Below, piece by piece: positions 1-64,000 of a stretch of 64,000 nt of DNA. Every line of letters starts with the position of its first letter. The stretch's first letter is position 1. Under the pieces are notes generated by a model. It had not been told where the DNA came from. It did not search any database and saw only the letters and a list, made by a program, of their open reading frames with translations. The translations under genes and the position numbers were made by a program. The stretch is from Flavipsychrobacter sp. (GTDB lineage Bacteria > Bacteroidota > Bacteroidia > Chitinophagales > Chitinophagaceae): positions 1-64,000 of the forward strand of contig JAEUVZ010000023.1 in the NCBI GenBank assembly GCA_016786665.1, read 5' to 3'.

Positions 1-170
1 GCATTCCTCCTACCATCAACATTACGGAACCCGACCCTGCACTACCTGCGGGATTGAACGTAGTGATGAACGAGGCCCTCCCTAAAAACGTATCGGTGGC
101 TATGAGCAACACCTTTGGTTTTGGCGGCCATAATGGAATAGTGGTATTTAAGAAAGTAACCAACAGCTAA
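1..170 (+). CDS. fabF: 3-oxoacyl-ACP synthase II (FabF), C-terminal fragment
   Basis: Only the last 55 codons are inside the window, read in the frame beginning at base 3 and ending with TAA at 168-170. The fragment carries the motif [11 protein letters not shown], the glycine-rich C-terminal signature of condensing enzymes of the KAS I/II type (usual form NSFGFGGTN), close to the C-terminus as in FabF. The enzyme elongates acyl-ACP with malonyl-ACP in fatty acid synthesis in the cytoplasm. The catalytic Cys and His residues lie upstream and cannot be inspected, so the choice of FabF over another KAS paralogue is by motif and length of tail only. Confidence 0.8.
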
Positions 171-196
171 CAACTGGTAAACACCAGCGACACGCA

Positions 197-523
197 TTAG
201 TGCGACACGAACTTCAGTCCTACGATGGACAGGATGAGTGTGCTGATGAAAAACAACCGCCAGAAGTCTGCCGGCTCGCGGAAAAAATAAATGCCCACCA
301 GCACGGTGCCTACCGCCCCTACGCCTGTCCACACGGCGTAGGCGGTACCAATAGGCAATGTCTGCGTAGCTTTTATCAGCAGCAGCATACTGATGGCCAG
401 GCTGACGAGAAACCCCGCATACCAATAAGCGACCGATACACCGGCCGCTCCCTTCGCTTTGCCCAGGCAAAAGGCGAAACCCACTTCAAACAATCCCGCG
501 ATAATTAATATCAGCCAATTCAT
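197..523 (-). CDS. sugE: SMR-family small multidrug/guanidinium exporter (Gdx/SugE-like)
   Basis: A 108-residue protein with four hydrophobic helices, the standard size of small multidrug resistance transporters. The essential membrane Glu is at residue 13 (motif AGLFEVGF), and the segment LPIGTAYAVWTGVGAVGT matches the Gdx/SugE branch more closely than EmrE. Gdx proteins work as dual-topology dimers exporting guanidinium in exchange for protons. I start at the internal ATG at 523 rather than the longer reading from 547, because the protein then begins MNWLIL as in the family. It is convergent with fabF. No guanidine riboswitch is recognisable in the short upstream region. Substrate is inferred from sequence branch only. 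Confidence 0.85.
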   Translation of the reverse strand: MNWLILIIAGLFEVGFAFCLGKAKGAAGVSVAYWYAGFLVSLAISMLLLIKATQTLPIGTAYAVWTGVGAVGTVLVGIYFFREPADFWRLFFISTLILSIVGLKFVSH

Positions 524-635
524 ATTAACTTTCGATTTAAGTGGCAAATATCGGCAACCGCAATCAGATTTTGTTTCCTATATTTACCCATCTGTATATC
601 CCACCGCACCATTTCGCTCACATTAATCAAACTGT

Positions 636-1901
636 ATGAAGAAAAAATTACTATTGGGCATCGCAGCCTTCTGCGCTGCCGGAATAACGGCTAAAGCGCA
701 ACAGGTACCCGCCATGTGCCGCAATACCGAAATGATGCAGGCAGTGTACCAGGCACATCCTGAAGCCGACCAGCAGGTATCTGAAAAGCAATCGGCTGCC
801 ATGAACATGCTGGCGCGCTCCCTATCTAAAAGCACAGCGGTAGATACATACAGGGTAGCGTTGGTATTTCACGTATACGGCACTACACAGGGCGGGCAGA
901 CAGTGAACAATACCGTGATACAGGCTGCCGTAGCCAAGCTGAACGAAGACTTTCACGGGCTGAACAACGATTATAATACCGTCCATACCTTGTTCCTGCC
1001 CAAGCGCTCTCCCAAGAACATTAAATTCTACCTGGCGAAAAAAGACCCCATGGGCAATAACACCACGGGCATTACTTACCACCCGGTTACGGCCGGGTTT
1101 GGCAACGGCTCAGGCTACGACACACAGATACAGGCCGATGCATGGGACAATAAGAAGTACATCAACATATACGTAATGAACGACCTGTACAATGATGGCA
1201 TTACGTATAACTCGGGCGTAGCCTGGTATCCTAATACCTGGATGACCAACAACAACCTGGCGCGTATAGTGTACAACGGCGCTTACCTGGCCACCAATAC
1301 CGACCCGGAATTCGCTTCTGTACTCACGCACGAGTTCGGGCACTTCTTCAATCTCATTCACACTTTTGAAGGAGGCTGCACCATGCCGAACGATGAAGTG
1401 ACGGATACCCCACCCTGCACCACCGCGCAGGGCTGCCACACCACTACTACCATAAATGCGCCGCTCAACTGCAACAGCATTCTCCTGAACGCGGAGAACT
1501 ACATGGACTACAATTCCGGCTGTTACAAAATGTTCACGCAGGGGCAGGCGGCCCGTATGGATACGGCGCTGTATTTCCCGTCGCGCGTTACGCTCTGGCA
1601 GGATACCACCAATATCATTACCGGAATTGATACGCCTGTAAATACATCCGTGGCAGGAGTGGAGACAGGGAACAGCTTCCAGCTCTACCCTAATCCTACT
1701 ACCGGTGTGCTGCAGGTAAGGTACGAACCGGCGGGTGAGGCCACCGTGCAGGTAACCAATACCGTAGGGCAAGTGGTATTTACCGGTGAGCTGAAGCAGG
1801 CGCATACGTCCATAGACCTTTCCGGTGAAGCGAAAGGCATCTACTTTGTAACTATTAATGAGGCAGGACGGAAACGGACACAGCGGGTAATGCTGTACTA
1901 A
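636..1901 (+). CDS. Secreted M43 (pappalysin-type) zinc metalloprotease with T9SS sorting domain
   Basis: A 421-residue protein with a signal peptide (about residues 1-22), a metzincin-type catalytic domain and a C-terminal type IX secretion sorting domain (about 345-421, beginning FQLYPNPTTG). The zinc site reads HEFGHFFNLIH with His232, Glu233, His236 and His242. The downstream Met-turn is ENYMDYNSG. In M43 peptidases the site is normally HExxHxxGxxH; here the Gly position is Asn239. The enzyme should be exported across the outer membrane by T9SS and be anchored or released at the cell surface, where it would degrade proteins. A near-consensus -7 box (TATATTTA) lies about 60 bp upstream. 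It is monocistronic, followed by a hairpin shared with the convergent pbpC operon. Confidence 0.85.
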   Translation: MKKKLLLGIAAFCAAGITAKAQQVPAMCRNTEMMQAVYQAHPEADQQVSEKQSAAMNMLARSLSKSTAVDTYRVALVFHVYGTTQGGQTVNNTVIQAAVAKLNEDFHGLNNDYNTVHTLFLPKRSPKNIKFYLAKKDPMGNNTTGITYHPVTAGFGNGSGYDTQIQADAWDNKKYINIYVMNDLYNDGITYNSGVAWYPNTWMTNNNLARIVYNGAYLATNTDPEFASVLTHEFGHFFNLIHTFEGGCTMPNDEVTDTPPCTTAQGCHTTTTINAPLNCNSILLNAENYMDYNSGCYKMFTQGQAARMDTALYFPSRVTLWQDTTNIITGIDTPVNTSVAGVETGNSFQLYPNPTTGVLQVRYEPAGEATVQVTNTVGQVVFTGELKQAHTSIDLSGEAKGIYFVTINEAGRKRTQRVMLY

Positions 1902-1932
1902 CACCAGCAAAAAACACTAATCGATAAACAGG

Positions 1933-1958
1933 AAGGGCTTGCGGAATGCAGGCCTTTT
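1933..1958. terminator. Hairpin between convergent genes
   Basis: The arms AAGGGCTTGC and GCAGGCCTT pair over nine base pairs with one bulged G around a GGAAT loop, followed by TTTTCG on the plus strand. It sits between the stop codons of the M43 protease and pbpC, so it probably ends transcription from one or both sides. Confidence 0.55.
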
Positions 1959-1961
1959 CGT

Positions 1962-4316
1962 TTACAGGAACTTTACCTTTATTTCTATATTGGCTACCCG
2001 GCCTTTATCATCCGTACAGGATATTTTGATTGCGGGAGACCGGGGAATAAAGAACGTCTTTTCTCCGGCCGCCGTAGTGGTGTAATATTGGTCATTGATA
2101 TACCAGTACACCTTCTGTACATCGTTCGATACCGTGCAGGAAAGTTGCAGCTGTTGCTGTTCTTTGTCGGCAATAAGATAGGTGAGGCCATTAGTCAGGG
2201 AATTGATGACCGGCGCGCTGCCTTCAAAGGTACGGGTACATTCAGGGTTGTGTGCGGGTATCTTCGCATAGGGTATGTGGGCCGACTCGTAATAGGCCGT
2301 TAGCTCCGGGCTGATGTTGTCGTACTGCTTCATCTTATACCCGGCTGCCGGGCAGCAGGAGGTGCAATACGATTTCTTTTCGTCGGGCGAAACGGCTACT
2401 TCTCTCAGGTGTTCACATACCCGGTTGTCCGATATGCCCGGTATGTAATAGTCCATTACTTGGTCGGCGCAGTAGTCGGCGGGCACTTTGCCTGTCCTGG
2501 AGCAGACCAGTCGGTAAGCCATCGATTCCGGCTGTTGCAGCCACTCCGCGTCCGATGCCTTCCGGTCTATAGCCTGAAACAACTGGAACAGTAAAGGCGT
2601 AGCCGTTCCCGCGCCATTCAAACCCGCCACCCCATGCCCGGAGAAATTACCGATCCACACACCTATGGTATACCGGCCGTTGTAGCCTATGCTCCAGGCG
2701 TCTTTCCGCCCATAAGAGGTCCCCGTCTTCCAGGCAATACGGGGTACGCCCTGCGCCTGGCTGGAAAGGTTGGGCAAATCAGGCCGGTACAATTCCGTCA
2801 GTATGGATGAAATCATATAAGCGGCCTCGGCCGATACTACTTTTACCGGCTTGCCCGCGCGCGTCACTACGGCTTTGTGTTTGTTCTTCATCCACAGGCT
2901 ATCCGGCAGTGTCAGTTGCGGCGCATAATAATTTCCCTGGCAGGCAAAGGCAGCATACAATGCCGTCAGCTCTTCCAGCCGCACTTCACAGCCACCCAAT
3001 ATCATGGAGAGCCCTACTTTCTTTCGCCCTTTCCATACCGATTGGAAACCTGCCTGCGACAGTGAGCTCACGAACACAGGCGTAGTGAGGTCGTTCAGCA
3101 CCTTTACCGCGGGAATATTCAGCGAGAGCCGGAGTGCATCGGCCACCGAAATATTTCCGCGGAAGGAGAGGTCATAGTTCTCCGGCGCATAGCCGTTGAT
3201 GTTGGTGGGCACATCAGCTATCATAGTGCGTGGCGTGGCCAGTCCCTTGTCGAAGGCCAGCCCGTAGAGCAGCGGCTTCAGCGTGCTGCCCGGCGAGCGG
3301 CGCGCATGCACCCCATCCACCTGGCCATGGTGAAATTTATCGAAGAAGTCTGAAGAGCCTACGTAGGCGCGCACCTCGTGGGTGGTGTTATCTATTACCA
3401 GCACAGCCGCGTTATGAATATCCTGCAGCTTCAGCATGTTCACATAGTTGGCGGTTAGTTCTTCCGCTTTCCGCTGCACTTCCCGGTCTATGGTAGCGCG
3501 TATTTCCGGCAGTGCGGGCTGCGCCCTCCGTAGCCGCCAGGCCAGTTGCGGCGCCTGGCGCGGAGCGTTGTGGCGGTAGGCCGCCAGTGGTTCCTCCAGG
3601 GCATCGCGTATGGTAGCGCTGTCAAAGAGTTCCGCCTCCGCAAATCGCCGCAGCCATTTATTCCGTTCGGCTACTATGCGGTCATTGTCCTTGCCTATCA
3701 CCAGCGAGTTGGGACGGTTGGGGATGATGCTCAGCGCCGTTATCTCCGCCAGCGATAACTGGTCGGGCGTTTTATCAAAATACAGGATAGAGGCCGCTTT
3801 TACCCCTTGTATGTTAGAGCCATAAGGAACCATGTTCAGGTAGAGCTGCAATATCTCCCGCTTGCTGTAATGTACTTCCAGTTGCGTAGCGCGAAACATC
3901 TCTACTATCTTGCTAATGTAGTTGCGCTTCCTCGGCTCCATCATCCGGGCTACCTGCATGGTAATGGTAGAAGCCCCCGAAGTGCGCCGCAGCGAGAAGA
4001 GATTATTCACCGCCGCGCGGCCCACCGCCAGTGGATTGACACCAAAGTGGCGATAGAAGTGCTTATCCTCTTTGTACACTATTGCTTTTTCCAGCTCGGG
4101 GGTCAGTTCATCCAGCCGGGCCTTCATGCGCCACTGCTGGTCGGGCGTAAGAAAGGCGTGCAGCACCGTACCATCCCTGGCGGTTATCACCGGGGCGTAC
4201 ACCAGCTCGGCACGCACGGGAAACAACAGGTCCAGCAGAACAAACACAACCACCAAAGCGAGCAGGGTCACCCCCGCCCGCTTCAGCAGTTTTTTAGCCT
4301 TTGGTCGCAGCTTCAC
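1962..4316 (-). CDS. pbpC: Penicillin-binding protein 1C (glycosyltransferase/transpeptidase)
   Basis: A 784-residue class A penicillin-binding protein. After an N-terminal membrane anchor (about 12-32) comes a GT51 glycosyltransferase domain with the catalytic Glu83 in EDKHFYRH, then a transpeptidase domain with S344-x-x-K347, S398-L-N400 and K530-TGT. A C-terminal region after about residue 690 fits the PBP1C-specific domain. It polymerises and possibly cross-links peptidoglycan on the outer face of the inner membrane. It is the second gene of a two-gene operon, beginning 2 bp after the stop of an alpha-2-macroglobulin gene. The pairing of PbpC with bacterial alpha-2-macroglobulin is widely conserved (yfhM-pbpC in Escherichia coli) and is thought to combine protease defence with wall repair. 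Confidence 0.95.
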   Translation of the reverse strand: MKLRPKAKKLLKRAGVTLLALVVVFVLLDLLFPVRAELVYAPVITARDGTVLHAFLTPDQQWRMKARLDELTPELEKAIVYKEDKHFYRHFGVNPLAVGRAAVNNLFSLRRTSGASTITMQVARMMEPRKRNYISKIVEMFRATQLEVHYSKREILQLYLNMVPYGSNIQGVKAASILYFDKTPDQLSLAEITALSIIPNRPNSLVIGKDNDRIVAERNKWLRRFAEAELFDSATIRDALEEPLAAYRHNAPRQAPQLAWRLRRAQPALPEIRATIDREVQRKAEELTANYVNMLKLQDIHNAAVLVIDNTTHEVRAYVGSSDFFDKFHHGQVDGVHARRSPGSTLKPLLYGLAFDKGLATPRTMIADVPTNINGYAPENYDLSFRGNISVADALRLSLNIPAVKVLNDLTTPVFVSSLSQAGFQSVWKGRKKVGLSMILGGCEVRLEELTALYAAFACQGNYYAPQLTLPDSLWMKNKHKAVVTRAGKPVKVVSAEAAYMISSILTELYRPDLPNLSSQAQGVPRIAWKTGTSYGRKDAWSIGYNGRYTIGVWIGNFSGHGVAGLNGAGTATPLLFQLFQAIDRKASDAEWLQQPESMAYRLVCSRTGKVPADYCADQVMDYYIPGISDNRVCEHLREVAVSPDEKKSYCTSCCPAAGYKMKQYDNISPELTAYYESAHIPYAKIPAHNPECTRTFEGSAPVINSLTNGLTYLIADKEQQQLQLSCTVSNDVQKVYWYINDQYYTTTAAGEKTFFIPRSPAIKISCTDDKGRVANIEIKVKFL

Positions 4317-4318
4317 AA

Positions 4319-7300
4319 TCAGTAACTCACTTTTATCACACCCGCGCCATTGTACGAGTGGTAGGCGCCATTATACATCGCATCTGCCTGCACCGGGCCC
4401 AGCTGGTAGCTGCCTGGCGATACCGCCCGCACCATATAGTAGAAATACTTAACGCTGCCCGTTGCCGTAGTAAAGAAATTTACCCGGTCGTCGCGAATGT
4501 CCACATAGTCGGGTTCCGCCTCATCTTTTACCCACTTCATTCCCGGTAGCTCGGTCAGGCGGCTGTTCTCCACTTCAAATCCCGCAGGCAGCATATCAGT
4601 TATCACCACGTTTTCGATATCAGTATTATACTGCCCTTCTATCGATATACGAATCACCACCAGGTCGTTCTGCTTAAATTCACTGCCGCTTATCGCGCGT
4701 CCTTCGCGGTCGTAATAGGTACGGCGCACTTTCATGTAGCTGTCTTCTTCTTTAAAGCTGCCATCGGCGGTAATGCCAGAGGTTTCCCACCAGTAATAGT
4801 AGTCTCCCTTACCTTTCACCTGCACTTGTATGGGCTGGTTGCTGTAGCTCTTCAGGTCGGCGGTGAGTACTTGTCCTTTCATTACGCCTATGTTCTTTCC
4901 ATTTACGAGTATGGCGGCGGTAGCGGTGGTTTTGTTGGCGCTCCGGGCCATCTTGCCCATCGCCAGCAGGCCAAACACATTTTCCTGGGTATTCAGGTAG
5001 CGTTCGTTTTTCATCTGCTCCGCTATGTGGCGCACCATTACCGGTACTTGCGGGTCGTTGGGGTTTATCTCCATCAGTGCGTTCAGCGCCAGGGCCTCAT
5101 CGCGCAGGTGCGAGTAGAAGCTTCCGCCAAATGCCTGCTTTGCCTTTTCCCCGCTGAAGGAGGCGGGCAATAACTGCCTGGCCTGCGTGGGCTGCCCGGA
5201 AAGGGCGTAGGCGGCTGCCAGCAGGTATTTGCTGTCTATGCTCAGCAGTTCCGGGTGTCCTTTGTAATAGTTCATCGTGGCCGGCTGCGATTGGCCCGCC
5301 AGCGCCAGTACATACAGGGAGTAAGCTATTTCTTTGGCGGCTATTTCCTTTTTCAGGTTCTCGTTGTAGTACAGTATCTCTTTCTCCCTGCGGTTCAGCC
5401 GCACTTTCAGGTATTCCAGCAGCCGGTCTACGGTACGGGCGTTCACATCGTAGCCCGCTTTCTTCGCCTCCAGCAGGAAGTGCGTGGCATATACACTGCC
5501 CCACCAGCTTTCGTATCCGCCGCCCGGCCAATACGAAAGACTGCCATTCGACATCTGCATCGATTGTAGCTTCAATACCGCCTGCTGCACATTGTATGCT
5601 GGGTTAATATCATCTGTGCTGCTGCCCGATACCGCCTTCACCAGGTCGGCATAGTACAGTTGCGGGAACGCTGCCGATGTGGTTTGCTCCACGCAGCCAT
5701 AGGGATAGCGCACTAGGTAGTCCATATTCCGGGAGAACTGCACCAGCGGCGATTTGCTCACCATCAGCCTTCCCTTGTAGGTGGCGGGGATAAAATTATT
5801 AGTGGTATTCACCGTGGTGGTTTTATTCTCAGCCGCCGTTCCACTGCCCGTCAGCTTCTGTAGCGAGGCGGTCGGGCGAACGGCTATTTCCGTTTCGTGG
5901 GTAAAGGTTTCGCCCATCGCTTTCACGGTTACGATCACCTTACCCGCACCTATTGATTGCGCGGCCGCCACGTTAAACACGGCACGTCCTTCCCGGTTAG
6001 CGGGCAGCTTTACCGCCTGGCTGCTGCTTCCTGATATGCCCAGTGGCCCCTGTACCTGCATGGTAACCGTGGCGTTAGCGTCTTTCGCGGTCGTATTGCT
6101 CAGGGTTACCGGCACTACCACCTCATCCTTCGGACTCATAAACCGGGGCAGCGCGGTGCTGATAACTACCGGGTCTGCCACTTTCATATGCTGGTCAGCG
6201 CCACCAAAGGCTTTGTCTTTGTAGGCAAAAGCCATGACGCGGATATCACCGGAGAACTGGGGTATGTCTATGTCATAGCGCACCTCCCCGCTACCGTTGG
6301 CCTGCACTATGCCGCTCCAGAACGACACGTTCTTCACCCGGTTCACAAACATCGGGTTCACCCGCATGGCCGACTCATCGCCACCATCGCCACCCGTGCT
6401 GGAGCGTGTTGTTTTTATTTCAGGCAGCAGCAGCGGGTATATGTCGTAGGCATTCACGCCCAGCGCCACCTTCTGGTAAAAGTATTCATAGGGGTCCGGC
6501 GTGCGGTAGTTCTTTATCTGCAGGATGCCTTCGTCTACCGCCGCTACGGTTACGTAGGCATTAGGGGCTGTTTTTACTACTATGGTCTGCTTCGTTTTAG
6601 AGCGCGATTTAGGTTGCAGGCTCACCTGCACCGGCAGGTGGTTCCGGCTGTTCTCCACTGTTACCGACTTGAAGCCATGCGCTACCGTCAGCGGCATATC
6701 GCTGGCATCCATAGGACGGAACAGGGTGGCAGATATATATACATTGGGCACCAGCGCGTCGTCGGCGCTCAGCGTCAGGCTGGCGGATTTATTCTGCGTG
6801 TTTATAAAGTAGTACTTCAGCACGTTGCTGCGCTCTACGGTTACCAGCATACGCCCCTCAAACGGTGTGGTAAACAATAGCTGCATGTCTTCGCCGGTGT
6901 TGTATTTGTCCTTGTCCGGCTTTATTTCCACGTTGCCTTCGTTGTTCACGTCAAAGGAAGTGTACTGGGTATCGCCATAGCCCCAGGCATAAAAAGTGCG
7001 CGATACATAGCTGCCGGAACCGGCCACCGTCAGGCGGAGTTCATACTCGCCGCTTACCGCCGGGGTAAAGGTGACATAGCCGCCACCCGCGCCCACCGTC
7101 ACCGACTGCTGCTTTACTACTTTCTCCTGCTTTTGCGATACATAGCGGTAGCGGTCGCCATCCTGCTGTATCACGGTATGCCACTCCTTCTTTATAATGG
7201 AGTACGATAAGGTACCGCCCCGGCCGTTACCCTTCCGGTCCGCTGCTACAAAGTTGAAGCGCATAGGTACCTTCGTGCTCACGTAGTAATCAAAGTTCTT

Positions 7301-9703
7301 GACACCGGCGAAAAGCTCCTGGGTAAACACCGTAAAATTCTCATAACGGTGTACCGGCCTGCCGGTCTCATCAAACACGGTTGCCATAATGTTCCCTTTC
7401 AGCATACCCAGGTTGGCCATATCCTGCTTCAGGAAGAACGATCCGCCCGCAGCGCCCGTGGCGCTGGTTTGCCCTTTCTGGTACTCTGTAGAGAAGTTAA
7501 AGCTGTTGGTGATATCAAAGTCATAGTCGGGAAATTGTTTGGAGGTGAACGATACTTTGTTCAGGTTCAGCTCCATTTCAAAGTTGCGGTCAGCGGCCGG
7601 CGTCCCGAAGAGGTTATCAGCCTGTACTGTCGCGCGTACACTGTCGCCCAGCTTGTACTCGGCCTTGTCTATCTTCACTTCCGCTTTCAGGCGGTCGGGT
7701 ATAAACTCTTCTACGCTTATATTATACGAGTTCAGCAGCACATCGTTCCCGGTAAGCACATCCACTACATACGTTCCCGTCAGCGCGGTAGGCGGCAGGG
7801 CATAGCTCGTTTCGGTAGAGCCTTGTTCGTTCAGTATCTTCCGCATGGTGGCGAATTCCTTGCCGTTGGGCATGGTCAGGCGCAGCTTCACCGGCACTTC
7901 ACCGGGCAGTTGCCACAGTTCATCGCGCACCACGGTACTTACGTGCATTACCTCTCCGGGACGGTACAGGTTGCGCTCTGCGTAGATCATCGCGTTCAGG
8001 CCCGCGTCGTTAGGCATACGTCCGCCCACGTCGAAGCGGGAGGTCTCTACCCTGCTCTGCCGCAGCGATACAAAGCTGAATTCACCTTTCATCCGCGCGG
8101 TAATAAGCCCTACTTTAAAGCCCGGCGCCTGCTTGCTGATGTTCTTAAAGATAGCAACACCCTCCCCGTCCGTTTGCGCGGTATAGAGTTTCTGGTTGTT
8201 GGTGCTGATGAAGGAGATGCTCACATCTCCCAGCGGTGTCGCCGAGTGGATGGAGTTCGCAAACACGTATATGTTGTCTTTCTCTTCCTTCACTATCAGG
8301 CCCACATCCGATATAGAAAGTATTTTCGACTGCTGCACCCAGCGGTGTTCCGACGACTCAACGGTAATCACATACACCCCGTCAAACGATTTTATCTTAT
8401 CCTGGAAATCGAGGTGCAACACCCGCGCCGAATTCTGCCGGGGTAGTTTGCTGGTCTCATAATCCCCTTCCCATACCACATCGCCCAGGTCGTCGGTATT
8501 GTAGGTTTCGTAGCCGTGGTAATCATCTTCATCATCGTAGGCGTAATCATAGTCCGTACCCCGGCGGAAGAAATGCTCCATGTTGTTCTCATACACCTTC
8601 ACCACTTTCACTTTTACTTTGGGTACGTTCACTATGTTCAGTGCCAGGTTTCGGTAGCCCTGCGAGGATATGTAGATGCCTTTGGTATTAACAAAGCTGA
8701 TGGCCGGTTCCAGCTTCCCGAAGTTGACTTGCTCAGAGTATTCCTGGCGGAACTTACCGCCAAACTGTCCCTCCAGCTTGGTAGAAAGCGTTAGCTGGTA
8801 CACCTGGTCGGCTTTTATCTGCGTGCTGCGGATGATAAAACCGCTTTCCTCTGTTTCCACCTCAAACGGCACCGATGGTTCCAGGCTGATATAGTTCTTC
8901 AGGTTCTCTTCCAGTACCGGCTGCGAGGTGTTCACCGTTATGTAGCCTTCGGTACCGGTATGCTGGGCCGATATGCCCGATACTTCCATATTGAAGCGGG
9001 AGGGTATCAGCGCGCCAAAGGCGGTGTCCCGAGCCGATACGTACTTGCTTTGCGAAATGGTTACCCCTTTCAGCAGTTCCACCTTTATATCGGTTTCCTG
9101 GTCCAGTTCGTTCACCGGCTGAAACTGTAGTGTAACGAACTGGCTTTTGCCGGAGTTGACCGTGGTGGTAATGATAGAGCGCCCACCCGAGCTCAATTTT
9201 ATTTTAGAGGCTGCTTCCGTTACATCCACCTCGTAGTTCAGGTTCACATCCAGTTGCACCATTACATTGTTCATGGCCTGCCCCCGCGTCCACGACAGGT
9301 TGGCGGCGGTCACCCGCAGCGGCGCCGTGTGGAATGTAAACGCCACGTTTTTCCCCAGCGAGTATTTTTTCTTGCTGCGCTTAAGCACTTTAGTGGTGAT
9401 CTGCGCTTTGTATTCCGTACCCGGCTCAAAACCGCGTTCCGGCGAAAACACCAGTTCATTAGAGCTGTTCCAGCGGAACATACCTTTCACCGCCGGCGAA
9501 AACTCTATATAGGCGGTACTGTCCCACTGCTGCAAAAGGCTATCGGGGTACACGTCTTTGCTGAACGAGAACGAGAGGTTCTGCCGCAGGTCTACTTCGT
9601 CGGTAAAGTTGCGGTTAATGACTTCCAGCCCGTTCTTGCTGCCGCACGAGTACAAAAAAAGGCTAGCCATCAGAACGAAGCTAAGCCGGAGATATGATTT
9701 CAT
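4319..9703 (-). CDS. yfhM: Bacterial alpha-2-macroglobulin lipoprotein (MG domains, thioester)
   Basis: A 1794-residue protein, somewhat longer than E. coli YfhM. It begins with a lipoprotein signal (lipobox LYSC, Cys20). The middle contains repeated macroglobulin-like beta domains, including the family motif YAERNLYRPGEVMH. The thioester domain holds YGCVEQTTS with Cys1337 and Gln1340, so the reactive thioester is intact (CGEQ or CLEQ elsewhere). A C-terminal receptor-like domain follows. In the family, a protease cutting the bait region triggers covalent trapping through the thioester in the periplasm. It lies directly upstream of pbpC, supporting a joint role in envelope defence. It is the first gene of the operon. 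Confidence 0.93.
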   Translation of the reverse strand: MKSYLRLSFVLMASLFLYSCGSKNGLEVINRNFTDEVDLRQNLSFSFSKDVYPDSLLQQWDSTAYIEFSPAVKGMFRWNSSNELVFSPERGFEPGTEYKAQITTKVLKRSKKKYSLGKNVAFTFHTAPLRVTAANLSWTRGQAMNNVMVQLDVNLNYEVDVTEAASKIKLSSGGRSIITTTVNSGKSQFVTLQFQPVNELDQETDIKVELLKGVTISQSKYVSARDTAFGALIPSRFNMEVSGISAQHTGTEGYITVNTSQPVLEENLKNYISLEPSVPFEVETEESGFIIRSTQIKADQVYQLTLSTKLEGQFGGKFRQEYSEQVNFGKLEPAISFVNTKGIYISSQGYRNLALNIVNVPKVKVKVVKVYENNMEHFFRRGTDYDYAYDDEDDYHGYETYNTDDLGDVVWEGDYETSKLPRQNSARVLHLDFQDKIKSFDGVYVITVESSEHRWVQQSKILSISDVGLIVKEEKDNIYVFANSIHSATPLGDVSISFISTNNQKLYTAQTDGEGVAIFKNISKQAPGFKVGLITARMKGEFSFVSLRQSRVETSRFDVGGRMPNDAGLNAMIYAERNLYRPGEVMHVSTVVRDELWQLPGEVPVKLRLTMPNGKEFATMRKILNEQGSTETSYALPPTALTGTYVVDVLTGNDVLLNSYNISVEEFIPDRLKAEVKIDKAEYKLGDSVRATVQADNLFGTPAADRNFEMELNLNKVSFTSKQFPDYDFDITNSFNFSTEYQKGQTSATGAAGGSFFLKQDMANLGMLKGNIMATVFDETGRPVHRYENFTVFTQELFAGVKNFDYYVSTKVPMRFNFVAADRKGNGRGGTLSYSIIKKEWHTVIQQDGDRYRYVSQKQEKVVKQQSVTVGAGGGYVTFTPAVSGEYELRLTVAGSGSYVSRTFYAWGYGDTQYTSFDVNNEGNVEIKPDKDKYNTGEDMQLLFTTPFEGRMLVTVERSNVLKYYFINTQNKSASLTLSADDALVPNVYISATLFRPMDASDMPLTVAHGFKSVTVENSRNHLPVQVSLQPKSRSKTKQTIVVKTAPNAYVTVAAVDEGILQIKNYRTPDPYEYFYQKVALGVNAYDIYPLLLPEIKTTRSSTGGDGGDESAMRVNPMFVNRVKNVSFWSGIVQANGSGEVRYDIDIPQFSGDIRVMAFAYKDKAFGGADQHMKVADPVVISTALPRFMSPKDEVVVPVTLSNTTAKDANATVTMQVQGPLGISGSSSQAVKLPANREGRAVFNVAAAQSIGAGKVIVTVKAMGETFTHETEIAVRPTASLQKLTGSGTAAENKTTTVNTTNNFIPATYKGRLMVSKSPLVQFSRNMDYLVRYPYGCVEQTTSAAFPQLYYADLVKAVSGSSTDDINPAYNVQQAVLKLQSMQMSNGSLSYWPGGGYESWWGSVYATHFLLEAKKAGYDVNARTVDRLLEYLKVRLNRREKEILYYNENLKKEIAAKEIAYSLYVLALAGQSQPATMNYYKGHPELLSIDSKYLLAAAYALSGQPTQARQLLPASFSGEKAKQAFGGSFYSHLRDEALALNALMEINPNDPQVPVMVRHIAEQMKNERYLNTQENVFGLLAMGKMARSANKTTATAAILVNGKNIGVMKGQVLTADLKSYSNQPIQVQVKGKGDYYYWWETSGITADGSFKEEDSYMKVRRTYYDREGRAISGSEFKQNDLVVIRISIEGQYNTDIENVVITDMLPAGFEVENSRLTELPGMKWVKDEAEPDYVDIRDDRVNFFTTATGSVKYFYYMVRAVSPGSYQLGPVQADAMYNGAYHSYNGAGVIKVSY

Positions 9704-10005
9704 AAATTGGTGGATGTGATACTAATTTAACGCTTTAACCCCTATTTATTGTGCAGCCGCCCCACTTTTTTTAAAGCAGATTGACGTACCCGTTACTCCG
9801 CGCTGTCACTGCGAGGCACGATGCAGTCTGAACAGCTTCAAAAACATACCAGGTACTACCCTATGTGGATATGTATTTCCAAAAATTTCCCATCCATTAC
9901 CTACCTTTATAATGCGCCTGAATCCTGGCTCCTCCCACAACAAAACAGCGCACTGGAATATATACCAACCAAACCAGCCCGAAAGAAAAGAATGGAAATT
10001 TGCTG

Positions 10006-10111
10006 GTAGTAAAATTTACTTTTCACGTAGCAAAATTTACTTTTCACGTAGTAAAATGCACTTTTGCTGGTAGTTAAATTTACCTTTCTGGTAGCTCAAT
10101 TTACTTTTGAA
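10006..10111. repeat. Five tandem 21-22 bp degenerate repeats
   Basis: Units begin with GTAG at 10006, 10027, 10048, 10070 and 10091. The consensus is GTAGTAAAATTTACTTTTCAC. Copies 1 and 2 are nearly identical and copies 3-5 have diverged. The core GTAAAATTTAC is itself a palindrome around a central A. The spacing of two helical turns puts all copies on one face of the DNA, which suggests protein binding. Candidates are the multiple terminal repeats of a decayed IS21-like transposon or an operator/iteron-type array; no transposase remains nearby. Confidence 0.75.
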
Positions 10112-10117
10112 AAACCA

Positions 10118-10140
10118 AAACCCGCTATGGTAGCGGGTTT
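10118..10140. terminator. Perfect hairpin next to the 21-bp repeats
   Basis: AAACCCGCTA and TAGCGGGTTT form a perfect ten-base-pair stem with loop TGG. On the minus strand the second arm is followed by TTTTGGTTTTTC, so it can act as a terminator for minus-strand reads. The plus strand is followed by TTTCAG and then A-rich DNA. No gene is clearly terminated by it, so it may belong to a decayed mobile element. Confidence 0.5.
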
Positions 10141-10406
10141 CAGAAAAAAACAAGATAATTTCTTTACTTTTCAAGCAAGAATAGAAATAAATATCAGTTC
10201 GCATCCGGCCAGCAAAGTCACACTCAACGAGCCTTACTACGAAGAAACGCATCTTCCGACTAGTACAGAAGTCGCATATTGAAAAACATGATGATAGTTA
10301 GAAACATTGCATCTAAAAAGAAAACGTAGGTGCATATGTATTCTACCCTCCTATCACCCAGCTCTGTACTACCAAATCAAGACATCCACAATACACCACA
10401 AAAGGA

Positions 10407-10431
10407 AAAGCCCAGCATCACGCCGGGCTTT
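10407..10431 (-). terminator. Rho-independent terminator of the E1 dehydrogenase gene
   Basis: On the minus strand AAAGCCCGGC pairs with GCTGGGCTTT (ten pairs including one G-U) around loop GTGAT, followed by a T-rich tail. It lies about 80 bp downstream of the E1 stop codon. Confidence 0.75.
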
Positions 10432-10471
10432 CAAATCTTTTATCATCATTACCGCCACCTCTAAAGGGCTT

Positions 10472-10511
10472 CCTCTCACCCTCTCCATGAATGGAGAGGG
10501 CCGGGGTGAGG
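10472..10511. repeat. REP-like palindromic element
   Basis: A long imperfect palindrome whose core arms CCCTCTCCA and TGGAGAGGG are perfect. The flanks CCTCTCACC and GGGGTGAGG pair further. It lies directly after the stop codon of the E1 gene. A looser element with the same flavour (CCCC...CTTT...GGGG, then GGGGCCGAGAGGA) lies between tgt and lptF/G. Such C/G-block palindromes are probably dispersed extragenic repeats. Confidence 0.5.
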
Positions 10512-10513
10512 TA

Positions 10514-12907
10514 TTACTCGGCCATCATCTCTTCTATCACCGCAGCTATATCCTCCGCATTGGGTTTGGAGAAGTAGTCGCCGTCCGTAGCGTAGGCGGG
10601 GCGGTGTGCCTGTGCGGCTATGGTGCGCGGAGCCGCGTCCAGCCAGCGGTAGCCGCCTTGCAGCTCTATCACCTGCTGGAACATGTAGGCGCTGGCGCCA
10701 CCCGGCACATCCTCATCTACAAATACAATGCGGCCCGTATTCTTCAACGATTCCACTATCAAATGGTTCACGTCAAACGGTAGCAGCGTGCGCACGTCTA
10801 TCACCTCGCACGATATGCCCTGCGGCTCCAGGTAGTTCACTATCGCCTCCTCTATCACCCTTAGCGTAGAGCCGTATGATACAATGGTGATATCACTTCC
10901 CTGCCGTATCACTTCCGGCACGCCAAAGGGCACCGTGTAGCTATCCAGGTTGGCGGGCAGCGTCTCTTTCAGGCGGTAGCCGTTCAGGCATTCTATTACT
11001 ATACCCGGCTCATCGCTTTGCAGCAGGGTGTTGTACATACCCGCCGCCTGCGTCATGTTGCGCGGCACGCACAGGTACATCCCCCTCAGGCTGTTGATGA
11101 TCATCCCTATCGGCGAGCCGCTGTGCCAGATGCCTTCCAGGCGGTGGCCGCGGGTGCGCACTATCAGCGGGCATTTCTGTCCGCCGCGCGTGCGGTATTG
11201 CAGGGTGGCCACATCATCGCTCAGCGGCTGCAGGCCATAGAGCAGGTAGTCCAGGTATTGTATTTCCGCTATCGGGCGCAGGCCGCGCATAGCCATGCCC
11301 AGCCCCTGGCCTATAATACTGGCCTCGCGGATGCCGGTATCGAATATGCGCAGGTCGCCATACTTTTCCTGCAGGCCGGCAAAGCCCTGGTTCACGTCGC
11401 CTATCTTGCCCAGGTCTTCGCCAAAGGCGAACACCGCGGGGTTGCTGGCGAAGGTATGGTCAAAGAATTTATTGAGTATTTCGTAGCCGTTCAGCACGGG
11501 GCTGTCGGTGCCAAATTGCGCTTTTACTTCCGGCACCTTCATAGCGCTCCACTTCGACTCCGAGTGCAGGTGAGAGGAGAATTTCTCCTTGTTGTCCTGC
11601 TTCAGGTACTCGTAGAAGCTGCGCAGGTTGCGCACCGCGTCGCTGTTGCCCGTGCAGAGCGCCAGCGCTTTGCGCACCGTTTGCATCACGTCTTTGCGTA
11701 TGGGCTCCTTTATAGCGCCCAGGCTTTGCGCCATGGCGGCGATGGCCTGCGCGTTGTCGCCGCCCTCGTACACTACCTGTGTGCAGAGGTTGGCCGCTTG
11801 CTCCACCTGGCTGCGGATGGGTGTGATAAATCCGTTCCACGCGCGTTGTTTGGCTTCGCGGGCTTCCGTTTTTGCTTCTTCGGCTATTTGCTCCAGTTCT
11901 TCATGGGTGGCAATTTCATTGTTCACCAGGAATTCCTGCATCTTCAGCACGCAGTCCCATTCCTTTTCCCACTCCAGGCGTTCCTTGCTTTTGTAGCGCT
12001 CGTGCGAGCCCGATGTAGAGTGGCCCTGGGGCTGCGTTACTTCCTGCACGTGAAAGATGGCGGGGATGTGGTTCTCCCGCACGCGGGCTATTCCCTGCTG
12101 AAAGGTAGCTACCATTCCGGCATAGTCCCAGCCCTTCACGGTATAGATATTAATGCCGCCTTTGGCCTCGTTCCACTGCATGCCGCCCAGCGCGTCGGAA
12201 ATGGAATTCTTGGTGGTCTGGTACTTGCGGGGCACCGAAATGCCGTAGCCATCGTCCCACACAAATATCGCCAGCGGCACCTGCAGCACACCGGCTGCAT
12301 TCACCGACTCCCAAAACAGGCCCTCAGAGGTAGAGGCATCACCTATGGTGCAGAATATTACTTCATTGCCCTTGCGGGTAAATTTTTCAAAACCTTTTTG
12401 CAGTTCCGGTACGTTGCGGTACATCTTGGAGGCGAATGCCAGGCCCAGCGCCCGCACCATCTGCCCTGCCGTAGGCGATATATCGCTGGAGGACTGCGGC
12501 GCGGTGGTCAGGTCTTTCCAGTCGCCCTGCTCATCCAGGAAACGGGTGCCATAGTGCCCGTTCATCATCCGCCCGGCGGTAGAAGGCTCCTGGTCCAGGT
12601 CGGGGTTCGCATATAGCTGCGAAAAGAACTTTTCAATGTCGCTCATCCCGGTGGCGAACATCAGTGTCTGGTCGCGGTAGTAGCCCGACCGGATATCACC
12701 CGGGCGGAAACACTTAGCGGCCGCTATCTGGGCCAGTTCCTTGCCATCACCAAATATGCCGAACTTGGCCTTGCCGGTGAGTACTTCGCGGCGGCCGATA
12801 AGGCTGGCCTCCCGGCTGGCCACGGCCATGCGGTAATCGTCCAGCACTTCGTTCTTGAACTCCTCAAAAGATAAGCGCGCGTCTTTGGTAGTGGTGGCTT
12901 GCAGCAT
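10514..12907 (-). CDS. Fused E1 alpha/beta subunit of 2-oxoacid (branched-chain type) dehydrogenase
   Basis: A 797-residue thiamine-diphosphate enzyme in which the E1 alpha domain (about 1-400) and the E1 beta domain (about 470-797) are one chain. The ThDP motif begins GDASTSEG at 189-196 and ends in VWDDGYGIS at about 216-224, where many E1 enzymes have GDGA...NN. The beta half begins near NGYEILNKFFD and carries the acidic FGEDLG segment. It decarboxylates a 2-oxoacid and passes the acyl group to E2 lipoate. Bacteroidota commonly fuse the subunits. Substrate (branched-chain oxoacids versus others) is inferred. A promoter-like element lies 30-60 bp upstream, and no E2 or E3 gene is adjacent. 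Confidence 0.88.
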   Translation of the reverse strand: MLQATTTKDARLSFEEFKNEVLDDYRMAVASREASLIGRREVLTGKAKFGIFGDGKELAQIAAAKCFRPGDIRSGYYRDQTLMFATGMSDIEKFFSQLYANPDLDQEPSTAGRMMNGHYGTRFLDEQGDWKDLTTAPQSSSDISPTAGQMVRALGLAFASKMYRNVPELQKGFEKFTRKGNEVIFCTIGDASTSEGLFWESVNAAGVLQVPLAIFVWDDGYGISVPRKYQTTKNSISDALGGMQWNEAKGGINIYTVKGWDYAGMVATFQQGIARVRENHIPAIFHVQEVTQPQGHSTSGSHERYKSKERLEWEKEWDCVLKMQEFLVNNEIATHEELEQIAEEAKTEAREAKQRAWNGFITPIRSQVEQAANLCTQVVYEGGDNAQAIAAMAQSLGAIKEPIRKDVMQTVRKALALCTGNSDAVRNLRSFYEYLKQDNKEKFSSHLHSESKWSAMKVPEVKAQFGTDSPVLNGYEILNKFFDHTFASNPAVFAFGEDLGKIGDVNQGFAGLQEKYGDLRIFDTGIREASIIGQGLGMAMRGLRPIAEIQYLDYLLYGLQPLSDDVATLQYRTRGGQKCPLIVRTRGHRLEGIWHSGSPIGMIINSLRGMYLCVPRNMTQAAGMYNTLLQSDEPGIVIECLNGYRLKETLPANLDSYTVPFGVPEVIRQGSDITIVSYGSTLRVIEEAIVNYLEPQGISCEVIDVRTLLPFDVNHLIVESLKNTGRIVFVDEDVPGGASAYMFQQVIELQGGYRWLDAAPRTIAAQAHRPAYATDGDYFSKPNAEDIAAVIEEMMAE

Positions 12908-12936
12908 ACTGAAAATTCTACATGTTTGGGATGGTA

Positions 12937-12966
12937 CAAAGGTAACCTCTTAATGCAAAAAGTAAA
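12937..12966 (-). promoter_or_regulatory. Predicted promoter of the E1 gene
   Basis: On the minus strand TTTA, an 18-bp spacer and TACCTTTG match the Bacteroidota consensus TTTG-(about 19)-TAnnTTTG with one mismatch in the -33 box. It is placed 30 bp before the ATG. Confidence 0.55.
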
Positions 12967-13049
12967 AAGCATAAAGCAAAAACTACCCCTGTTAGCGAAA
13001 AGATAAGGAGTAAATACCAACCGCTGAAATATGTGTTGTATATATACGT

Positions 13050-13079
13050 TTTGGAAATAATAGTCTGTGTGTATATTCG
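13050..13079 (+). promoter_or_regulatory. Predicted promoter of the small secreted-protein genes
   Basis: TTTG, an 18-bp spacer and TATATTCG match the Bacteroidota promoter consensus with one mismatch. The ATG at 13100 follows after 20 bp, which supports that internal start. Confidence 0.55.
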
Positions 13080-13099
13080 CCCCCTATACTTCACCTGGA

Positions 13100-13597
13100 A
13101 TGCGTATTATACTAGCCCTGCTGCTGTCTCTTGTTGTTGCTTCTCCCGCTCGTGCCCAGTGGAAAAATGAATTATTTGCTGCCGGGGGCATTGCCGTTGG
13201 TAATACCAACCCCACTACCGGATGGGCGCTCCAAACCAACAGGGAGTTTGCGGCAAGCTTTGGTTTCCGTTTCAATCCCGGCTGGAAACATATATTTATA
13301 TCATTCGGTTCGGGTATTGACTATGTTGACTTTTACAAAGATGGCCACTACTACGCCGCCACAGGAGCAGGAACAGGTTTCAAGACAACTATCAAGCGGG
13401 TAACAGTAAAGGCGGGTGCGGAAATGATGGCGATGCTGAACTTAACCGGCTGGCGTTCTTTCGTTACAGCTACTCCTCACGCCTCCGCTACCTACCGTAT
13501 TAACGGCAAGGAAATAGGGCTGATATACAAATACATGATTCCTTCCCGCTTCGGATACGGATACATGGTAGCAGGCATTATAGCGCGGCTGAACTAG
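13100..13597 (+). CDS. Secreted protein of unknown function, probable beta-barrel
   Basis: A 165-residue protein with a clear signal peptide (MRIILALLLSLVVASPARAQ, cleavage after ARA). I prefer the ATG at 13100 over an in-frame start 33 bp upstream because the signal peptide then starts at once and a promoter lies just before it. The mature part has alternating hydrophobic/aromatic stretches and a C-terminal aromatic-rich strand. This suits a small outer-membrane or surface beta-protein, but I recognise no named domain. The next gene starts 48 bp downstream on the same strand and may be co-transcribed. Confidence 0.65.
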   Translation: MRIILALLLSLVVASPARAQWKNELFAAGGIAVGNTNPTTGWALQTNREFAASFGFRFNPGWKHIFISFGSGIDYVDFYKDGHYYAATGAGTGFKTTIKRVTVKAGAEMMAMLNLTGWRSFVTATPHASATYRINGKEIGLIYKYMIPSRFGYGYMVAGIIARLN

Positions 13598-13645
13598 CTA
13601 GCTCAATGGCATAGTTTATTTACTGTTTTCAGTAAAAACACCCTT

Positions 13646-14104
13646 ATGCTCCACAGGATATTGTTAATCATGCTACTGGCGGCTATGGCGCCTGCCTCTG
13701 CCGGGGCGCAATCGGGTAACCGCCATCCGCAGCACAAGAAGAACCGGGAGGTAGCTCCGGAACACCGCGAACCGGTAAAGACCTTTAAAGACCCGCAATG
13801 GGCGCCCGCCGGCTACCACTCCGAGTATCACGTTTACTTCCCGGACCACCAGGCTTTCTACGACCCACGCCGGGGCTATATAGTGAACGATAACGGAAAA
13901 TGGGTGGTAATACCTACCATGCCCCTTTTCCTGGAGCAATCGCAGCTAAGCAAAACGCGGATACAGATACTGAAAGACCTGAGCCTGGATACACGCCCGG
14001 AGCTCAGCTACCCCCGCTATATGAAGATGTACCCCTCCGACCCCTCCCGGGATCCCATAATGGTACCCGTACCTAAAGCTACCGGCCAGCCGGGCAACCA
14101 CTAG
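13646..14104 (+). CDS. Small secreted protein of unknown function
   Basis: 152 residues with an N-terminal signal peptide (MLHRILLIMLLAAMAPASAGAQ). The mature part is rich in His, Pro, Arg and Tyr (for example HPQHKKNREVAPEH and YHSEYHVYFPDH) and ends in a flexible Pro-rich tail. I do not recognise a family. It lies between another small secreted protein and a transporter gene on the same strand, with only 32 bp to the latter. A weak 7-bp hairpin (TTTACTG-TTTT-CAGTAAA) separates it from the upstream gene. Confidence 0.6.
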   Translation: MLHRILLIMLLAAMAPASAGAQSGNRHPQHKKNREVAPEHREPVKTFKDPQWAPAGYHSEYHVYFPDHQAFYDPRRGYIVNDNGKWVVIPTMPLFLEQSQLSKTRIQILKDLSLDTRPELSYPRYMKMYPSDPSRDPIMVPVPKATGQPGNH

Positions 14105-14136
14105 TCAATTTACCCGTTGCCTGCTATCTTTATGAT

Positions 14137-14922
14137 ATGATTAAAAAGATACTGGCAGATAAGCCTACCAAGCTATTTATATTCATAGCTGCTTTCTTTG
14201 TGGCCAACGCGCTTATTGCCGAGTGCATTGGCGGGAAGCTGTTCTCGCTGGAGGCGCTGCTGGGCATGGAGCCACATCCCTTTAAGTTATTCGGGCAGGA
14301 GGGGCTTACCTATACCCTTACCTGCGGCGTGCTGCTGTGGCCGCTGGAGTTTGTAATGACCGATATAGTAAATGAGTATTATGGCCCGAAGGCCGTGCGG
14401 CGGATATCGTACATAGCGGTAGGGCTTATCTCCTACGCTTTCGTGATGTTCTACATGGCCATACACGTACCGCCCAATACCGGCTTCTGGACAGGCAGCC
14501 AGCAGGATAAAGGGGTGCCCGACATGCAACTGGCATTCAGCGCCATCTTCGGGCAAGGTATGTGGATCATCTTTGGTAGCCTGGTCGCCTTCCTGGTAAG
14601 CCAGCTACTGGATGTGTGGGTATTTCACAAAATAAAGAAGGTAACCGGCGAGAAAAAAATATGGCTGCGGGCCACCGGCTCTACCCTGGTATCGCAGTTG
14701 GTAGATAGCTATATAGTGCTGTTCATCGCCTTCTACCTGGGGCAAGACTGGCCGTGGCAGCTGGTGCTGGCGGTAGGCCTGGTCAACTATTCTTACAAGG
14801 CCTTTATGGCGCTGGTGCTTACCCCGGTCATCTACCTGGTACACGGAATGATAAAGCGCTACTTCGGTGAGGAAGTAGCGCTGGAAATGAGATTGGCCGC
14901 TATGAACAAGGCGAACGATTAG
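14137..14922 (+). CDS. yhhQ: Queuosine precursor transporter (YhhQ/QPTR family)
   Basis: A 261-residue integral membrane protein with about six hydrophobic segments. It contains the family motif FVMTDIVNEYYGPKAVRR (near residues 71-88) and late conserved stretches such as GSTLVSQLVDS. The family imports the 7-deazaguanine precursors preQ0/preQ1 across the inner membrane for queuosine modification of tRNA. The window also contains tgt, the enzyme that inserts the precursor into tRNA, about 14 kb away, so salvage is consistent. The last 4 bp overlap the 3' end of a convergent gene. It is the last gene of a short plus-strand run with two small secreted proteins. Confidence 0.88.
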   Translation: MIKKILADKPTKLFIFIAAFFVANALIAECIGGKLFSLEALLGMEPHPFKLFGQEGLTYTLTCGVLLWPLEFVMTDIVNEYYGPKAVRRISYIAVGLISYAFVMFYMAIHVPPNTGFWTGSQQDKGVPDMQLAFSAIFGQGMWIIFGSLVAFLVSQLLDVWVFHKIKKVTGEKKIWLRATGSTLVSQLVDSYIVLFIAFYLGQDWPWQLVLAVGLVNYSYKAFMALVLTPVIYLVHGMIKRYFGEEVALEMRLAAMNKAND

Positions 14923-16694
14923 TTGCCGCCCGGTGTCAGTTCGTTAGAACGTTTGTCTTTGCCGAAGCGATAGCTGACATTGAACTGGAAGTTGGGCTTG
15001 AAGAAGATATCCCTCGATATCTGCTGCGCTCCCTGTGTCTTCGTGTTGTCCCATACGTTGTGCGTCATACGGGCGTCCAGGGTCACCATGTTGATGCGGT
15101 ACCCTACCCCTACGGCATATCCGCCGCCAAAGCGTGCACTAAAGTCGTTGACCGTAAGGGGCACCCTCGACTCTTCTATCTGCGAAACCATTCCGATGGC
15201 CGTCTTCCGGCTTATCTCTTCGGTTTGTGTATGGAAGAAGTATGAGAGGTTAACACCACCCAGCACAAAGAAGTTGTTGTAGTTGTACTGCAGCATGATA
15301 GGCATTTCTACACCCGAAACAGTGGAGTACTTAAAGTAGTGCTCGTTGGTTTCTTTGCTGTACATGCTTCCGCTGGGGGTATAGCTGATGAAGTTATCGC
15401 TGTATACGTTGGTAATTTTATTGAAGCGGTGTGTATAGCGGGCTTCCGCACGCAGGCTCCATTTCTCATGGAAGATCACGTCGGCAAAGAAACCTCCCTG
15501 GAAGCCGTACAGGTTGTACTTGCCTACGGAGGTATTGCCGCCTACCACCACGCCGGTGTTGACGCCTACTTTACCAAACTGGTATTGGCTGACGCTTTCT
15601 ATCAGTTGGTCTACCCAGCCAAACATGTTGAATTTGGCTTTGCCCTGGCCTTTGTGCCCGCCGGAAGCGTTATTGCCGCCACCACCAGATGCGGGTACCA
15701 TGGCATAGTTACCAGTGGGCTCGGTATCTTCTACAGGGCCTATAAAGGCCTGTGGTACCACTGGTGGAACCGGCTGTGTAGTAGAGGCGATTGGCCTATC
15801 TACCGGCACTTGTAAATCCGGGCCTTTATTAATAGTGGATTCCACCTGGGCGGTACCTGTCCGTGCATCTACACTCAGTTTCCGGTTTTCCTGCAGGGTT
15901 GGGATAGTGCGTGTTTCCGCATCTGCCTGCGGGTCACGGCCCGGGGCTTTGTTCGCGCGGTTATCGGCTGGTGTAGGATCACCCGCGGTAGGATTACTGC
16001 CGGTGTTGTTCTTTTGGTTCAGATTTCCTGGTGCAGGGCTGGTGTTGTTGGTAGCTGATGATGTGGTATTATCAAGGGGCTGTTGTACGTTGTTATTCGG
16101 GGTGCTGTTGGCAGCACGGGTATTGACTGTAGTAGCGGTATTGCTTGACAGTAACGGGGTGGCGTTGCCGGTAGTAGTGACCGCCTGCTGGTTGCCGGAG
16201 CGACGGCTGCGGTTAGCGCGGCCATTGGCTTTGGGCGATGCCGGGGTATTTGTTGCCGTGGTGGCAACAGGGCTGTTATTACCCGTGGCTATGGGCGCCG
16301 TTGTGTTGGGGGCTGTATTATCAGCTTCGGTGGCTGTTGCCGGGGCCGACTCACCTGGCTGGGCTTCAGTTCCCGGGTTGGCGGGCTGTGCTTCCGCAAG
16401 GGCGTTGCTGCCACCACCGGTGGTAGTCGCTTCCGCGGAAGAGCCGTTGCCACCGGGGCCACGGTAGGAGGAGTACATCTCATAGGAGCCTATACCCAAA
16501 GCGCAGATTCCCGCTATGGCAGCTACCGACAAGGCTGTCTTTCTCCAGTTCCATCGCGCCGCGCGGACAGGATTTGTTGGCATCGTCTTGTCCAACAGGT
16601 CTCTCATATGCAGCCATGCTCCCGCACGCTCTTCCTCTTCACCATTCAGGCGCTGCCGTATGAGGTCGTCTATGTGAATCATGTTTTTATCCAT
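14919..16694 (-). CDS. Sigma-factor-linked membrane protein with disordered linker and outer-membrane beta-barrel
   Basis: 591 residues with four visible parts. A charged cytoplasmic N-terminus (1-48, LIRQRLNGEEEERAGAW) is followed by one membrane helix (about 49-70). Next comes a low-complexity Asn/Thr/Ala/Pro-rich stretch of about 250 residues. The C-terminal part (about 350-591) has the alternating strands of an outer-membrane beta-barrel and ends VSYRFGKDKRS. The gene starts 12 bp after an ECF sigma factor gene, the usual place of an anti-sigma factor. The N-terminus is short for a classical zinc anti-sigma domain and has no HxxxCxxC motif. I infer a regulator that could span the periplasm. 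The function is not demonstrated. Confidence 0.7.
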   Translation of the reverse strand: MDKNMIHIDDLIRQRLNGEEEERAGAWLHMRDLLDKTMPTNPVRAARWNWRKTALSVAAIAGICALGIGSYEMYSSYRGPGGNGSSAEATTTGGGSNALAEAQPANPGTEAQPGESAPATATEADNTAPNTTAPIATGNNSPVATTATNTPASPKANGRANRSRRSGNQQAVTTTGNATPLLSSNTATTVNTRAANSTPNNNVQQPLDNTTSSATNNTSPAPGNLNQKNNTGSNPTAGDPTPADNRANKAPGRDPQADAETRTIPTLQENRKLSVDARTGTAQVESTINKGPDLQVPVDRPIASTTQPVPPVVPQAFIGPVEDTEPTGNYAMVPASGGGGNNASGGHKGQGKAKFNMFGWVDQLIESVSQYQFGKVGVNTGVVVGGNTSVGKYNLYGFQGGFFADVIFHEKWSLRAEARYTHRFNKITNVYSDNFISYTPSGSMYSKETNEHYFKYSTVSGVEMPIMLQYNYNNFFVLGGVNLSYFFHTQTEEISRKTAIGMVSQIEESRVPLTVNDFSARFGGGYAVGVGYRINMVTLDARMTHNVWDNTKTQGAQQISRDIFFKPNFQFNVSYRFGKDKRSNELTPGGN

Positions 16695-16706
16695 CTGGAT
16701 AAAATT

Positions 16707-17282
16707 TTACTTTTTAATGTGTAATTGCAGTCTTTCTATCTTATCCTTCAAAATACGCCGCCCTTCCGAGAGGTGCCATTTAGAAGTACCTTCACTAATG
16801 CCTACCATCTTGCCTATCTCCTTGTGCGAGTAGCCCTCCATTACATACATGTTGAATACGGTGCGTGTAGCTACGGGCAGCGATTGTACCAGCTCTATCA
16901 GCTGGTTGTAATACAGCCTGTCCGCGTGGTCTTTGTGTACATATTCATCTTTTTCAACAAGTAGCACTTTTTCGTTATACCGGCTGTTCTGCTTTACATA
17001 ATCAGACACCGCATGGAAAACGATCTTGCGAAGCCAGCCTTCAAAAGAACCGGAAAAAGTGTACTGCTGAACCTTCTGAAAAGCGCGCAAAAAACCATTG
17101 TTCAGCACTTCTTCAGCCTGCATTTCACTATCTATATACCTGCGAACGACAGACATCATTCTTGGGTAAAACAACTTGTATAACTTTTCTTGTGCCGCCC
17201 GCTCGTTGCGGATACAGCCGTGAATAAGTTCTTCAAGCTCGCTTGCCTGACCTTGTACCGTGTACGCCAATGCTATAGACAA
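16707..17282 (-). CDS. ECF-family RNA polymerase sigma factor
   Basis: 191 residues with sigma-70 region 2 (about 25-85, with the core-binding run QAEEVLNNGFLRAFQK) and region 4 (about 128-180, helix-turn-helix with HKEIGKMVGISEGTSKWHL). No region 3 is present, which is typical of extracytoplasmic-function sigma factors. The reading begins with TTG at 17282; a second TTG four codons later is possible, and there is no nearby in-frame ATG. It would direct RNA polymerase to a regulon including, by analogy with the family, its own operon. The downstream gene is its presumed membrane partner. Confidence 0.88.
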   Translation of the reverse strand: MSIALAYTVQGQASELEELIHGCIRNERAAQEKLYKLFYPRMMSVVRRYIDSEMQAEEVLNNGFLRAFQKVQQYTFSGSFEGWLRKIVFHAVSDYVKQNSRYNEKVLLVEKDEYVHKDHADRLYYNQLIELVQSLPVATRTVFNMYVMEGYSHKEIGKMVGISEGTSKWHLSEGRRILKDKIERLQLHIKK

Positions 17283-17435
17283 GTAATGGGGATGTTAATT
17301 ATCAGCTTACCTAATAAGACTGTGAGTGATACTCCGGGGTTGGGTAAACCGCGGTAATATTTACTGCAAATTAACATTTAATGGCGAAAAGGAGGGAAAC
17401 TAGGCAAATACGGCCCCTGAAAGCCGTAAAACCGG

Positions 17436-19376
17436 CTAGTCGGCCAGGGAGAACCGGGCACCGAACAGGAAATTGGTACCGGGCATGGGCCGCTGGGCCA
17501 CTACCTGGTATTGCTGGTTAAAGATGTTATTGGCCTGGCCGGAAAGCAACAGGCTTCGCTGCCCGCCCAGCCGCAGCAGGTAGGATAGCTGCACATTGCC
17601 GGTATGGTAGGGCTCTACCCACGCCGACTCGTCGGTGGTGTAGAAGCGATAGCCTGTATAAGTGTGATTATAATTGATATACAACGACTTATAGGTAATC
17701 CCGGCGTTCAGCTGGCCATTGTAGCGCGGCGCATAGGGTATCTGTTTGCCAATGCTGCCATCGTTGGGGGCGTAGCTGCGCTGGGTAGTGGCCAGTACAT
17801 ATGCGGTGTTCAGCCCCAGGTGAATGACTGTATTCTCCTTCCGGTAGGTCAATTTGTTTTCGGTTTCCATGCCCCGGCTTTTTACCTCGGCTATATTATG
17901 AGGTGTCCAGATGGCACCGCCAAACCAGACGATCCAATCCTTGATATCCCGGTTAAAGACCGATACATCGTGGTAGAGCTGCAGCCCCCGGGCTATGCCC
18001 GCCTTCAGGGTATAGCCCGCGTCCTGCGTCCATCCCCGCTCAGGAGCCAGCGATGGATTGCCACCGGGGGAATAGTATAGTTCATTGAGCGTGGGAGCAC
18101 GATAGGACTTTTGAACATTCACCCTGAATGTCAACCAATTAAGAACGGCATATGAAGCATTAATTCCGGGAAGAAACACCGTTTCCCGGTCTATTACCTG
18201 CTGGCTGGCCTGGGTGGATATGCGTATCTTGTCCCTGAGCAGGGCGAGCACATAAGAGGCGCTGACGCCCGCCCGGAGTTGCTGCCCGGCGGCATCTTTC
18301 ATCCAGCTATAATTGGCGGGGACGAACAACAGCACGGTATGCCGCTTCCCGAACGAACGGCGTATCCCCCACTCGGTGTACGACTGGTAGCTGCGGTTAG
18401 CCGTAGTGAGCCCGATAGCCTCATCAGCAAACCGGAGGTGGTCTTCTATCAACGCCGTCTTCAGGTACACCTGTGACCGCTCGCGCTCCTTTCGCCAGTG
18501 GAGCATCACTCTTTTCGACTGGTCTACCCTGTCTTTTACCGAATACGCTTCAAAGAGCGCAGCGGGTATTTCCCGGTCAAAATTCTGAAACCAGGCCGAA
18601 ATACTCAGGGTGTTGCCCTCTGCTATACGGTACGCCCCGTTCATCATGAAACCGAGGCTGTATAGCCGGGCATTATCATTGGGCACTTCGTTTCCGGAGC
18701 GGGTGTAGCGGAAGTCGTTCCGGGCCGATTGTACAAAGCCGTTGGCACTGATGTACCACCGCCGGTCGTGAAACGCCACGCGCGCCCCTCCTGAATACTG
18801 GTGAAAGCTACCCGCCCCCAGCGACAAGGCCATCTCTTTGCGCCTTATACTGTCGAACACCGGCAGGTCATTTTCCAGGAGCAGGGCTCCCCCTACGTTC
18901 CCGCTGCCCCAGAGCGCCGACGAACCCCCATAAACAATGTTCACCCTGTCTATCATAGCCACTGGCAAGGTGGAGAGGTCGCTGATGCCCAACGCCGCAT
19001 TCTGAAGGGGAATGCCGTTCCAGAGCACTTGCGACTGCGCCGCCGAAGCCCCACGGAAATTGAGCGTGGCCAGCCCGTTGAAGCCATACGATTTTACAAA
19101 CGCGGAAGTCTGCTGGCTGATGAGGTTGGCCATGTTCTGGAACTTGTATTGCTGCAGTACAATGCTATCGATGTGCACCACCTTCTGGCCTGGTATGAAC
19201 CGGGTAATCTTCTCATCGTCGGAAACCTTTTCAGAGCGCTCGCCTTCTATCTTTACCTCGGGCAGATTTTTATCGCCCCCCTGCGCCCGCGCAGAAAGAG
19301 CGCAGGATAACACCGCTACCACCAGCAGCGGGCTCCGTAAACAAGAAAGGACGCTATGAAAAAAGGATAATATCAC
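17436..19376 (-). CDS. btuB: TonB-dependent outer-membrane receptor, BtuB-like (cobalamin)
   Basis: 646 residues with a signal peptide, an N-terminal plug domain (about 45-170, including NFRGASAAQSQVLWNGIPL and GGSSALWGSGNVGGALLL) and a long beta-barrel. The length matches BtuB-type receptors (about 600-650) rather than the larger SusC-type receptors. The start is GTG, overlapping the TGA stop of the upstream BtuG-like gene (GTGA), which indicates translational coupling. It is the last gene of a four-gene operon headed by a cobalamin riboswitch, which is the main evidence that the ligand is vitamin B12 or a related corrinoid. It would transport the corrinoid across the outer membrane using TonB energy. 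Confidence 0.85.
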   Translation of the reverse strand: MILSFFHSVLSCLRSPLLVVAVLSCALSARAQGGDKNLPEVKIEGERSEKVSDDEKITRFIPGQKVVHIDSIVLQQYKFQNMANLISQQTSAFVKSYGFNGLATLNFRGASAAQSQVLWNGIPLQNAALGISDLSTLPVAMIDRVNIVYGGSSALWGSGNVGGALLLENDLPVFDSIRRKEMALSLGAGSFHQYSGGARVAFHDRRWYISANGFVQSARNDFRYTRSGNEVPNDNARLYSLGFMMNGAYRIAEGNTLSISAWFQNFDREIPAALFEAYSVKDRVDQSKRVMLHWRKERERSQVYLKTALIEDHLRFADEAIGLTTANRSYQSYTEWGIRRSFGKRHTVLLFVPANYSWMKDAAGQQLRAGVSASYVLALLRDKIRISTQASQQVIDRETVFLPGINASYAVLNWLTFRVNVQKSYRAPTLNELYYSPGGNPSLAPERGWTQDAGYTLKAGIARGLQLYHDVSVFNRDIKDWIVWFGGAIWTPHNIAEVKSRGMETENKLTYRKENTVIHLGLNTAYVLATTQRSYAPNDGSIGKQIPYAPRYNGQLNAGITYKSLYINYNHTYTGYRFYTTDESAWVEPYHTGNVQLSYLLRLGGQRSLLLSGQANNIFNQQYQVVAQRPMPGTNFLFGARFSLAD

Positions 19377-20461
19377 TTATCGAAGTAGAAATGGCCGGGG
19401 CCTACCCCGCAGCTAAAGGTTCTTAATTGCTCCCCGGAGGTGTTATAGATGTACACCTGGCCCCTTTGCGTGAAGCCCTTAGGGTCGCCTATATACAGGT
19501 TGCCGGTTTCCGGGTCTATACCCAATGCCCAGAAATACTGCAGGCTGGAGGCCGCTACCAGCGGCACGGCGGGGAGCGCCCCATCGCTTACGCCCATGCG
19601 GAATACCCCATTAAAATCAGGATGCGTGCCACTGTAGTCCACTTCTATAAAATAGAGGTACTTTCCATCGCGGCTCTGCACCAGGCGCATGGGGTCGGCC
19701 CCGGCGGGGAACGGCAACGACCTTAGCGTACTGCCGGAGGCGCCGTCCACCTGGCGGAGCTCCGCGTTTTTAGCCTTCTGTATGTTGCCGGAAAGCACCC
19801 ATATACTGCTGTCCCTGTCCAGCAACAACTCTTTGGGCGCTGCACCCACCTGGCTGCTGAATACGCTTACCTGGTCGGTAGCCGTGTTTACCGAGTACAC
19901 CTTGCTGACCGACGTATCCCAAAGGGCTACCAGCAGCTTATCGCGCAGCAAGAGCATCCCTTCGGGGTTGTTGCCCGGCAGGGTTACCGTTCCCGTTATG
20001 GCCAGTGTCTGCGGATTAATGATGGTCAGTTTATTGGTGTAGAGCGCCGATACGTATGCTTTCGTGTCACTCACCTTCACTATATACCGCGGCTTGGAAA
20101 CAGGGATGCTGCCCTGCAGCTTCCAGTCGCTGCGGTTGATAACCAGAATTTTATCGGAATTATTGATGCAGAGAAAAAAACGATCGTCTATGCGGGTCAT
20201 GCTCTGGAACACATCGCCCAGGCTTTGCTGATTCACCGACAGAAATACATCGTCGAACCGCTCATCGGTAAAGGGTCGGTAAAGGCCCAGCGAGGAGTTA
20301 CCGTTCCCGAAATTTCCTTCACAAATCACGTAAACGTTCTGCGCGGCAGAGTCAACCCCCGGCATGGGATTGGCGGGGTTGGGCTTGTCCTTTACACAAG
20401 ATGCCAGTAGCAGCAGGCCGCTCAGCAACAGGACTACTGCTTTACGATTTTCTCTACCCAT
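19373..20461 (-). CDS. btuG: BtuG-like surface lipoprotein (YncE/DUF5074 beta-propeller)
   Basis: 362 residues. It starts with a lipoprotein signal (lipobox LLASC followed by VKDKPNP, a charged tail that could mark surface export). The body is made of repeats of beta-propeller type (for example FFLCINNSDKILVINRSDW, TKAYVSALYTNKLTIINPQ and GNLYIGDPKGFTQRGQVYI), as in YncE/DUF5074 proteins. Bacteroides BtuG is such a propeller; it binds B12 very tightly and forms a lid on BtuB. The start at 20461 overlaps the upstream gene by 28 bp and places the signal peptide at the N-terminus; a longer reading to 20557 adds an implausible Arg/Pro-rich leader. The gene lies directly before btuB in the riboswitch operon. 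Confidence 0.8.
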   Translation of the reverse strand: MGRENRKAVVLLLSGLLLLASCVKDKPNPANPMPGVDSAAQNVYVICEGNFGNGNSSLGLYRPFTDERFDDVFLSVNQQSLGDVFQSMTRIDDRFFLCINNSDKILVINRSDWKLQGSIPVSKPRYIVKVSDTKAYVSALYTNKLTIINPQTLAITGTVTLPGNNPEGMLLLRDKLLVALWDTSVSKVYSVNTATDQVSVFSSQVGAAPKELLLDRDSSIWVLSGNIQKAKNAELRQVDGASGSTLRSLPFPAGADPMRLVQSRDGKYLYFIEVDYSGTHPDFNGVFRMGVSDGALPAVPLVAASSLQYFWALGIDPETGNLYIGDPKGFTQRGQVYIYNTSGEQLRTFSCGVGPGHFYFDK

Positions 20462-21420
20462 TTTTCTCCGTTTTCGCCCTGCAGGTGCAGGGTATATATC
20501 CCCGGCGGGAACGCGGACAACGCCACGCTGGTGTCGCCCTCCGCCTGACGGCGCCATAGTACCTTACCCGTTACATCGCACAGCGACAGGTAACCAGGCT
20601 GCAAGCCACTAATGTATAAGCGGTCGGTTGCCGGGTTGGGATAGATGGTGGCATGTCCCCCCGGGGTACCGGCAATGCCCAGCCCGTACTGGTGTATCAC
20701 CCCTACCGCATCCAGGTCAAATCCCCCGGTGGGAAAGTTAGTAGGATACGGGTCGTTCACGAGGTTGCCTGCCGTATCTGTTGTACCTGTGTTGGCATTA
20801 ACGGCGCCTACCACATCTACTATGCGTATGTGGGTAACATGCTGGAGGTCCAGCCCCTGTGTACCGGCCAGGTCGTCGAGATTGAAAGGGGTGCCATAGC
20901 CTGAGATGTACTTACCGGCCAGGTTGTTTACCAGCCCGGCGTTCATATACACGCCCGACCCCGGCACCTGCGACGTAGCGGGTGTGAGCGAGTGGCAGGG
21001 GAACCGAAAATAATTTACCCCATCGGAACTTACTTCTACAAATGCCAGTTCCAGGAAAGCGTCTTCGGGATTGGCGGGGTCGGCAAAGCCATTCTCAAAC
21101 ACCGCGAAATCGGCACCGGGCCCGTTGAAGATGGGCGTTGCAAACGTGAGTATGGCTATCCCGCTATCGCCCAGGCTCACAATCGATTGATTAGCCGGCC
21201 CTGTTGCGTTATTGTCGGTACCCGCGCTTACCATCCCCTGTGTAGGGTCGGCAATATCTATATAACCCCGCTGCACAGCGCACCCGGTAGCCCAACCGGT
21301 AAAGGAGGGACTACCCGCCGCTATAGCAGTAGAACCGGACACACCCACCTGCGGCGCGTATTGTGCGCGCGACGCAGGAAGGGTACATGCCAGTGCTATC
21401 AGTGTAATTAAAAATTTCAT
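20434..21420 (-). CDS. T9SS-exported surface protein of the cobalamin operon, unknown domain
   Basis: 328 residues with a signal peptide (MKFLITLIALACTLPASRAQ) and a C-terminal T9SS type A sorting domain (about 253-328, starting ATIYPNPATDRLYISG). The central part (about 20-240) has a jelly-roll-like pattern with motifs GADFAVFENGF, FLELAFVEVSSDG and GGFDLDAVGVIH. I cannot assign it to a named family. The last motif (FDLDAVG) follows a region about relations of parts by date or place in many bacterial surface proteins, and does not reveal a ligand. It lies between the DUF4465 protein and BtuG in the riboswitch-controlled operon, so a role in corrinoid capture is inferred from context. Confidence 0.7.
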   Translation of the reverse strand: MKFLITLIALACTLPASRAQYAPQVGVSGSTAIAAGSPSFTGWATGCAVQRGYIDIADPTQGMVSAGTDNNATGPANQSIVSLGDSGIAILTFATPIFNGPGADFAVFENGFADPANPEDAFLELAFVEVSSDGVNYFRFPCHSLTPATSQVPGSGVYMNAGLVNNLAGKYISGYGTPFNLDDLAGTQGLDLQHVTHIRIVDVVGAVNANTGTTDTAGNLVNDPYPTNFPTGGFDLDAVGVIHQYGLGIAGTPGGHATIYPNPATDRLYISGLQPGYLSLCDVTGKVLWRRQAEGDTSVALSAFPPGIYTLHLQGENGEKWVEKIVKQ

Positions 21421-21421
21421 G

Positions 21422-22435
21422 CTATTGCTTTACAAAACGGCTGCTGTACAAGTGGCTGCCATCCGACAACTGCACCACATATGTGCCTGCCGGCAAAGAT
21501 GAGACATTTATCGCTTCTTTATTGTCCGCTACCTTCTGCGACAGCAATTCCTTTCCGGTCATATCCATCACTTTCAGCTCGCGTATAGCGGCATTGTTCA
21601 CCTCTACATACAGCACTCCGGCAGCGGGGTTAGGATACACCTTAGCCGGCTGGTGACGGGCCAGGCCGCGTACACTCGCAGGAGTAGTTGTTTTGGTCGT
21701 GAAATTATCGATTGCGAAGTAGGCCGGGTTGTTCATACCAAATCCACCCACGGTATCCGTTGATTGGAGGGCAAATGAAATGCTGTCTACATTGCCCAGG
21801 GAGGTAAGGTCTACCCACTGCCAGTCGTTGACAATATAGTCCTGCGTGCTGTCAGTAAACCGGAAATCAGCCAGGTAAAAGTCTACCGTGTCGGCTTTCT
21901 GCACGCCACCCAGGTAACCGTAAACGGTTAACCGGTACCAATCCTCCTCCACATTGGGCTGGCCGCCAAACTTTTTGGTCACGAAGTCGCCATCGCGCAT
22001 GGCCAGGTACCCAAAGGTGGTATTGGTGATATGGAAACCGAGTACGGTATCGCCCAGGGCGGCGGTATCGGTTATTTTTACATAGTTGGTAGGTGAGTAT
22101 CCGTGCCAGTAAACAGCGTAGCCTATGGTACTGTTCTGCCCAATAGCCGGGAATGCAGCATACTGGTTAGTATAGCCCGCTGTAATGCTGTCGGTCATAT
22201 TAGAGTAAGCGAAACCACCATTCCACAGGCCACCCCATGCGGTATCGTACATGCAGGGGAAGAAACCCTGACCATCGTTAAAACCAACATCTACGCCCGG
22301 CTGGGAGTAATTGATATAGGCTGTATCAGCATAGTTGGTGAGGAGGGAAAAGGTATCGAACGTAGCGACTACCTGTGCCTTAACGGCGAATGTGCTCAGC
22401 AGGAGCGTGAAGAATGCAAGTGTAGATTTGCGCAT
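21422..22435 (-). CDS. DUF4465 T9SS-sorted surface protein, first gene of cobalamin operon
   Basis: 337 residues: signal peptide (MRKSTLAFFTLLLSTFAVKAQ), a DUF4465-type beta domain (about 22-255, with GFNDGQGFFPCMYDTAWGG and WQWVDLTSLGNVDSISFAL), then a T9SS sorting domain (about 270-337, KVYPNPAAGVLYVEVN). I start at 22435, not at the longer frame from 22492, because the signal peptide begins there. DUF4465 genes are often found beside BtuB/BtuG-type genes in Bacteroidota, which agrees with the cobalamin riboswitch just upstream. It probably acts at the cell surface in corrinoid binding or delivery; direct binding has not been shown here. The next gene follows after 1 bp. Confidence 0.82.
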   Translation of the reverse strand: MRKSTLAFFTLLLSTFAVKAQVVATFDTFSLLTNYADTAYINYSQPGVDVGFNDGQGFFPCMYDTAWGGLWNGGFAYSNMTDSITAGYTNQYAAFPAIGQNSTIGYAVYWHGYSPTNYVKITDTAALGDTVLGFHITNTTFGYLAMRDGDFVTKKFGGQPNVEEDWYRLTVYGYLGGVQKADTVDFYLADFRFTDSTQDYIVNDWQWVDLTSLGNVDSISFALQSTDTVGGFGMNNPAYFAIDNFTTKTTTPASVRGLARHQPAKVYPNPAAGVLYVEVNNAAIRELKVMDMTGKELLSQKVADNKEAINVSSLPAGTYVVQLSDGSHLYSSRFVKQ

Positions 22436-22567
22436 ATAGCTAAATTGATTTTTCAGACAATTTAAAATTGCGCCTACGGTATAATTACACAAACAGGAAA
22501 GATGGCGTTAGCCGCCTCTTTTCTTATCTGAGCCTTTATTCCCGAAGGCATAATAAGTAATATGTGC
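22436..22567 (-). promoter_or_regulatory. Leader between riboswitch and first operon gene
   Basis: About 130 nt of untranslated leader. It contains two short possible stems on the minus strand, GCCTT/AAGGC around 22524-22547 and GGCG/CGCC around 22504-22517, the latter followed by a T-rich ATCTTTCC. Either could form the expression platform (a weak terminator), but the structure is not decisive by eye. Confidence 0.4.
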
Positions 22568-22750
22568 AAAGGCAGGTCTTCTGACTCGCTTCACTTTTTG
22601 CCGCCTTCCCGTTCCGGTTTGAAACAGTGGCAAGAAGAACAAAAAGCTTTACATGAAGCTCACAGCATCGGGTAATGTCCGGGATTCGCACCCGGTTCCC
22701 TTTTCATCCTGTACCTGAGGTAGAGGAACCATTGCGCGGCGAAGGTAACC
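22568..22750 (-). promoter_or_regulatory. Cobalamin (vitamin B12) riboswitch
   Basis: The minus strand shows the conserved B12-box elements in order: AAAAGGGAACCGGGTGCGAA followed by TCCCGG, then ACCCGATGCTGTG, TTGCCACTG, ACGGGAAGGCGG, and finally GTCAGAAGACCTGCC. These are the hallmarks of the class I cobalamin aptamer. It lies about 130 bp before a four-gene operon on the same strand encoding two T9SS surface proteins, a BtuG-like lipoprotein and a BtuB-like receptor. High intracellular adenosylcobalamin should reduce expression of the operon. A T-rich stretch upstream (around 22780-22790) may be part of the promoter region. Confidence 0.95.
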
Positions 22751-22846
22751 CGATTTTCGGGATTTTGACGTATTGTCGTTCTTTTTTTTACATTCGGTAC
22801 CGCCCGCCCAGAGAGCGATGCCGTAACAAACTATAACTGAAGCAGA

Positions 22847-23704
22847 TTAGAAACGATAGCCAATACTGAAGATAAGATGCGCCAACCTGGTGGTGCCCAT
22901 CTCCCGGAAAACGCCGGGCTTTATATCTCCGTAAGGGCCGTACACCACTTCGGTGCTTTTATTGCTGAATGTATAACCGAAGCCACCCTCCAGCCCTATG
23001 TACATGTAAGGGCTGGGTTGCAGCATCAGCGACTGGTTTAGTAACATGCCAACGCGCTTTACCGCTACGTTGAATGACGGAGAAGATACACGGAAAAAAT
23101 CGCGGCGAAAATGCCCATCCGTATAAGATAACTGGGGACCAACAGCATAACGCACCTTGCCCCGGGCATTGAACGGATAGACCTTGACCGCAGGGCGAAA
23201 CTCAAAGATGCGGCTATCGCGGTTCAAGGACGGGCCAGGTAAAACGTAATCGTTGTCATTGCCCCATGTTTTCAGATAGTACGCTACCGGGAGGTAGATA
23301 CTGACCATGCCCTTCTTATCCAATATCCGCTCGTAAGAGAGGCCCATGGTCATTCCCGCATCGCTCACGCTCAGCAGCGAAACAGCGGCGATATTATTCT
23401 TATAATCAGCAGATGTATGGCTTTTCGGCGGCACGGACTGGCGGTGGCGCATGTGCGGTGTGCCGGGAATGCGCTTGTCTTCAGAGCCATCCTGGTACAC
23501 TATACGGCTCACATCGCGCATGGGCAGCTTGTACTCCGGGCCATCGGGGTTTGCGGTATTTTTATACGAAACTTCGCGGGAGCTTACGTTCAGCACCTTG
23601 CCGGAGATTTGTTTTCCGTTTCGTTGATAGATCGTGTCCTGGGCGGAAACTGTTGCGGTAAAAAGCAACAACGGGAAAAGGGCGAGCATTGGTTTTACAG
23701 GCAT
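22847..23704 (-). CDS. Secreted/outer-membrane protein of unknown function
   Basis: 285 residues with a signal peptide (cleavage near VSAQ). The first 75 residues of the mature protein form a small beta module with the pattern YQRNGKQISGKVLNVSSREV...GPEYKLPMRDVSRIVY, frequent at the N-terminus of Bacteroidota envelope proteins. The rest (about 105-285) alternates polar and hydrophobic residues and ends in LIFSIGYRF, the typical C-terminal aromatic strand of an outer-membrane barrel. It lies upstream of the riboswitch on the same strand but ends before it, so it is a separate unit. No function can be assigned. Confidence 0.65.
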   Translation of the reverse strand: MPVKPMLALFPLLLFTATVSAQDTIYQRNGKQISGKVLNVSSREVSYKNTANPDGPEYKLPMRDVSRIVYQDGSEDKRIPGTPHMRHRQSVPPKSHTSADYKNNIAAVSLLSVSDAGMTMGLSYERILDKKGMVSIYLPVAYYLKTWGNDNDYVLPGPSLNRDSRIFEFRPAVKVYPFNARGKVRYAVGPQLSYTDGHFRRDFFRVSSPSFNVAVKRVGMLLNQSLMLQPSPYMYIGLEGGFGYTFSNKSTEVVYGPYGDIKPGVFREMGTTRLAHLIFSIGYRF

Positions 23705-23773
23705 ATAAGGAGATTTACAGTTTAATACAATGCAACATATATCATGCCAAATTCCGCAATGCGACCAACGTGC

Positions 23774-24541
23774 CTACTTGCTCAACGCCCTTTGCCTCAG
23801 CGCCTCGTACAGTATCATGCCGGCCGCCACCGAAACGTTTAAGGAATCGAACTGGGCGGCCATCGGTATTCGTATCAGTTGCTCGGCGCGCTTGATCACG
23901 TCCTTGCTGATACCAGTGTCTTCCGCCCCCATCACTATACAGGTGGGGATATTGAGATTGGCTTCATACACGGGAATGCTGCCCTTCATTTGCGTACCCA
24001 GCACCTGTATGCCGTTCAGCCGCAGTACGTCTATGGCCTGGGCTACGGAAGGGATGCGGCAGAGCAGTATTTTTTTGAGCGCACCGGCCGAAGTCTTAAT
24101 AGCATCTTCGGTAAGTGAAGCCGACTGGGCGGTGGGCAATATGATACCCTGCGCGCCGCAGCAAAGCGCAGAGCGGGCAATGGCGCCTACATTGCGCACA
24201 TCGGTAACACCATCCAGCATCAGGAATAAGGGCGTTTCCCCTTTGTCTACCACGCTGTCTATGGCCGACTGTAAATCTACATAGTCCAGCAGGCTGGCAT
24301 AGGCCACTACGCCCTGGTGCATCGCCTTGGTCATGCCATTGAGCTTCTCTACGGGTACCTGGCTGATGGGGATGTTGAGTTCTTTTGCCAGGTGCTTGAT
24401 GCGGTTTACCTCTTCGCCGGTAGCCGTGCGCAGCAGGAATACCTTTTCTATGCCGGAGCCCTGCTCCAGGGCTTCCAGCACCGGCTTGCGGCCAATCAGC
24501 AGCGGTAACGACGGGCGCGCGGGCCTCATTCCAGGTTTCAT
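23774..24541 (-). CDS. rlmB: 23S rRNA (guanosine-2'-O)-methyltransferase RlmB (SpoU family)
   Basis: 255 residues, the normal length for RlmB. An N-terminal substrate-binding domain (about 15-90) precedes a SpoU methyltransferase domain with the three family motifs: LDGVTDVRNVGAIARSA (about 109-125), IVMGAEDTGIS (about 200-210) and IPMAAQFDSLNVSVAAG (about 224-240). These form the trefoil-knot SAM site. The enzyme methylates G2251 in the peptidyl-transferase loop of 23S rRNA. SpoU paralogues are similar, so TrmH-type activity is a less likely alternative. It is monocistronic. Confidence 0.88.
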   Translation of the reverse strand: MKPGMRPARPSLPLLIGRKPVLEALEQGSGIEKVFLLRTATGEEVNRIKHLAKELNIPISQVPVEKLNGMTKAMHQGVVAYASLLDYVDLQSAIDSVVDKGETPLFLMLDGVTDVRNVGAIARSALCCGAQGIILPTAQSASLTEDAIKTSAGALKKILLCRIPSVAQAIDVLRLNGIQVLGTQMKGSIPVYEANLNIPTCIVMGAEDTGISKDVIKRAEQLIRIPMAAQFDSLNVSVAAGMILYEALRQRALSK

Positions 24542-24634
24542 GCCGCAAAGCTAACCACGATTCTTTAAATTAAACCGCGATTCTTTAGATTTTGAGAATT
24601 GGCCGGGATAGAATAACCGTGATGAAAAACAGAA

Positions 24635-24657
24635 AGCGGCGCACCAAGTACGCCGCT
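24635..24657 (-). terminator. Terminator of yebC
   Basis: AGCGGCG and CGCCGCT pair; three further inner pairs extend the stem to ten with loop TTG. On the minus strand it is followed by TTCTGTTTTT. It lies 24 bp after the yebC stop codon. Confidence 0.8.
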
Positions 24658-24680
24658 CCATATATAAACTTATCAACCTG

Positions 24681-25391
24681 CTACGCCATGTTGTGAAACA
24701 CCTGCTGCACGTCATCGTCTTCTTCCACGCGGGCTATCAGCTTGAAGACATCATCCTGCTGCTCCTGCGTCAGCTCTACGGTATTCAGCGGTATCCATTC
24801 TATCTCTGAGGATATCGGGGTAATGCCTTTATCTTCCAGGGCCTTCTGCATATTACCGAAGTCGTTGAACTCGCAGCGGACGATAATGTTCCCTTCGCTA
24901 TCCTCCCCTACTTCTTCCAGGCCATAGTCTATCAGTTCCAGTTCCAGTTCTTCCATATTCAGCCCTTCCGGTTTCAGCTTAAAGACCCCCAGGTGCTTGA
25001 ACATAAAACCCACCGACCCGCTGTTGCCCAGGCTGCCACCACCTTTGTTGAAGTGCGAGCGGACGTTGGCCACGGTACGGGTAGTATTATCGGTAGCGGT
25101 CACTACCATAATAGCGATGCCGTGCGGGGCGTATCCTTCATACAGTACCTCGTCGTAGTTGCTGGTATCCTTGCCCATGGCATTCTTAATGGCGCCTTCT
25201 ATGCGGTCTTTGGGCATGTTGAAGCCTTTCGCGTTCTGAATGACGCGGCGCAGCATGGGGTTGGTATCGGGGTCAGGGCCTCCCTTCTTTACGGCAATGG
25301 CTATTTCTTTACCAACGCGGGAGAACTGTTTGGCCATACGATCGTAGCGGGCAAACATGGAGGCTTTACGTACTTCAAATATGCGACCCAT
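24681..25391 (-). CDS. yebC: YebC/PmpR family regulator / translation factor
   Basis: 236 residues spanning the complete YebC fold, with conserved segments ARYDRMAKQFSRVGKEI, NPMLRRVIQNAKGFNMPKD and ANVRSHFNKGGGSLGNSGSV. The family was long annotated as DNA-binding regulators. More recent work shows YebC-type proteins helping ribosomes through proline-rich stretches, so both names occur. The N-terminus MGRIFEVRKASMFARYDRMA lacks the common GHSKW start and matches a Bacteroidota variant form. A nearly perfect promoter lies about 30 bp upstream and a strong terminator follows, so it is transcribed alone. Confidence 0.9.
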   Translation of the reverse strand: MGRIFEVRKASMFARYDRMAKQFSRVGKEIAIAVKKGGPDPDTNPMLRRVIQNAKGFNMPKDRIEGAIKNAMGKDTSNYDEVLYEGYAPHGIAIMVVTATDNTTRTVANVRSHFNKGGGSLGNSGSVGFMFKHLGVFKLKPEGLNMEELELELIDYGLEEVGEDSEGNIIVRCEFNDFGNMQKALEDKGITPISSEIEWIPLNTVELTQEQQDDVFKLIARVEEDDDVQQVFHNMA

Positions 25392-25420
25392 AGGAGTATT
25401 TCATTTGCTTTTAAGAGGCG

Positions 25421-25452
25421 CAAAAATAAGAATTGTTTTTACTTGGTTCAAA
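25421..25452 (-). promoter_or_regulatory. Consensus Bacteroidota promoter of yebC
   Basis: On the minus strand TTTG, a 20-bp spacer and TATATTTG-like TATTTTTG match the consensus TTTG-(19-20)-TAnnTTTG exactly. The start codon follows after about 30 bp. Its -33 end touches the terminator of the upstream gene. Confidence 0.75.
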
Positions 25453-25453
25453 A

Positions 25454-25480
25454 AATAATGGCCGGAAGAACCGGCCATAT
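25454..25480 (-). terminator. Terminator of the barrel/peroxidase operon
   Basis: ATGGCCGG and CCGGCCAT form a perfect eight-base-pair stem with a five-base loop; on the minus strand it is followed by TATTTTTTG. It lies about 30 bp after the stop codon of the outer-membrane protein gene. Confidence 0.8.
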
Positions 25481-25509
25481 TACTATTATCAACTACCTGA
25501 CGGCAGCGG

Positions 25510-26235
25510 CTAAAAGCGGACAATCAGGTAAAATACTACCGGCATGCTGAATGCGCCTTCCGACTCATCATTTTCCAGGCGGGTATAATTGGTAACCCAG
25601 GGGCGGGACGGCGTAGAGAAATCGCGCTTGGTGACCTCTATTGTCTGTTCCTTGCGGCCCATCCGGTAATAAAAGCTGGCTTCGGTGCCTATCAGAATGT
25701 TGCGGTTGATGCTGTACCGCAGCCAGGCCATAGCCCCACCACCCATACTGTTGATGCGGCTGTTCACTATCGTGGTGGTAGTATCGGCGGATTTCAGCAG
25801 GTTCTTGGTGTTGTTGTTGTCATCGGCAAACACAAAGTCGGCCCCAACACCCGTAGTCCATTTATCAGAAAGCTGAAAGGACTTTTCCAGGCCGGCGCGG
25901 ATGTTCATATTGGTCATATCTCCATCACGGGCATTCACGCCATCGTCGTCGGCAAACGAGCGCTGGCTGTATCCGCCACCCAGGCGCAGCCCCACCCCCG
26001 TCTTGCGGTGCGTGACTGTATAGGTAAGCAGGTAGGGATTGGCCGGTGTGGCCTGCGTACCGCTATTGAAATTGAATACCTGCCGTATCAATTCATTCAT
26101 CTGAACGCCTACCTGGTGCTCCAGGCGTTTTTGACGGGGCATTACGGACACTTGGTCACTGGTGGTGTTGTCCTGGGCGTAGGAAGGTAACATCCCTCCC
26201 GCGAGGAGGAATGTAAGTAGAAGGTTTTTTTTCAT
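25510..26235 (-). CDS. Outer-membrane beta-barrel protein of unknown function
   Basis: 241 residues with a signal peptide (MKKNLLLTFLLAGGMLPSYAQ). The mature part shows regularly spaced amphipathic strands (GVGLRLGGGYSQRSF, NMNIRAGLEKSFQL, WTTGVGADFVFA, IGTEASFYYRMG) and ends with FSMPVVFYLIVRF, as in small outer-membrane barrels. No specific family is evident. It follows the cytochrome c peroxidase gene by only 3 bp, so both are co-transcribed and it may serve the same envelope process, but the link is not understood. Confidence 0.7.
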   Translation of the reverse strand: MKKNLLLTFLLAGGMLPSYAQDNTTSDQVSVMPRQKRLEHQVGVQMNELIRQVFNFNSGTQATPANPYLLTYTVTHRKTGVGLRLGGGYSQRSFADDDGVNARDGDMTNMNIRAGLEKSFQLSDKWTTGVGADFVFADDNNNTKNLLKSADTTTTIVNSRINSMGGGAMAWLRYSINRNILIGTEASFYYRMGRKEQTIEVTKRDFSTPSRPWVTNYTRLENDESEGAFSMPVVFYLIVRF

Positions 26236-26238
26236 TAA

Positions 26239-27351
26239 CTATTTGATTTTAAATGGATTCGAGAATTTAGGGTCGGTGATCATCTCATAATCGGTGAGCG
26301 TTTTCAAGAATGCTACCAGGGCCGCTTTTTCGTCGGTGGTAATATTCATCTTCATTGCTTTACCGTCAGGGCCTTTCAGGCGGCTATCGAGCGAGGCTGC
26401 ATTCTTTATATTGTGGCTATAGTGCTCTATCACTTCTTCCAGCGTAGTAAAACGCCCGTCGTGCATATAAGGAGCTGTAAGCGCGATATTGTGCAGGTTG
26501 GGAATGCGGAATTTGCCCTCGTCGGCCGGGTTGCCGGTTATAGCGGCGCGCCCCTTGTCGGTAGGAGTTGTTTCCAGGCCGATATTAACAAAGTTCTGGC
26601 CCATAGTGCCGTAGTACACAGCCGGAGTGAGCGTGTGGCAGCTGCGGCAGTTGTACTTGCTGTCGAATAGCGTCATGCCATACAGTTCCTGTGCGTTCAT
26701 CACCTTTTCACCCTGCTGCTGACGGTCGAGTTTGGAGCGGTTTGCCTGTATTGACTGGAGGAATGTGGTAACAGATTCCGAAATGCGCTCGTTGGTAATG
26801 TTACCATCTCCGTAGGCGGCGCTGAACAGCTCGCGGTAATACGGCAGCTCGGCCAGCTTGGCGGGTATCGTGTTCAGGTCGGCCACGCCCATTTCCACAT
26901 GGTTATTTATCGGGCGCAGAATGAGGTCGTTGAGCGAGGAAGAGCGTCCGTCCCAGAAAAGACTGATGCCTACACCGCCAAACACGTTAGGGCCGGGCAG
27001 ATTTTGCAGCGGCATGGAATTACGCCCGGTAAGGCGGTTCTCAAAGCCACGGCTGAAGGTTGCATCATCGGCAAAGGCCAGCGCTTGCTTGTGGCAGGTG
27101 CCACACGATACCGAATTGTTGATAGACAGGTGCCGGTCGTAAAACAGCACACGGCCCAGGGCTGCTTTATTGTTATCTACCGGTATACCAAAACCGGAGC
27201 CGGAATAATCGTAAGGCATGGCCGGCATTTCCAGCACTTCGGTGCCCTGGCTTAACGCCTGGCCTACGTGGTCGCCCGATTTTTTGCAGGAATAAATGGT
27301 AGCTGCAGCCAGCGCCGCAGAAAGAAAGAAGATAGGAGTTACCTTTCTCAT
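26239..27351 (-). CDS. Di-heme cytochrome c peroxidase/MauG family lipoprotein
   Basis: 370 residues from the ATG at 27351; the alternative start 60 bp upstream only adds a poor leader. A lipobox IYSC (Cys22) indicates a lipoprotein. Two c-type heme sites are present, C83GTCH87 and C235RSCH239, the arrangement of bacterial di-heme cytochrome c peroxidases and MauG-like enzymes. Further family segments are FYDRHLSINNSVSC and APYMHDGRFTTLEEVIEHY. The protein should sit in the periplasm and reduce hydrogen peroxide or oxidise a partner. It is the first gene of an operon with an outer-membrane barrel protein. Confidence 0.88.
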   Translation of the reverse strand: MRKVTPIFFLSAALAAATIYSCKKSGDHVGQALSQGTEVLEMPAMPYDYSGSGFGIPVDNNKAALGRVLFYDRHLSINNSVSCGTCHKQALAFADDATFSRGFENRLTGRNSMPLQNLPGPNVFGGVGISLFWDGRSSSLNDLILRPINNHVEMGVADLNTIPAKLAELPYYRELFSAAYGDGNITNERISESVTTFLQSIQANRSKLDRQQQGEKVMNAQELYGMTLFDSKYNCRSCHTLTPAVYYGTMGQNFVNIGLETTPTDKGRAAITGNPADEGKFRIPNLHNIALTAPYMHDGRFTTLEEVIEHYSHNIKNAASLDSRLKGPDGKAMKMNITTDEKAALVAFLKTLTDYEMITDPKFSNPFKIK

Positions 27352-27432
27352 AGGGAGTTTTTTTAAGAAGCGGTGTATATAACATTGTAAATATAGCAAT
27401 AAATCATTCATCTAATACAACGACGAACCCTA

Positions 27433-28059
27433 TTATTTTGGTACATACACGACAAATTTTTCTTCAAAAAATGATTCGGGGAAGATTTCGTGTACGCTCC
27501 AGGGCCGCGCATTCAGTTTTGATTCGGTTATTTCCTTTTTCAGGTCGCCACCCTTCAGGCATATCAGTCCGTTGGGCAGGTCGTCACCGGCCTTTCCCTT
27601 CAGCAGCATCCTGTTCGTCCAGCGCCAGAGGTCAGCGAGCGGCGCTACAGCGCGCGATACCGCATAGTCGAACATACGGCCCTTGATGTCTTCTACGCGG
27701 GTATGAATGGCCGTTACGTTCTTCAGGCCTATGGCATCGGCCACCCCCTGCACCACCTTTATCTTTTTGCCGATGCTATCGGAGAGCACAAACTCCACTT
27801 CCGGGAAGAAAATAGCCAATGGTATACCGGGGAAGCCACCACCAGTACCTATATCCACCACTTTGGCCCCGTCGTGAAAGTGGTTGACCGCCGCTATGGC
27901 CAGCGAGTGAAGCACATGCCGCTCATAGAGTTCATCAATGTCCTTCCGGGATATGACGTTAATTTTTTCGTTCCACTCTTTATAGAGCTCGCCCAGCATA
28001 CCAAATTGCTGGTTCTGTGTATCGGTAAAATCGTCGAAGTATTTTTTAACTATTTCCAC
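27433..28059 (-). CDS. rsmG: 16S rRNA (guanine-527-N7)-methyltransferase RsmG
   Basis: 208 residues, the usual length. The SAM-binding motif VVDIGTGGGFPGIPLAI (about 67-83) and the preceding RHVLHSLA segment are diagnostic of RsmG (GidB). It methylates N7 of G527 in 16S rRNA in the cytoplasm; loss gives low-level streptomycin resistance in other bacteria. The start overlaps the end of the upstream glycosyltransferase gene by 10 bp, so the two are probably one transcript although their functions are unrelated. Confidence 0.92.
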   Translation of the reverse strand: MEIVKKYFDDFTDTQNQQFGMLGELYKEWNEKINVISRKDIDELYERHVLHSLAIAAVNHFHDGAKVVDIGTGGGFPGIPLAIFFPEVEFVLSDSIGKKIKVVQGVADAIGLKNVTAIHTRVEDIKGRMFDYAVSRAVAPLADLWRWTNRMLLKGKAGDDLPNGLICLKGGDLKKEITESKLNARPWSVHEIFPESFFEEKFVVYVPK

Positions 28060-29177
28060 TGTGTTTTGTTTTTCAGCGCTATGTACGGCGCGAATGCAAA
28101 GTTATATATCATCCAGCCTATATCGAATACCAGGAATGCCGGTGCCAGAGAGGCCTCTCCCGTGCGCCTTGCGGCCCGGTACATAGCCGGAAGGTAGCTC
28201 ACCATCCGCAGCCCCACAGCCGCCAGCGCCCAGCCCGGACAGGCCGCTACCACCCCGGCGAACGACAGCCACATAAGGCTGTGGCTGAGCGCGTACAAGC
28301 CCAGCAGGGCCTGTATGTTCTTTTTATAATACTTACCGGTAGAAAGGTGCCGCTGCTTTTGGGCTATCCACTCGCGCCAGGTTGCTTTGCTCCCGGTAAT
28401 GGTGAAAGCCTCCGGGTGGCAAACGATGGCCACATTGTCCTTCCCTCCCGCCGCAGCCACCAGCAGGTCGTCGTCGCCGGAGGGCAACAGGCTCCAGGCT
28501 GCCGAAGTGCTGGCCTCCGTGTAAGCCTCCCTCATGCAGGCCAGGTTCCGGCCTACGGCCATGTAGGGGCGCCCGCAGAGCGCGTACGTGCTGTATTGCA
28601 GAAAAGTGTGCAGGGTTTCCCAGCGGGTAAAGGCATTTAACACTCCCGGGGTGCGGGCATACTTTCCGTACCCGGCGGCTATTTTTCCGCCCCTGCGCAG
28701 CGGTTCGGTCATCATATCCAGCCAGTGGGGGCCGGCGGGTGCACAGTCGGCATCGGTGAGCAGCAGCAGGTTATGGCCGGCATGCTTCACCCCCTCGCTA
28801 AGCGCGAACTTCTTGCCCGGGAAGATGCGTGGTTCGCCCGGCGATATGGTTACATGCCAGAGGCCATCGTATTGCTGCTCCATCTCCCGGAGTACCTCTT
28901 CGGTGTCGTCGGTAGAGCAGTCGTTCACCACTATCACTTCATATAGCGCTTTGCCCGCCTCATTGCTGTATCTTTGCGCCATTACCAGCGGCAGGTTGCG
29001 GCGCAGGTTGGCGGCCTCGTTTCGGGCGCAGATGATAACCGAAACGGGTAGCCGGGGGGTGTTGTTATCCCTCTCCGGTACCGGCAGGCGGTATATACGG
29101 CTGAAGATACCCAGCGCGTACACACACTGCACGGCAACCGAAAGCAACAGCACGGCCAGTAGAATGGAATAGAACAC
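28050..29177 (-). CDS. Membrane-bound family 2 glycosyltransferase
   Basis: About 375 residues. An N-terminal membrane helix (VFYSILLAVLLLSVAV) is followed by a GT-A domain with SVIICARNEAANLRRNL, the EVIVVNDCSTDDT nucleotide site and the DXD-like TDADC. A QKQRH motif near 260 and two or three C-terminal helices fit processive or lipid-linked GT2 enzymes. The open frame runs back to 29408, but that would overlap the divergent tgt gene. I therefore place the start at the GTG at 29177; a GTG at 29213 is a possible alternative. The glycan is unknown. It overlaps rsmG by 10 bp. Confidence 0.78.
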   Translation of the reverse strand: MFYSILLAVLLLSVAVQCVYALGIFSRIYRLPVPERDNNTPRLPVSVIICARNEAANLRRNLPLVMAQRYSNEAGKALYEVIVVNDCSTDDTEEVLREMEQQYDGLWHVTISPGEPRIFPGKKFALSEGVKHAGHNLLLLTDADCAPAGPHWLDMMTEPLRRGGKIAAGYGKYARTPGVLNAFTRWETLHTFLQYSTYALCGRPYMAVGRNLACMREAYTEASTSAAWSLLPSGDDDLLVAAAGGKDNVAIVCHPEAFTITGSKATWREWIAQKQRHLSTGKYYKKNIQALLGLYALSHSLMWLSFAGVVAACPGWALAAVGLRMVSYLPAMYRAARRTGEASLAPAFLVFDIGWMIYNFAFAPYIALKNKTQWK

Positions 29178-29229
29178 CCGCGCAAGATAAAATATTAAAA
29201 GATGCCCCGCCACGGCGGGTAACGGTTTT

Positions 29230-30360
29230 ATGGAGTTTGAATTAAAAGCACAGGATAAGAACAGCAAGGCACGGGCCGGGGTTATCACCACCGGGCACGG
29301 ACCAATAGAGACCCCCATCTTTATGCCTGTGGGCACCGTGGGCAGCGTGAAAGCCGTGCTGCAGGACCAACTGAAGAGCGAAATAAAGGCGCAGATAATA
29401 CTGGGCAATACATATCACCTGTACCTGAGGCCGGGAACCGAAGTGCTGGAAGCTGCGGGCGGACTACACAAGTTCAACGGCTGGGACCGGCCCATACTTA
29501 CCGATAGCGGCGGATACCAGGTGTTCTCCCTTTCCGGCCAGCGAAAGCTGACGGAAGAAGGCGCTATGTTCCAGTCGCACATAGATGGCTCGCGGCATAT
29601 GTTCTCGCCGGAAAAAGTAATGGAGATACAGCGAAGCATAGGCGCGGACATCATTATGGCCTTTGACGAGTGCCCACCCTACCCATCGGACTACAGCTAC
29701 GCGCAGAAATCGATGGAGCTGACACACCGCTGGCTGGCCCGCTGTGTGCAGCACCTGGACCAGACGGAACCTAAGTATGGCTACGAGCAGACCCTGTTCC
29801 CCATAGTGCAGGGCAGCACCTACAAAGACCTGCGCCAGGCATCGGCGGAATTTGTGGCCGGTATGGAGTGCGACGGGAACGCCATTGGCGGCCTTTCGGT
29901 AGGTGAGCCGGAGGAAATGATGTACGAAATGGCCGCACTCTGCTGCGAGTACCTGCCGGAAGATAAGCCCCGCTACCTGATGGGTGTGGGCACGCCCTGG
30001 AATATACTGGAGAATATCGCGCTGGGCATAGATATGTTTGACTGCGTGATGCCTACCCGCAACGGCCGCAATGGCATGCTCTTTACCAGCAAGGGCGTGG
30101 TAAACATCCGCAATAAGAAATGGGCGACCGATTTCAGCCCGATAGACGATGCTATAGATTGCCCTACCAGCAGCTTTTACAGCAAAGCCTACCTGCGCCA
30201 CCTGATGATAGCCGGTGAGATACTGGGCCTGCAGATAGCCAGCGTGCACAACCTGGCCTTCTACCTGCATTTGGTAAAGCAGGCCCGTACGCATATTTTG
30301 CAGGGAGATTACCATAGCTGGAAAAACGAAATGATACCACAATTAAAACAAAGGCTTTAA
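29230..30360 (+). CDS. tgt: tRNA-guanine(34) transglycosylase (Tgt)
   Basis: 376 residues covering the whole TGT fold. Asp92 in DSGGYQ and the nucleophile Asp271 in MFDCVMPTRNGRNG are present, as are the base-binding segments MAFDECPPYPSDY and GGLSVGEP. It exchanges guanine 34 for preQ1 in tRNAs with GUN anticodons. The zinc region is unusual: the expected CxCxxC reads IDCPTS (309-314), keeping only Cys311, while His340 in SVHNL is conserved. This may be a feature of the lineage. The gene precedes lptF/G, a common neighbour in Bacteroidota. A YhhQ-type precursor transporter is encoded elsewhere in the window. Confidence 0.95.
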   Translation: MEFELKAQDKNSKARAGVITTGHGPIETPIFMPVGTVGSVKAVLQDQLKSEIKAQIILGNTYHLYLRPGTEVLEAAGGLHKFNGWDRPILTDSGGYQVFSLSGQRKLTEEGAMFQSHIDGSRHMFSPEKVMEIQRSIGADIIMAFDECPPYPSDYSYAQKSMELTHRWLARCVQHLDQTEPKYGYEQTLFPIVQGSTYKDLRQASAEFVAGMECDGNAIGGLSVGEPEEMMYEMAALCCEYLPEDKPRYLMGVGTPWNILENIALGIDMFDCVMPTRNGRNGMLFTSKGVVNIRNKKWATDFSPIDDAIDCPTSSFYSKAYLRHLMIAGEILGLQIASVHNLAFYLHLVKQARTHILQGDYHSWKNEMIPQLKQRL

Positions 30361-30430
30361 CCCCCGGTACTAAAGGGGCTTAAAATCCCAGGCGCCCCCC
30401 TTTGCGGGCTGGGTTTTCGGAGGGGCCGAG
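30361..30430. repeat. Imperfect hairpin/REP-like element between tgt and lptF/G
   Basis: AAAATCCCAG and CTGGGTTTT pair with one bulge and enclose C- and G-blocks (GCGCCCCCC, TTTGCGGGC). The end reads GGGGCCGAGAGGA, similar in style to the palindrome after the E1 gene. It may act as an intergenic terminator/attenuator or as a dispersed repeat. Confidence 0.4.
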
Positions 30431-30435
30431 AGGAC

Positions 30436-31509
30436 ATGAAAAAACTAGACTGGTTCATACTAAAGAAATTTCTTACCACGTTCTTCTTCACCATCCTGCT
30501 GATGGCGTTGATAGCCAGTGTTATTGACTTTTCTGAAAAGATGAACGACTTCACCAAAAAGGACGTTCCCCTATCTGCTATCCTCAATTACTTCAAGAAT
30601 TTTATCCCCCACATTACGGCGCTGCTGTTCCAATTCTTCCTGTTTATCGCCACCATCTTCTTTACCTCCAAGATGGCGTATAAATCGGAGATAATAGCCA
30701 TACTGGCCAACGGGGTATCGTTCCAGCGCTTCCTGAGGCCCTATATAATAGGCGCCGTTTTGCTCTGCGGCCTATCCCTGTGGGCGAACCACTTTATAGT
30801 GCCCATGGCCAACAAACAGCGCCTGGCCTTTGAAGACCGGTACATACACCTGGAGAAAGCCTCGGCCGACCAGAACGTGCACCTGCGGCTGACCAAAGAC
30901 CTGTATATCTTTATGCAGAACTTTGACTACAAGACCAATACCGGCAACCGCTTTACCGCCGAGCGCATAGTGGGCACCGAGCTAAAGGAAAAAACCATAG
31001 CCGACCGGGTAAGCTACGACTCTACCAAAAAGGAATGGACGCTCTATAACGTGCGCATCCGCAAGAACAACGGCATGACCGAAGAGCTGAAGGTGTTTGC
31101 CGAGCTGAAACAGAAATACCCCTTTGTGCCGCACGACCTGGACGAAGACGAAAGTGTGAAGGAAGCCCTCACCACACCAGAGCTGACGCGCTATATAGAG
31201 CGCGAGAAACTGCGCGGCCGCGAAACGCTGAACTTCTTCTATGTAGAAAAATACCGCCGTACCTCGCAGCCCTTTGCCGGGATGATAATGGTGGTAATAG
31301 GCGCCTGCATCGCCAGCCGTAAGATACGGGGCGGCAGCGGGCTGCACCTGGCGCTGGGCATAGTGCTGAGCGCGGTGTACTTCTTTACCATGCAGTTTTC
31401 CACCACCTTCTCTACCAAGGCCGGCCTCAACCCCCTCCTCTCGGTATGGATCATGAACTTCGTGTTTGGCGGTGTGGCCCTGGTGTTGCTGCGGAAGCAG
31501 ATAAGGTAA
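30436..31509 (+). CDS. LptF/LptG family lipopolysaccharide export permease
   Basis: 357 residues of the YjgP/YjgQ permease family. Helices at both ends (about 10-32, 50-75, 95-115, and three between 270 and 355) surround a periplasmic beta-jellyroll-like region. Typical segments are LDWFILKKFLTTFFFTILL and YFKNFIPHITALLFQFFLF. LptF and LptG with the ATPase LptB pull lipopolysaccharide from the inner membrane and pass it to LptC/LptA. From sequence alone I cannot say whether this is F or G. It lies 75 bp after tgt on the same strand, a conserved order in Bacteroidota. Confidence 0.9.
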   Translation: MKKLDWFILKKFLTTFFFTILLMALIASVIDFSEKMNDFTKKDVPLSAILNYFKNFIPHITALLFQFFLFIATIFFTSKMAYKSEIIAILANGVSFQRFLRPYIIGAVLLCGLSLWANHFIVPMANKQRLAFEDRYIHLEKASADQNVHLRLTKDLYIFMQNFDYKTNTGNRFTAERIVGTELKEKTIADRVSYDSTKKEWTLYNVRIRKNNGMTEELKVFAELKQKYPFVPHDLDEDESVKEALTTPELTRYIEREKLRGRETLNFFYVEKYRRTSQPFAGMIMVVIGACIASRKIRGGSGLHLALGIVLSAVYFFTMQFSTTFSTKAGLNPLLSVWIMNFVFGGVALVLLRKQIR

Positions 31510-31610
31510 GGGGGCAGTTGATTACTTATGTAAGTGTGACACTTTGACTGGCTAGGATACATTTTTCCCAAAATTCCGTCCAACAAATAAAATCCAATAA
31601 AAATGGCATA

Positions 31611-31644
31611 ATGTCATTATGTCTGACATTTTATTGTACATTTG
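31611..31644 (+). promoter_or_regulatory. Promoter-like element with inverted repeat before the small orphan gene
   Basis: TACATTTG at 31637-31644 matches the Bacteroidota -7 box. Just upstream ATGTCA (31611-31616) and TGACAT (31624-31629) form an inverted repeat with a seven-base gap that could be an operator. No good -33 box is seen. Confidence 0.35.
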
Positions 31645-31684
31645 ACAAATAAATTGGAATTTTTAACTAAATTGGAACTTAGTA

Positions 31685-31957
31685 ATGAGAAAGATTTTAG
31701 ATTGGACTTTTTTTGATAAAGATTATTTCGACTATAAATGTGAGATTTTCCTGATAGTAACTAACGGAAAAAGTCAATTTGTTGCAAAATCGTGCGATGG
31801 AAAGTTTGATAAATTTGAAATTATACTGTCAAACCATAAAAGGGAACCAGCCTACACGATTACAGACGCGCACTTTTTTCAAAAGTTTAATCATGAACTC
31901 TCAATACTAGGCGACTGCATAGCAGAAATCATTTACAACAATAAGTTTAGTCATTAA
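31685..31957 (+). CDS. Small AT-rich orphan protein next to the RloC-like gene
   Basis: 90 residues (MRKILDWTFFDKDYFDYKCE...) without signal peptide or membrane helix; mixed charged and aromatic residues suggest a small soluble protein. I recognise no family. Base composition is far more AT-rich than the genes on either side but similar to the adjacent ATPase gene, with which it is convergent and overlaps by 4 bp. It is probably part of the same imported segment. A -7-like box lies 40 bp upstream. It could be a partner or regulator of the ATPase, but this is only positional. Confidence 0.5.
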   Translation: MRKILDWTFFDKDYFDYKCEIFLIVTNGKSQFVAKSCDGKFDKFEIILSNHKREPAYTITDAHFFQKFNHELSILGDCIAEIIYNNKFSH

Positions 31958-33741
31958 TTTCCCAAGCTATCCTGCGCTTCACAAACTTTAAGCATGCTAT
32001 TATAATGTTCTAAATCGACTTTTTTTATTAGCCAAAGAATATCGTTTACGACGTTTTTTCCTTCCTCTAATAGAACCTCCACCGTATTGTCAAAGGACTC
32101 TATTCGGTCAAGGTGGGAATATTTGTTTAGAAAGAAGCTAATTCGCTCTTTTTGAGCAGTATCTAGTCCCAATTTTACACCCATTCCAAGGACAGCATCA
32201 AATCCAGTATCGGCAGGTGTCTTGAAACTTGTAAGACCTTCGAGAAGTCTTCTAGCCGTATTAGCTATTGAATAGCAAATCAGTTCATCAACATCGTCCA
32301 ACTTTTGGTACTGAAGCATGGTAGAGAATACATGCTGATATTCAGAATGAAAGTTCGTCAACGATTTGCCAGCATTTAATAGATTACCCCGGTTGAAAGA
32401 GTAGACGTGCGTCTTAACTATATACTCGTCATCCTTCTTTTTATTTTTTCGATGCATCCAATCGCGCACTTGCTTAAAAAACCAAAAATTATGTGTCAAT
32501 ACGATTAATTGCTCGGCTCCATCAACATACTTTTTTATGAAAGACGAAGCATTAAAAAGATGGTTACTATCAAAGCTAGATATCGGATCGTCAAGAACGA
32601 TTATGAGACTGGATAATGGTATGTCGTTCTCTCGGATTTTTGAAAAAAAATAGATTAAGGATATTGCTGTCTTTTCTCCTTCACTCAGATTTCTTGCTGG
32701 AATGCCGGCACGAATTAATTGATAGCCGCCCGTTGCTACCGTTTCTAACGTGATATCATTGCGTCCGAGAAACTTATGTAGATGCTCATTCAAGTCATCA
32801 ATTGCTATGGCATCATTCCTCAATTCGCTCTCTAAAAATCTTATCCTGTCTGAAACGTCTTTGAGATCTATTTCTTGCTTTATAATAGCCTCTTGTAATC
32901 TCCCCCAATTCTCTTCTTCCTTGACTAATCCATCTTGACGAGCTTGCAATGCGACAAAATGGTTTTCAATTTTAACCCGCGCTGCTTCAGCAAGTTCCTT
33001 GTGCTCATTAGTTATTCTATTATGTTTTTTAACGTGTGACTTTACAAGTTCCAATGCTGTGTTGTAGTTATCAACCGTTTCAAGAGTTAAAATGCTTCCT
33101 TCCAGTGCGTCGAATGGATTTTCTTTTTTCTTCTCAAGCTGTTTTTGTAGGCCTGAAATGATTTCGTTAAAATTGACTGTAAGGATATTAAGCAAATGGA
33201 TTGATTCCTGGTAAGCATTTCTGAGGTCTTCGTATAGCAGATGACTATCATCACCGATTTCCTGACGCATCCCCTTGCTAAGCGTTTCAATCATCACTTT
33301 TATCTGACCCATCAATGCCGAATATTCATCGCTGAAATGATCTTCAAGCAACTTAAGCCGAGTCTCACTGATTTTTTGACCGCAGAAGTCACAGAGTTCA
33401 CTTTTATCTTTTTTATGGATTTCTAAACCACGTCCAACCCATTCGCTTATATCGGGATTATCCCTTAAACGTTCAATCACCTTAGAGCTAATTACTCTTG
33501 ACGTTATCGAATTAACATCAGAAAAAATTTTTTTTAGCTTTTCCAAATCAATTGGATTAGGGAGTCCATCTTCTGAAACAGCAGCCATTTTACTGTTTTC
33601 CAGCGTAAAATTCTTCTCTGCTACAAGTTTTTGGTCATTGAGAATGTGATTATCAAGTTTATCCTTTTCTAGTCTTGGCCAAATTGTTTTAATTGAGGTT
33701 GCTTTATTATAAGTCACATCGGCATACACGGTTCCAAGCAA
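31954..33741 (-). CDS. C-terminal fragment of the RloC-like ATPase
   Basis: 595 residues if begun at TTG 33741, though the true start is upstream in the other frame. Visible: hook Cys117 and Cys120 (LCDFCGQK) in the coiled coil, ABC signature NLSEGEKTAIS, Walker B SLIIVLDDP followed by the D-loop SSFDS, the H-switch VLTHN, and in the tail Arg497-x3-Glu501 and NKYSH ending at His543. Arg, Glu and His are the catalytic set known for PrrC/RloC anticodon nucleases, with an R-x3-E spacing as in PrrC. The nuclease role is inference, since AAA_13 proteins without nuclease activity share part of this tail. Confidence 0.65.
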   Translation of the reverse strand: MLGTVYADVTYNKATSIKTIWPRLEKDKLDNHILNDQKLVAEKNFTLENSKMAAVSEDGLPNPIDLEKLKKIFSDVNSITSRVISSKVIERLRDNPDISEWVGRGLEIHKKDKSELCDFCGQKISETRLKLLEDHFSDEYSALMGQIKVMIETLSKGMRQEIGDDSHLLYEDLRNAYQESIHLLNILTVNFNEIISGLQKQLEKKKENPFDALEGSILTLETVDNYNTALELVKSHVKKHNRITNEHKELAEAARVKIENHFVALQARQDGLVKEEENWGRLQEAIIKQEIDLKDVSDRIRFLESELRNDAIAIDDLNEHLHKFLGRNDITLETVATGGYQLIRAGIPARNLSEGEKTAISLIYFFSKIRENDIPLSSLIIVLDDPISSFDSNHLFNASSFIKKYVDGAEQLIVLTHNFWFFKQVRDWMHRKNKKKDDEYIVKTHVYSFNRGNLLNAGKSLTNFHSEYQHVFSTMLQYQKLDDVDELICYSIANTARRLLEGLTSFKTPADTGFDAVLGMGVKLGLDTAQKERISFFLNKYSHLDRIESFDNTVEVLLEEGKNVVNDILWLIKKVDLEHYNSMLKVCEAQDSLGN

Positions 33742-34235
33742 AAATGTTTTAAGGGCTTTTCCCGCGTCTTGGTGTACTTTATCGATTTTATATCTAGTGC
33801 TCTCTTTGATTTCTCAAAGGCAGCAAGTTGGCTAGCCTTACCTTCTAATTCGACCTTTTTTGCCTCCAATTCCTTCTTTTCATCTATTTTTTCTTTACTT
33901 AAGAATATTATCGATTTCGTTTTTGCATCAAATAGGTTTAGGTTATCCGTTACAAAGTCGCTATTAAAGACTCTTATCTGTAAATTATGCTCCGGCTTAT
34001 CGGACGAAAATTTTATACCTGAGCTCAATTCCAGCGAAAATTTGGCCTGCGGAAACTCATCGTGCGGTTTTCCTGTTTCAAGATGTCGGAACAAGCGTCC
34101 CAGGGTTGTTTTTCCGCTTCCATTCCAGCCATAAATGATATTGTATTTATTAAATGGCAACAGACCTTTATCTGGGGAATAATTATCTAAAATTCCGAAG
34201 GAACTAACTTTTGATATCTTCTTTATCATTGTCAT
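33714..34235 (-). CDS. N-terminal fragment of the RloC-like ATPase
   Basis: 173 residues from ATG 34235 (a TTG at 34241 and an ATG at 34229 are alternatives). The Walker A motif GWNGSGKTT lies at 36-44, preceded by a typical FNKYNIIY strand. A charged coiled coil begins near 120 (KEKIDEKKELEAKKVELEG). The frame ends in an unrelated tail after the frameshift. On its own it lacks Walker B and the nuclease part and would not be functional. Confidence 0.65.
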   Translation of the reverse strand: MTMIKKISKVSSFGILDNYSPDKGLLPFNKYNIIYGWNGSGKTTLGRLFRHLETGKPHDEFPQAKFSLELSSGIKFSSDKPEHNLQIRVFNSDFVTDNLNLFDAKTKSIIFLSKEKIDEKKELEAKKVELEGKASQLAAFEKSKRALDIKSIKYTKTREKPLKHFCLEPCMPM

Positions 34236-34354
34236 CGCCAATTTAATATTTAAACCAATATGTTGCGACTAAATTAGAGTAGATAACATTTCCAATCAAC
34301 CGTCAAAAGACGGAATGAACTGTTTAGTTAGCAATATGGTCGAATAGCGTTCGA

Positions 34355-34393
34355 ATAAAAAAAGCCTTTCGAGGCTTGCGACCTGAAAGGCTT
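34355..34393 (-). terminator. Terminator of tRNA-Met
   Basis: On the minus strand AAGCCTTTC and GAAAGGCTT form a nine-base-pair stem, followed by TTTTTTATT. It lies just after the tRNA 3' end and separates it from the AT-rich island. Confidence 0.85.
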
Positions 34394-34403
34394 GTGGGAC
34401 TTG

Positions 34404-34477
34404 TAGCGAGGAGGAGATTTGAACTCCCGACCTCAGGGTTATGAATCCTGTGCTCTAACCAACTGAGCTACCTCGCC
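34404..34477 (-). tRNA. tRNA-Met (anticodon CAU)
   Basis: A 74-nt cloverleaf: acceptor GGCGAGG/CCTCGCT (first pair G-U), D-arm GCTC...GAGC, anticodon loop TTCATAA with CAU at 34441-34443, T-loop TTCAAAT, discriminator A. CCA is not encoded. CAU could also belong to a lysidine-modified tRNA-Ile2, but the overall sequence looks like elongator tRNA-Met. A strong terminator follows. The AT-rich RloC-like island lies on the side of the tRNA 3' end, as often seen for integrated elements, but no repeated attachment sequence was found. Confidence 0.93.
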
Positions 34478-34619
34478 AAATTTGGATGGCAAAGGTAGGC
34501 AAAAAGTTGAAAAATCAATGGCTCAGTATATATTTTAAATGAGGCAAGATAATAACGGTGAACCTAGACAGCAAAACCTACTGGATTATACATTAAACAT
34601 ATGGCAGACCCTCATCCCC

Positions 34620-36035
34620 CTACTCCAGTGCCCGTTCTATTAGCGTTATCAGTTCTTCGGTGTCGCTGGGGCGTGGTGTCACTTCCGTTACAAATTTTCC
34701 GTCTTTGTCTACCAGGAAGTAAGAGGGCACGCTTTTGATGCCGTATTCCATGGCCAGTCTCGATTTCCAGCCGCCGGGTTCAAAGGTGTGGATGCCTTCT
34801 ATCTTCTTTTTCTCTATGGCGTTTTTCCACGAGGCTTCGTCTTCGTCTATCGACACATACAGAAAGGCAACATCCCGGCCTTTGAAGTGTTCCTTAATTT
34901 TTTTGGCTGCGGGCAGTTCGGCCATGCAAGGGCCACACCAACTGGCCCAGAAATCTATATATACAACATTCCCTTTCAGATCCGATATTTTCATCTTCTT
35001 TCCTTCCAGTGTGGTAAAGGCTATATCTATAGCCGGCTGGCCCGCTCCCAGTTTCCGTTTAAGGTTTATCGCCTTTTCTATCACCGGCAGGTAGCTGCTG
35101 GAAGGGTACATTTCCCGGAATGACTTGTAACCAGAGTCTGACTTACCGACGGTGGCGTATTTCATTCCGCTGTACAGCCTGTAAGCGAAATAAAATTCGC
35201 GGCTTTTTTCCGGCAGAAACTGCCGGGCGAGTATTGCGGCGCTATCCGCATTTTTATACAGTACACTGCCGGCGCTATCCAGCCCTCCCGACCTATTGTC
35301 GAAAATACTCCCCACCACATTCCGATACGAAGGGATGGAGAGGAGGTCGTCATTAAAATCCATGGGAATACTTGCCGGTACTATATAGCTCTCTCGTGGC
35401 ACCTTAACTGATGGTGCCTGTCCGCCCTTCATCATCTCATGAAAAACCGGGTAGATCAGCCAGTTGTAGTACATACTATAGGTAAGCTTAGCTTTCCAGC
35501 TACGTATAAAGTCTTCGGGCAGTCCCTGCTGGTGCTGCTCCAGGTAGTCCATTTCCTCCTGCAGCTTTGCCTTACTTTCACTAATAAACGCTTGTGGTTC
35601 CTTAGCCATAAGCGGCTGCATATCACCGGAGAAATTCGGTGTCATACCCCTGTCCAGCACATGGCGTGCTACAAAGTTGGCTACTACCGCTCCCTTACCC
35701 GTGTAACGCATGGATTTATCAAAGTCAGCCGCATCTAAGGACATGGTTACGGCATCGCCATCGCGCAGCATCAGCTCCGAAGCCTGGTCGCCGTGCTGTA
35801 TGGTAATATCCATATATTTGGTAGTTACCGGGAAGCTAACTGAGAAATTCCCCGACTTGTCCAGCGCCACCGTGCGCTCTGTTTGATTGTACTCTAGTCT
35901 GCCATCATAGGCAGAAAAAGTGATTTCCCCGGAGAGTGGATGGGTGATCTTTCCTTTAATAGTAACATTGCCGGCATGGGTACTTGCTGCTGTTAGTAAA
36001 AGAATAGCTAATGAAAGGATCAGAGGACGGTTCAT
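34620..36035 (-). CDS. TlpA-like thiol-disulfide oxidoreductase with N-terminal DUF4369-type domain
   Basis: 471 residues from ATG 36035; the longer frame to 36185 lacks a sensible N-terminus. After a signal peptide (MNRPLILSLAILLLTAASTHA) comes a beta-rich region with the GNVTIKGKITHPLSGEITFSA pattern of DUF4369-like domains (about 22-120). A helical spacer follows, and the C-terminal thioredoxin fold (about 335-471) has W366CGPC370 and a cis-Pro in KSVPSYFLVDKDG. It works in the periplasm, probably reducing disulfides or assisting cytochrome c maturation as other TlpA/ResA proteins do. Monocistronic; divergent from a thioredoxin-like gene, leaving about 180 bp between them. Confidence 0.88.
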   Translation of the reverse strand: MNRPLILSLAILLLTAASTHAGNVTIKGKITHPLSGEITFSAYDGRLEYNQTERTVALDKSGNFSVSFPVTTKYMDITIQHGDQASELMLRDGDAVTMSLDAADFDKSMRYTGKGAVVANFVARHVLDRGMTPNFSGDMQPLMAKEPQAFISESKAKLQEEMDYLEQHQQGLPEDFIRSWKAKLTYSMYYNWLIYPVFHEMMKGGQAPSVKVPRESYIVPASIPMDFNDDLLSIPSYRNVVGSIFDNRSGGLDSAGSVLYKNADSAAILARQFLPEKSREFYFAYRLYSGMKYATVGKSDSGYKSFREMYPSSSYLPVIEKAINLKRKLGAGQPAIDIAFTTLEGKKMKISDLKGNVVYIDFWASWCGPCMAELPAAKKIKEHFKGRDVAFLYVSIDEDEASWKNAIEKKKIEGIHTFEPGGWKSRLAMEYGIKSVPSYFLVDKDGKFVTEVTPRPSDTEELITLIERALE

Positions 36036-36216
36036 ACTGGTTTGTAGTTTAAAAAACGAACGTACAAAAAACATACGCAGTTTCCCATTCTGCATCATTG
36101 AAGGGAGTGCATTTTTAACAGTTTGTACTCCAAACACAAGCTGGGCTATATACCCATAAAGATATGGTAAGCGACACTGTGGCAAAATCCCCGAAATTGC
36201 ACCACAAATAAAGCAT

Positions 36217-36774
36217 ATGACTTTCAGGGAGTATTTAGATTATTTTGAGTCGATTGTGAGTAAGGGAATAGAGGCGCAGGACGCCCCCTACAACGACCCG
36301 ATGTATTACGATTATACCAAGCTGAACTGGGCGAGGACGAACCGCTGGCTAAAGACGGGAGAACTGGGCCTGGAACTGATTGATGCCATAAAGGCCATCA
36401 GCGAGCCGCAGCACTGGATCATTATTACCGAGCCCTGGTGTGGCGACGCGGCGCACAATGTGCCCTTCCTGCATATGGCGGCAGAACTGAATGACCGCAT
36501 TACCGTTACCTACGAACTGCGCGACAGCGAGCCGCACCGGATTAATGAGTACCTAACGAACGGCGGCAAGTCGATACCGAAGCTGATTATTAAAGACAAG
36601 GAGGAAAACGACATAGCCACCTGGGGGCCACGCCCGGCTGATTGCCAGACAATCTACAGCGCCCTTACCGCTGAAAAGGCGGACTTTGAAAAAGTAAAAA
36701 CGGAACTGCAGATATGGTATAACCACAATAAAGGAGTGGACCTGCAGCGCGAGGTAGCAGCATTGCTCCAGTAA
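36217..36774 (+). CDS. Thioredoxin-fold protein with WCGD active site
   Basis: 185 residues without a signal peptide, so probably cytoplasmic. The redox site is PWCGDAAHNVPF with only one Cys (WCGD in place of WCGPC). A later SIPKLII supplies the cis-Pro. This fits the thioredoxin-like family with a CGD site found in Bacillota and Bacteroidota, whose role is uncertain. A monothiol mechanism or bacillithiol/glutathione-like exchange is possible. It is divergent from the tlpA-like gene and is closed by a very stable terminator. Confidence 0.8.
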   Translation: MTFREYLDYFESIVSKGIEAQDAPYNDPMYYDYTKLNWARTNRWLKTGELGLELIDAIKAISEPQHWIIITEPWCGDAAHNVPFLHMAAELNDRITVTYELRDSEPHRINEYLTNGGKSIPKLIIKDKEENDIATWGPRPADCQTIYSALTAEKADFEKVKTELQIWYNHNKGVDLQREVAALLQ

Positions 36775-36808
36775 CGCGATAAGCGGCTCCCGCACCGCCA
36801 TACAGTAC

Positions 36809-36842
36809 AGCAAGAGGCCGCACGGTGCGGCCTCTTGCTTTT
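36809..36842 (+). terminator. Strong terminator after the WCGD thioredoxin gene
   Basis: AGCAAGAGGCCGCAC and GTGCGGCCTCTTGCT form a fifteen-base-pair inverted repeat (a few inner bases serve as the loop), followed by TTTTA. It may work in both directions. Confidence 0.85.
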
Positions 36843-36888
36843 ACATAAAATATTACTTAACTTGTATTCCTCTTGAAATGAAATTTGT

Positions 36889-37224
36889 ATGTCGCAGGTA
36901 CGTGCTGATAGCTCGCTGACGCAGTTGATACTGGAGCAGCTAAAAAATGGGATAAGCAAAGACCATATTGCTGCCACCCTGAAGGACCAGGGACACGAGG
37001 ACTATTTTGTGAAGGAACTGATACGTGAGACGGTAAAGCTGCGCGATGCACAGGCGCGCTCGCAGGGGCTCACCCTGATAGTGATAGGAGCCGTTCTGTG
37101 CTTTTTCAGTTGTGTCATTACGCTGTTCTCATCGGCTGGTTCGCAAAGTTTCAGCTTTGTACTCTATGGCCTCACTACGGCCGGCATACTGCTGATATTC
37201 GCCGGATTTACCAAAGTCTTTTAG
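36889..37224 (+). CDS. Small inner-membrane protein of unknown function
   Basis: 111 residues. The N-terminal half is soluble and helical (LTQLILEQLKNGISKDHIAATLKDQGHEDYFV, shown as features only), resembling a short helical-bundle binding module. Two hydrophobic helices follow (about 60-80 and 86-108). No family is recognised. Its last 4 bp overlap the 3' end of the convergent thioesterase gene. The preceding strong terminator means it has its own promoter, which I could not identify. Confidence 0.65.
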   Translation: MSQVRADSSLTQLILEQLKNGISKDHIAATLKDQGHEDYFVKELIRETVKLRDAQARSQGLTLIVIGAVLCFFSCVITLFSSAGSQSFSFVLYGLTTAGILLIFAGFTKVF

Positions 37225-37658
37225 CCACCAGACAGGCAGCGCTTCAGCGCTTCGGTAAGCATATCTATTTTACGTTCCCGGTAGTTAAAGCAGAGCATCC
37301 CGGTTTTGGCATGGGCTATATCTTTTACTTCGTCTCCGCGTTGTGTACTGATGTGGTAGAGCAAATCGAACGAACGCTCGGTCAGCTCCTGCACATAAAT
37401 ATTAACTATTAGTTTATCACCGTAAAATGCCTCACCTTTGTAGGCGATGGCGACATCTGCCATTATGAGGCTGGTGCCCCCGGCGTTCAACTCGTCAAAT
37501 CCCCATTGGGCAAGGGTTTGCATGCGGCTCTCATGAATAATGGACAACAAGGAATCATTACCTAAATGATTTCCATAATTTATATCAGAAATTCTAACAG
37601 GAATTACCGCTTGAAATAAGGGTTTTTCAGTTGGAAATTTTATTTTTACACGACCCAT
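37221..37658 (-). CDS. Acyl-CoA thioesterase, hot-dog fold (4HBT/YbgC-like)
   Basis: 145 residues, the normal size for this family. The motif RISDINYGNHLGNDSLLSI carries the catalytic Asp followed by YGNH, as in 4-hydroxybenzoyl-CoA thioesterase-like proteins. GTSLIMADVAIAYKG matches the second strand. It hydrolyses acyl-CoA thioesters; the chain is unknown. The start is only 20 bp from the divergent FAH-family gene, so their promoters must overlap the other's coding sequence. Confidence 0.85.
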   Translation of the reverse strand: MGRVKIKFPTEKPLFQAVIPVRISDINYGNHLGNDSLLSIIHESRMQTLAQWGFDELNAGGTSLIMADVAIAYKGEAFYGDKLIVNIYVQELTERSFDLLYHISTQRGDEVKDIAHAKTGMLCFNYRERKIDMLTEALKRCLSGG

Positions 37659-37678
37659 TTTTAATCACCAGTTTTTCT

Positions 37679-38290
37679 ATGAAAATAATCTGTATCGGAC
37701 GAAATTACATCGAACACGCGAAAGAACTTAAAAATGAGGTTCCGTCCGAGCCGGTGATCTTTATGAAGCCTAAGAGCGCGTTGCTCCTCCCGGAGAAACC
37801 GGTGTACTACCCGGAGTTTACCGACGACCTGCATTATGAATGCGAACTGGTGGTGCGCATTAATAAAAACGGCAAATACATACAGGAGCGTTTTGCTCGA
37901 AAATACTACAACGAAGTGACCGTGGGGCTTGACTTTACCGCACGCGACCTGCAGCAGAAACTGAAAGATAAAGGGCTTCCCTGGGAGATAGCTAAAGCAT
38001 TTGACGCATCGGCGGCGGTAGGCAAATTTGTATCGCTGACACCGGAAAAGAATGTGCAGGAAATGAACTTTGAGCTGAAGCTGAATAACATGACCGTGCA
38101 AAACGGCAACACCGCCCAGATGATCTTCGGCGTTAACAAGATCATTGAGTACGCTTCTAAGTTCTTTACACTGAATATAGGCGACCTGATCTTTACCGGC
38201 ACTCCCGCCGGGGTGGGCCCGGTAACGGTGTACGACAAACTGGAAGGCTACCTGGAAGGTGAGAAACTGCTGGAAGTGGATATACGCTGA
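37679..38290 (+). CDS. Fumarylacetoacetate hydrolase-family protein
   Basis: 203 residues from ATG 37679, with MKIICIGRNYIEHAKEL as the classical start. The metal-binding HYECELVVRI (Glu-x-Glu) and the catalytic region YNEVTVGLDFTARDLQ are present; IFTGTPAGVGPV lies near the C-terminus. Short FAH-family enzymes include oxaloacetate decarboxylases, acylpyruvases and isomerases, so the reaction is not certain. It is not the 420-residue fumarylacetoacetase of tyrosine degradation. The upstream frame to 37631 overlaps the divergent thioesterase and is unlikely. Confidence 0.88.
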   Translation: MKIICIGRNYIEHAKELKNEVPSEPVIFMKPKSALLLPEKPVYYPEFTDDLHYECELVVRINKNGKYIQERFARKYYNEVTVGLDFTARDLQQKLKDKGLPWEIAKAFDASAAVGKFVSLTPEKNVQEMNFELKLNNMTVQNGNTAQMIFGVNKIIEYASKFFTLNIGDLIFTGTPAGVGPVTVYDKLEGYLEGEKLLEVDIR

Positions 38291-38388
38291 TATCTTTCTT
38301 GTTATAGATATGTTATTACACCCGCCCGGCGGCAACAGCCTTTAGGCTTTATTTCTATCTTAGCGGGCAATAACAACCAAACAAAACA

Positions 38389-38856
38389 ATGAAACGTCTT
38401 CTTGCCGCAATCGCCCTGCTCTTATCGTTCCACGCGCAGGCGCAGAACAACCTGCTGGGCTGCATAGACCGCGACATGCGGGTACAGTCGGAAGAACTGA
38501 AACAATCCTTTATCAGCAAAGGGCTTTCCGTATTTAAAGATGCGATGCTGAATATGGAGCCGGAAACCCCTGTACCGGTAATAATGCCGATGGTAAAAGG
38601 CAAGGTATATCAGCTGATATTTATAGCCAACAAAAACGCATCTAGGGTATCGCTCCAGATAATGGATGGCAATCATAAGAGCATTATTAATAAAGAGAAC
38701 AAAAAAGGGAACGGTAACTACATTACCTATTCCTTTATACCCGATAAAACCGACGACTACATAATTGTAGTGCAGCAACGCTTCCGCGGACGCTCTTCCT
38801 GCGGCAGCCTCACCCTGCTGGAAGACGCACCGAAAGACAAGCCGGCGGGCAAGTAG
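38389..38856 (+). CDS. Secreted protein of unknown function
   Basis: 155 residues with a signal peptide ([19 protein letters not shown]). The mature part has two Cys (in LLGCIDRDM and SSCGSLTL) that could form a disulfide, and beta-strand patterns ([40 protein letters not shown]). It resembles a small jelly-roll or lectin-like domain, but I recognise no family. It lies on the same strand 34 bp before ung and may be co-transcribed. Confidence 0.65.
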
Positions 38857-38890
38857 CCGTTTCCCGGCAGGGAAATCGTATTTTAGCGGC

Positions 38891-39562
38891 ATGGATGTAC
38901 AGATAGAACAAAGCTGGAAAGAACCACTCCGGGGTGAATTCAACAAAGAGTATTTCCAAAGCATTGTGCACTTCCTGAAAGTAGAAAAGCAAGCCGGCAA
39001 GGTTATCTATCCGCCAGGGCCGCTTATCTTCAATGCCTTTAATACTACTCCCTTTACCAATGTGAAAGTGGTGATCATAGGCCAGGACCCTTACCATGGC
39101 GAAGGTCAGGCTATGGGGCTGAGCTTTAGCGTACCCACCGGCGTAAAACCACCGCCATCGCTGGTAAACATCTACAAAGAACTGCGCGACGACCTTGGGA
39201 TAGAGATACCCAAACACGGCAACCTGGAAAAATGGGCGCGACAGGGCGTGCTGCTCCTCAACGCCGCGCTAACGGTGGAGGCCAACACCGCCAACGCTCA
39301 CGCCGGCATAGGCTGGCATACCTTTACCGATGCTGTAATAAAAATCATATCCGATAAGCTGGAGGGAATTGTATTTATTTTGTGGGGTAACTTTGCCCGG
39401 AACAAAAAAGAACTGATAGACAGCAGCAGGCATTTTGTACTGGAGTCTGCACACCCCTCTCCTTTTTCGGTAACGAAATTCCTAGGATGCCGCCACTTCA
39501 GCAAAACGAACGCACTGCTGCAACAACAGGGCAAAACACCAATAGACTGGTCGCTCGATTAG
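38891..39562 (+). CDS. ung: Uracil-DNA glycosylase (family 1)
   Basis: 223 residues, the standard length. [18 protein letters not shown] holds the catalytic Asp66 and the water-activating segment; ESAHPSPFS near residue 190 is the DNA-intercalation loop with its catalytic His. It removes uracil from DNA as the first step of base-excision repair in the cytoplasm. It starts 34 bp after a secreted-protein gene and is followed at 3 bp by plsC. The run ung, plsC and DUF2520 is a tight operon by spacing. Confidence 0.96.
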
Positions 39563-39565
39563 CAT

Positions 39566-40315
39566 ATGAAGTATCTTAAAAACTTTTTAGGCCACCTCTA
39601 CTTTTTCGTTGGCATGTTGTTCTTCGTGGCAACCATGCTGGTGGTGTTTATTCCCATCTGGCTCATATCGCTGCTGCCGGAGCCTGCCTGCTCCCGGGCG
39701 CTGCATGTGGTATTCAAAGGGTGGATGAGTTTCTTTATGCCCCTTGTTGGCTGTCCTATCATCCGCAAAGGCAAACAGCATTTTAAGAAAGGGGAAAACT
39801 ACGTAGTGGTCATCAACCACAATTCACTGGTGGATATACCCGTTTCATCGCCGTGGATACCGGGCCCTAACAAGACCCTGGCCAAAGTGGAAATGGCCCG
39901 CATTCCTGTTTTCGGGGTCATCTATAAGGCGGGCTCGGTACTGGTGAACCGTAAAAAAGAAAGCAGCCGGCGGGAGAGCTTTACCAAGATGCAGCAAATG
40001 CTGGAAATGGGCTTGCACCTTTGCCTCTACCCTGAGGGAACCCGGAACAAAACATCGGAGCCCCTGCAGCCCTTCTTCGACGGGGCGTTCAAAACGGCTA
40101 TACTGGCGCAAAAGCCCATAATGCCGGGGGTTATCTTCAACACGGGCAAAATACTACCGCACTATAAGAAATTCTGGGCGCGCCCCTGCCCTATCTATTT
40201 TCATTTCCTGGAACCCATCAGCACTACCGGCCTTACCCTGAACGACACACAGGTATTGAAAGAAAGGGTACACAATGTGATGAAAAATTATTATGTTGGC
40301 AGGCTCAACTCCTAA
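39566..40315 (+). CDS. plsC: 1-acyl-sn-glycerol-3-phosphate acyltransferase
   Basis: 249 residues. An N-terminal hydrophobic region (about 5-35) anchors it in the inner membrane. The HX4D motif NHNSLVDIP is the catalytic site, YPEGTRNKTSEPLQPFFDGAF the glycerol-phosphate binding block, and PIMPGVIFNTG the fourth block. It transfers an acyl group to lysophosphatidic acid in phospholipid synthesis. It lies 3 bp after ung and 3 bp before the DUF2520 gene. Confidence 0.92.
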   Translation: MKYLKNFLGHLYFFVGMLFFVATMLVVFIPIWLISLLPEPACSRALHVVFKGWMSFFMPLVGCPIIRKGKQHFKKGENYVVVINHNSLVDIPVSSPWIPGPNKTLAKVEMARIPVFGVIYKAGSVLVNRKKESSRRESFTKMQQMLEMGLHLCLYPEGTRNKTSEPLQPFFDGAFKTAILAQKPIMPGVIFNTGKILPHYKKFWARPCPIYFHFLEPISTTGLTLNDTQVLKERVHNVMKNYYVGRLNS

Positions 40316-40318
40316 GCT

Positions 40319-41092
40319 ATGACCTACAGTATCATTGGCACCGGCAACATGGCCTGGTTCCTGGTAAAAAGACTGAAAACAGCGGGACACCAATGCGATG
40401 GCATATGGGGGCGCAACCCTGCTACCATGAAAGCGCTGGCCGCCGAAATGAACGTAAACGCCTACAAAAGCATTGGCAAGATAGCCGATGGAGAAGTAGA
40501 CATTTGCTTTGTGGCCGTACCCGACCATGAAATAAAAAGTGTGGTGAGCGCTCTCTCGTTTGAAAAAACCGTACTGGCTCATACAGCCGGCTCCATGGAC
40601 CTGGAAGTGCTGAGCGAACACGCCAAAGACTGCGCGGTACTGTGGCCGGTGTACTCCATCACCCGGAACAACATACCCGACCACCGCGACATACCTACGG
40701 CCTGGGAAGCGGGCAGCGCCAAAGCACAGCGCTTTGTGAGCACGATAGGCCACAGCATTACCGACAACCTCTTTGAAGCCAACCTGGAAAAGCGCCAGTG
40801 GCTGCACCTGTCGGCAGTAGTGGGCAATAATTTTATCAATCACCTGGTGGCTATCTGCGACCAGATATGCGCGGAACGCGACCTGCCCGCCGAGGCGCTG
40901 CAGCCCATCATCCACCAGACTTTTGAGCGGCTGAAGAACTCCGCCCGGGCTCGCGACCTGCAAACCGGGCCCGCCCGCCGGGGAGATGCCGAGGTGCTGG
41001 AGCGCCAGGAGGCCCTGCTGGAAGCCCATCCCGAGTGGCAGGATGTTTACCGCGCGCTCAGTAGGTCTATAGAAAAGATGTATGACGTATAA
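40319..41092 (+). CDS. Rossmann-like / DUF2520 dehydrogenase-like protein
   Basis: 257 residues. The N-terminal Rossmann domain starts SIIGTGNMAWFLVKRLK (GxGxxA nucleotide-binding motif) and continues to VAVPDHEIKSVV and LAHTAGSMDLEVL. The C-terminal helical domain (about 155-257) is DUF2520, with HLSAVVGNNFINHLVA. The fold is like that of pyrroline-5-carboxylate reductase or F420-dependent NADP oxidoreductase, but the reaction is unknown. It follows plsC by 3 bp. In Bacteroidota this gene often stands by kdsC, and here kdsC is 670 bp further on, separated by ferredoxin and iscX. Confidence 0.85.
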   Translation: MTYSIIGTGNMAWFLVKRLKTAGHQCDGIWGRNPATMKALAAEMNVNAYKSIGKIADGEVDICFVAVPDHEIKSVVSALSFEKTVLAHTAGSMDLEVLSEHAKDCAVLWPVYSITRNNIPDHRDIPTAWEAGSAKAQRFVSTIGHSITDNLFEANLEKRQWLHLSAVVGNNFINHLVAICDQICAERDLPAEALQPIIHQTFERLKNSARARDLQTGPARRGDAEVLERQEALLEAHPEWQDVYRALSRSIEKMYDV

Positions 41093-41116
41093 TGGGGCAA
41101 AAACCCTGCAATGACG

Positions 41117-41124
41117 TACCTTTG
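41117..41124 (+). promoter_or_regulatory. -7 box before the ferredoxin gene
   Basis: TACCTTTG fits TAnnTTTG and lies 21 bp before the ferredoxin ATG; no clear -33 box is seen. It suggests that ferredoxin, iscX and kdsC have their own transcript. Confidence 0.45.
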
Positions 41125-41145
41125 CGCCTGTAAATTTCAGCTTAC

Positions 41146-41481
41146 ATGTATAATATCAAGTTCAAGTTCGAGCAAAAAGGGCTCGAGCCTGTCACCATAG
41201 AGAATGTATTACCCGGCGACAGCCTCCTGGAAATAGCCATGGAGAACAACATAGAACTCCACCACAACTGCGGAATGGTTTGCGCGTGCAGCACCTGCCA
41301 TATATACCTGGAAAAGGGAGAACAATTTGTACCGGAGATATCGGACAAGGAAGAAGATTTTATCGACCGCGCCCGCAATCCTAAACTGCACTCCCGCCTG
41401 GGCTGCCAGTGTATACTGCAGGAAGGCAGCGGAGAAATAGAACTCACCGTTCCCGACCAGTCGCTGATACACGGGGAGTAA
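41146..41481 (+). CDS. fdx: 2Fe-2S ferredoxin, adrenodoxin/Fdx type
   Basis: 111 residues, the size of ISC-type ferredoxin. The cluster ligands are Cys42, Cys48, Cys51 (CGMVCACSTC) and Cys87 (LGCQC), giving the adrenodoxin spacing CX5CX2CX35C. It donates electrons, in this family usually to iron-sulphur cluster assembly on IscU. The gene 41 bp downstream is iscX, which supports the assembly role although no other isc or suf genes are near. Confidence 0.93.
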   Translation: MYNIKFKFEQKGLEPVTIENVLPGDSLLEIAMENNIELHHNCGMVCACSTCHIYLEKGEQFVPEISDKEEDFIDRARNPKLHSRLGCQCILQEGSGEIELTVPDQSLIHGE

Positions 41482-41522
41482 TGACTTATCACTTACTACT
41501 TAAAGACTAAAGACCAACGAAC

Positions 41523-41762
41523 ATGAGCCATTACGAGCCTCCTATAAAATGGAATGATTACGAAGATATAGCTATGAAGCTATACGAACGCTTTGGCGAT
41601 GAATATGGCGAAAGCCAGATATACCGCGTACGTTTTACGCAGTTGCTGGAGTGGGTGCTGGAGATACCCAACTTTGAAGGCACCCGCGAGCAATGCAACG
41701 AAGGCCACCTGGAAATGATACAGAGCAGCTGGGTGTACGAATGGCGTGATAACCAAAACTAA
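41523..41762 (+). CDS. iscX: Fe-S cluster assembly protein IscX
   Basis: 79 residues, slightly longer than E. coli IscX (66). The core IKWNDYEDIAMKLYERFGDE and YRVRFTQLLEWVLEI correspond to the acidic helical fold of IscX, which binds IscS and iron and tunes the rate of cluster assembly. It lies directly after ferredoxin, as in the enterobacterial isc operon, and 4 bp before kdsC. Confidence 0.88.
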   Translation: MSHYEPPIKWNDYEDIAMKLYERFGDEYGESQIYRVRFTQLLEWVLEIPNFEGTREQCNEGHLEMIQSSWVYEWRDNQN

Positions 41763-41766
41763 AGGT

Positions 41767-42273
41767 ATGAACATACTGGAACTCTTCGCCCCCATACGCA
41801 CCTTTGTACTGGATGTAGATGGCGTACTCACCAACGGGTCGCTGCTGGCAACGGAAGACGGCCAGCTACTGCGCAGTATGAACATCAAAGACGGATATGC
41901 CATACAGCTAGCCATAAAAAAGGGCTACAAAGTATGGATACTCTCCGGTGCTAAATCGGAAGGCGTGCGCCTGCGCCTGCAAAAGCTGGGAGTGAAAGAT
42001 GTACACATAGGCATAGAAACCAAAAAAGAACTGCTGCAGGATATCGCCCTCAGCTCCGCTACCAGCTATGAGAGCGTTCTCTACATGGGCGATGACATAC
42101 CCGACTATGCCGCTATGCAGCTATGCGGCCTACCCTGCTGCCCCGCCGACGCGGCCCCTGAAATTAAAAGCATTGCCCGGTACATATCTCCCCTCAAAGG
42201 CGGCGAAGGCTGCGTACGCGATGTAATAGAAAAAGTCCTGAAACTGAATGGGGACTGGGATTTGCCAGTGTAG
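41767..42273 (+). CDS. kdsC: 3-deoxy-D-manno-octulosonate 8-phosphate phosphatase (KdsC)
   Basis: 168 residues from ATG 41767 (an earlier in-frame start overlaps iscX). HAD motif I is LDVDGVLTNG with Asp16 and Asp18; motif II WILSGAKSEG; motif III/IV MGDDIPDYAAM. No cap domain is present, as expected for KdsC, a tetramer. It removes phosphate from KDO-8-phosphate for the inner core of lipopolysaccharide. Four bases separate it from iscX. Confidence 0.92.
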   Translation: MNILELFAPIRTFVLDVDGVLTNGSLLATEDGQLLRSMNIKDGYAIQLAIKKGYKVWILSGAKSEGVRLRLQKLGVKDVHIGIETKKELLQDIALSSATSYESVLYMGDDIPDYAAMQLCGLPCCPADAAPEIKSIARYISPLKGGEGCVRDVIEKVLKLNGDWDLPV

Positions 42274-42383
42274 AGTATTAAGGAACTATACTGAATAGTT
42301 ACTTTAGTCGGCGTTAAAAATTATCCACATCGGTAAAACATCTTATAAACCTACATTATATTGTGTGCCACAAAACACACTAT

Positions 42384-44117
42384 ATGATCCGCCCACTCAT
42401 CCACATCGGAGCCTTGATTCTTTCATCTCTATTATTTATGCTTTCCGCCTGCAGTCGTAACGACCAGGACGGAGGTTTCAGTTACAAGCTTTTACCAGTA
42501 GAAAAGGATGGTAAATACGGTTATATAGACCACGAGGGTAAATGGATAATTAACCCACAATTTAAAGATGCATACCCTTTTTCTGATGGGCTCGCTCTCG
42601 TTCAAGGGAGTGATGACAAATATGGCTACATAGATGATAACGGGCGCTACGTTATTAACCCGCAGTATGTAGGAGCAACAAACTTTTCGGAGGGAACGGC
42701 GATAGTAGTTTCAGAGAATGGCTACCCAACTTGTATAGACGAGAAAGGAATAACAAAATTTACGCTGAAAGAGGCTGAATTGGCAAGCAACTTTAAAGAA
42801 GGTTTGGCATGGGTGTTGGTTGGCGATAAGTATGGATACATTGACAAAGCAGGAAAAATGGTGGTGTCGCCACAGTTTGATGATGTAGGATTCTTTTCCG
42901 GCGGCCTCGCCACCTACGCAATAAAGAAAGCCGATGACAGTACAAAAAAGATCTGGGGGTTCATTGACAAGAAAGGTAAAATCGTGGTAACAGCACAATT
43001 TGCCATTCTGAGTGAACTGAAAGAAGGTATCGCCTACGCTTCTACAGACGGCGAAAAATATGGATATGTAGACAAGAAAGGGGCATATGTTATTAACCCT
43101 CAATTTGACGACGCCCATCTTTTTAATGATGGCTTGGCTAGTGCAAAGCAAGGTGAGAATTGGGGCTATATTGATGAGAAAGGTAAGTGGGTTATCAATC
43201 CGCAATTCGAACGAGGGGGCTGCTTCCTTGATGGCATAGCAGCCGTTCGCTCCGGAAAGGAAAATTGGGGCTATATTGATAAAAAAGGTAAATACCTGAT
43301 AAATCCACAGTTTAAAGGTGCCGAAAGTTTTCATGCGGGGGTTGCACTTGTCGCTTCTGGCAAACAGATAGGCATTATTTCGAAGGATGGAAAGTATAAA
43401 GCTAATCCGCAGTTTGACGGCGCCTGGGGAAGCTACAGTTTTGATTTTTACCCTGAATATAACCCGACTAATAAAAGTGCCGTTCGGTCAGACTTCTTTG
43501 ATGGAAGTGCATTCAGCAAAGCTGTCATAGGTGCTGTGAAAGAAGGAACCGGACTACGCGGCCTTAACGGGAACACTACTTTTGCGATGCTAAAGCCTAT
43601 GCTATCTGCAGGCACCGAACCCCGCCCCTACACTAACGAGCTAAAAGATTTTGCAGACATCACTATTGCCGACGGGATAGAAATATCACAGTCAGAGTAT
43701 TCCTTTGAAAGTGATCTGCAGCAGTATTCTTCCGGGTACTTTACAGGGTATTACGATTATGTACCGGGCGGCTACTACACCAATCAAAATAATAAACTTA
43801 CTAGTGTCGCATATCTCATAAGCCTTGACAAATGGGGAAAAACTAAAGACAAGGCGCTGAAGATGGCTGCCGCAATAAAAGAGGAGCTCATAAAACAGTG
43901 CAGGGTTAGTGAAACAGCTAATGAAAATAACAGCTCCGAACGAAGCCGGACGGTAATACCGGATATCATTAAAAGTACCAATTCTGAAATACTAACCGCT
44001 TGGTTCTTATACGGAGAAAAGTGCCAATATATGCTCATCACCAATAAAGACGATAATACCATACTAATAAAAGCTGTTTTCAGCGATGGTAAATCATATA
44101 TGCCTAAAGGCGGTTAA
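42384..44117 (+). CDS. WG-repeat lipoprotein
   Basis: 577 residues from ATG 42384. A lipobox MLSAC at about residue 23 marks a lipoprotein. About nine WG repeats of roughly 45 residues follow (typical unit GKYGYIDHEGKWIINPQF) to about residue 345; repeat three is degenerate (PTCIDEKGITKF). The C-terminal 230 residues are not repeats and are unrecognised. WG repeats form beta-rich solenoids or propellers in surface and stress proteins with unclear roles. The gene is AT-richer than its neighbours and stands alone. Confidence 0.85.
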   Translation: MIRPLIHIGALILSSLLFMLSACSRNDQDGGFSYKLLPVEKDGKYGYIDHEGKWIINPQFKDAYPFSDGLALVQGSDDKYGYIDDNGRYVINPQYVGATNFSEGTAIVVSENGYPTCIDEKGITKFTLKEAELASNFKEGLAWVLVGDKYGYIDKAGKMVVSPQFDDVGFFSGGLATYAIKKADDSTKKIWGFIDKKGKIVVTAQFAILSELKEGIAYASTDGEKYGYVDKKGAYVINPQFDDAHLFNDGLASAKQGENWGYIDEKGKWVINPQFERGGCFLDGIAAVRSGKENWGYIDKKGKYLINPQFKGAESFHAGVALVASGKQIGIISKDGKYKANPQFDGAWGSYSFDFYPEYNPTNKSAVRSDFFDGSAFSKAVIGAVKEGTGLRGLNGNTTFAMLKPMLSAGTEPRPYTNELKDFADITIADGIEISQSEYSFESDLQQYSSGYFTGYYDYVPGGYYTNQNNKLTSVAYLISLDKWGKTKDKALKMAAAIKEELIKQCRVSETANENNSSERSRTVIPDIIKSTNSEILTAWFLYGEKCQYMLITNKDDNTILIKAVFSDGKSYMPKGG

Positions 44118-44145
44118 CGTCACTTTTGTTGTAGTAGCACTCCCC

Positions 44146-44709
44146 CTACACCTCCAAACTACCCCTGAATGCGCGCGCACCGTAGTAGGATTCAGCGCCG
44201 TTGTGATAGGTAAAGACGTGGTTGAAGCGCCGGTCGCAGAAGATGGCGCCACCCAATTTCCGAATAGAAGCCGGTGTCAGTACCCAACTGGAGGTTTTCA
44301 GGTCAAATTCGCCTAGCTCCTGTAGTGCGCGGTATTGTTCCTCGGTCAGTATTTCCACACCCATTTCCATGGCCATATTTATGGCGCTATCCTTCGGCTT
44401 GTGCTCCTTCCGAGATTCCAGCGCTTCATGGTCGTAGCAAATGCTGCGGCGGCCTTTGGGGCTCTCCGGGGCACAGTCGTAAAAGGTACATACCCCTTTC
44501 TTTTTATCGTAAGCTACTACGTCGGGTTCTCCTCCGGTCAGTTCCATTTCGTTCAGCGACCAGAGTTTCGCCGGGTTGGCTTCCAGGCGGGCCTGCACAT
44601 CACTCCAACTGACGCCTTTATGCCGCTGCATATTCTTTTCAAAGCGCATCTTCAGTATTTGCAGTAGTTCCGCGCTCTGCGACGCAGTAAGTTTCTTTTT
44701 AGCACTCAT
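44146..44709 (-). CDS. DUF4256 domain protein
   Basis: 187 residues filling the DUF4256 family from end to end, including LWSLNEMELTGGEPDVVAYD, CTFYDCAPESPKGRRS and FDLKTSSWVLTPASIRKLGG. The family is widespread but of unknown activity. No signal peptide, so cytoplasmic. Convergent with the WG-repeat gene (28 bp apart). The upstream neighbour DoxX ends 57 bp before the start and may read through. Confidence 0.85.
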   Translation of the reverse strand: MSAKKKLTASQSAELLQILKMRFEKNMQRHKGVSWSDVQARLEANPAKLWSLNEMELTGGEPDVVAYDKKKGVCTFYDCAPESPKGRRSICYDHEALESRKEHKPKDSAINMAMEMGVEILTEEQYRALQELGEFDLKTSSWVLTPASIRKLGGAIFCDRRFNHVFTYHNGAESYYGARAFRGSLEV

Positions 44710-44766
44710 AGCATTTTTGTATTAATGGTGTACTATTTTGTTTTTTATTTCAATCAGGTAATCAAT

Positions 44767-45144
44767 TTAGCTACCGGCCAACCGCCTGCCCGCCGGGCGG
44801 AAATACCAGGAAACGACCGTAAGCACTACCAGCAGTACCAGCGGCAAGCTTTTGGTTACCGGGTCGCCTACCGCTATATGCGAACAGATGGCACCGGAAG
44901 CTACAAAGAAAAATCCGGCATAGGCCCACTCTTTCAGCCGGCTAAACCCTGGCAGTAGCACGGCAACAGTACCCAGCACCTTCCAGGTGCCGATAATGGT
45001 AAGGATATAGCCCGGGTAGCCCAGGCGGACGATCTCACGTAATTCCTCTTCCATAGGTATCAACTGCACTATTCCGGTGGAGAGCATACCCAGTGATAGC
45101 CATACGGTAGCTATCCAATAGATAATCTTGTTTCGTTTATTCAT
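44767..45144 (-). CDS. DoxX-family small membrane protein
   Basis: 125 residues from ATG 45144 (a longer frame would overlap the SRPBCC gene). Four hydrophobic segments (for example IIYWIATVWLSLGML and YILTIIGTWKVLGTVAVLL) match the DoxX/DoxD fold with the IIGTWKVLG segment. The function of such small DoxX proteins is mostly unknown. It is the third gene of an ArsR-SRPBCC-DoxX operon, a common trio in Bacteroidota. Confidence 0.85.
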   Translation of the reverse strand: MNKRNKIIYWIATVWLSLGMLSTGIVQLIPMEEELREIVRLGYPGYILTIIGTWKVLGTVAVLLPGFSRLKEWAYAGFFFVASGAICSHIAVGDPVTKSLPLVLLVVLTVVSWYFRPAGRRLAGS

Positions 45145-45155
45145 GGTGGCCCCTT

Positions 45156-45614
45156 TTAGTTGGTCATTATTTGCTGCAAACGGTCGTGTGCCATGTTGAT
45201 CCCCCATTCAAAAGGCATTTGCAACAACTGGTCGCGAATCGCTGCAGAACGATAGACTACATGCATCGTCAGTTTGCTGGCATCATCCCCCAGCGACTCA
45301 AATTCCAGGAATTCCAATTGCACGTCGAAAGGTGTACCCTCCATTTCAAAAGTCCGCGTGATCTTCTGGCCCGGTACAAATTCATGAATTGTTCCGCTAA
45401 AAAGGTGTTTGTTGCCTTTGGGGTCGGCAGTTTCAAACAGGTAACTACCATGTTTACGGCAGTCCAGCTTCACCACACGGGTGCCCATCCATTGCTCCAC
45501 CAGTCCGGCTTCTTCGTAGGCTTTAAAAAGCAGGGATACCGGCAGGTCGAACTCCCGGGTAATCACCAGTTCCTGCCGGCCGGGCTCGGCGTGTAATTTA
45601 GTCTTGCGTTCCAT
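45156..45614 (-). CDS. SRPBCC / AHSA1-like lipid-binding-fold protein
   Basis: 152 residues of the START-like (AHSA1) fold: ITREFDLPVSLLFKAYEEAGLVEQW at the N-terminus and FEWGINMAHDRLQQIM in the C-terminal helix. These proteins bind hydrophobic ligands or act as Hsp90 co-factors. Between an ArsR-type repressor (4 bp upstream) and DoxX (11 bp downstream), it probably is regulated by the repressor. Ligand unknown. Confidence 0.88.
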   Translation of the reverse strand: MERKTKLHAEPGRQELVITREFDLPVSLLFKAYEEAGLVEQWMGTRVVKLDCRKHGSYLFETADPKGNKHLFSGTIHEFVPGQKITRTFEMEGTPFDVQLEFLEFESLGDDASKLTMHVVYRSAAIRDQLLQMPFEWGINMAHDRLQQIMTN

Positions 45615-45618
45615 TAGC

Positions 45619-45945
45619 TTATTGTTTATTGGATTTGTAATTCTTCATCACGCGCTCCAGCTTATCGAAGCGCTCCTCCCACATTTGCCGGAAGGGCTCA
45701 ATAAACTCAGCTATCTCCTTCATTTTTTGCGGATTCAGGTGGTAGTAGATTTCCCGCCCACTCTGCTGTTGTGTCAGGAGTTCACACTCCGTAAGTATCT
45801 GAAGATGCCGGGAAACGGTAGGCCGGGCCGTATCGAACCGGGCGGCAATGGCCCCGGCCGTGAGTGCCTGCGATGCCACCAGCATCAGTATAGCCCTGCG
45901 GGTGGGGTCCGCTATTGCCTGGAACACATCTCTTCTTAAATTCAT
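45619..45945 (-). CDS. ArsR-family winged-helix repressor
   Basis: 108 residues with a winged helix ([22 protein letters not shown]). The metal-binding ELCVC helix of classical ArsR is absent (here [13 protein letters not shown]), so it is unlikely to sense metals; SRPBCC-linked ArsR proteins generally lack it. It is the first gene of the operon. Two very similar palindromes flank and enter the promoter, so it probably represses its own transcription. The effector is unknown. Confidence 0.9.
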
Positions 45946-45948
45946 TGC

Positions 45949-45995
45949 GTAGCCATTTAGCTACAAATATACCTGTAGTCATTCAACTACACAAA
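45949..45995 (-). promoter_or_regulatory. ArsR operon promoter with two operator palindromes
   Basis: On the minus strand TTTG (45992-45995), a 20-bp spacer and TATATTTG (45964-45971) give a perfect Bacteroidota promoter. Palindrome 1, GTAGTTGAATGACTAC (45975-45990), fills the spacer. Palindrome 2, GTAGCTAAATGGCTAC (45949-45964), starts at the -7 box and covers the likely transcription start. Their centres are 26 bp apart. The ATG is 3 bp beyond, so the leader is very short. Confidence 0.8.
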
Positions 45996-46101
45996 TTTTT
46001 CTTTGCATCCTCTTACTGGTGCAGGGTATTTGCATAATCGCATCAATCTTACTATTTTACAGGGATTTTCGGGCTTTATTGTCCTTTAACGACACAAAAA
46101 C

Positions 46102-46800
46102 ATGAAAAATTTCACTTCATATTTGCTTAAAGCCACGCTTGCGTTGCCATTCGTGGTTGCACTAGGTAGCTGTACACAAAACAACGGCACAAATCCTACT
46201 ACAGCCAGCACTATTTATTACCAGGACCTCCTGGTGATTTACGATAAGGAAAGCAAAACCACCAATGCGACGGCTATGTTCCGTACCAACAATGCGACGG
46301 GCTACATACACCAGCTGCGCGAGAGTGAAACGCTGAACATCAACAAATCGCTGGCTCCCTTCGACCCAACGAACCGCACGTATTACTGGACTACCAACAA
46401 ACTGGTGGATGTAGATTTTGTCTTCACCAAAAATTCCGGTTACCAGTTCCTGAATGAAATAAACGTATCGGATACCACGAGTGTATCGTTCCCTACGGTG
46501 TTCCCTAATTCTATCAACCGCACCAGTGGTATGACGGTAGACTGGGACGGCCCTGCCCTGGATACCAACGAAATGCTACTACTGGTGGTGAACGATGAAG
46601 TACACCTACCTGTGGAAAAACCACTGGTGAATAACCGGTGGATATTCACCTCTAACGACCTGAACAACCTGACCCCGGGGGATAATGTGAAAATACGCCT
46701 GGAGATGATACGCACCCTGCCCATACAAGCCTCGGATAGCAATGGTAGCGGAAGGCGGCGCGTAGTGGTTCGTACCACACGTACCATTTCTTTGCTCTAG
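46102..46800 (+). CDS. Lipoprotein of unknown function
   Basis: 232 residues with a lipobox ALGSC (Cys24) followed by TQNNGTNP. The rest is beta-rich (TNATAMFRTNNATGYIHQL, NEMLLLVVNDEVHLPV) with many Asn and Thr, and ends in an Arg-rich tail. I recognise no family. It stands alone; a terminator lies inside the 3' end of the convergent glycosyltransferase gene. It should be in the periplasm or on the cell surface. Confidence 0.65.
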   Translation: MKNFTSYLLKATLALPFVVALGSCTQNNGTNPTTASTIYYQDLLVIYDKESKTTNATAMFRTNNATGYIHQLRESETLNINKSLAPFDPTNRTYYWTTNKLVDVDFVFTKNSGYQFLNEINVSDTTSVSFPTVFPNSINRTSGMTVDWDGPALDTNEMLLLVVNDEVHLPVEKPLVNNRWIFTSNDLNNLTPGDNVKIRLEMIRTLPIQASDSNGSGRRRVVVRTTRTISLL

Positions 46801-46818
46801 CAATAACGATTTACAATA

Positions 46819-47802
46819 CTACACGCCTTTATGAACCTCTTCATAAAGGCGTTTTATTTTCTGCTCGTAGTGGCGGTAGTTGGGGATATTGGCGATTACC
46901 GACTTTATTGAGCCGGTGAGGCGGGCCCATATTATGCGCAAGTCCCTGGGGTTCTTCACCGGCAACAGGAAGCTGCCGTACACGGCTTTCAACAAGTCTT
47001 TCAGCCAGCTTACTTTGTACCGTGGGTTACCGGTGAGGCTACCCCGCAGGGCATCTGCATAAATGTAAATAGGCGCGCTGCTCAGGGCAGAACCATATAC
47101 TATCCGGAACAGGTAGCTCCACTGCATGCGCTGGTGAGGCATATAATGCCCGAACGACAACCTGCGGTCGTAATACAACTTATAGCCCAGCGCCCTGGCC
47201 AGTATGCACAGCTCATAATCCTCGCCTGCTATTACCTTGTCTCCCTTTCTGCCTGTAAGTATATGCTGGTAACCATGCGCGCTCAGTGCATTGAATATAC
47301 CCTTCCGCACTACCATACCCGCACCATACAACGCCATCACGTCCAGCCCCAGTTCCCCTTCGTAAGTACTTTGTTCCCCGCAGGCGAATACCAGTTGATG
47401 CCTGCTAAACCACTCCGGCGACGATGACTCAAACACACCATGCCCTACCCCGCCGCAGATGCCGATTTCTACGTTGGCGCTCATAATCTCGTGTGCCGTA
47501 GCAACATACTGCGGTGCCAACCAGTTATCATCATCACAGAAAATGACAATGTCGTTGCTGGCCGCGTTCACGCCCGTTTGCCGGGCGAAGCTCAAGCCCG
47601 GGCGCGTCTCGTCTACCACACGTATCGCCAGCTTGCCGGAATAAGAAAGCGCAACAGCTACTGTATCATCGGCAGAGGCATTGTTCACTACTACCACCTC
47701 CCATTCCAGCCCCGCAGATACCTGCTGCAGTGCCAGGTGGCGAAGCGTTTCCGGCAAGCGCCGCGCGCTATTGTAGCAACATATTATTACGGAAACCGCC
47801 AT
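46819..47802 (-). CDS. Family 2 glycosyltransferase
   Basis: 327 residues. The GT-A domain starts VSVIICCYNSARRLPETLRH; EVVVVNNASADDT binds the nucleotide-sugar and FCDDDNW is the metal-binding DXD. The C-terminal part (KGDKVIAGEDYELCILARALGY) carries the acceptor-side ED motif. No membrane helices, so it is peripheral. It extends a surface polysaccharide or glycolipid; the sugar is unknown. It follows another GT2 gene by 2 bp. Confidence 0.88.
   Translation of the reverse strand: MAVSVIICCYNSARRLPETLRHLALQQVSAGLEWEVVVVNNASADDTVAVALSYSGKLAIRVVDETRPGLSFARQTGVNAASNDIVIFCDDDNWLAPQYVATAHEIMSANVEIGICGGVGHGVFESSSPEWFSRHQLVFACGEQSTYEGELGLDVMALYGAGMVVRKGIFNALSAHGYQHILTGRKGDKVIAGEDYELCILARALGYKLYYDRRLSFGHYMPHQRMQWSYLFRIVYGSALSSAPIYIYADALRGSLTGNPRYKVSWLKDLLKAVYGSFLLPVKNPRDLRIIWARLTGSIKSVIANIPNYRHYEQKIKRLYEEVHKGV
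46823..46857 (+). terminator. Terminator embedded in the glycosyltransferase coding end
   Basis: ACGCCTTTATGAA and TTCATAAAGGCGT make a perfect thirteen-base-pair stem with loop CCTC, followed on the plus strand by TTTATTTT. It terminates the lipoprotein gene on the plus strand while its bases code for the last residues of the minus-strand glycosyltransferase. Confidence 0.8.
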
Positions 47803-47804
47803 AC

Positions 47805-48713
47805 TTAACCTGTAATATAAGACCGCAATAGTCTAAAAGTGTAATAGATGTATTTCCCAGTCAATTTCGGAGTTATGCAAACTTCTATCGCCTTCCGCAA
47901 ATAAGTAAAACCCTGCAATATTCTGCGCTTTTTTACAGCCCCTTTCACAACAAACCCCAGGTATAGTTCAGATACCTTAATATCAAAACACCTTTTTCCA
48001 AGTAGTTTTTTGAACTCTGCTCCATGTAATTGCTCCAGGCTTCTAATACAGGCGATGCAATTATCCAGGTATTTATGGTAATTTTTGTCCAGCAAACTAA
48101 AAATGTCCGATTCCTTATAATCTACTGTTACGATGTCAACCTGTATCAGTTTGTACTTGCGCACTACCAACAAAGCCCAGTATATGTCCTCAAACCAAAA
48201 AAACTGCTCAGGGAAAAAGATAGCACGTCCAATGTCGCTGTGCACACAAACTGAATTAAGCTGACAACCCTTCTTCCAAACAAATTGTAATGCGCTTTCC
48301 ACACTACTGCCTGTATATATAAAGTCCTTACCATTATACCCAGGCTTGCCAATATAATTAACCCTGGTTTTTATCATAGCTACCGGGAAACCTGACGCAG
48401 CAATAGCCCCATACAAAGATTGCAAATGATGGGCACTATAAACATCATCACTGTCCAAAAAAGCAATATACCTTCCCCGGGCTAATGACATCCCCTTATT
48501 CCTGCTGGCACTGCGTTCCTTGTTCTCTTGGTACGTATATATGATGCGCTTGTCTGTGAAAGACGCTACCACTTCCCGCGTATTGTCGGTAGACCCATCA
48601 TCAATTATCAGCAGCTCAAAATCAGGAAATGTTTGCTCCAGCACGCTGGTTATACATGCACCTAATTTATCCGCCCGGTTGAACGAAGGTATTATTACGC
48701 TAAAAAAAGGCAT
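47805..48713 (-). CDS. Family 2 glycosyltransferase
   Basis: 302 residues with the GT-A start FSVIIPSFNRADKLGACI, the LLIIDDGSTDNTREVV site and the DXD-like FLDSDDVYSAHHL. After about residue 210 the sequence is Lys-rich and poorly conserved. Probably adds a sugar to the same glycan as the adjacent GT2 gene. AT-richer than the neighbours, as is usual for glycan clusters. First gene of the minus-strand pair, divergent from the plus-strand GT4 gene across 168 bp. Confidence 0.87.
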   Translation of the reverse strand: MPFFSVIIPSFNRADKLGACITSVLEQTFPDFELLIIDDGSTDNTREVVASFTDKRIIYTYQENKERSASRNKGMSLARGRYIAFLDSDDVYSAHHLQSLYGAIAASGFPVAMIKTRVNYIGKPGYNGKDFIYTGSSVESALQFVWKKGCQLNSVCVHSDIGRAIFFPEQFFWFEDIYWALLVVRKYKLIQVDIVTVDYKESDIFSLLDKNYHKYLDNCIACIRSLEQLHGAEFKKLLGKRCFDIKVSELYLGFVVKGAVKKRRILQGFTYLRKAIEVCITPKLTGKYIYYTFRLLRSYITG

Positions 48714-48835
48714 TGAATATGTAACGATAATAATATTTAAATGGTCACTCGCGGTTGCATGGAGCTAACTGGTAGCAAACCTACAAAAATAGACAAGTTT
48801 CGTGTTAGCTACCATACGAACCCGATGTATTTTGC

Positions 48836-48843
48836 TATATTTG
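48836..48843 (+). promoter_or_regulatory. -7 box before the GT4-asnB genes
   Basis: TATATTTG matches TAnnTTTG exactly and is 38 bp before the ATG at 48882; no clean -33 box is seen. It is the probable start point of the glycan run on the plus strand. Confidence 0.5.
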
Positions 48844-48881
48844 CACACTTATTTCGCTAAAATATTGCTCTACCCATTTTA

Positions 48882-50021
48882 ATGAAACTTATTCTTAATG
48901 CGACGAACCTGAAACTAGGGGGAGCTTTGCAGGTAACGTGTTCGGTGCTGGAGCAATTGAAAAAGTTTCCAGGTAATGAATATCACGTATTTCTTTCGCC
49001 GCAATTGGCCGGCTACGTAAGTCTGGAGCAATTCCCTTCCAATTTCTTTTTCTATAATTTCAACTCAAACCCTACGTCGTCTATTATTAATCTGTTCACT
49101 TTCTCAAAAAAGCTGGACAAACTTGAGATGCAGATAAAGCCAGATTTTGTACTATCTATGTTTGGCCCTGCAGTATGGAAGCCTAAAGCACCCCACCTGG
49201 TAGGGTTTGCCAACGGCATGTTTTTATACAGCCGGTCGCGTTTTGTTCGCGAAACCTGGCTGGAGCACCCTATAAAACGCGCATACTACATGCTACGCAG
49301 ATATATACTGCTTGGCGAACTGAAAAGAGAAGCTACCCTTTTGTGGACGGAAACGGAGTATGCAAAAAAACACATACATACAGCTACTAAAATACCAAGG
49401 GAAAAAATACATATCATCACCAATACATACGACATCCGATTTGAGAACGCTGCGGCGCTTGTGGACGGCCGTGATAAGTTACCAACGGAGCCTTATAAAT
49501 TCTTATATCTTACAGCAGACTATCCTCATAAGAACCTGAACATATTTAATGAGCTATTACCCCTCATAAAGGAACAAAATATCAAATGCCAGTTCTTTGT
49601 AACGCTCCCTGAAGACATCTTCAGGAAGCGCTTCCCGGAACATCAAAATAGTCAGCTACTGAAAAACCTGGGGCCATTGGCACCCGAACAATGCCCGGAG
49701 GCATATGCGAATGTGGATGCACTGTTCTTTCCTTCGCTGGTGGAGACGTTTTCTTCCAACTACCCTGAAGCAATGATCATGAAACGTCCCATTATTACCT
49801 CCGACCTCGATTTTGCCCACTTTATCTGCGGCGACGCAGCCTTATATTTCGATCCATATTCGGCGCTGTCAATAATTGACAGCATCAAATTGCTCATCAA
49901 CAATCAGCCATTGCAGGAGCGAATGGTAAAAGCCGGTTTGAAGCGATTGGTTAACTTTGACTCTGCATACTCACGTACAGAAAAATTACTGAACATCATG
50001 CAGCAACACCTGGAAAAGTAA
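48882..50021 (+). CDS. GT4-like glycosyltransferase
   Basis: 379 residues with the GT-B architecture: N-domain starting MKLILNATNLKLGGALQVT, and a C-domain with YKFLYLTADYPHKNLNIF, an LFFPSLVETFSSNYPEAMI donor-binding motif (E-x7-E type) and RPIITSDLDFAHFICGDAALYF. It transfers a sugar from a nucleotide donor in the cytoplasm. Two bases separate it from the following asparagine synthase, so they are one transcription unit. Confidence 0.85.
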   Translation: MKLILNATNLKLGGALQVTCSVLEQLKKFPGNEYHVFLSPQLAGYVSLEQFPSNFFFYNFNSNPTSSIINLFTFSKKLDKLEMQIKPDFVLSMFGPAVWKPKAPHLVGFANGMFLYSRSRFVRETWLEHPIKRAYYMLRRYILLGELKREATLLWTETEYAKKHIHTATKIPREKIHIITNTYDIRFENAAALVDGRDKLPTEPYKFLYLTADYPHKNLNIFNELLPLIKEQNIKCQFFVTLPEDIFRKRFPEHQNSQLLKNLGPLAPEQCPEAYANVDALFFPSLVETFSSNYPEAMIMKRPIITSDLDFAHFICGDAALYFDPYSALSIIDSIKLLINNQPLQERMVKAGLKRLVNFDSAYSRTEKLLNIMQQHLEK

Positions 50022-50023
50022 CT

Positions 50024-51925
50024 ATGTGCGGTATACTTGGCGCAATCAGCAGCGAAAAAAGCCTTCATAAAATTGAAGAAAAACTCAGCGTACTTGCCCA
50101 TCGCGGACCGGATGACAGCGGCTTTTACAAACAAGGCAACTTAGCACTTGGCCACCTGCGTCTGTCCATACAGGATGTTTCGTCCAACGGACATCAGCCT
50201 ATGACTTCAATTGATGGATTATATACCATCATTTTCAACGGAGAAATATATAATCACTGGGAAATCCGCAAAGACCTGGAAGCCGCAGGCTTTACTTTTC
50301 GTTCTACATCCGATACCGAGACCCTGCTGTATGCCTACATAGCTTATGGCAACAAATGTCTCGACAAACTGAATGGAATTTTCGCGTTTGCCATTCATAA
50401 CCGAAAAGACGAAACCCTTTTTATTGCCAGGGACAATTTTGGGGTAAAGCCTTTATACTACTATTTTGATGGTAGTCACCTATTTTTCAGTTCGGAAATG
50501 AAAGCTTTGCTGGACTTTGAAGAACTGAATTACGACCTCGCCCCCGAAGCCTTCTACAATTACCTCTTGCTGCTTTGGTCACCGGGTGAAACAACCCCTT
50601 TCCGCAAGATAAAAAAGATGCTTCCTGGCCACTATGCGGAAGTAAAACTCAATGATATTGCATCGTTCGCTCCGGTACAGTACTACAAAGTCCCCTTTAA
50701 TGGAGCGTACCGAACCGACCGCACAGAAAAAGAATGGATAGATATACTGGATGAGCAACTGAACCAGGTGGTAAAGCGCCAGTTATTATCAGATGTACCG
50801 GTTGGCTTTTTCCTCTCTGGCGGACTGGACTCCAGTCTTCTCGCCGCTATCACCCGCCGGCTATATCCTAACGAGCCACTTAAAGCCTACACGATAGATA
50901 CCGGCAGGATACTGAAGCAGGAAGGCTTTGCTGAGGACTTGCCATACGCCAAAAAGGTAGCTGCACACACCAATATAGATCTGCAGATAATACAGGCCGA
51001 CATAAATATCCTTAACGATTTTGATAAGATGATATGGCACCTGGATGAGCCACAGGCTGACGCTTCGCCGCTGAACGTACTGAATATATCCCGCGAAGCT
51101 CATAACCAGGATTACAAGGTGTTGCTTTGCGGGTCTGGCGGCGATGATATTTTCTCAGGATACCGGCGTCATCGTGCCTTACGGATTGATAACATGCTAT
51201 CGGGATTGCCCATGATCGCTAAAAAAGGCATCAAAGGCATAGCATCCATCTGGCCCAACAATGTAACCGGGCGGCGTATTAAAAAGCTTGTAGCAGACAT
51301 TGAACTTCCCGATCATATTCGTCGTATGAGCTTCTTTTTCTGGCTAAAGCCTCATCGTGCCCTTGAACTCTTTACCCAGGAGTACAGGGAGCGTATAAAT
51401 AAGGATGTAATTTTTGATTTTTTCAGCGGCTTAAATGCGGAAATCCCGCTTGAGAAAGATCCGCTGAATCAAATGCTTTTCTGGGAAATACGCAGCTTCC
51501 TGGTAGACCATAATCTGAACTACATGGACAAGCTTTCTATGGCCGCCAGCATAGAGACCCGGGTTCCCTATATGGATAAAGAGCTGGTAGAGCTGAGTAC
51601 TCAAATTCCGCCCCACCTTAAACTGAAAGGCGATGAAACAAAATACCTCCTCAAAAAAGTAGCGGAACGCTACCTGCCCAACGAAGTGATATACCGCCCT
51701 AAAACAGGCTTTGTAGCACCAATAAGAAAATGGATAAAAGAAGACATGCAGGAAATGATCAAGGAACGGCTCCTTTCTGATGACTTCTATAAATGGGGTA
51801 TATTTGATAAAAAAGCAATAGAAACTCTTATCCGAGATAACGCAACAGGCAAGATTGAAGCTGCATATACCATCTGGTCGCTACTCGCCATCGAATCGTG
51901 GCTGCGCCAGTTTGCTGCAAAATAG
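50024..51925 (+). CDS. asnB: Asparagine synthase (glutamine-hydrolysing) family, AsnB
   Basis: 633 residues, the long AsnB form. Cys2 (MCGILGAI) is the glutamine amidotransferase nucleophile; RGPDDSG and FNGEIYNHWEIR complete that domain. The synthetase domain has the PP-loop S265GGLDSS and later CGSGGDDIFSGYRRH. It forms an amide from an acid using glutamine and ATP. The neighbours are glycosyltransferases, so besides asparagine it may amidate a uronic acid of a surface glycan, as known for homologues in O-antigen clusters; this is inference. Confidence 0.9.
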   Translation: MCGILGAISSEKSLHKIEEKLSVLAHRGPDDSGFYKQGNLALGHLRLSIQDVSSNGHQPMTSIDGLYTIIFNGEIYNHWEIRKDLEAAGFTFRSTSDTETLLYAYIAYGNKCLDKLNGIFAFAIHNRKDETLFIARDNFGVKPLYYYFDGSHLFFSSEMKALLDFEELNYDLAPEAFYNYLLLLWSPGETTPFRKIKKMLPGHYAEVKLNDIASFAPVQYYKVPFNGAYRTDRTEKEWIDILDEQLNQVVKRQLLSDVPVGFFLSGGLDSSLLAAITRRLYPNEPLKAYTIDTGRILKQEGFAEDLPYAKKVAAHTNIDLQIIQADINILNDFDKMIWHLDEPQADASPLNVLNISREAHNQDYKVLLCGSGGDDIFSGYRRHRALRIDNMLSGLPMIAKKGIKGIASIWPNNVTGRRIKKLVADIELPDHIRRMSFFFWLKPHRALELFTQEYRERINKDVIFDFFSGLNAEIPLEKDPLNQMLFWEIRSFLVDHNLNYMDKLSMAASIETRVPYMDKELVELSTQIPPHLKLKGDETKYLLKKVAERYLPNEVIYRPKTGFVAPIRKWIKEDMQEMIKERLLSDDFYKWGIFDKKAIETLIRDNATGKIEAAYTIWSLLAIESWLRQFAAK

Positions 51926-51940
51926 TCTGTCTTTCTTTCT

Positions 51941-51948
51941 TAGCTTTG
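51941..51948 (+). promoter_or_regulatory. -7 box upstream of the bi-domain oxidoreductase
   Basis: TAGCTTTG fits TAnnTTTG and lies 68 bp before the ATG. A small hairpin, ACCGGC/GCCGGT (51950-51966), follows directly and would be at the start of the transcript. No clear -33 box. Confidence 0.4.
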
Positions 51949-52016
51949 CACCGGCACTTAGCCGGTAATGTGTGCAGATACAATAGTCAATTAGTATCTT
52001 GCCCGGGTTTTAGCAC

Positions 52017-54134
52017 ATGAAGCAGATTATCCAGGACCTTAAAAACGGAGATACCATTCTTGAAGAAGTGCCCGCACCTATGCCCAGGAACGGGTACCTG
52101 CTGATACGAACGAGCCGCAGCCTCATATCGCTGGGAACGGAGCGTATGCTGGTAGAATTTGGCAAAGCCGGCTGGATACAGAAAGCCCGACAGCAGCCCG
52201 ACAGGGTGAAAATGGTGCTGAACAAGATAAAGACAGATGGCCTGAAACCAACCGTCAACGCGGTATTCAACAAGTTGGGCCAGCCCATTCCTCTGGGATA
52301 TTGCAATGTGGGCAGGGTCATTGCCGTGGGTAAAGGCGTCACCGGTTTCCAGGTGGGCGACCGGGTAGCCTCTAACGGGCACCACGCAGAAATTGTTTCC
52401 GTACCCCAGAACCTGGCCGCCCGTGTACCTGATAATGTGAGCGATGAAGAAGCCGCCTTTACGGTAATAGGGGCTATTGGCCTGCAGGGCATACGCCTGG
52501 TAGCACCTACGTTCGGGGAAACGATAGTGGTAATAGGAATGGGCCTGATAGGTCAGCTTACCGCCCAGCTGCTAAAAGCCAACGGCTGCCGGGTGGTGGG
52601 GGTAGACTTTGACAATAACAAGCTGGAGCTGGCCCGCGCCCGTGGTATCATTACTATTAATCCCGCCGAGGGTACCGACCCCGTAGCTTATATCAATGCA
52701 CTGACGCAGGGCATAGGCGCCGATGGCGTGGTGATAACTGCGGCTAATAAAGACAATGAAATAATCTCCCAATCGGCGCAGATGAGCCGCAAGCGCGGGC
52801 GCATAGTGCTGGTAGGCGTGGTAGGGCTGGACATAAACCGGGCCGATTTTTTTGAAAAAGAACTATCATTCCAGGTAAGCTGCTCCTATGGACCGGGAAG
52901 GTATGATACTGATTACGAGCAGAAGGGGCTCGACTACCCGGTTGGGTTCGTTCGCTGGACGGAGAAGCGCAATTTTGAAGCAGTGCTCCAGGCCCTGGAC
53001 AGCAGGCAACTGGATGTGCAACCGCTTATTACCGACCGCATAGGGCTTTATGAATACCATAAGGCTTATGGCAATATGCAGAACCCTAATGCCATAGCCA
53101 CTATCATTACTTACAGCGATAAAAGCAGCATCAACAACACAGTCGTTTTCCAGTCGCGTACCGCTACAGGCGGCAGCGGCGTGGCCGGGATAATAGGTGC
53201 CGGCAACTTTACCGGCGGAATAGTGCTACCAGCGCTTAAAAAGTGCGGCGCCGGGATAAAAGTAATTGCCAGCGCGTCGGGGCTTTCCGGCGTGAGCCTG
53301 GCGAAAAAGTACGGTATAGCAGCCGCCACTACCGACTATAAAGCCATACTGGCCGACACCGATGTGGAGGTAGCCTTTATCACCACCCGCCACCACCAGC
53401 ACGCACACATGGTATGCGAAACGCTGGAGGCCGGCAAGCACGTATTTGTAGAAAAACCCCTGGCCATACACCGCGATGAACTGGCACAAGTAATAGATGC
53501 CTACAAAGCGGCGGGCAAGACGCTTACCGTGGGGTATAATCGCCGTTTCGCGCCGCTGGCCGTGAAGATGAAAAAACTACTGGGCGAAACCAATGCCCCA
53601 ATGAATATAGTAGTGACCATAAATGCAGGCATGATACCCGCGGGTAACTGGCTGCAGGATATGGAAACGGGCGGGGGCCGCATTATAGGCGAAGCCTGTC
53701 ACTTTATAGACCTGTGTACGTACCTGTGCGGTTCCGCCGTAAAGGCGGTGTGCCTGAATGCCATGGGTACCCACCCCGCAGAAAACACCGATAATGCTAC
53801 CCTGCTGCTGCAGTACGAGAATGGCACCCACGCCGCTATCAACTATTTCTCCAATGGCAGCAAAGCCTACGACAAAGAACGGGTGGAAGTATACAGCCAG
53901 GAACGTACCCTGGTACTGGAAAACTGGAAACGCCTGAAAGGCTATGGCTTCAGGGGATTCTCGTCGGAGTCGGCTACGCAGGACAAAGGCCACTATCACC
54001 AGTTCCGGCTGCTGATGGAGCGCATTAAGAATGGCGGCGAGCCTGTTATCCCCTTCCACGAATTAGTTAACACATCGCAGGCGAGCCTTGCCGCTATCGA
54101 AAGCCTGAAACAAAAAGCCTGGATTACGCTGTAG
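52017..54134 (+). CDS. Bi-domain oxidoreductase (zinc-type alcohol dehydrogenase + Gfo/Idh/MocA)
   Basis: 705 residues with two dehydrogenase halves. The first (about 1-360) is of the medium-chain dehydrogenase type, with a Rossmann motif VIGMGLIGQLTAQLL. The second (about 385-705) starts GVAGIIGAGNFTGGIVLPAL (NAD(P) binding) and has the Gfo/Idh/MocA EKPLA motif (FVEKPLAIHRDE). Such fused enzymes occur in polysaccharide gene clusters, probably oxidising or epimerising a nucleotide sugar. It lies just after asnB and is likely part of the same glycan pathway. Substrate unknown. Confidence 0.85.
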   Translation: MKQIIQDLKNGDTILEEVPAPMPRNGYLLIRTSRSLISLGTERMLVEFGKAGWIQKARQQPDRVKMVLNKIKTDGLKPTVNAVFNKLGQPIPLGYCNVGRVIAVGKGVTGFQVGDRVASNGHHAEIVSVPQNLAARVPDNVSDEEAAFTVIGAIGLQGIRLVAPTFGETIVVIGMGLIGQLTAQLLKANGCRVVGVDFDNNKLELARARGIITINPAEGTDPVAYINALTQGIGADGVVITAANKDNEIISQSAQMSRKRGRIVLVGVVGLDINRADFFEKELSFQVSCSYGPGRYDTDYEQKGLDYPVGFVRWTEKRNFEAVLQALDSRQLDVQPLITDRIGLYEYHKAYGNMQNPNAIATIITYSDKSSINNTVVFQSRTATGGSGVAGIIGAGNFTGGIVLPALKKCGAGIKVIASASGLSGVSLAKKYGIAAATTDYKAILADTDVEVAFITTRHHQHAHMVCETLEAGKHVFVEKPLAIHRDELAQVIDAYKAAGKTLTVGYNRRFAPLAVKMKKLLGETNAPMNIVVTINAGMIPAGNWLQDMETGGGRIIGEACHFIDLCTYLCGSAVKAVCLNAMGTHPAENTDNATLLLQYENGTHAAINYFSNGSKAYDKERVEVYSQERTLVLENWKRLKGYGFRGFSSESATQDKGHYHQFRLLMERIKNGGEPVIPFHELVNTSQASLAAIESLKQKAWITL

Positions 54135-54156
54135 TCCCGGGGCATCGTTTACCAAT

Positions 54157-54750
54157 ATGATACTTTACCTGATTCCAATAATATCCGCGTTTATCGGTTG
54201 GTTCACCAACTGGATAGCGATAAAAATGCTCTTCCACCCCAAAGAGCCGAAGCGTGTGCTGGGCATCACCTTTCATGGTATATTTCCTAAGCGGCAAAAG
54301 CAGTTCGCCATAAAGTTGGGGGCGCTGGTAGCCAACGAATTGCTGCACTTTGATGAGATTGCGGCCCGGCTCAAAGACACGGAAAAACTTAAAGAACTAA
54401 ATCCGGTAATAGAAGAGCATCTCGATAAATTCCTCCGCGTACGCCTTGCCGAAAAAATGCCGATGATTTCGATGTTCATCGGCGAAAAGACCATCGGCCA
54501 GCTGAAGGAAGGGATGATGGAGGAAATAGAGCAACTGCTGCCCGAGCTCATCAATCGCTACGCCGACTCGCTGGGCCGCCAGATAGATATAGAACGTATA
54601 GTAACCGAAAAAGTGACCAACTTCTCCTCCGACAAGATGGAGCAGATACTGATGGCCATTATGAGCAAGGAGTTCCGCTTTGTAGAAATACTGGGGGGCG
54701 TACTGGGCTTTATCATTGGTATTATACAAGTATTACTAACCCTTATATAG
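54157..54750 (+). CDS. DUF445 membrane protein
   Basis: 197 residues with an N-terminal membrane helix pair containing the family core FIGWFTNWIAIKMLFHPKEP, a charged helical middle (about 55-170) and a C-terminal helix (EILGGVLGFIIGIIQVLL). DUF445 proteins (YheB-type) sit in the inner membrane; their role is unknown. It follows the bi-domain oxidoreductase by 22 bp and might be read from the same transcript, though functional links are not evident. Confidence 0.82.
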   Translation: MILYLIPIISAFIGWFTNWIAIKMLFHPKEPKRVLGITFHGIFPKRQKQFAIKLGALVANELLHFDEIAARLKDTEKLKELNPVIEEHLDKFLRVRLAEKMPMISMFIGEKTIGQLKEGMMEEIEQLLPELINRYADSLGRQIDIERIVTEKVTNFSSDKMEQILMAIMSKEFRFVEILGGVLGFIIGIIQVLLTLI

Positions 54751-54771
54751 AAGCACTGCGCAGCCAAAAAC

Positions 54772-54804
54772 CTTGCAAAAAGGGCGGTAAAATCCGTATT
54801 TTTG
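54772..54804 (+). promoter_or_regulatory. Predicted hmgA promoter
   Basis: CTTG (one mismatch to TTTG), a 21-bp spacer and TATTTTTG. The -7 box ends 20 bp before the hmgA ATG. Confidence 0.6.
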
Positions 54805-54824
54805 AAACAAATTAAGCTTCGCCA

Positions 54825-55985
54825 ATGCCACATTATTATTCGCTCGGTAGCATACCGCACAAAAGGCATACACAATTCCGTAAGCCAGACGGTTCGCTCT
54901 ATTCAGAGCAGCTATTCAGCACGGAAGGTTTTTCATCAGACTATACGCTCCTCTATCACATATACCCGCCTACCACCATCATTCGCACCGAAGAGCCGAA
55001 GGATATTTCGCCCAGGGCCGCCAGCGATAATATATTGAAGCACCGCAGCTTTAAGGGTTTCCAGGTGAAACCCGCAGCCGAATACCTCGATAGCCGGAAA
55101 GTGGTGCTTTTCAATAATGATTGCCAGCTCTCGCTGGCCGCACCGCAGGAAAGCTTCCAAAAGAATATATTTTATAAAAACGCCGATGCCGACGAAGTGA
55201 TCTTTATACACGAAGGCACCGGAACGCTGAAAACCTGCTATGGTAAGCTCCCCTTCGGCTATGGCGACTACCTGGTGGTACCCCGAGGCACTATCTATCA
55301 ATTGGACTTTGACACCCCATCCAACCGGCTTTTTATCATAGAATCGTTCGGGCCTATTGCATTCCCGAAAAGATACCTTAGCCGCTACGGCCAATTGCTG
55401 GAGCACTCCCCCTTCTGCGAGCGCGACATCCGCAAGCCACAAGACCTGGAAGCCATTGACGAGAAAGGCGAATTCCTGATAAACGTAAAGAAGAAGGGAC
55501 TACTCTACCCTATATGGTATGGCTCACACCCCTTTGACGTGGTAGGCTGGGATGGATGCGACTATCCTTACGCCCTCAGCATACACGACTTTGAGCCCAT
55601 CACCGGACGGGTACACCAGCCACCACCGGTACACCAGACCTTTGACGGACACAACTTTGTTATTTGTTCATTCGTACCTCGCCTGTTCGACTATCACCCC
55701 AAGGCCATACCCGCCCCCTACAACCACAGCAATATAGATAGCGACGAAGTGCTCTACTATGTAGACGGCGACTTTATGAGCCGCAAGCATGTGGAGCGCG
55801 GCATGATAACGCTGCACCCCGCCGGCATTCCGCACGGGCCGCATCCCGGAACGGTGGAAAAAAGCATCGGCGCGCTGGAGACCAAAGAACTGGCGGTAAT
55901 GGTAGATACCTTCCACCCGCTGAAAATGACCGAAGACGCACTGGGTATTGAAGATGACTCGTATATAGTTAGCTGGATAGAATAG
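54825..55985 (+). CDS. hmgA: Homogentisate 1,2-dioxygenase
   Basis: 386 residues, with the two-cupin architecture of HmgA. The active site lies in the C-terminal half: PVHQTFDGHNFVICSFVPR, the iron-site segment YNHSNIDSDEVLYYV, and HPAGIPHGPHPGTVE, which contain the His and Glu ligands. It cleaves homogentisate to maleylacetoacetate in tyrosine/phenylalanine catabolism. Hpd, which makes homogentisate, is encoded 172 bp downstream. It has its own promoter; the pathway's next enzymes are not in the window. Confidence 0.93.
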   Translation: MPHYYSLGSIPHKRHTQFRKPDGSLYSEQLFSTEGFSSDYTLLYHIYPPTTIIRTEEPKDISPRAASDNILKHRSFKGFQVKPAAEYLDSRKVVLFNNDCQLSLAAPQESFQKNIFYKNADADEVIFIHEGTGTLKTCYGKLPFGYGDYLVVPRGTIYQLDFDTPSNRLFIIESFGPIAFPKRYLSRYGQLLEHSPFCERDIRKPQDLEAIDEKGEFLINVKKKGLLYPIWYGSHPFDVVGWDGCDYPYALSIHDFEPITGRVHQPPPVHQTFDGHNFVICSFVPRLFDYHPKAIPAPYNHSNIDSDEVLYYVDGDFMSRKHVERGMITLHPAGIPHGPHPGTVEKSIGALETKELAVMVDTFHPLKMTEDALGIEDDSYIVSWIE

Positions 55986-55989
55986 TTTA

Positions 55990-56101
55990 CCCGGCTACAC
56001 GTTAGACACTTTACAGATATAGAATGAACGGACTAATTGATTGGAACAGGGAATTGTTACGAACCATGGCCATGGCCGAATGGAGCCGTGTGTAGCCCGG
56101 C
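55990..56101. promoter_or_regulatory. Inverted-repeat leader region between hmgA and hpd
   Basis: GGCTACAC (55993-56000) and GTGTAGCC (56090-56097) are perfect inverse copies 89 nt apart, extended by further CCGG pairs. Between them lies a 23-codon open frame starting at ATG 56023 and ending in TAG inside the second arm. It could form a large stem-loop in an hpd leader or be chance; the encoded peptide (MNGLIDWNRELL...) has no Tyr or Phe, so simple attenuation is not suggested. Confidence 0.35.
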
Positions 56102-56157
56102 ATTCCGGAGCCTTTTCTTAACTATTCAATTTTCTAATTAAAAAAATATTTATAATA

Positions 56158-57285
56158 ATGGAATCATTATCAGTAAGCCAGAAAATGGCGCAAGCGCAGG
56201 ATTTTTTACCTATTAACGGTACCGACTATGTAGAGTTCTATGTAGGCAACGCCAAACAGGCGGCCTACTATTACAAGGCCGCATTTGGTTTCCAGTCGCT
56301 GGCTTACGCCGGCCCGGAAACGGGAGTAAAAGACCGTGCCTCTTACGTGCTGCAGCAGGGCAAAATACGCCTGGTACTCACCACTCCGCTGAAGAGCGAC
56401 AACCCCATCAACCAGCACATATACAAGCACGGAGATGGCGTTAAAATACTGGCGCTGTGGGTAGATGACGCCTACAAAAGTTACGAAGAAACCACCAAGA
56501 GGGGCGCCCGCTCCTATATGGAGCCGCAAACCATTACCGACGAGCACGGAGAAGTAAAGATCTCCGGCATATACACCTACGGCGAAACCGTACACATGTT
56601 TATAGAGCGGAAGAACTATAACGGCCCCTTCCTGCCAGGATACAAAGAGTGGAAAAGCAGCTTTAACCCATCCGATGTGGGGCTGCAATATGTAGACCAC
56701 TGCGTAGGCAACGTAGGCTGGAACCGCATGAACGATACCGTAAAGTGGTATGAAGACGTGATGGGCTTTGCCAATATCCTGTCCTTTGACGACAAGCAGA
56801 TAAACACCGAGTATTCGGCCCTGATGAGCAAGGTAATGAGCAATGGCAACGGCTATGTAAAATTCCCCATAAACGAACCCGCTGAAGGCAAGAAGAAATC
56901 GCAGATAGAAGAATACCTGGAGTTCTACGAAGGCGAGGGGGTGCAGCACGTAGCTATCGCCACCAACGACATTATCACCACCGTGCGCGAACTAAAAGCA
57001 CGCGGGGTAGAGTTCCTGGACACGCCGGACACCTACTACGAAGAACTCTTTGACCGGGTGGGCAAAATAGACGAAGACGTAGCGCCCCTCCAGGAACTGA
57101 AAATACTAGTAGACCGCGATGACGAGGGGTACCTGCTGCAGATATTCACCAAACCGGTGGAAGACCGCCCTACGCTGTTTTTCGAAATCATTCAGCGCAA
57201 GGGTGCAAAGAGCTTCGGAGCAGGTAACTTCAAGGCGCTCTTCGAATCGATAGAGCGTGAGCAGGCGAAACGAGGCAACCTCTAA
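56158..57285 (+). CDS. hpd: 4-hydroxyphenylpyruvate dioxygenase
   Basis: 375 residues with the two vicinal-oxygen-chelate halves. The Fe(II) ligands are His181 (YVDHCVGNVGWN), His264 (GVQHVAIATND) and Glu343 (TLFFEIIQR), with the same spacing as in Pseudomonas Hpd. It converts 4-hydroxyphenylpyruvate to homogentisate, the substrate of HmgA next door. Together they mark the tyrosine degradation pathway. An AT-rich stretch lies directly upstream; the leader contains an inverted repeat. A terminator follows. Confidence 0.96.
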   Translation: MESLSVSQKMAQAQDFLPINGTDYVEFYVGNAKQAAYYYKAAFGFQSLAYAGPETGVKDRASYVLQQGKIRLVLTTPLKSDNPINQHIYKHGDGVKILALWVDDAYKSYEETTKRGARSYMEPQTITDEHGEVKISGIYTYGETVHMFIERKNYNGPFLPGYKEWKSSFNPSDVGLQYVDHCVGNVGWNRMNDTVKWYEDVMGFANILSFDDKQINTEYSALMSKVMSNGNGYVKFPINEPAEGKKKSQIEEYLEFYEGEGVQHVAIATNDIITTVRELKARGVEFLDTPDTYYEELFDRVGKIDEDVAPLQELKILVDRDDEGYLLQIFTKPVEDRPTLFFEIIQRKGAKSFGAGNFKALFESIEREQAKRGNL

Positions 57286-57312
57286 CTGATTTTAATATTT
57301 TTCTTTAATTGT

Positions 57313-57339
57313 AAAAGCTCCGTAATAACGGGGCTTTTT
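57313..57339 (+). terminator. Terminator of hpd
   Basis: AAAAGCTCCGT and ACGGGGCTTTT form an eleven-base-pair stem (one G-U) with loop AATA, followed by TTTACATTTTTTT. Confidence 0.88.
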
Positions 57340-57374
57340 ACATTTTTTTAGCAATTTCTTAGGGCAAAACCACA

Positions 57375-57382
57375 TATATTTG
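57375..57382 (+). promoter_or_regulatory. -7 box before the L,D-transpeptidase gene
   Basis: TATATTTG is an exact TAnnTTTG match 54 bp before the ATG; no TTTG is found at the expected -33 position. Confidence 0.5.
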
Positions 57383-57436
57383 CCTGATACTGTAAGGGTT
57401 TCGCAATTTTTCATCTTCTGACTTATTTCTGTGTAT

Positions 57437-58216
57437 ATGGCGCAAAAACTGCTGGTTAGCATTGTATTTGCTTTGATAGTGTGCTTCTCTTCTTCCGGAG
57501 TCTCTGCCCAGGATGACCCCAATACGTTCAAGAACTTCCAGTTCTCATCGGACCGGGTGACCAATGCCTGGAACAAGTATAACGATAGTCTTCGTTCACT
57601 CTTCAAGAGCAAGGGCGTGGCCTACCCTCCCAAAGATATTTACATCCGCTCGTTCAAGTCGATGAATGAGATGGAGGTATGGGCCCGCAACGAGCCAGAC
57701 CAGGAATACAAGCTCATTAAGCTTTACCGCATCTGCGCCCTTTCAGGAATATTGGGCCCTAAGCGTTACGAAGGCGACCGCCAGGTACCGGAAGGCTTTT
57801 ACTTTATAGAAGACTTCAACCCCCGCAGCGACTATCACCTTTCCATGCTTATCAACTACCCCAATTACTCAGACCTGATGCTGAGTAATAAAACCCGTCC
57901 CGGTGGTGACATCTACATTCACGGTGGCTGTGTTACCGTAGGTTGCATGCCCATGACCGACGACGTGATACAGGAAATATACACCCTGTGCCTCAATGCC
58001 AAAATCAACGGGCAGATACACATACCCGTACACATCTTCCCCACCCGCTTCAACGACGCAGGACTTAACTTCCTGGGACGCGAGTACGGCAAGGAACAGG
58101 ACAAACAACAGTTTTGGGTGAACCTGAAAGCGGGATACGATTATTTTGAAAAACACCATAAGATATTCCCGGTAGTGTACACCCCGGAAGGGAAGTACGC
58201 CATCAGCAACAACTAA
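57437..58216 (+). CDS. L,D-transpeptidase-family murein enzyme (YafK-like)
   Basis: 259 residues from ATG 57437 (a GTG two codons earlier is also in frame). Signal peptide (MAQKLLVSIVFALIVCFSSS...), then a YkuD-type domain: IYIHGGCVTVGCMPMTDD holds the catalytic His162 and Cys170. GPKRYEGDRQVPEGFYFIED is typical of the YafK branch. These periplasmic enzymes form or break links to the meso-diaminopimelate of peptidoglycan; YafK-like members include the hydrolase that detaches Braun lipoprotein in E. coli. The exact reaction here is not determined. Confidence 0.88.
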   Translation: MAQKLLVSIVFALIVCFSSSGVSAQDDPNTFKNFQFSSDRVTNAWNKYNDSLRSLFKSKGVAYPPKDIYIRSFKSMNEMEVWARNEPDQEYKLIKLYRICALSGILGPKRYEGDRQVPEGFYFIEDFNPRSDYHLSMLINYPNYSDLMLSNKTRPGGDIYIHGGCVTVGCMPMTDDVIQEIYTLCLNAKINGQIHIPVHIFPTRFNDAGLNFLGREYGKEQDKQQFWVNLKAGYDYFEKHHKIFPVVYTPEGKYAISNN

Positions 58217-58247
58217 GGGCGGCGGCTGTTGTATGCCGTTTTTCCCC

Positions 58248-58255
58248 TAACTTTG
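58248..58255 (+). promoter_or_regulatory. -7 box before the DUF4249 gene
   Basis: TAACTTTG matches TAnnTTTG, 27 bp before the chosen ATG at 58283, and supports that start over the upstream in-frame codon. Confidence 0.5.
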
Positions 58256-58282
58256 TACCATACTTTAGACAGCCCCGGCTTT

Positions 58283-59212
58283 ATGACCATAAAATTAGTG
58301 AACAGCAGTGCGTGGAAATATACCGCCCTTGCTGTTTTTCTATTTTCAGCATCCCTGTTCATTTCCTGCGAGAAGGAAATAAAGTTGAACCTCAGCACCG
58401 GCGACCCGGCACTGGTGGTAGAAGGACAGATAGAAACAGGCCTGCCGCCTTTCGTGATGATAACCAAAACTTTTGGCTTCTTCTCAAAGGTAGACCTGGC
58501 CACGCTGGAGGGTAGTTTTGTGCACGATGCGCTGGTCACCATCACCGATGGTTCCATACTGGATACGCTTCGCGAATACACGCTGGATAGCTCGGGCGTT
58601 AAATTCTCTTTCTATTCAATAGATACCGCCACGCTCAGCAACGCTATACTGCAGGGCGAGGTGGATAAGAACTACACTCTTTCCATATCGTACGGGGGTA
58701 AAACCTACCAGGCTACCACCAAGATACCCAACGTGATACCGGTAGACAGCTTCTATGCCGATACCGTTTTGCCTTTCCGCTTTCCCAATACCCCCACTGA
58801 TGCAGTGGCGCTCTACATCAACGTGAAAGACCCGGATACCATAGGCAATTATATACGCTACTATACCAAGCGCAATGACGAACCCTATTACCCGGTAGAT
58901 GTGGTGACGGCTGAGGACTTTGGCGCTAATGGCACCTACCTGCGGAAGATAGGCATTGGTTTCGGTTATCCCCGCTCAGTGCCGGATAGCTCCGCATCGG
59001 TTTACCCAATAAAGGGCGACTCCATTACCCTGAAATGGTGCGCCATAGATAAACAGGTGTACGACTTCTGGAGAACATACTCGTTTGCCATCAATGTAGT
59101 GGGCAACCCGTTTGCCTCGCCTACCAATATTCCTTCCAACTTCAGCAATGGCGCTTTAGGCGTGTGGGCGGGCTATGGCAGCAGCACCATTGCGATACAG
59201 GAATACAGGTAG
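58283..59212 (+). CDS. DUF4249 surface lipoprotein
   Basis: 309 residues from ATG 58283, with lipobox LFISC followed by EKEIKLNL, the typical beginning of DUF4249 proteins (CEKEI). The beta domain includes PALVVEGQIETGLPPFVMIT and DALVTITDG. DUF4249 proteins in Bacteroidota are usually encoded near TonB-dependent receptors and are thought to be surface-exposed; here no receptor is adjacent. The stop codon touches the stop of the convergent MBL-fold gene without any gap. Confidence 0.83.
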   Translation: MTIKLVNSSAWKYTALAVFLFSASLFISCEKEIKLNLSTGDPALVVEGQIETGLPPFVMITKTFGFFSKVDLATLEGSFVHDALVTITDGSILDTLREYTLDSSGVKFSFYSIDTATLSNAILQGEVDKNYTLSISYGGKTYQATTKIPNVIPVDSFYADTVLPFRFPNTPTDAVALYINVKDPDTIGNYIRYYTKRNDEPYYPVDVVTAEDFGANGTYLRKIGIGFGYPRSVPDSSASVYPIKGDSITLKWCAIDKQVYDFWRTYSFAINVVGNPFASPTNIPSNFSNGALGVWAGYGSSTIAIQEYR

Positions 59213-60529
59213 TCAGCGTTTCATTCTACTCAGCTGGTACGCCAGTTGGTTGACCCCTCCTTTAAAACGGGTACGCAGAAAATCCAGATTGTTCTTAGTG
59301 AACAGGTATTTGCCTTTAAGGTACATTTCAGCGTTGTTCAGCGATGTAACGATCCTGTACCAACGCCATATACCAAAGCGGTTTTTGATACGGTACCGGC
59401 CCCCGACACCCATGGTCTGCACCCCCCATAAGGTATCAAAAGAATAGAAAAAAGGCTGCGAATAGATTACCATATCATAATCTTCCCCGGCAGGCGCCAC
59501 ACGGAACGTACCCTTACCCAATGAGAACAAAACAATAACATTAAGGTCAGGCACAAAGACGCTCAGTTCCGTCAGCCTGTTCATCACCCACCACGGAAAT
59601 TTTTCGCTGAGCTGTGCATGTCGCTTTTTTATGGCCCGTTCAATATCTGCGACGGGTACCACGGGAGGCACATCAAATGTTTTGGGCGTTTTCCTGTACA
59701 GCGTATCGTATTTTTCTATTGCTGCCGAATTATCGTAGCTGCTCCCAATAGCCGTATCTATGATATCGCCAGGATACAAGATAGCACAGCCAAGACGCTC
59801 CTCTACAAATCGCGCCTGCACATCCAGCGGTGTCTTCAGGTAGTAGTTTACATATTCGTTGTCTTTCGTGCAGAAGTAAATATTGCTCGCAAATGGTATA
59901 GTTACCTTAGCTTTCAGGCTAATGTGGTTCTCTACCATGTTATCCAATATGCTGTCTGCCAGTTCCGACAAATAACGGTCGTGATCAAAATGTCCATTGT
60001 AGCCCGCTATGGAAAACTGATTCAGCAGGATGTCAACCCTGCCTATGTCCTTAATGATATTCCGGCAATCAGACTTATTGGCCTCACAGTCATTCAGGTT
60101 CAGCACCACTTCTCCCTGGTTAATAACAGCCAACGCGGAATCCATTTGACCTATCTGCACAATGTAGATGCTCGTTTCCTTACTAATTGCTGTTACCGTC
60201 CTGTTCGGGAAAATGCATATGTTCCGGAAGCCCAATCGCCGAAAAGCTTCCGGCATTTTATCAGTGTTATTTTGTTGAAAAAGTATTCTCACCCTTTGCT
60301 TAAAACTATCAGGGAAAGCCTTTAAGGTAGCGATATTAAAATGATCAGGATGTTCGTGCGATATCCAGATATCATCTACCAGGTCATAATATTCATCTTT
60401 CCACGCCGCGTCCGGGAATAGTTTCCAGGAATCATTGAACGCTTTGCCTGTATACCAGGGGTCGGTCAGAATCACCCTATCAGATGTTTCTATCAAAATC
60501 GAAGCCTGGGATATAAATGTTATCTTCAT
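59213..60529 (-). CDS. MBL-fold metallo-hydrolase, CMAH/UlaG-like
   Basis: 438 residues from ATG 60529. The metal motif is ISHEHPDHFN (HxHxDH with Glu in the second position), preceded by VILTDPWYTGKAFNDSWKL, which resembles the start of the MBL domain in CMP-Neu5Ac hydroxylase and UlaG relatives. A later NGHFDHDRY may provide another ligand. No Rieske domain is present. The C-terminal 200 residues are unassigned. Substrate unknown; surface-sugar modification is conceivable from similarity only. The longer frame to 60592 has a poor N-terminus. Confidence 0.75.
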   Translation of the reverse strand: MKITFISQASILIETSDRVILTDPWYTGKAFNDSWKLFPDAAWKDEYYDLVDDIWISHEHPDHFNIATLKAFPDSFKQRVRILFQQNNTDKMPEAFRRLGFRNICIFPNRTVTAISKETSIYIVQIGQMDSALAVINQGEVVLNLNDCEANKSDCRNIIKDIGRVDILLNQFSIAGYNGHFDHDRYLSELADSILDNMVENHISLKAKVTIPFASNIYFCTKDNEYVNYYLKTPLDVQARFVEERLGCAILYPGDIIDTAIGSSYDNSAAIEKYDTLYRKTPKTFDVPPVVPVADIERAIKKRHAQLSEKFPWWVMNRLTELSVFVPDLNVIVLFSLGKGTFRVAPAGEDYDMVIYSQPFFYSFDTLWGVQTMGVGGRYRIKNRFGIWRWYRIVTSLNNAEMYLKGKYLFTKNNLDFLRTRFKGGVNQLAYQLSRMKR

Positions 60530-60686
60530 GGGCGGTATAAGACGGCAAAATAATAATAGCCGGGGAATAGGGCAACTTAGATTTATACTCAAATATATAA
60601 AACATAAAAAGTTTTAATAGTGGTGTAGATAAAAAGTCGCACAGGTGTTTTCAATATTTCGCATTTTTGTACGCTAATAGTTATTT

Positions 60687-61652
60687 ATGTCGGACACAGA
60701 AAAAGTACATTGCCTTATAATAGGTTCAGGGCCTGCCGGTTATACCGCGGCTATATATGCAGCTCGTGCCAACCTGAAGCCGGTGCTCTACCAGGGCCTG
60801 CAGCCGGGTGGACAGCTCACCATTACCACCGAGGTAGAAAACTACCCCGGTTATCCTAATGGTATCATGGGGCCGGAAATGATGGTGGAATTTGAGCAAC
60901 AGGCGCAGCGCATGGGCGCTGATATACGCTGGGGTATGGCTACCAAGGTTGACTTCAGCAACCGCCCGTTCAAGGTGCAGATAGATGACGAAAAATGGAT
61001 AGAGGCGGACTCGGTAATAATTGCTACAGGTGCATCCGCCAAATGGCTGAACATTCCATCGGAGCAACGCCTGAACGGTCATGGGGTTTCTGCCTGTGCG
61101 GTATGCGATGGGTTCTTCTTCCGCGAGCAGGAAGTGGCGATTGTGGGAGCAGGTGATACGGCCTGCGAAGAAGCGCTGTATCTCTCCAAGCTTTGCAGCA
61201 CCGTGCATATGTTCATCCGCAAAGGCGAAATGCGTGCAAGCAAAGTAATGCAGGAGCGCGTTTTGAAAACAGCCAACATAAAAGTGTACTGGAACAGTGA
61301 AACAGACGAAGTGATAGGCGATAAAAAGGTGGAAGCCGTACGGATAAAGAACAATCAGACCGGTGAAGAAACCACTATTCCCATCAAAGCCTTCTTCGTG
61401 GCTATCGGCCACGAACCTAATTCCAGCCTCTTCAAAGGTTGGCTGGACATGGACGAACAGGGCTACCTGCTCACCACACCGGGAACTTCTAAAACAAACA
61501 TAGAAGGCGTTTACGCCTGCGGCGATGTACAGGATAAAATGTACCGCCAGGCAGTTACCGCCGCCGGTAGCGGCTGCATGGCCGCGCTGGATGCGGAGCG
61601 CTACTTAGGCACATTGGAACATGAGACGGCGAGCGCACATGCGAGTACTTAA
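60687..61652 (+). CDS. trxB: Thioredoxin-disulfide reductase
   Basis: 321 residues. FAD-binding GSGPAGYTAAIYAARAN at the N-terminus, redox Cys137 and Cys140 in ACAVCDGFF (CAVC instead of the usual CATC), the NADPH motif GAGDTACEEAL, and the C-terminal YACGDVQDKMYRQAVTAAG. It reduces thioredoxin with NADPH in the cytoplasm. Monocistronic with a following terminator shared with the convergent membrane-protein gene. Confidence 0.95.
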   Translation: MSDTEKVHCLIIGSGPAGYTAAIYAARANLKPVLYQGLQPGGQLTITTEVENYPGYPNGIMGPEMMVEFEQQAQRMGADIRWGMATKVDFSNRPFKVQIDDEKWIEADSVIIATGASAKWLNIPSEQRLNGHGVSACAVCDGFFFREQEVAIVGAGDTACEEALYLSKLCSTVHMFIRKGEMRASKVMQERVLKTANIKVYWNSETDEVIGDKKVEAVRIKNNQTGEETTIPIKAFFVAIGHEPNSSLFKGWLDMDEQGYLLTTPGTSKTNIEGVYACGDVQDKMYRQAVTAAGSGCMAALDAERYLGTLEHETASAHAST

Positions 61653-61732
61653 TGTCTGAACCGCCCGACTGGATGAGCGATACGTCCGAACGGTTTTTTC
61701 GGAATTAAAATATTTACCGCGTTTACAAATAG

Positions 61733-61757
61733 AAAGACCGACTTGACGTCGGTCTTT
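61733..61757. terminator. Bidirectional terminator after trxB
   Basis: AAAGACCGAC and GTCGGTCTTT form a perfect ten-base-pair stem with loop TTGAC and are followed by TTCTTT on the plus strand (A-rich on the other side). It serves trxB and probably the convergent gene. Confidence 0.85.
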
Positions 61758-61760
61758 TCT

Positions 61761-62474
61761 TTATGCATCTATTGCCATTTTTTTAACTGCTTCAAGATCA
61801 TCCAGTGCTTTTGCTATGGTCTTCCTCACCGCTATGTGCCTGGGTATTATATACGCGATGTAAACAGAAAAAATTAGCCCCATCACCCAACTGTATTCCG
61901 TATTGGGTTCTTTGAAAATGCCGGGCAAAATAATATAGAGCGTTAACCCGGACACACTTCCATTCATCAACGACGATAAAATAAACGGATGCTTCCGGTC
62001 GGTCTTAGGCAATCTATACATCGTAATGATATCGAGCGCAGAGCAGATTATCATCAGCAGGAGAAAGGCAAAATCAACTACATTCCAGGCATCCCACAGT
62101 CTGAAATTAAATTGAGCGATAGCCTGCATGTAAAGGTTATAAACGACATAACCGATAACGGGCAAGGCCATTATCGAAACCGGTTTCGACAGTACCGCTC
62201 CAAGATTCTTCCAAAACAGCTTTTTATACTTCCGTTGCGTGTGGCGGTAAAAATTTTCAGAGAACGGGTAAAATCCGCGAACCCCAAAGCTCTTATGCGC
62301 TTCCATCATGGCCTGCTGAAAGTCCATGCCGGGCTTAGCAGCCAGGAGTTCTTCCACTTTGCAGGCAAAGTGATCCAATATTTCCAGAACCACCGCAGGC
62401 TCACGGAATCCACGCTTGTGAATGAACCTTACCAGTTGCTTTAACTGCTCGTGAGATAACACTTTGCTATCCAT
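61761..62474 (-). CDS. Membrane protein partnered with PadR regulator
   Basis: 237 residues. A soluble N-terminus (about 1-85, LEILDHFACKVEELLAAKPG and FYPFSENFYRHTQ) precedes four or five membrane helices (about 100-120, 133-155, 165-190, 195-215). It resembles the membrane proteins that follow PadR-type regulators in Bacteroidota (permease-prefix-like N-terminus), with unknown function. Its start overlaps padR by 8 bp, so both are one operon. Confidence 0.75.
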   Translation of the reverse strand: MDSKVLSHEQLKQLVRFIHKRGFREPAVVLEILDHFACKVEELLAAKPGMDFQQAMMEAHKSFGVRGFYPFSENFYRHTQRKYKKLFWKNLGAVLSKPVSIMALPVIGYVVYNLYMQAIAQFNFRLWDAWNVVDFAFLLLMIICSALDIITMYRLPKTDRKHPFILSSLMNGSVSGLTLYIILPGIFKEPNTEYSWVMGLIFSVYIAYIIPRHIAVRKTIAKALDDLEAVKKMAIDA

Positions 62475-62805
62475 GGCTCAGCTTTTTAGTGAGTAATAGT
62501 TGTATAGAAGACATAGCCTCCAGCATCGAGTTGATTTCAATCACTGATTCTTTTTTACCCTTTCGGGTAAGTGAATAGTATTTACGCATCCTTCCCCCTA
62601 CCTGCTCTGTGGTTGTTTCCACCAGGTCTTCTTCTACCAATCTATGCAAGGCAGGATATAAGGCGGCCTCTGTAATAACGATTTTATCTCCCGTCATCTG
62701 CCTGACCGCTTTGGTCATTTCATACCCATACATACGCCCATTATCCTCCAGCAACTTGAGGATAATGGGCGTAAGGCTTCCTTTTATGAAACGTAATTGA
62801 TCCAA
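62467..62805 (-). CDS. PadR-family transcriptional regulator
   Basis: 112 residues with the PadR winged helix: LTPIILKLLEDNGRMYGYEM, ITEAALYPALHRLVEEDLVE and GGRMRKYYSLTRKGKK. It starts with TTG, the only possible in-frame start before an upstream stop. It overlaps a membrane-protein gene. A promoter whose -7 box lies at the centre of a 35-bp palindrome precedes it, so it most likely represses this operon. Confidence 0.9.
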   Translation of the reverse strand: MDQLRFIKGSLTPIILKLLEDNGRMYGYEMTKAVRQMTGDKIVITEAALYPALHRLVEEDLVETTTEQVGGRMRKYYSLTRKGKKESVIEINSMLEAMSSIQLLLTKKLSHG

Positions 62806-62809
62806 TGAT

Positions 62810-62856
62810 AATGCTTATACCTAATAAAATTAGGCATAAGCATTAAAATATCCAAA
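62810..62856 (-). promoter_or_regulatory. PadR operon promoter inside a palindromic operator
   Basis: AATGCTTATACCTAAT (62810-62825) and ATTAGGCATAAGCATT (62829-62844) are near-perfect inverse copies. On the minus strand TTTG (62853-62856), a 20-bp spacer and TAATTTTA (62825-62832) form a promoter whose -7 box is the centre of the palindrome. The start codon is 5 bp beyond, giving a very short leader. A likely binding site of the PadR protein. Confidence 0.75.
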
Positions 62857-62857
62857 T

Positions 62858-64000
62858 CTAATGCATCAGTACCTTCTTAAAATACTGCCGGTCGTTGATG
62901 ATGATTTTCACCACATAGATGCCGGTCATCATTCTGCCGGTGTGTAGCGTGGTGTTATTCACGGTATTGTTAGCTATATGGTCTTCGCGGAAGACAACCC
63001 TGCCCGCTACATCTATAATAACCACCTGCATCTTATCACCTACTGTACCCGACCATTTTACCTTCAGTACTCCATCGGTATTAGGATTGGGGTACACTAC
63101 CAAACCCTCGAATGGCTCCATTACGACGCTACTATCCGTATAGTTGAAGATGCTAAAGCTATCCACCCCTATACCTTCACGGTTGGTAGCCGGGTCGGCG
63201 CTGAACACAAAGCGGAAACGCACGGGCTGGTTGCTTACGGGCAATGCATATTGCGCCAGCTTCCATTCCGTGTTGCTTTGCTCGTCCCATACATCGTGGG
63301 TAGAATCGGTGTACCACCCTATCCCCTGTCCGTATTCGCCCAGTTTGGTCCACTGCACGCCATTGTATGTGTACTCCAGGTAAGCGCCATCGCAGAGCAT
63401 AGTACCGCAGTCCTCTATATCGGTTATCAGCTTAAAGGCTACGGTAGGGCTATCCAGCGATGAAATATCGAAACAGGTAGTGTACAGGTAAGACTTTTCC
63501 AGGTTGTTATGAAACCCGTCCAGGTTGGTGACCCATGCCCGGGTACCGCTGCCGGCATTGTTGATTAATGTGGCGGCCGGTACACCCCATTCCCAGGTAC
63601 TGGCCAGTCCTTCGGCATACCAGTACCCATTGTTCGTTTCAAAGTTCTCCGCAAACGGGTAAGTGGTAATAAGCGGTTGGCTGTGTATTACCTGGTTCAT
63701 AATGCTATCGTTGCTTTGCAGGCTGTCACCTGGAGCGGCCAGCCATACACTCAGCACATGATCCCCAAAGGGAAGGGCCGGGAGTTGTTGGCTAAACACA
63801 TAGTCAATAGTATCATAACCGGCGATGGTGGTGATGGTCTCGTTAACGACCGCACCACCGTCTAGCTGGTACGAAACCACTACATCGTTTTGCACCTGCG
63901 ATACGCTGTTGTACACGCGGATGCTTACCGGTTGCTGCCCGCCGGAACCGCAGGCCGAACGAGCCGGGCTGAGTACGGAAAGCAATTGCACGTCTTTCTG
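62858..64000 (-). CDS. T9SS-sorted adhesin/extracellular protein, C-terminal part
   Basis: At least 380 residues; the frame stays open to the window edge, so the N-terminus is missing. A Big/CARDB-like beta domain (about 20-90, VRIYNSVSQVQNDVVVSYQL reading region) is followed by a MAM/lectin-like domain (about 110-285: CDGAYLEYTYNGVQWTKLGE and VRFRFVFSADP). A T9SS sorting domain follows (about 300-380, VVYPNPNTDGVLKVKW and ending YFKKVLMH). It is probably a large extracellular protein or protease attached to the cell surface. The piece has no catalytic motif in view. Confidence 0.8.
   Translation of the reverse strand, partial: QKDVQLLSVLSPARSACGSGGQQPVSIRVYNSVSQVQNDVVVSYQLDGGAVVNETITTIAGYDTIDYVFSQQLPALPFGDHVLSVWLAAPGDSLQSNDSIMNQVIHSQPLITTYPFAENFETNNGYWYAEGLASTWEWGVPAATLINNAGSGTRAWVTNLDGFHNNLEKSYLYTTCFDISSLDSPTVAFKLITDIEDCGTMLCDGAYLEYTYNGVQWTKLGEYGQGIGWYTDSTHDVWDEQSNTEWKLAQYALPVSNQPVRFRFVFSADPATNREGIGVDSFSIFNYTDSSVVMEPFEGLVVYPNPNTDGVLKVKWSGTVGDKMQVVIIDVAGRVVFREDHIANNTVNNTTLHTGRMMTGIYVVKIIINDRQYFKKVLMH

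Follow-up and report, generated by a model that had tools for sequence, protein, structure and literature searches.

A cobalamin riboswitch-headed operon of Flavipsychrobacter sp. places two proteins with type IX sorting domains ahead of BtuG- and BtuB-like genes

The window analyzed here, a 64,000-nucleotide stretch of Flavipsychrobacter sp. DNA (contig JAEUVZ010000023.1), carries a cobalamin riboswitch followed by four tightly packed genes (Table 1). The aptamer match spans the whole RF00174 model (positions 1–189), exceeds the gathering cut-off of 31.5 bits, and is the single match in the whole genome (3.51 Mb, listed as 98.7% complete). An earlier reading made from the sequence alone had claimed one such riboswitch ahead of four genes and had estimated its position as 22568–22750; the Rfam covariance search bears out the claim and refines the boundaries to those in Table 1. 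With the called starts, the spacing given in that reading is exact, such that a 1-bp gap is followed by a 28-bp overlap and then a 4-bp overlap between btuG and btuB. An alternative TTG start of the DUF4465 gene is also open, up to 22492. The riboswitch leader has a fold z of −1.88, and a consensus scan of the minus strand from 22380 to 22860 found neither a promoter nor a terminator.

Table 1 Features of the riboswitch-headed operon, in order of transcription.
Feature	Coordinates	Strand	Evidence or remark
Cobalamin riboswitch aptamer, RF00174	22554..22748	-	cmscan 111.8 bits, E 3.5e-27; first ATG 118 nt downstream
BtuJ-like DUF4465 protein P0001, 337 aa, signal-peptide-like start and T9SS type A sorting domain	21422..22435	-	PF14717
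C-terminal T9SS type A sorting domain of P0001	21425..21640	-	TIGR04183 59.0 bits, cut-off 23
BtuH-like protein P0002, 328 aa, X2 domain and T9SS type A sorting domain	20434..21420	-	AlphaFold2 model
X2 domain, predicted remote BtuH relative	20683..21366	-	X2 profile matches inside btuH genes
C-terminal T9SS type A sorting domain of P0002	20437..20646	-	TIGR04183 41.7 bits, cut-off 23
BtuG-like propeller surface lipoprotein, 362 aa	19373..20461	-	DUF5074; lipobox LLASC by sight
BtuB-like TonB-dependent receptor, 646 aa, GTG start	17436..19376	-	Plug and barrel

The last two genes had been named BtuG-like and BtuB-like, and their nearest solved relatives are indeed the BtuBG chains of Bacteroides thetaiotaomicron. 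The BtuG-like protein scores 48.7 bits against DUF5074 (cut-off 27.2) and matches a chain of the BtuBG entry at E 3.6e-36. It resembles BtuG in sequence, lipobox and position next to btuB, and differs from BtuG1 in that no BtuH domain is fused to it. The receptor matches the B. thetaiotaomicron BtuB chain at E 2.7e-56 and misses the cut-off of the NCBIfam BtuB model TIGR01779 (84.8 vs 599.7 bits), and for this reason it is called BtuB-like. Contrary to the earlier description of the Bacteroides surface proteins BtuB, BtuG and BtuH as lipoproteins, BtuB is a barrel and not a lipoprotein.

The first protein, P0001, scores 163.9 bits against the DUF4465 model PF14717 (IPR027828; cut-off 25), and solved DUF4465 chains are matched at E 4.3e-25 (9qpm) and E 8.4e-25 (9fct, BtuJ1). 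DUF4465 is a B12-binding family in which eight divergent members bind B12 and more than 70% of members are lipoproteins, the remainder carrying periplasmic signals (PMC13398666); the terms T9SS, type IX and sorting are absent from the text of that paper. Like the BtuJ family, P0001 has the domain above cut-off and keeps the HI-loop tyrosine (Tyr245 of BtuJ1, Tyr239 in P0001). It differs in having Phe141 at the position of the DE-loop Tyr146 of BtuJ1, and in carrying a T9SS tail in place of the lipobox, its first 40 residues containing no cysteine by sight.

Sorting domains had been claimed for both of the first two proteins, and both score above the TIGR04183 cut-off. Residues 238–310 of the P0002 model also align with 8glk, the cargo domain of NucA (Z 11.4, rmsd 1.7, 71 aligned), and the genome encodes the T9SS translocon protein SprA (2569 bits). 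The tails thus predict that both capture proteins would be exported by the type IX system. The sequence-only reading had gone further and suggested a version adapted to type IX secretion. The tails and a recurrent layout agree with this suggestion, but the genome does not force the adaptation, since G174, G177, G189 and G191, four SprA-containing genomes from the same family, encode DUF4465 as a lipoprotein. By the same observation, lipoprotein DUF4465 is ruled out as a mark of genomes that are free of T9SS.

One hypothesis is that there is nothing unusual about the riboswitch and BtuBG, and that the tails are a neutral lineage habit with no change in function, since any surface protein might carry one where T9SS is present. 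The persistence of lipoprotein DUF4465 in SprA-bearing relatives would fit this explanation, as would the DUF4465 tree, in which anchor type is clustered (3 changes vs a shuffled mean of 9.7). A tailed frame at locus L119 with a faint propeller match (22 bits to the BtuG profile) suggests, moreover, that propellers can also take a tail. However, among BtuG relatives above 150 bits, which include those of the same operons, the T9SS tail is found in none of 97 frames, and the split looks systematic. Neutrality has an appreciable but lesser probability. Because the lipid anchor persists in the clear BtuG relatives, it is mainly the accessory capture proteins that appear to have changed export route. 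The operon order is probably BtuJ-like, BtuH-like, BtuG, BtuB, with two capture proteins that have shifted from lipid anchors to T9SS.

The second protein had been left unnamed. Its tail stands, and its identity can be refined by structure prediction. The X2 domain matches no Pfam family. PDB searches with P0002 returned only its tail (E 0.025) and one chance-level match by sequence, and a sole match at E 0.57 by profile. AlphaFold2 models P0002 with a pLDDT of 94.6 (96.0 for the X2 domain alone). When the X2 model was re-aligned to 973 chains, the two solved BtuH structures ranked first (Z 12.8 at rmsd 3.3 with 159 aligned) and second (Z 12.1 at rmsd 3.2 with 164 aligned), ahead of a next-best chain at Z 10.8 with 132 aligned, and BtuH also came first in re-alignment of the full-length model among rows covering the X2 domain. 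In Foldseek, X2 alone placed BtuH at rank 28 (E 0.011), yet with the top query TM-score (0.46) among the best 50 matches listed; with the full P0002 model, BtuH was absent from the best 50 matches listed, where two-domain beta proteins lead. The fold class of X2 is common to sugar-binding CBM32 and discoidin domains.

Profile searches point the same way as the re-alignment. Over 61 genomes of a Bacteroides-type family, the X2 profile gave 4 matches, all inside btuH hits, and a local X2 profile matched 7 of 30 btuH frames. The X2 motif N92-x-F94, whose residues correspond to Asn110 and Phe112 of P0002 (both at least 90% conserved among 79 rows), aligns with Asn399 and Phe401 of BtuH2 in an hhalign comparison of X2 with ten BtuH sequences, a weak match of 38 columns (probability 6%, E 0.006). 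The BtuH2 numbers used here equal chain position plus 100, which fits Gln333, Asn399 and Phe401. The B12 contacts of BtuH2 include these three residues together with Tyr510, Trp511, His476 and Trp577, and the BtuH domain has been described as having no known structural homologs (PMC8941943). X2 thus resembles BtuH (7biz, and the C-terminal domain of BtuG1 in 8blw) in its best re-aligned structures and in a motif whose Asn and Phe counterparts touch B12. In contrast, X2 is about 50 residues shorter (226 vs 278 model positions), and P0002 has no PKD domain match, lacks by sight the DxNxNG stretch of BtuH, and carries a T9SS tail, which was scored in 75 of 80 X2 proteins and in none of 30 BtuH frames. 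The BtuH domain profile (A4) has no match anywhere in the genome, and P0002 is for that reason named BtuH-like rather than BtuH. On the model comparison and the profile matches, the second protein is a predicted remote relative of BtuH, and we infer from this kinship that X2 may bind corrinoids.

An alternative hypothesis is that BtuG and BtuB import B12 and DUF4465 binds it, but that X2 is a CBM32- or discoidin-like glycan binder, a scaffold or an adaptor of BtuBG. Its fold neighborhood is crowded with CBM32 and discoidin domains, the BtuH2 contacts Tyr510, Trp511 and His476 could not be placed on the shorter X2, and a Leptospira lipoprotein whose binding activities have been studied is a weak NCBIfam match. 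We consider this reading unlikely, in that the BtuH structures outrank every CBM32 row, the X2-profile matches in the Bacteroides-type family are confined to btuH, and at four loci (L148, L155, L157 and L158) X2 directly follows a cobalamin riboswitch with no other marker gene within 7 kb on the same strand. Three of these four (L155, L157 and L158) may be close kin with near-identical layouts.

How widespread is this arrangement? X2 occurs in about one-third of the genomes sampled from the class (135 of 395, 119 of them strong matches), and DUF4465 is uncommon across the wider sample of the phylum (11 of 395 genomes). Of the 80 X2 loci nearest to this one, 70 have a riboswitch, the first marker gene being X2 in 4 and BtuG in 0, and two loci (L110 and L142) fuse DUF4465, X2 and one tail in a single frame. 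The earlier proposal of a B12 capture operon under riboswitch control, two of whose proteins have T9SS tails, is supported, and many Bacteroidota records share the layout; the sources, judged by record titles, are environmental relatives. In Flavobacterium psychrophilum, a cobalamin riboswitch is reported to precede a TonB-dependent transporter.

The genome encodes a B12-dependent methionine synthase as well as mutase-type proteins that bind B12, and has no match to CobJ/CbiH, so its owner, judged by gene content, probably scavenges B12. A dedicated BtuFCD was sought, and the sole FecCD-type permease found scores best among NCBIfam models against BtuC, yet below the cut-offs. It adjoins an ATPase above a heme-model cut-off and a weak HutX match, and given these heme-type neighbors it is not claimed for B12; this one FecCD-type ABC importer looks like a heme system, which leaves the inner-membrane B12 step with no candidate.

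DUF4465, BtuH, BtuG and BtuB of B. thetaiotaomicron bind or import B12, and by analogy the four proteins here would do the same and would hand corrinoids from one to the next. In the proposed mechanism, at low cellular B12 the riboswitch would allow the synthesis or translation of one transcript, which it would shut off once B12 is plentiful. The BtuJ-like and BtuH-like proteins would cross the inner membrane by Sec and the outer membrane by T9SS via their C-terminal sorting domains, for surface display or release, where they would catch extracellular corrinoids and pass them to the lipid-anchored lid BtuG. BtuG would in turn pass them to BtuB for TonB-driven import. We regard such a scavenging operon, with riboswitch control, T9SS export and hand-over to BtuG and BtuB, as the likely function of the locus.

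Whether the two tailed proteins would stay at the surface is a separate matter. Type A tails can end in surface attachment or release, and the tailed proteins could be released or vesicle-borne, cobalophore-like scavengers rather than fixed beside BtuBG. BtuJ proteins of B. thetaiotaomicron are enriched on extracellular vesicles and deliver B12 from them (PMC12751083). Release or vesicle carriage of the two tailed proteins here is somewhat unlikely. Returning to X2, we hypothesize, at a little short of an even chance, that it is a large unnamed corrinoid-binding family, the counterpart of BtuH in T9SS-bearing Bacteroidota, exported with DUF4465 through T9SS to act as a cobalophore, either on the surface or released, and that much B12 capture by non-gut Bacteroidota proceeds via T9SS cargo and not lipoproteins.

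In the literature found, Bacteroidota B12-capture proteins are lipoproteins, mainly of gut Bacteroides. A search that mostly left subscription journals uncovered, and in which X2 has no name, found nothing joining vitamin B12, type IX secretion and sorting domain, or BtuH and T9SS. The locus points to parallel B12 capture in environmental relatives by proteins with type IX secretion signals, and makes vitamin capture a further likely role of T9SS cargo. It also gives a testable function to a Pfam-less family and links that family to BtuH, a domain hitherto described as standing alone in structure.

The closest known systems are the cobamide uptake operons of B. thetaiotaomicron. The operon described here has only four genes and no BtuFCD-type transporter genes. 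Those operons (PMC10404256, PMC12751083) likewise unite a riboswitch, DUF4465, a BtuH-type fold, a BtuG lid and BtuB; their capture proteins, however, are lipoproteins, whereas two of those encoded here carry T9SS sorting domains.

The sequence-only reading placed a cobalamin riboswitch at the head of four tightly packed genes, and a covariance-model search (cmscan) confirmed a cobalamin aptamer there, scoring 111.8 bits over the whole Rfam model; it is the sole cobalamin riboswitch match in the 3.51 Mb genome and lies 118 nt upstream of the first gene, P0001. The spacing given in that reading (a 1-bp gap, then 28-bp and 4-bp overlaps) is exact by gene coordinates, and domain searches recovered the type IX secretion (T9SS) sorting domains, or tails, assigned to the first two proteins. 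The genes on either flank do not appear to belong to the operon.

Features of the operon in the window and of related loci
Feature	Location	Strand	Description
Aptamer	22554-22748	minus	cobalamin riboswitch
P0001	22435-21422	minus	DUF4465 + T9SS type A sorting domain
P0002	21420-20434	minus	in Pfam, T9SS sorting domain only
X2 domain	20683-21366	minus	N-terminal domain of P0002
P0003	20461-19373	minus	DUF5074 propeller (BtuG-like); lipobox by sight
P0004	19376-17436	minus	TonB-dependent receptor (BtuB-like)
Flank	16707-17282		ECF-type sigma factor
Flank	22847-23704		285-aa protein without Pfam match
L110	2832-4541		DUF4465 + X2 + one T9SS tail
L142	4312-6096		DUF4465 + X2 + one T9SS tail
L119	4474-5751		T9SS-tailed protein beside X2
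L134	8646-9935		T9SS-tailed protein beside X2
L135	8639-9934		T9SS-tailed protein beside X2
L139	8526-9935		T9SS-tailed protein beside X2
L149	2050-3390		T9SS-tailed protein beside X2
L151	577-1896		T9SS-tailed protein beside X2
L161	2654-4024		T9SS-tailed protein beside X2
L166 (G000:C55)	5-3980		FecCD ABC importer locus; follows T9SS-tailed protein, precedes weak HutX match

The solved chains closest to P0001 are DUF4465 proteins, 9qpm (E 4.3e-25) and then BtuJ1 9fct (E 8.4e-25); Tyr239 is the retained HI-loop tyrosine of BtuJ1, and Phe141 stands at the place of its DE-loop tyrosine. A study of the family shows that eight DUF4465 proteins with identity as low as 16% bind B12; it counts more than 70% of members as lipoproteins and assigns periplasmic signals to the remainder, and its text contains none of the terms T9SS, type IX or sorting (PMC13398666).

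A Pfam search with the rows of an X2 protein alignment found no family for the window's X2 and, across the other 24 rows, two matches at chance level, and a sequence search of solved structures with P0002 and its profile gave no match for the domain. AlphaFold2 modeled full P0002 (73 rows) at pLDDT 94.6 and X2 alone (79 rows) at pLDDT 96.0, and Foldseek candidates were re-aligned against both models. With the full model, BtuH structures came out on top for X2, 7biz at Z 12.3 (rmsd 3.3, 159 aligned) and 8blw at Z 11.9 (rmsd 3.4, 169 aligned), the following row on this domain reaching Z 10.6. With X2 alone, the two BtuH structures led at Z 12.8 (rmsd 3.3, 159 aligned) and Z 12.1 (3.2, 164), followed by Z 10.8 (132 aligned) and by CBM32 at Z 10.0 and lower; Foldseek's own ranking separates BtuH less clearly than this re-alignment does.

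Profile searches relate X2 to BtuH independently of the structure comparison. The BtuH profile combines a domain of genome G423, which has a locus for a near relative of BtuH2 (7biz, E 1.4e-206), with nine more added by similarity from G423 and three other genomes, and it matches 34 of the 61 genomes of G423's family. The X2 profile gives four matches on the same 61 genomes (G954:C20, G929:C25, G917:C30 and G950:C62; E 2e-4 to 5e-4), all within btuH matches of the BtuH profile. A local X2 profile, run in a small search, matches 7 of 30 btuH frames. The stretch common to both contains the motif DF-x-V/I-x-x-N-x-F. In BtuH2, the B12 phosphate is contacted by Asn399 and the lower ligand by Phe401 (PMC8941943); taking residue number as chain position + 100, a numbering also consistent with Gln333 of BtuH2, both fall within its GNAF motif, and N92 and F94, their counterparts in X2, are conserved in at least 90% of 79 rows. 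Alignment of X2 with BtuH by hhalign reproduces this register, though with a low probability of 6% (E 0.006). Since the BtuH profile found no match in the window's genome, P0002 is named BtuH-like, not BtuH.

Weak matches to the NCBIfam model of the Leptospira lipoprotein LIC_13355 were observed for 72 of 79 X2 domains (the window's and 78 relatives; best 9.5e-8), the window's scoring 27.8 bits where the cut-off is 120. Binding activities of this lipoprotein have reportedly been studied (PMC11891782), and it is a possible distant relative of the B12-capture domains. Separately, nine genomes of one family group (f77: G575, G616, G647, G675, G701, G727, G751, G796 and G816) have at least seven X2-profile matches each, mostly partial, covering the core only and lying in long frames, the longest of which is 952 aa among the matches listed, and here the X2 core motif appears to have expanded.

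DUF4465 occurs in 49 of 198 genomes of the window's order and in 11 of 395 of a phylum sample. Fifty neighborhoods around the order-level matches, plus the window, yielded 52 frames, of which 44 carry a sorting domain (three, in L049, L051 and L062, also fit a crude lipobox pattern), six have a lipobox without one and two are cut by contig ends. Of the 50 loci, 47 have a cobalamin riboswitch; a core pattern, which gave 0 matches when each of 131 sequences was shuffled once, detects 45 of these, and cmscan alone the other two. Among the marker genes (DUF4465, X2, BtuG and BtuB), the first to follow the riboswitch is DUF4465 in 29 loci, with BtuB taking this place in 18. Inspection of nine loci by cmscan confirmed eight, and the ninth (L038) starts at a contig end.

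Scanning of the species-genome collection returned at least 535 X2 relatives, and the best 80 were retained, on contigs partly common to the DUF4465 set. Counting same-strand genes up to 7 kb away, BtuB lies near 55 of them, BtuG near 65, DUF4465 near 62 and any of the three near 74; among the six loci with no other marker gene, four (L148, L155, L157, L158) have X2 directly after the riboswitch. The X2 protein carries a scored sorting domain in 75 of 80, the other five being cut short (three) or having a divergent tail by sight (two). A riboswitch was found in 70 loci (56 by pattern, 14 by cmscan), followed first by DUF4465 (51), BtuB (8), X2 (4), a DUF4465-X2 fusion (1) or another T9SS-tailed frame (6). 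Five of the remaining ten (L096, L101, L114, L117, L132) start at most 300 bases from a contig end, with cmscan run on one only; in L128, L143, L150, L151 and L161 cmscan found no cobalamin riboswitch. The single reading frames of L110 and L142 are natural fusions of both capture domains. The L110 record is titled Azovibrio restrictus, yet carries a typical Bacteroidota operon; we take this species to be a betaproteobacterium, and the record is probably mislabeled or a mixed bin.

How does anchor type relate to the secretion system? The translocon protein SprA is present in the window's genome and in 385 of 395 genomes of its class (presumably Bacteroidia). X2 occurs in 135 of the 395 (119 of them with E of roughly 1e-37 or lower, the others weak partial matches), none of them among the ten SprA-less genomes (Fisher p 0.014). 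BtuH is strong in eight (11 counting weak ones), none of which has X2, and SprA is missing in three of these eight (p 0.0006) and present in five. Both associations are suggestive only, because some SprA-less genomes are small or incomplete and some are mutually related. Moreover, four genomes (G174, G177, G189, G191) have SprA together with a lipoprotein DUF4465, which counts against a simple rule linking SprA to the tail. No sorting domain was found in 30 BtuH frames, 20 of which have a lipobox by pattern. A DUF4465 tree with 111 domains, of which 98 are tailed, 10 are from lipoproteins and 3 are neither, requires three anchor changes (shuffled mean 9.7; 0 of 500 shuffles that low), just one of them forced by well-supported branches, and long branches leave some lipoprotein rows insecurely placed.

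Among 97 BtuG frames above 150 bits, none has a sorting domain and 85 have a lipobox by pattern; of the 12 missed by the pattern, one is damaged and visual inspection finds a cysteine site in the other 11. A tailed frame occupies DUF4465's position in six loci (L119, L134, L135, L139, L145, L149), with similar frames in L151 and L161. All eight match only the tail in Pfam (below its cut-off in L135 and L161); those of L151 and L161 show faint propeller matches, and that of L119 reaches 22 bits to the BtuG profile. Such frames may be propellers with a tail, in which case the no-tail rule for BtuG would be less strict. The tailed proteins of ~430-470 aa beside X2 lie mostly immediately 3' of the riboswitch, have the tail as their sole above-cut-off Pfam domain, and are perhaps a further capture protein.

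At a contig end, the window's genome encodes a partial B12-dependent methionine synthase; it also has a B12-binding protein of 139 aa and a B12-binding/MeaB fusion, which we read as mutase parts. A search for CobJ/CbiH, the single de novo synthesis step examined, found no match in this genome. The one FecCD permease found lies in what is likely, by its gene content, a heme locus, also with a T9SS-tailed protein.

In the most likely working order, low B12 would open the riboswitch, the two tailed proteins (DUF4465 and X2) would leave the cell through the T9SS and capture corrinoids outside, and BtuG and BtuB would then receive them, as in the pedal-bin model (PMC10404256); the steps past sequence and model are those that we infer. 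If corrinoid binding is true, the unnamed X2 family may merit its own name. A literature search limited largely to paper listings found neither a T9SS version of B12 capture nor a link of BtuH to one, and the operon's parts are of known kinds. For BtuJ on B. theta vesicles, a role like that of a siderophore carrier is proposed (PMC12751083), and by analogy a T9SS-borne form could act likewise, via release or vesicle display.
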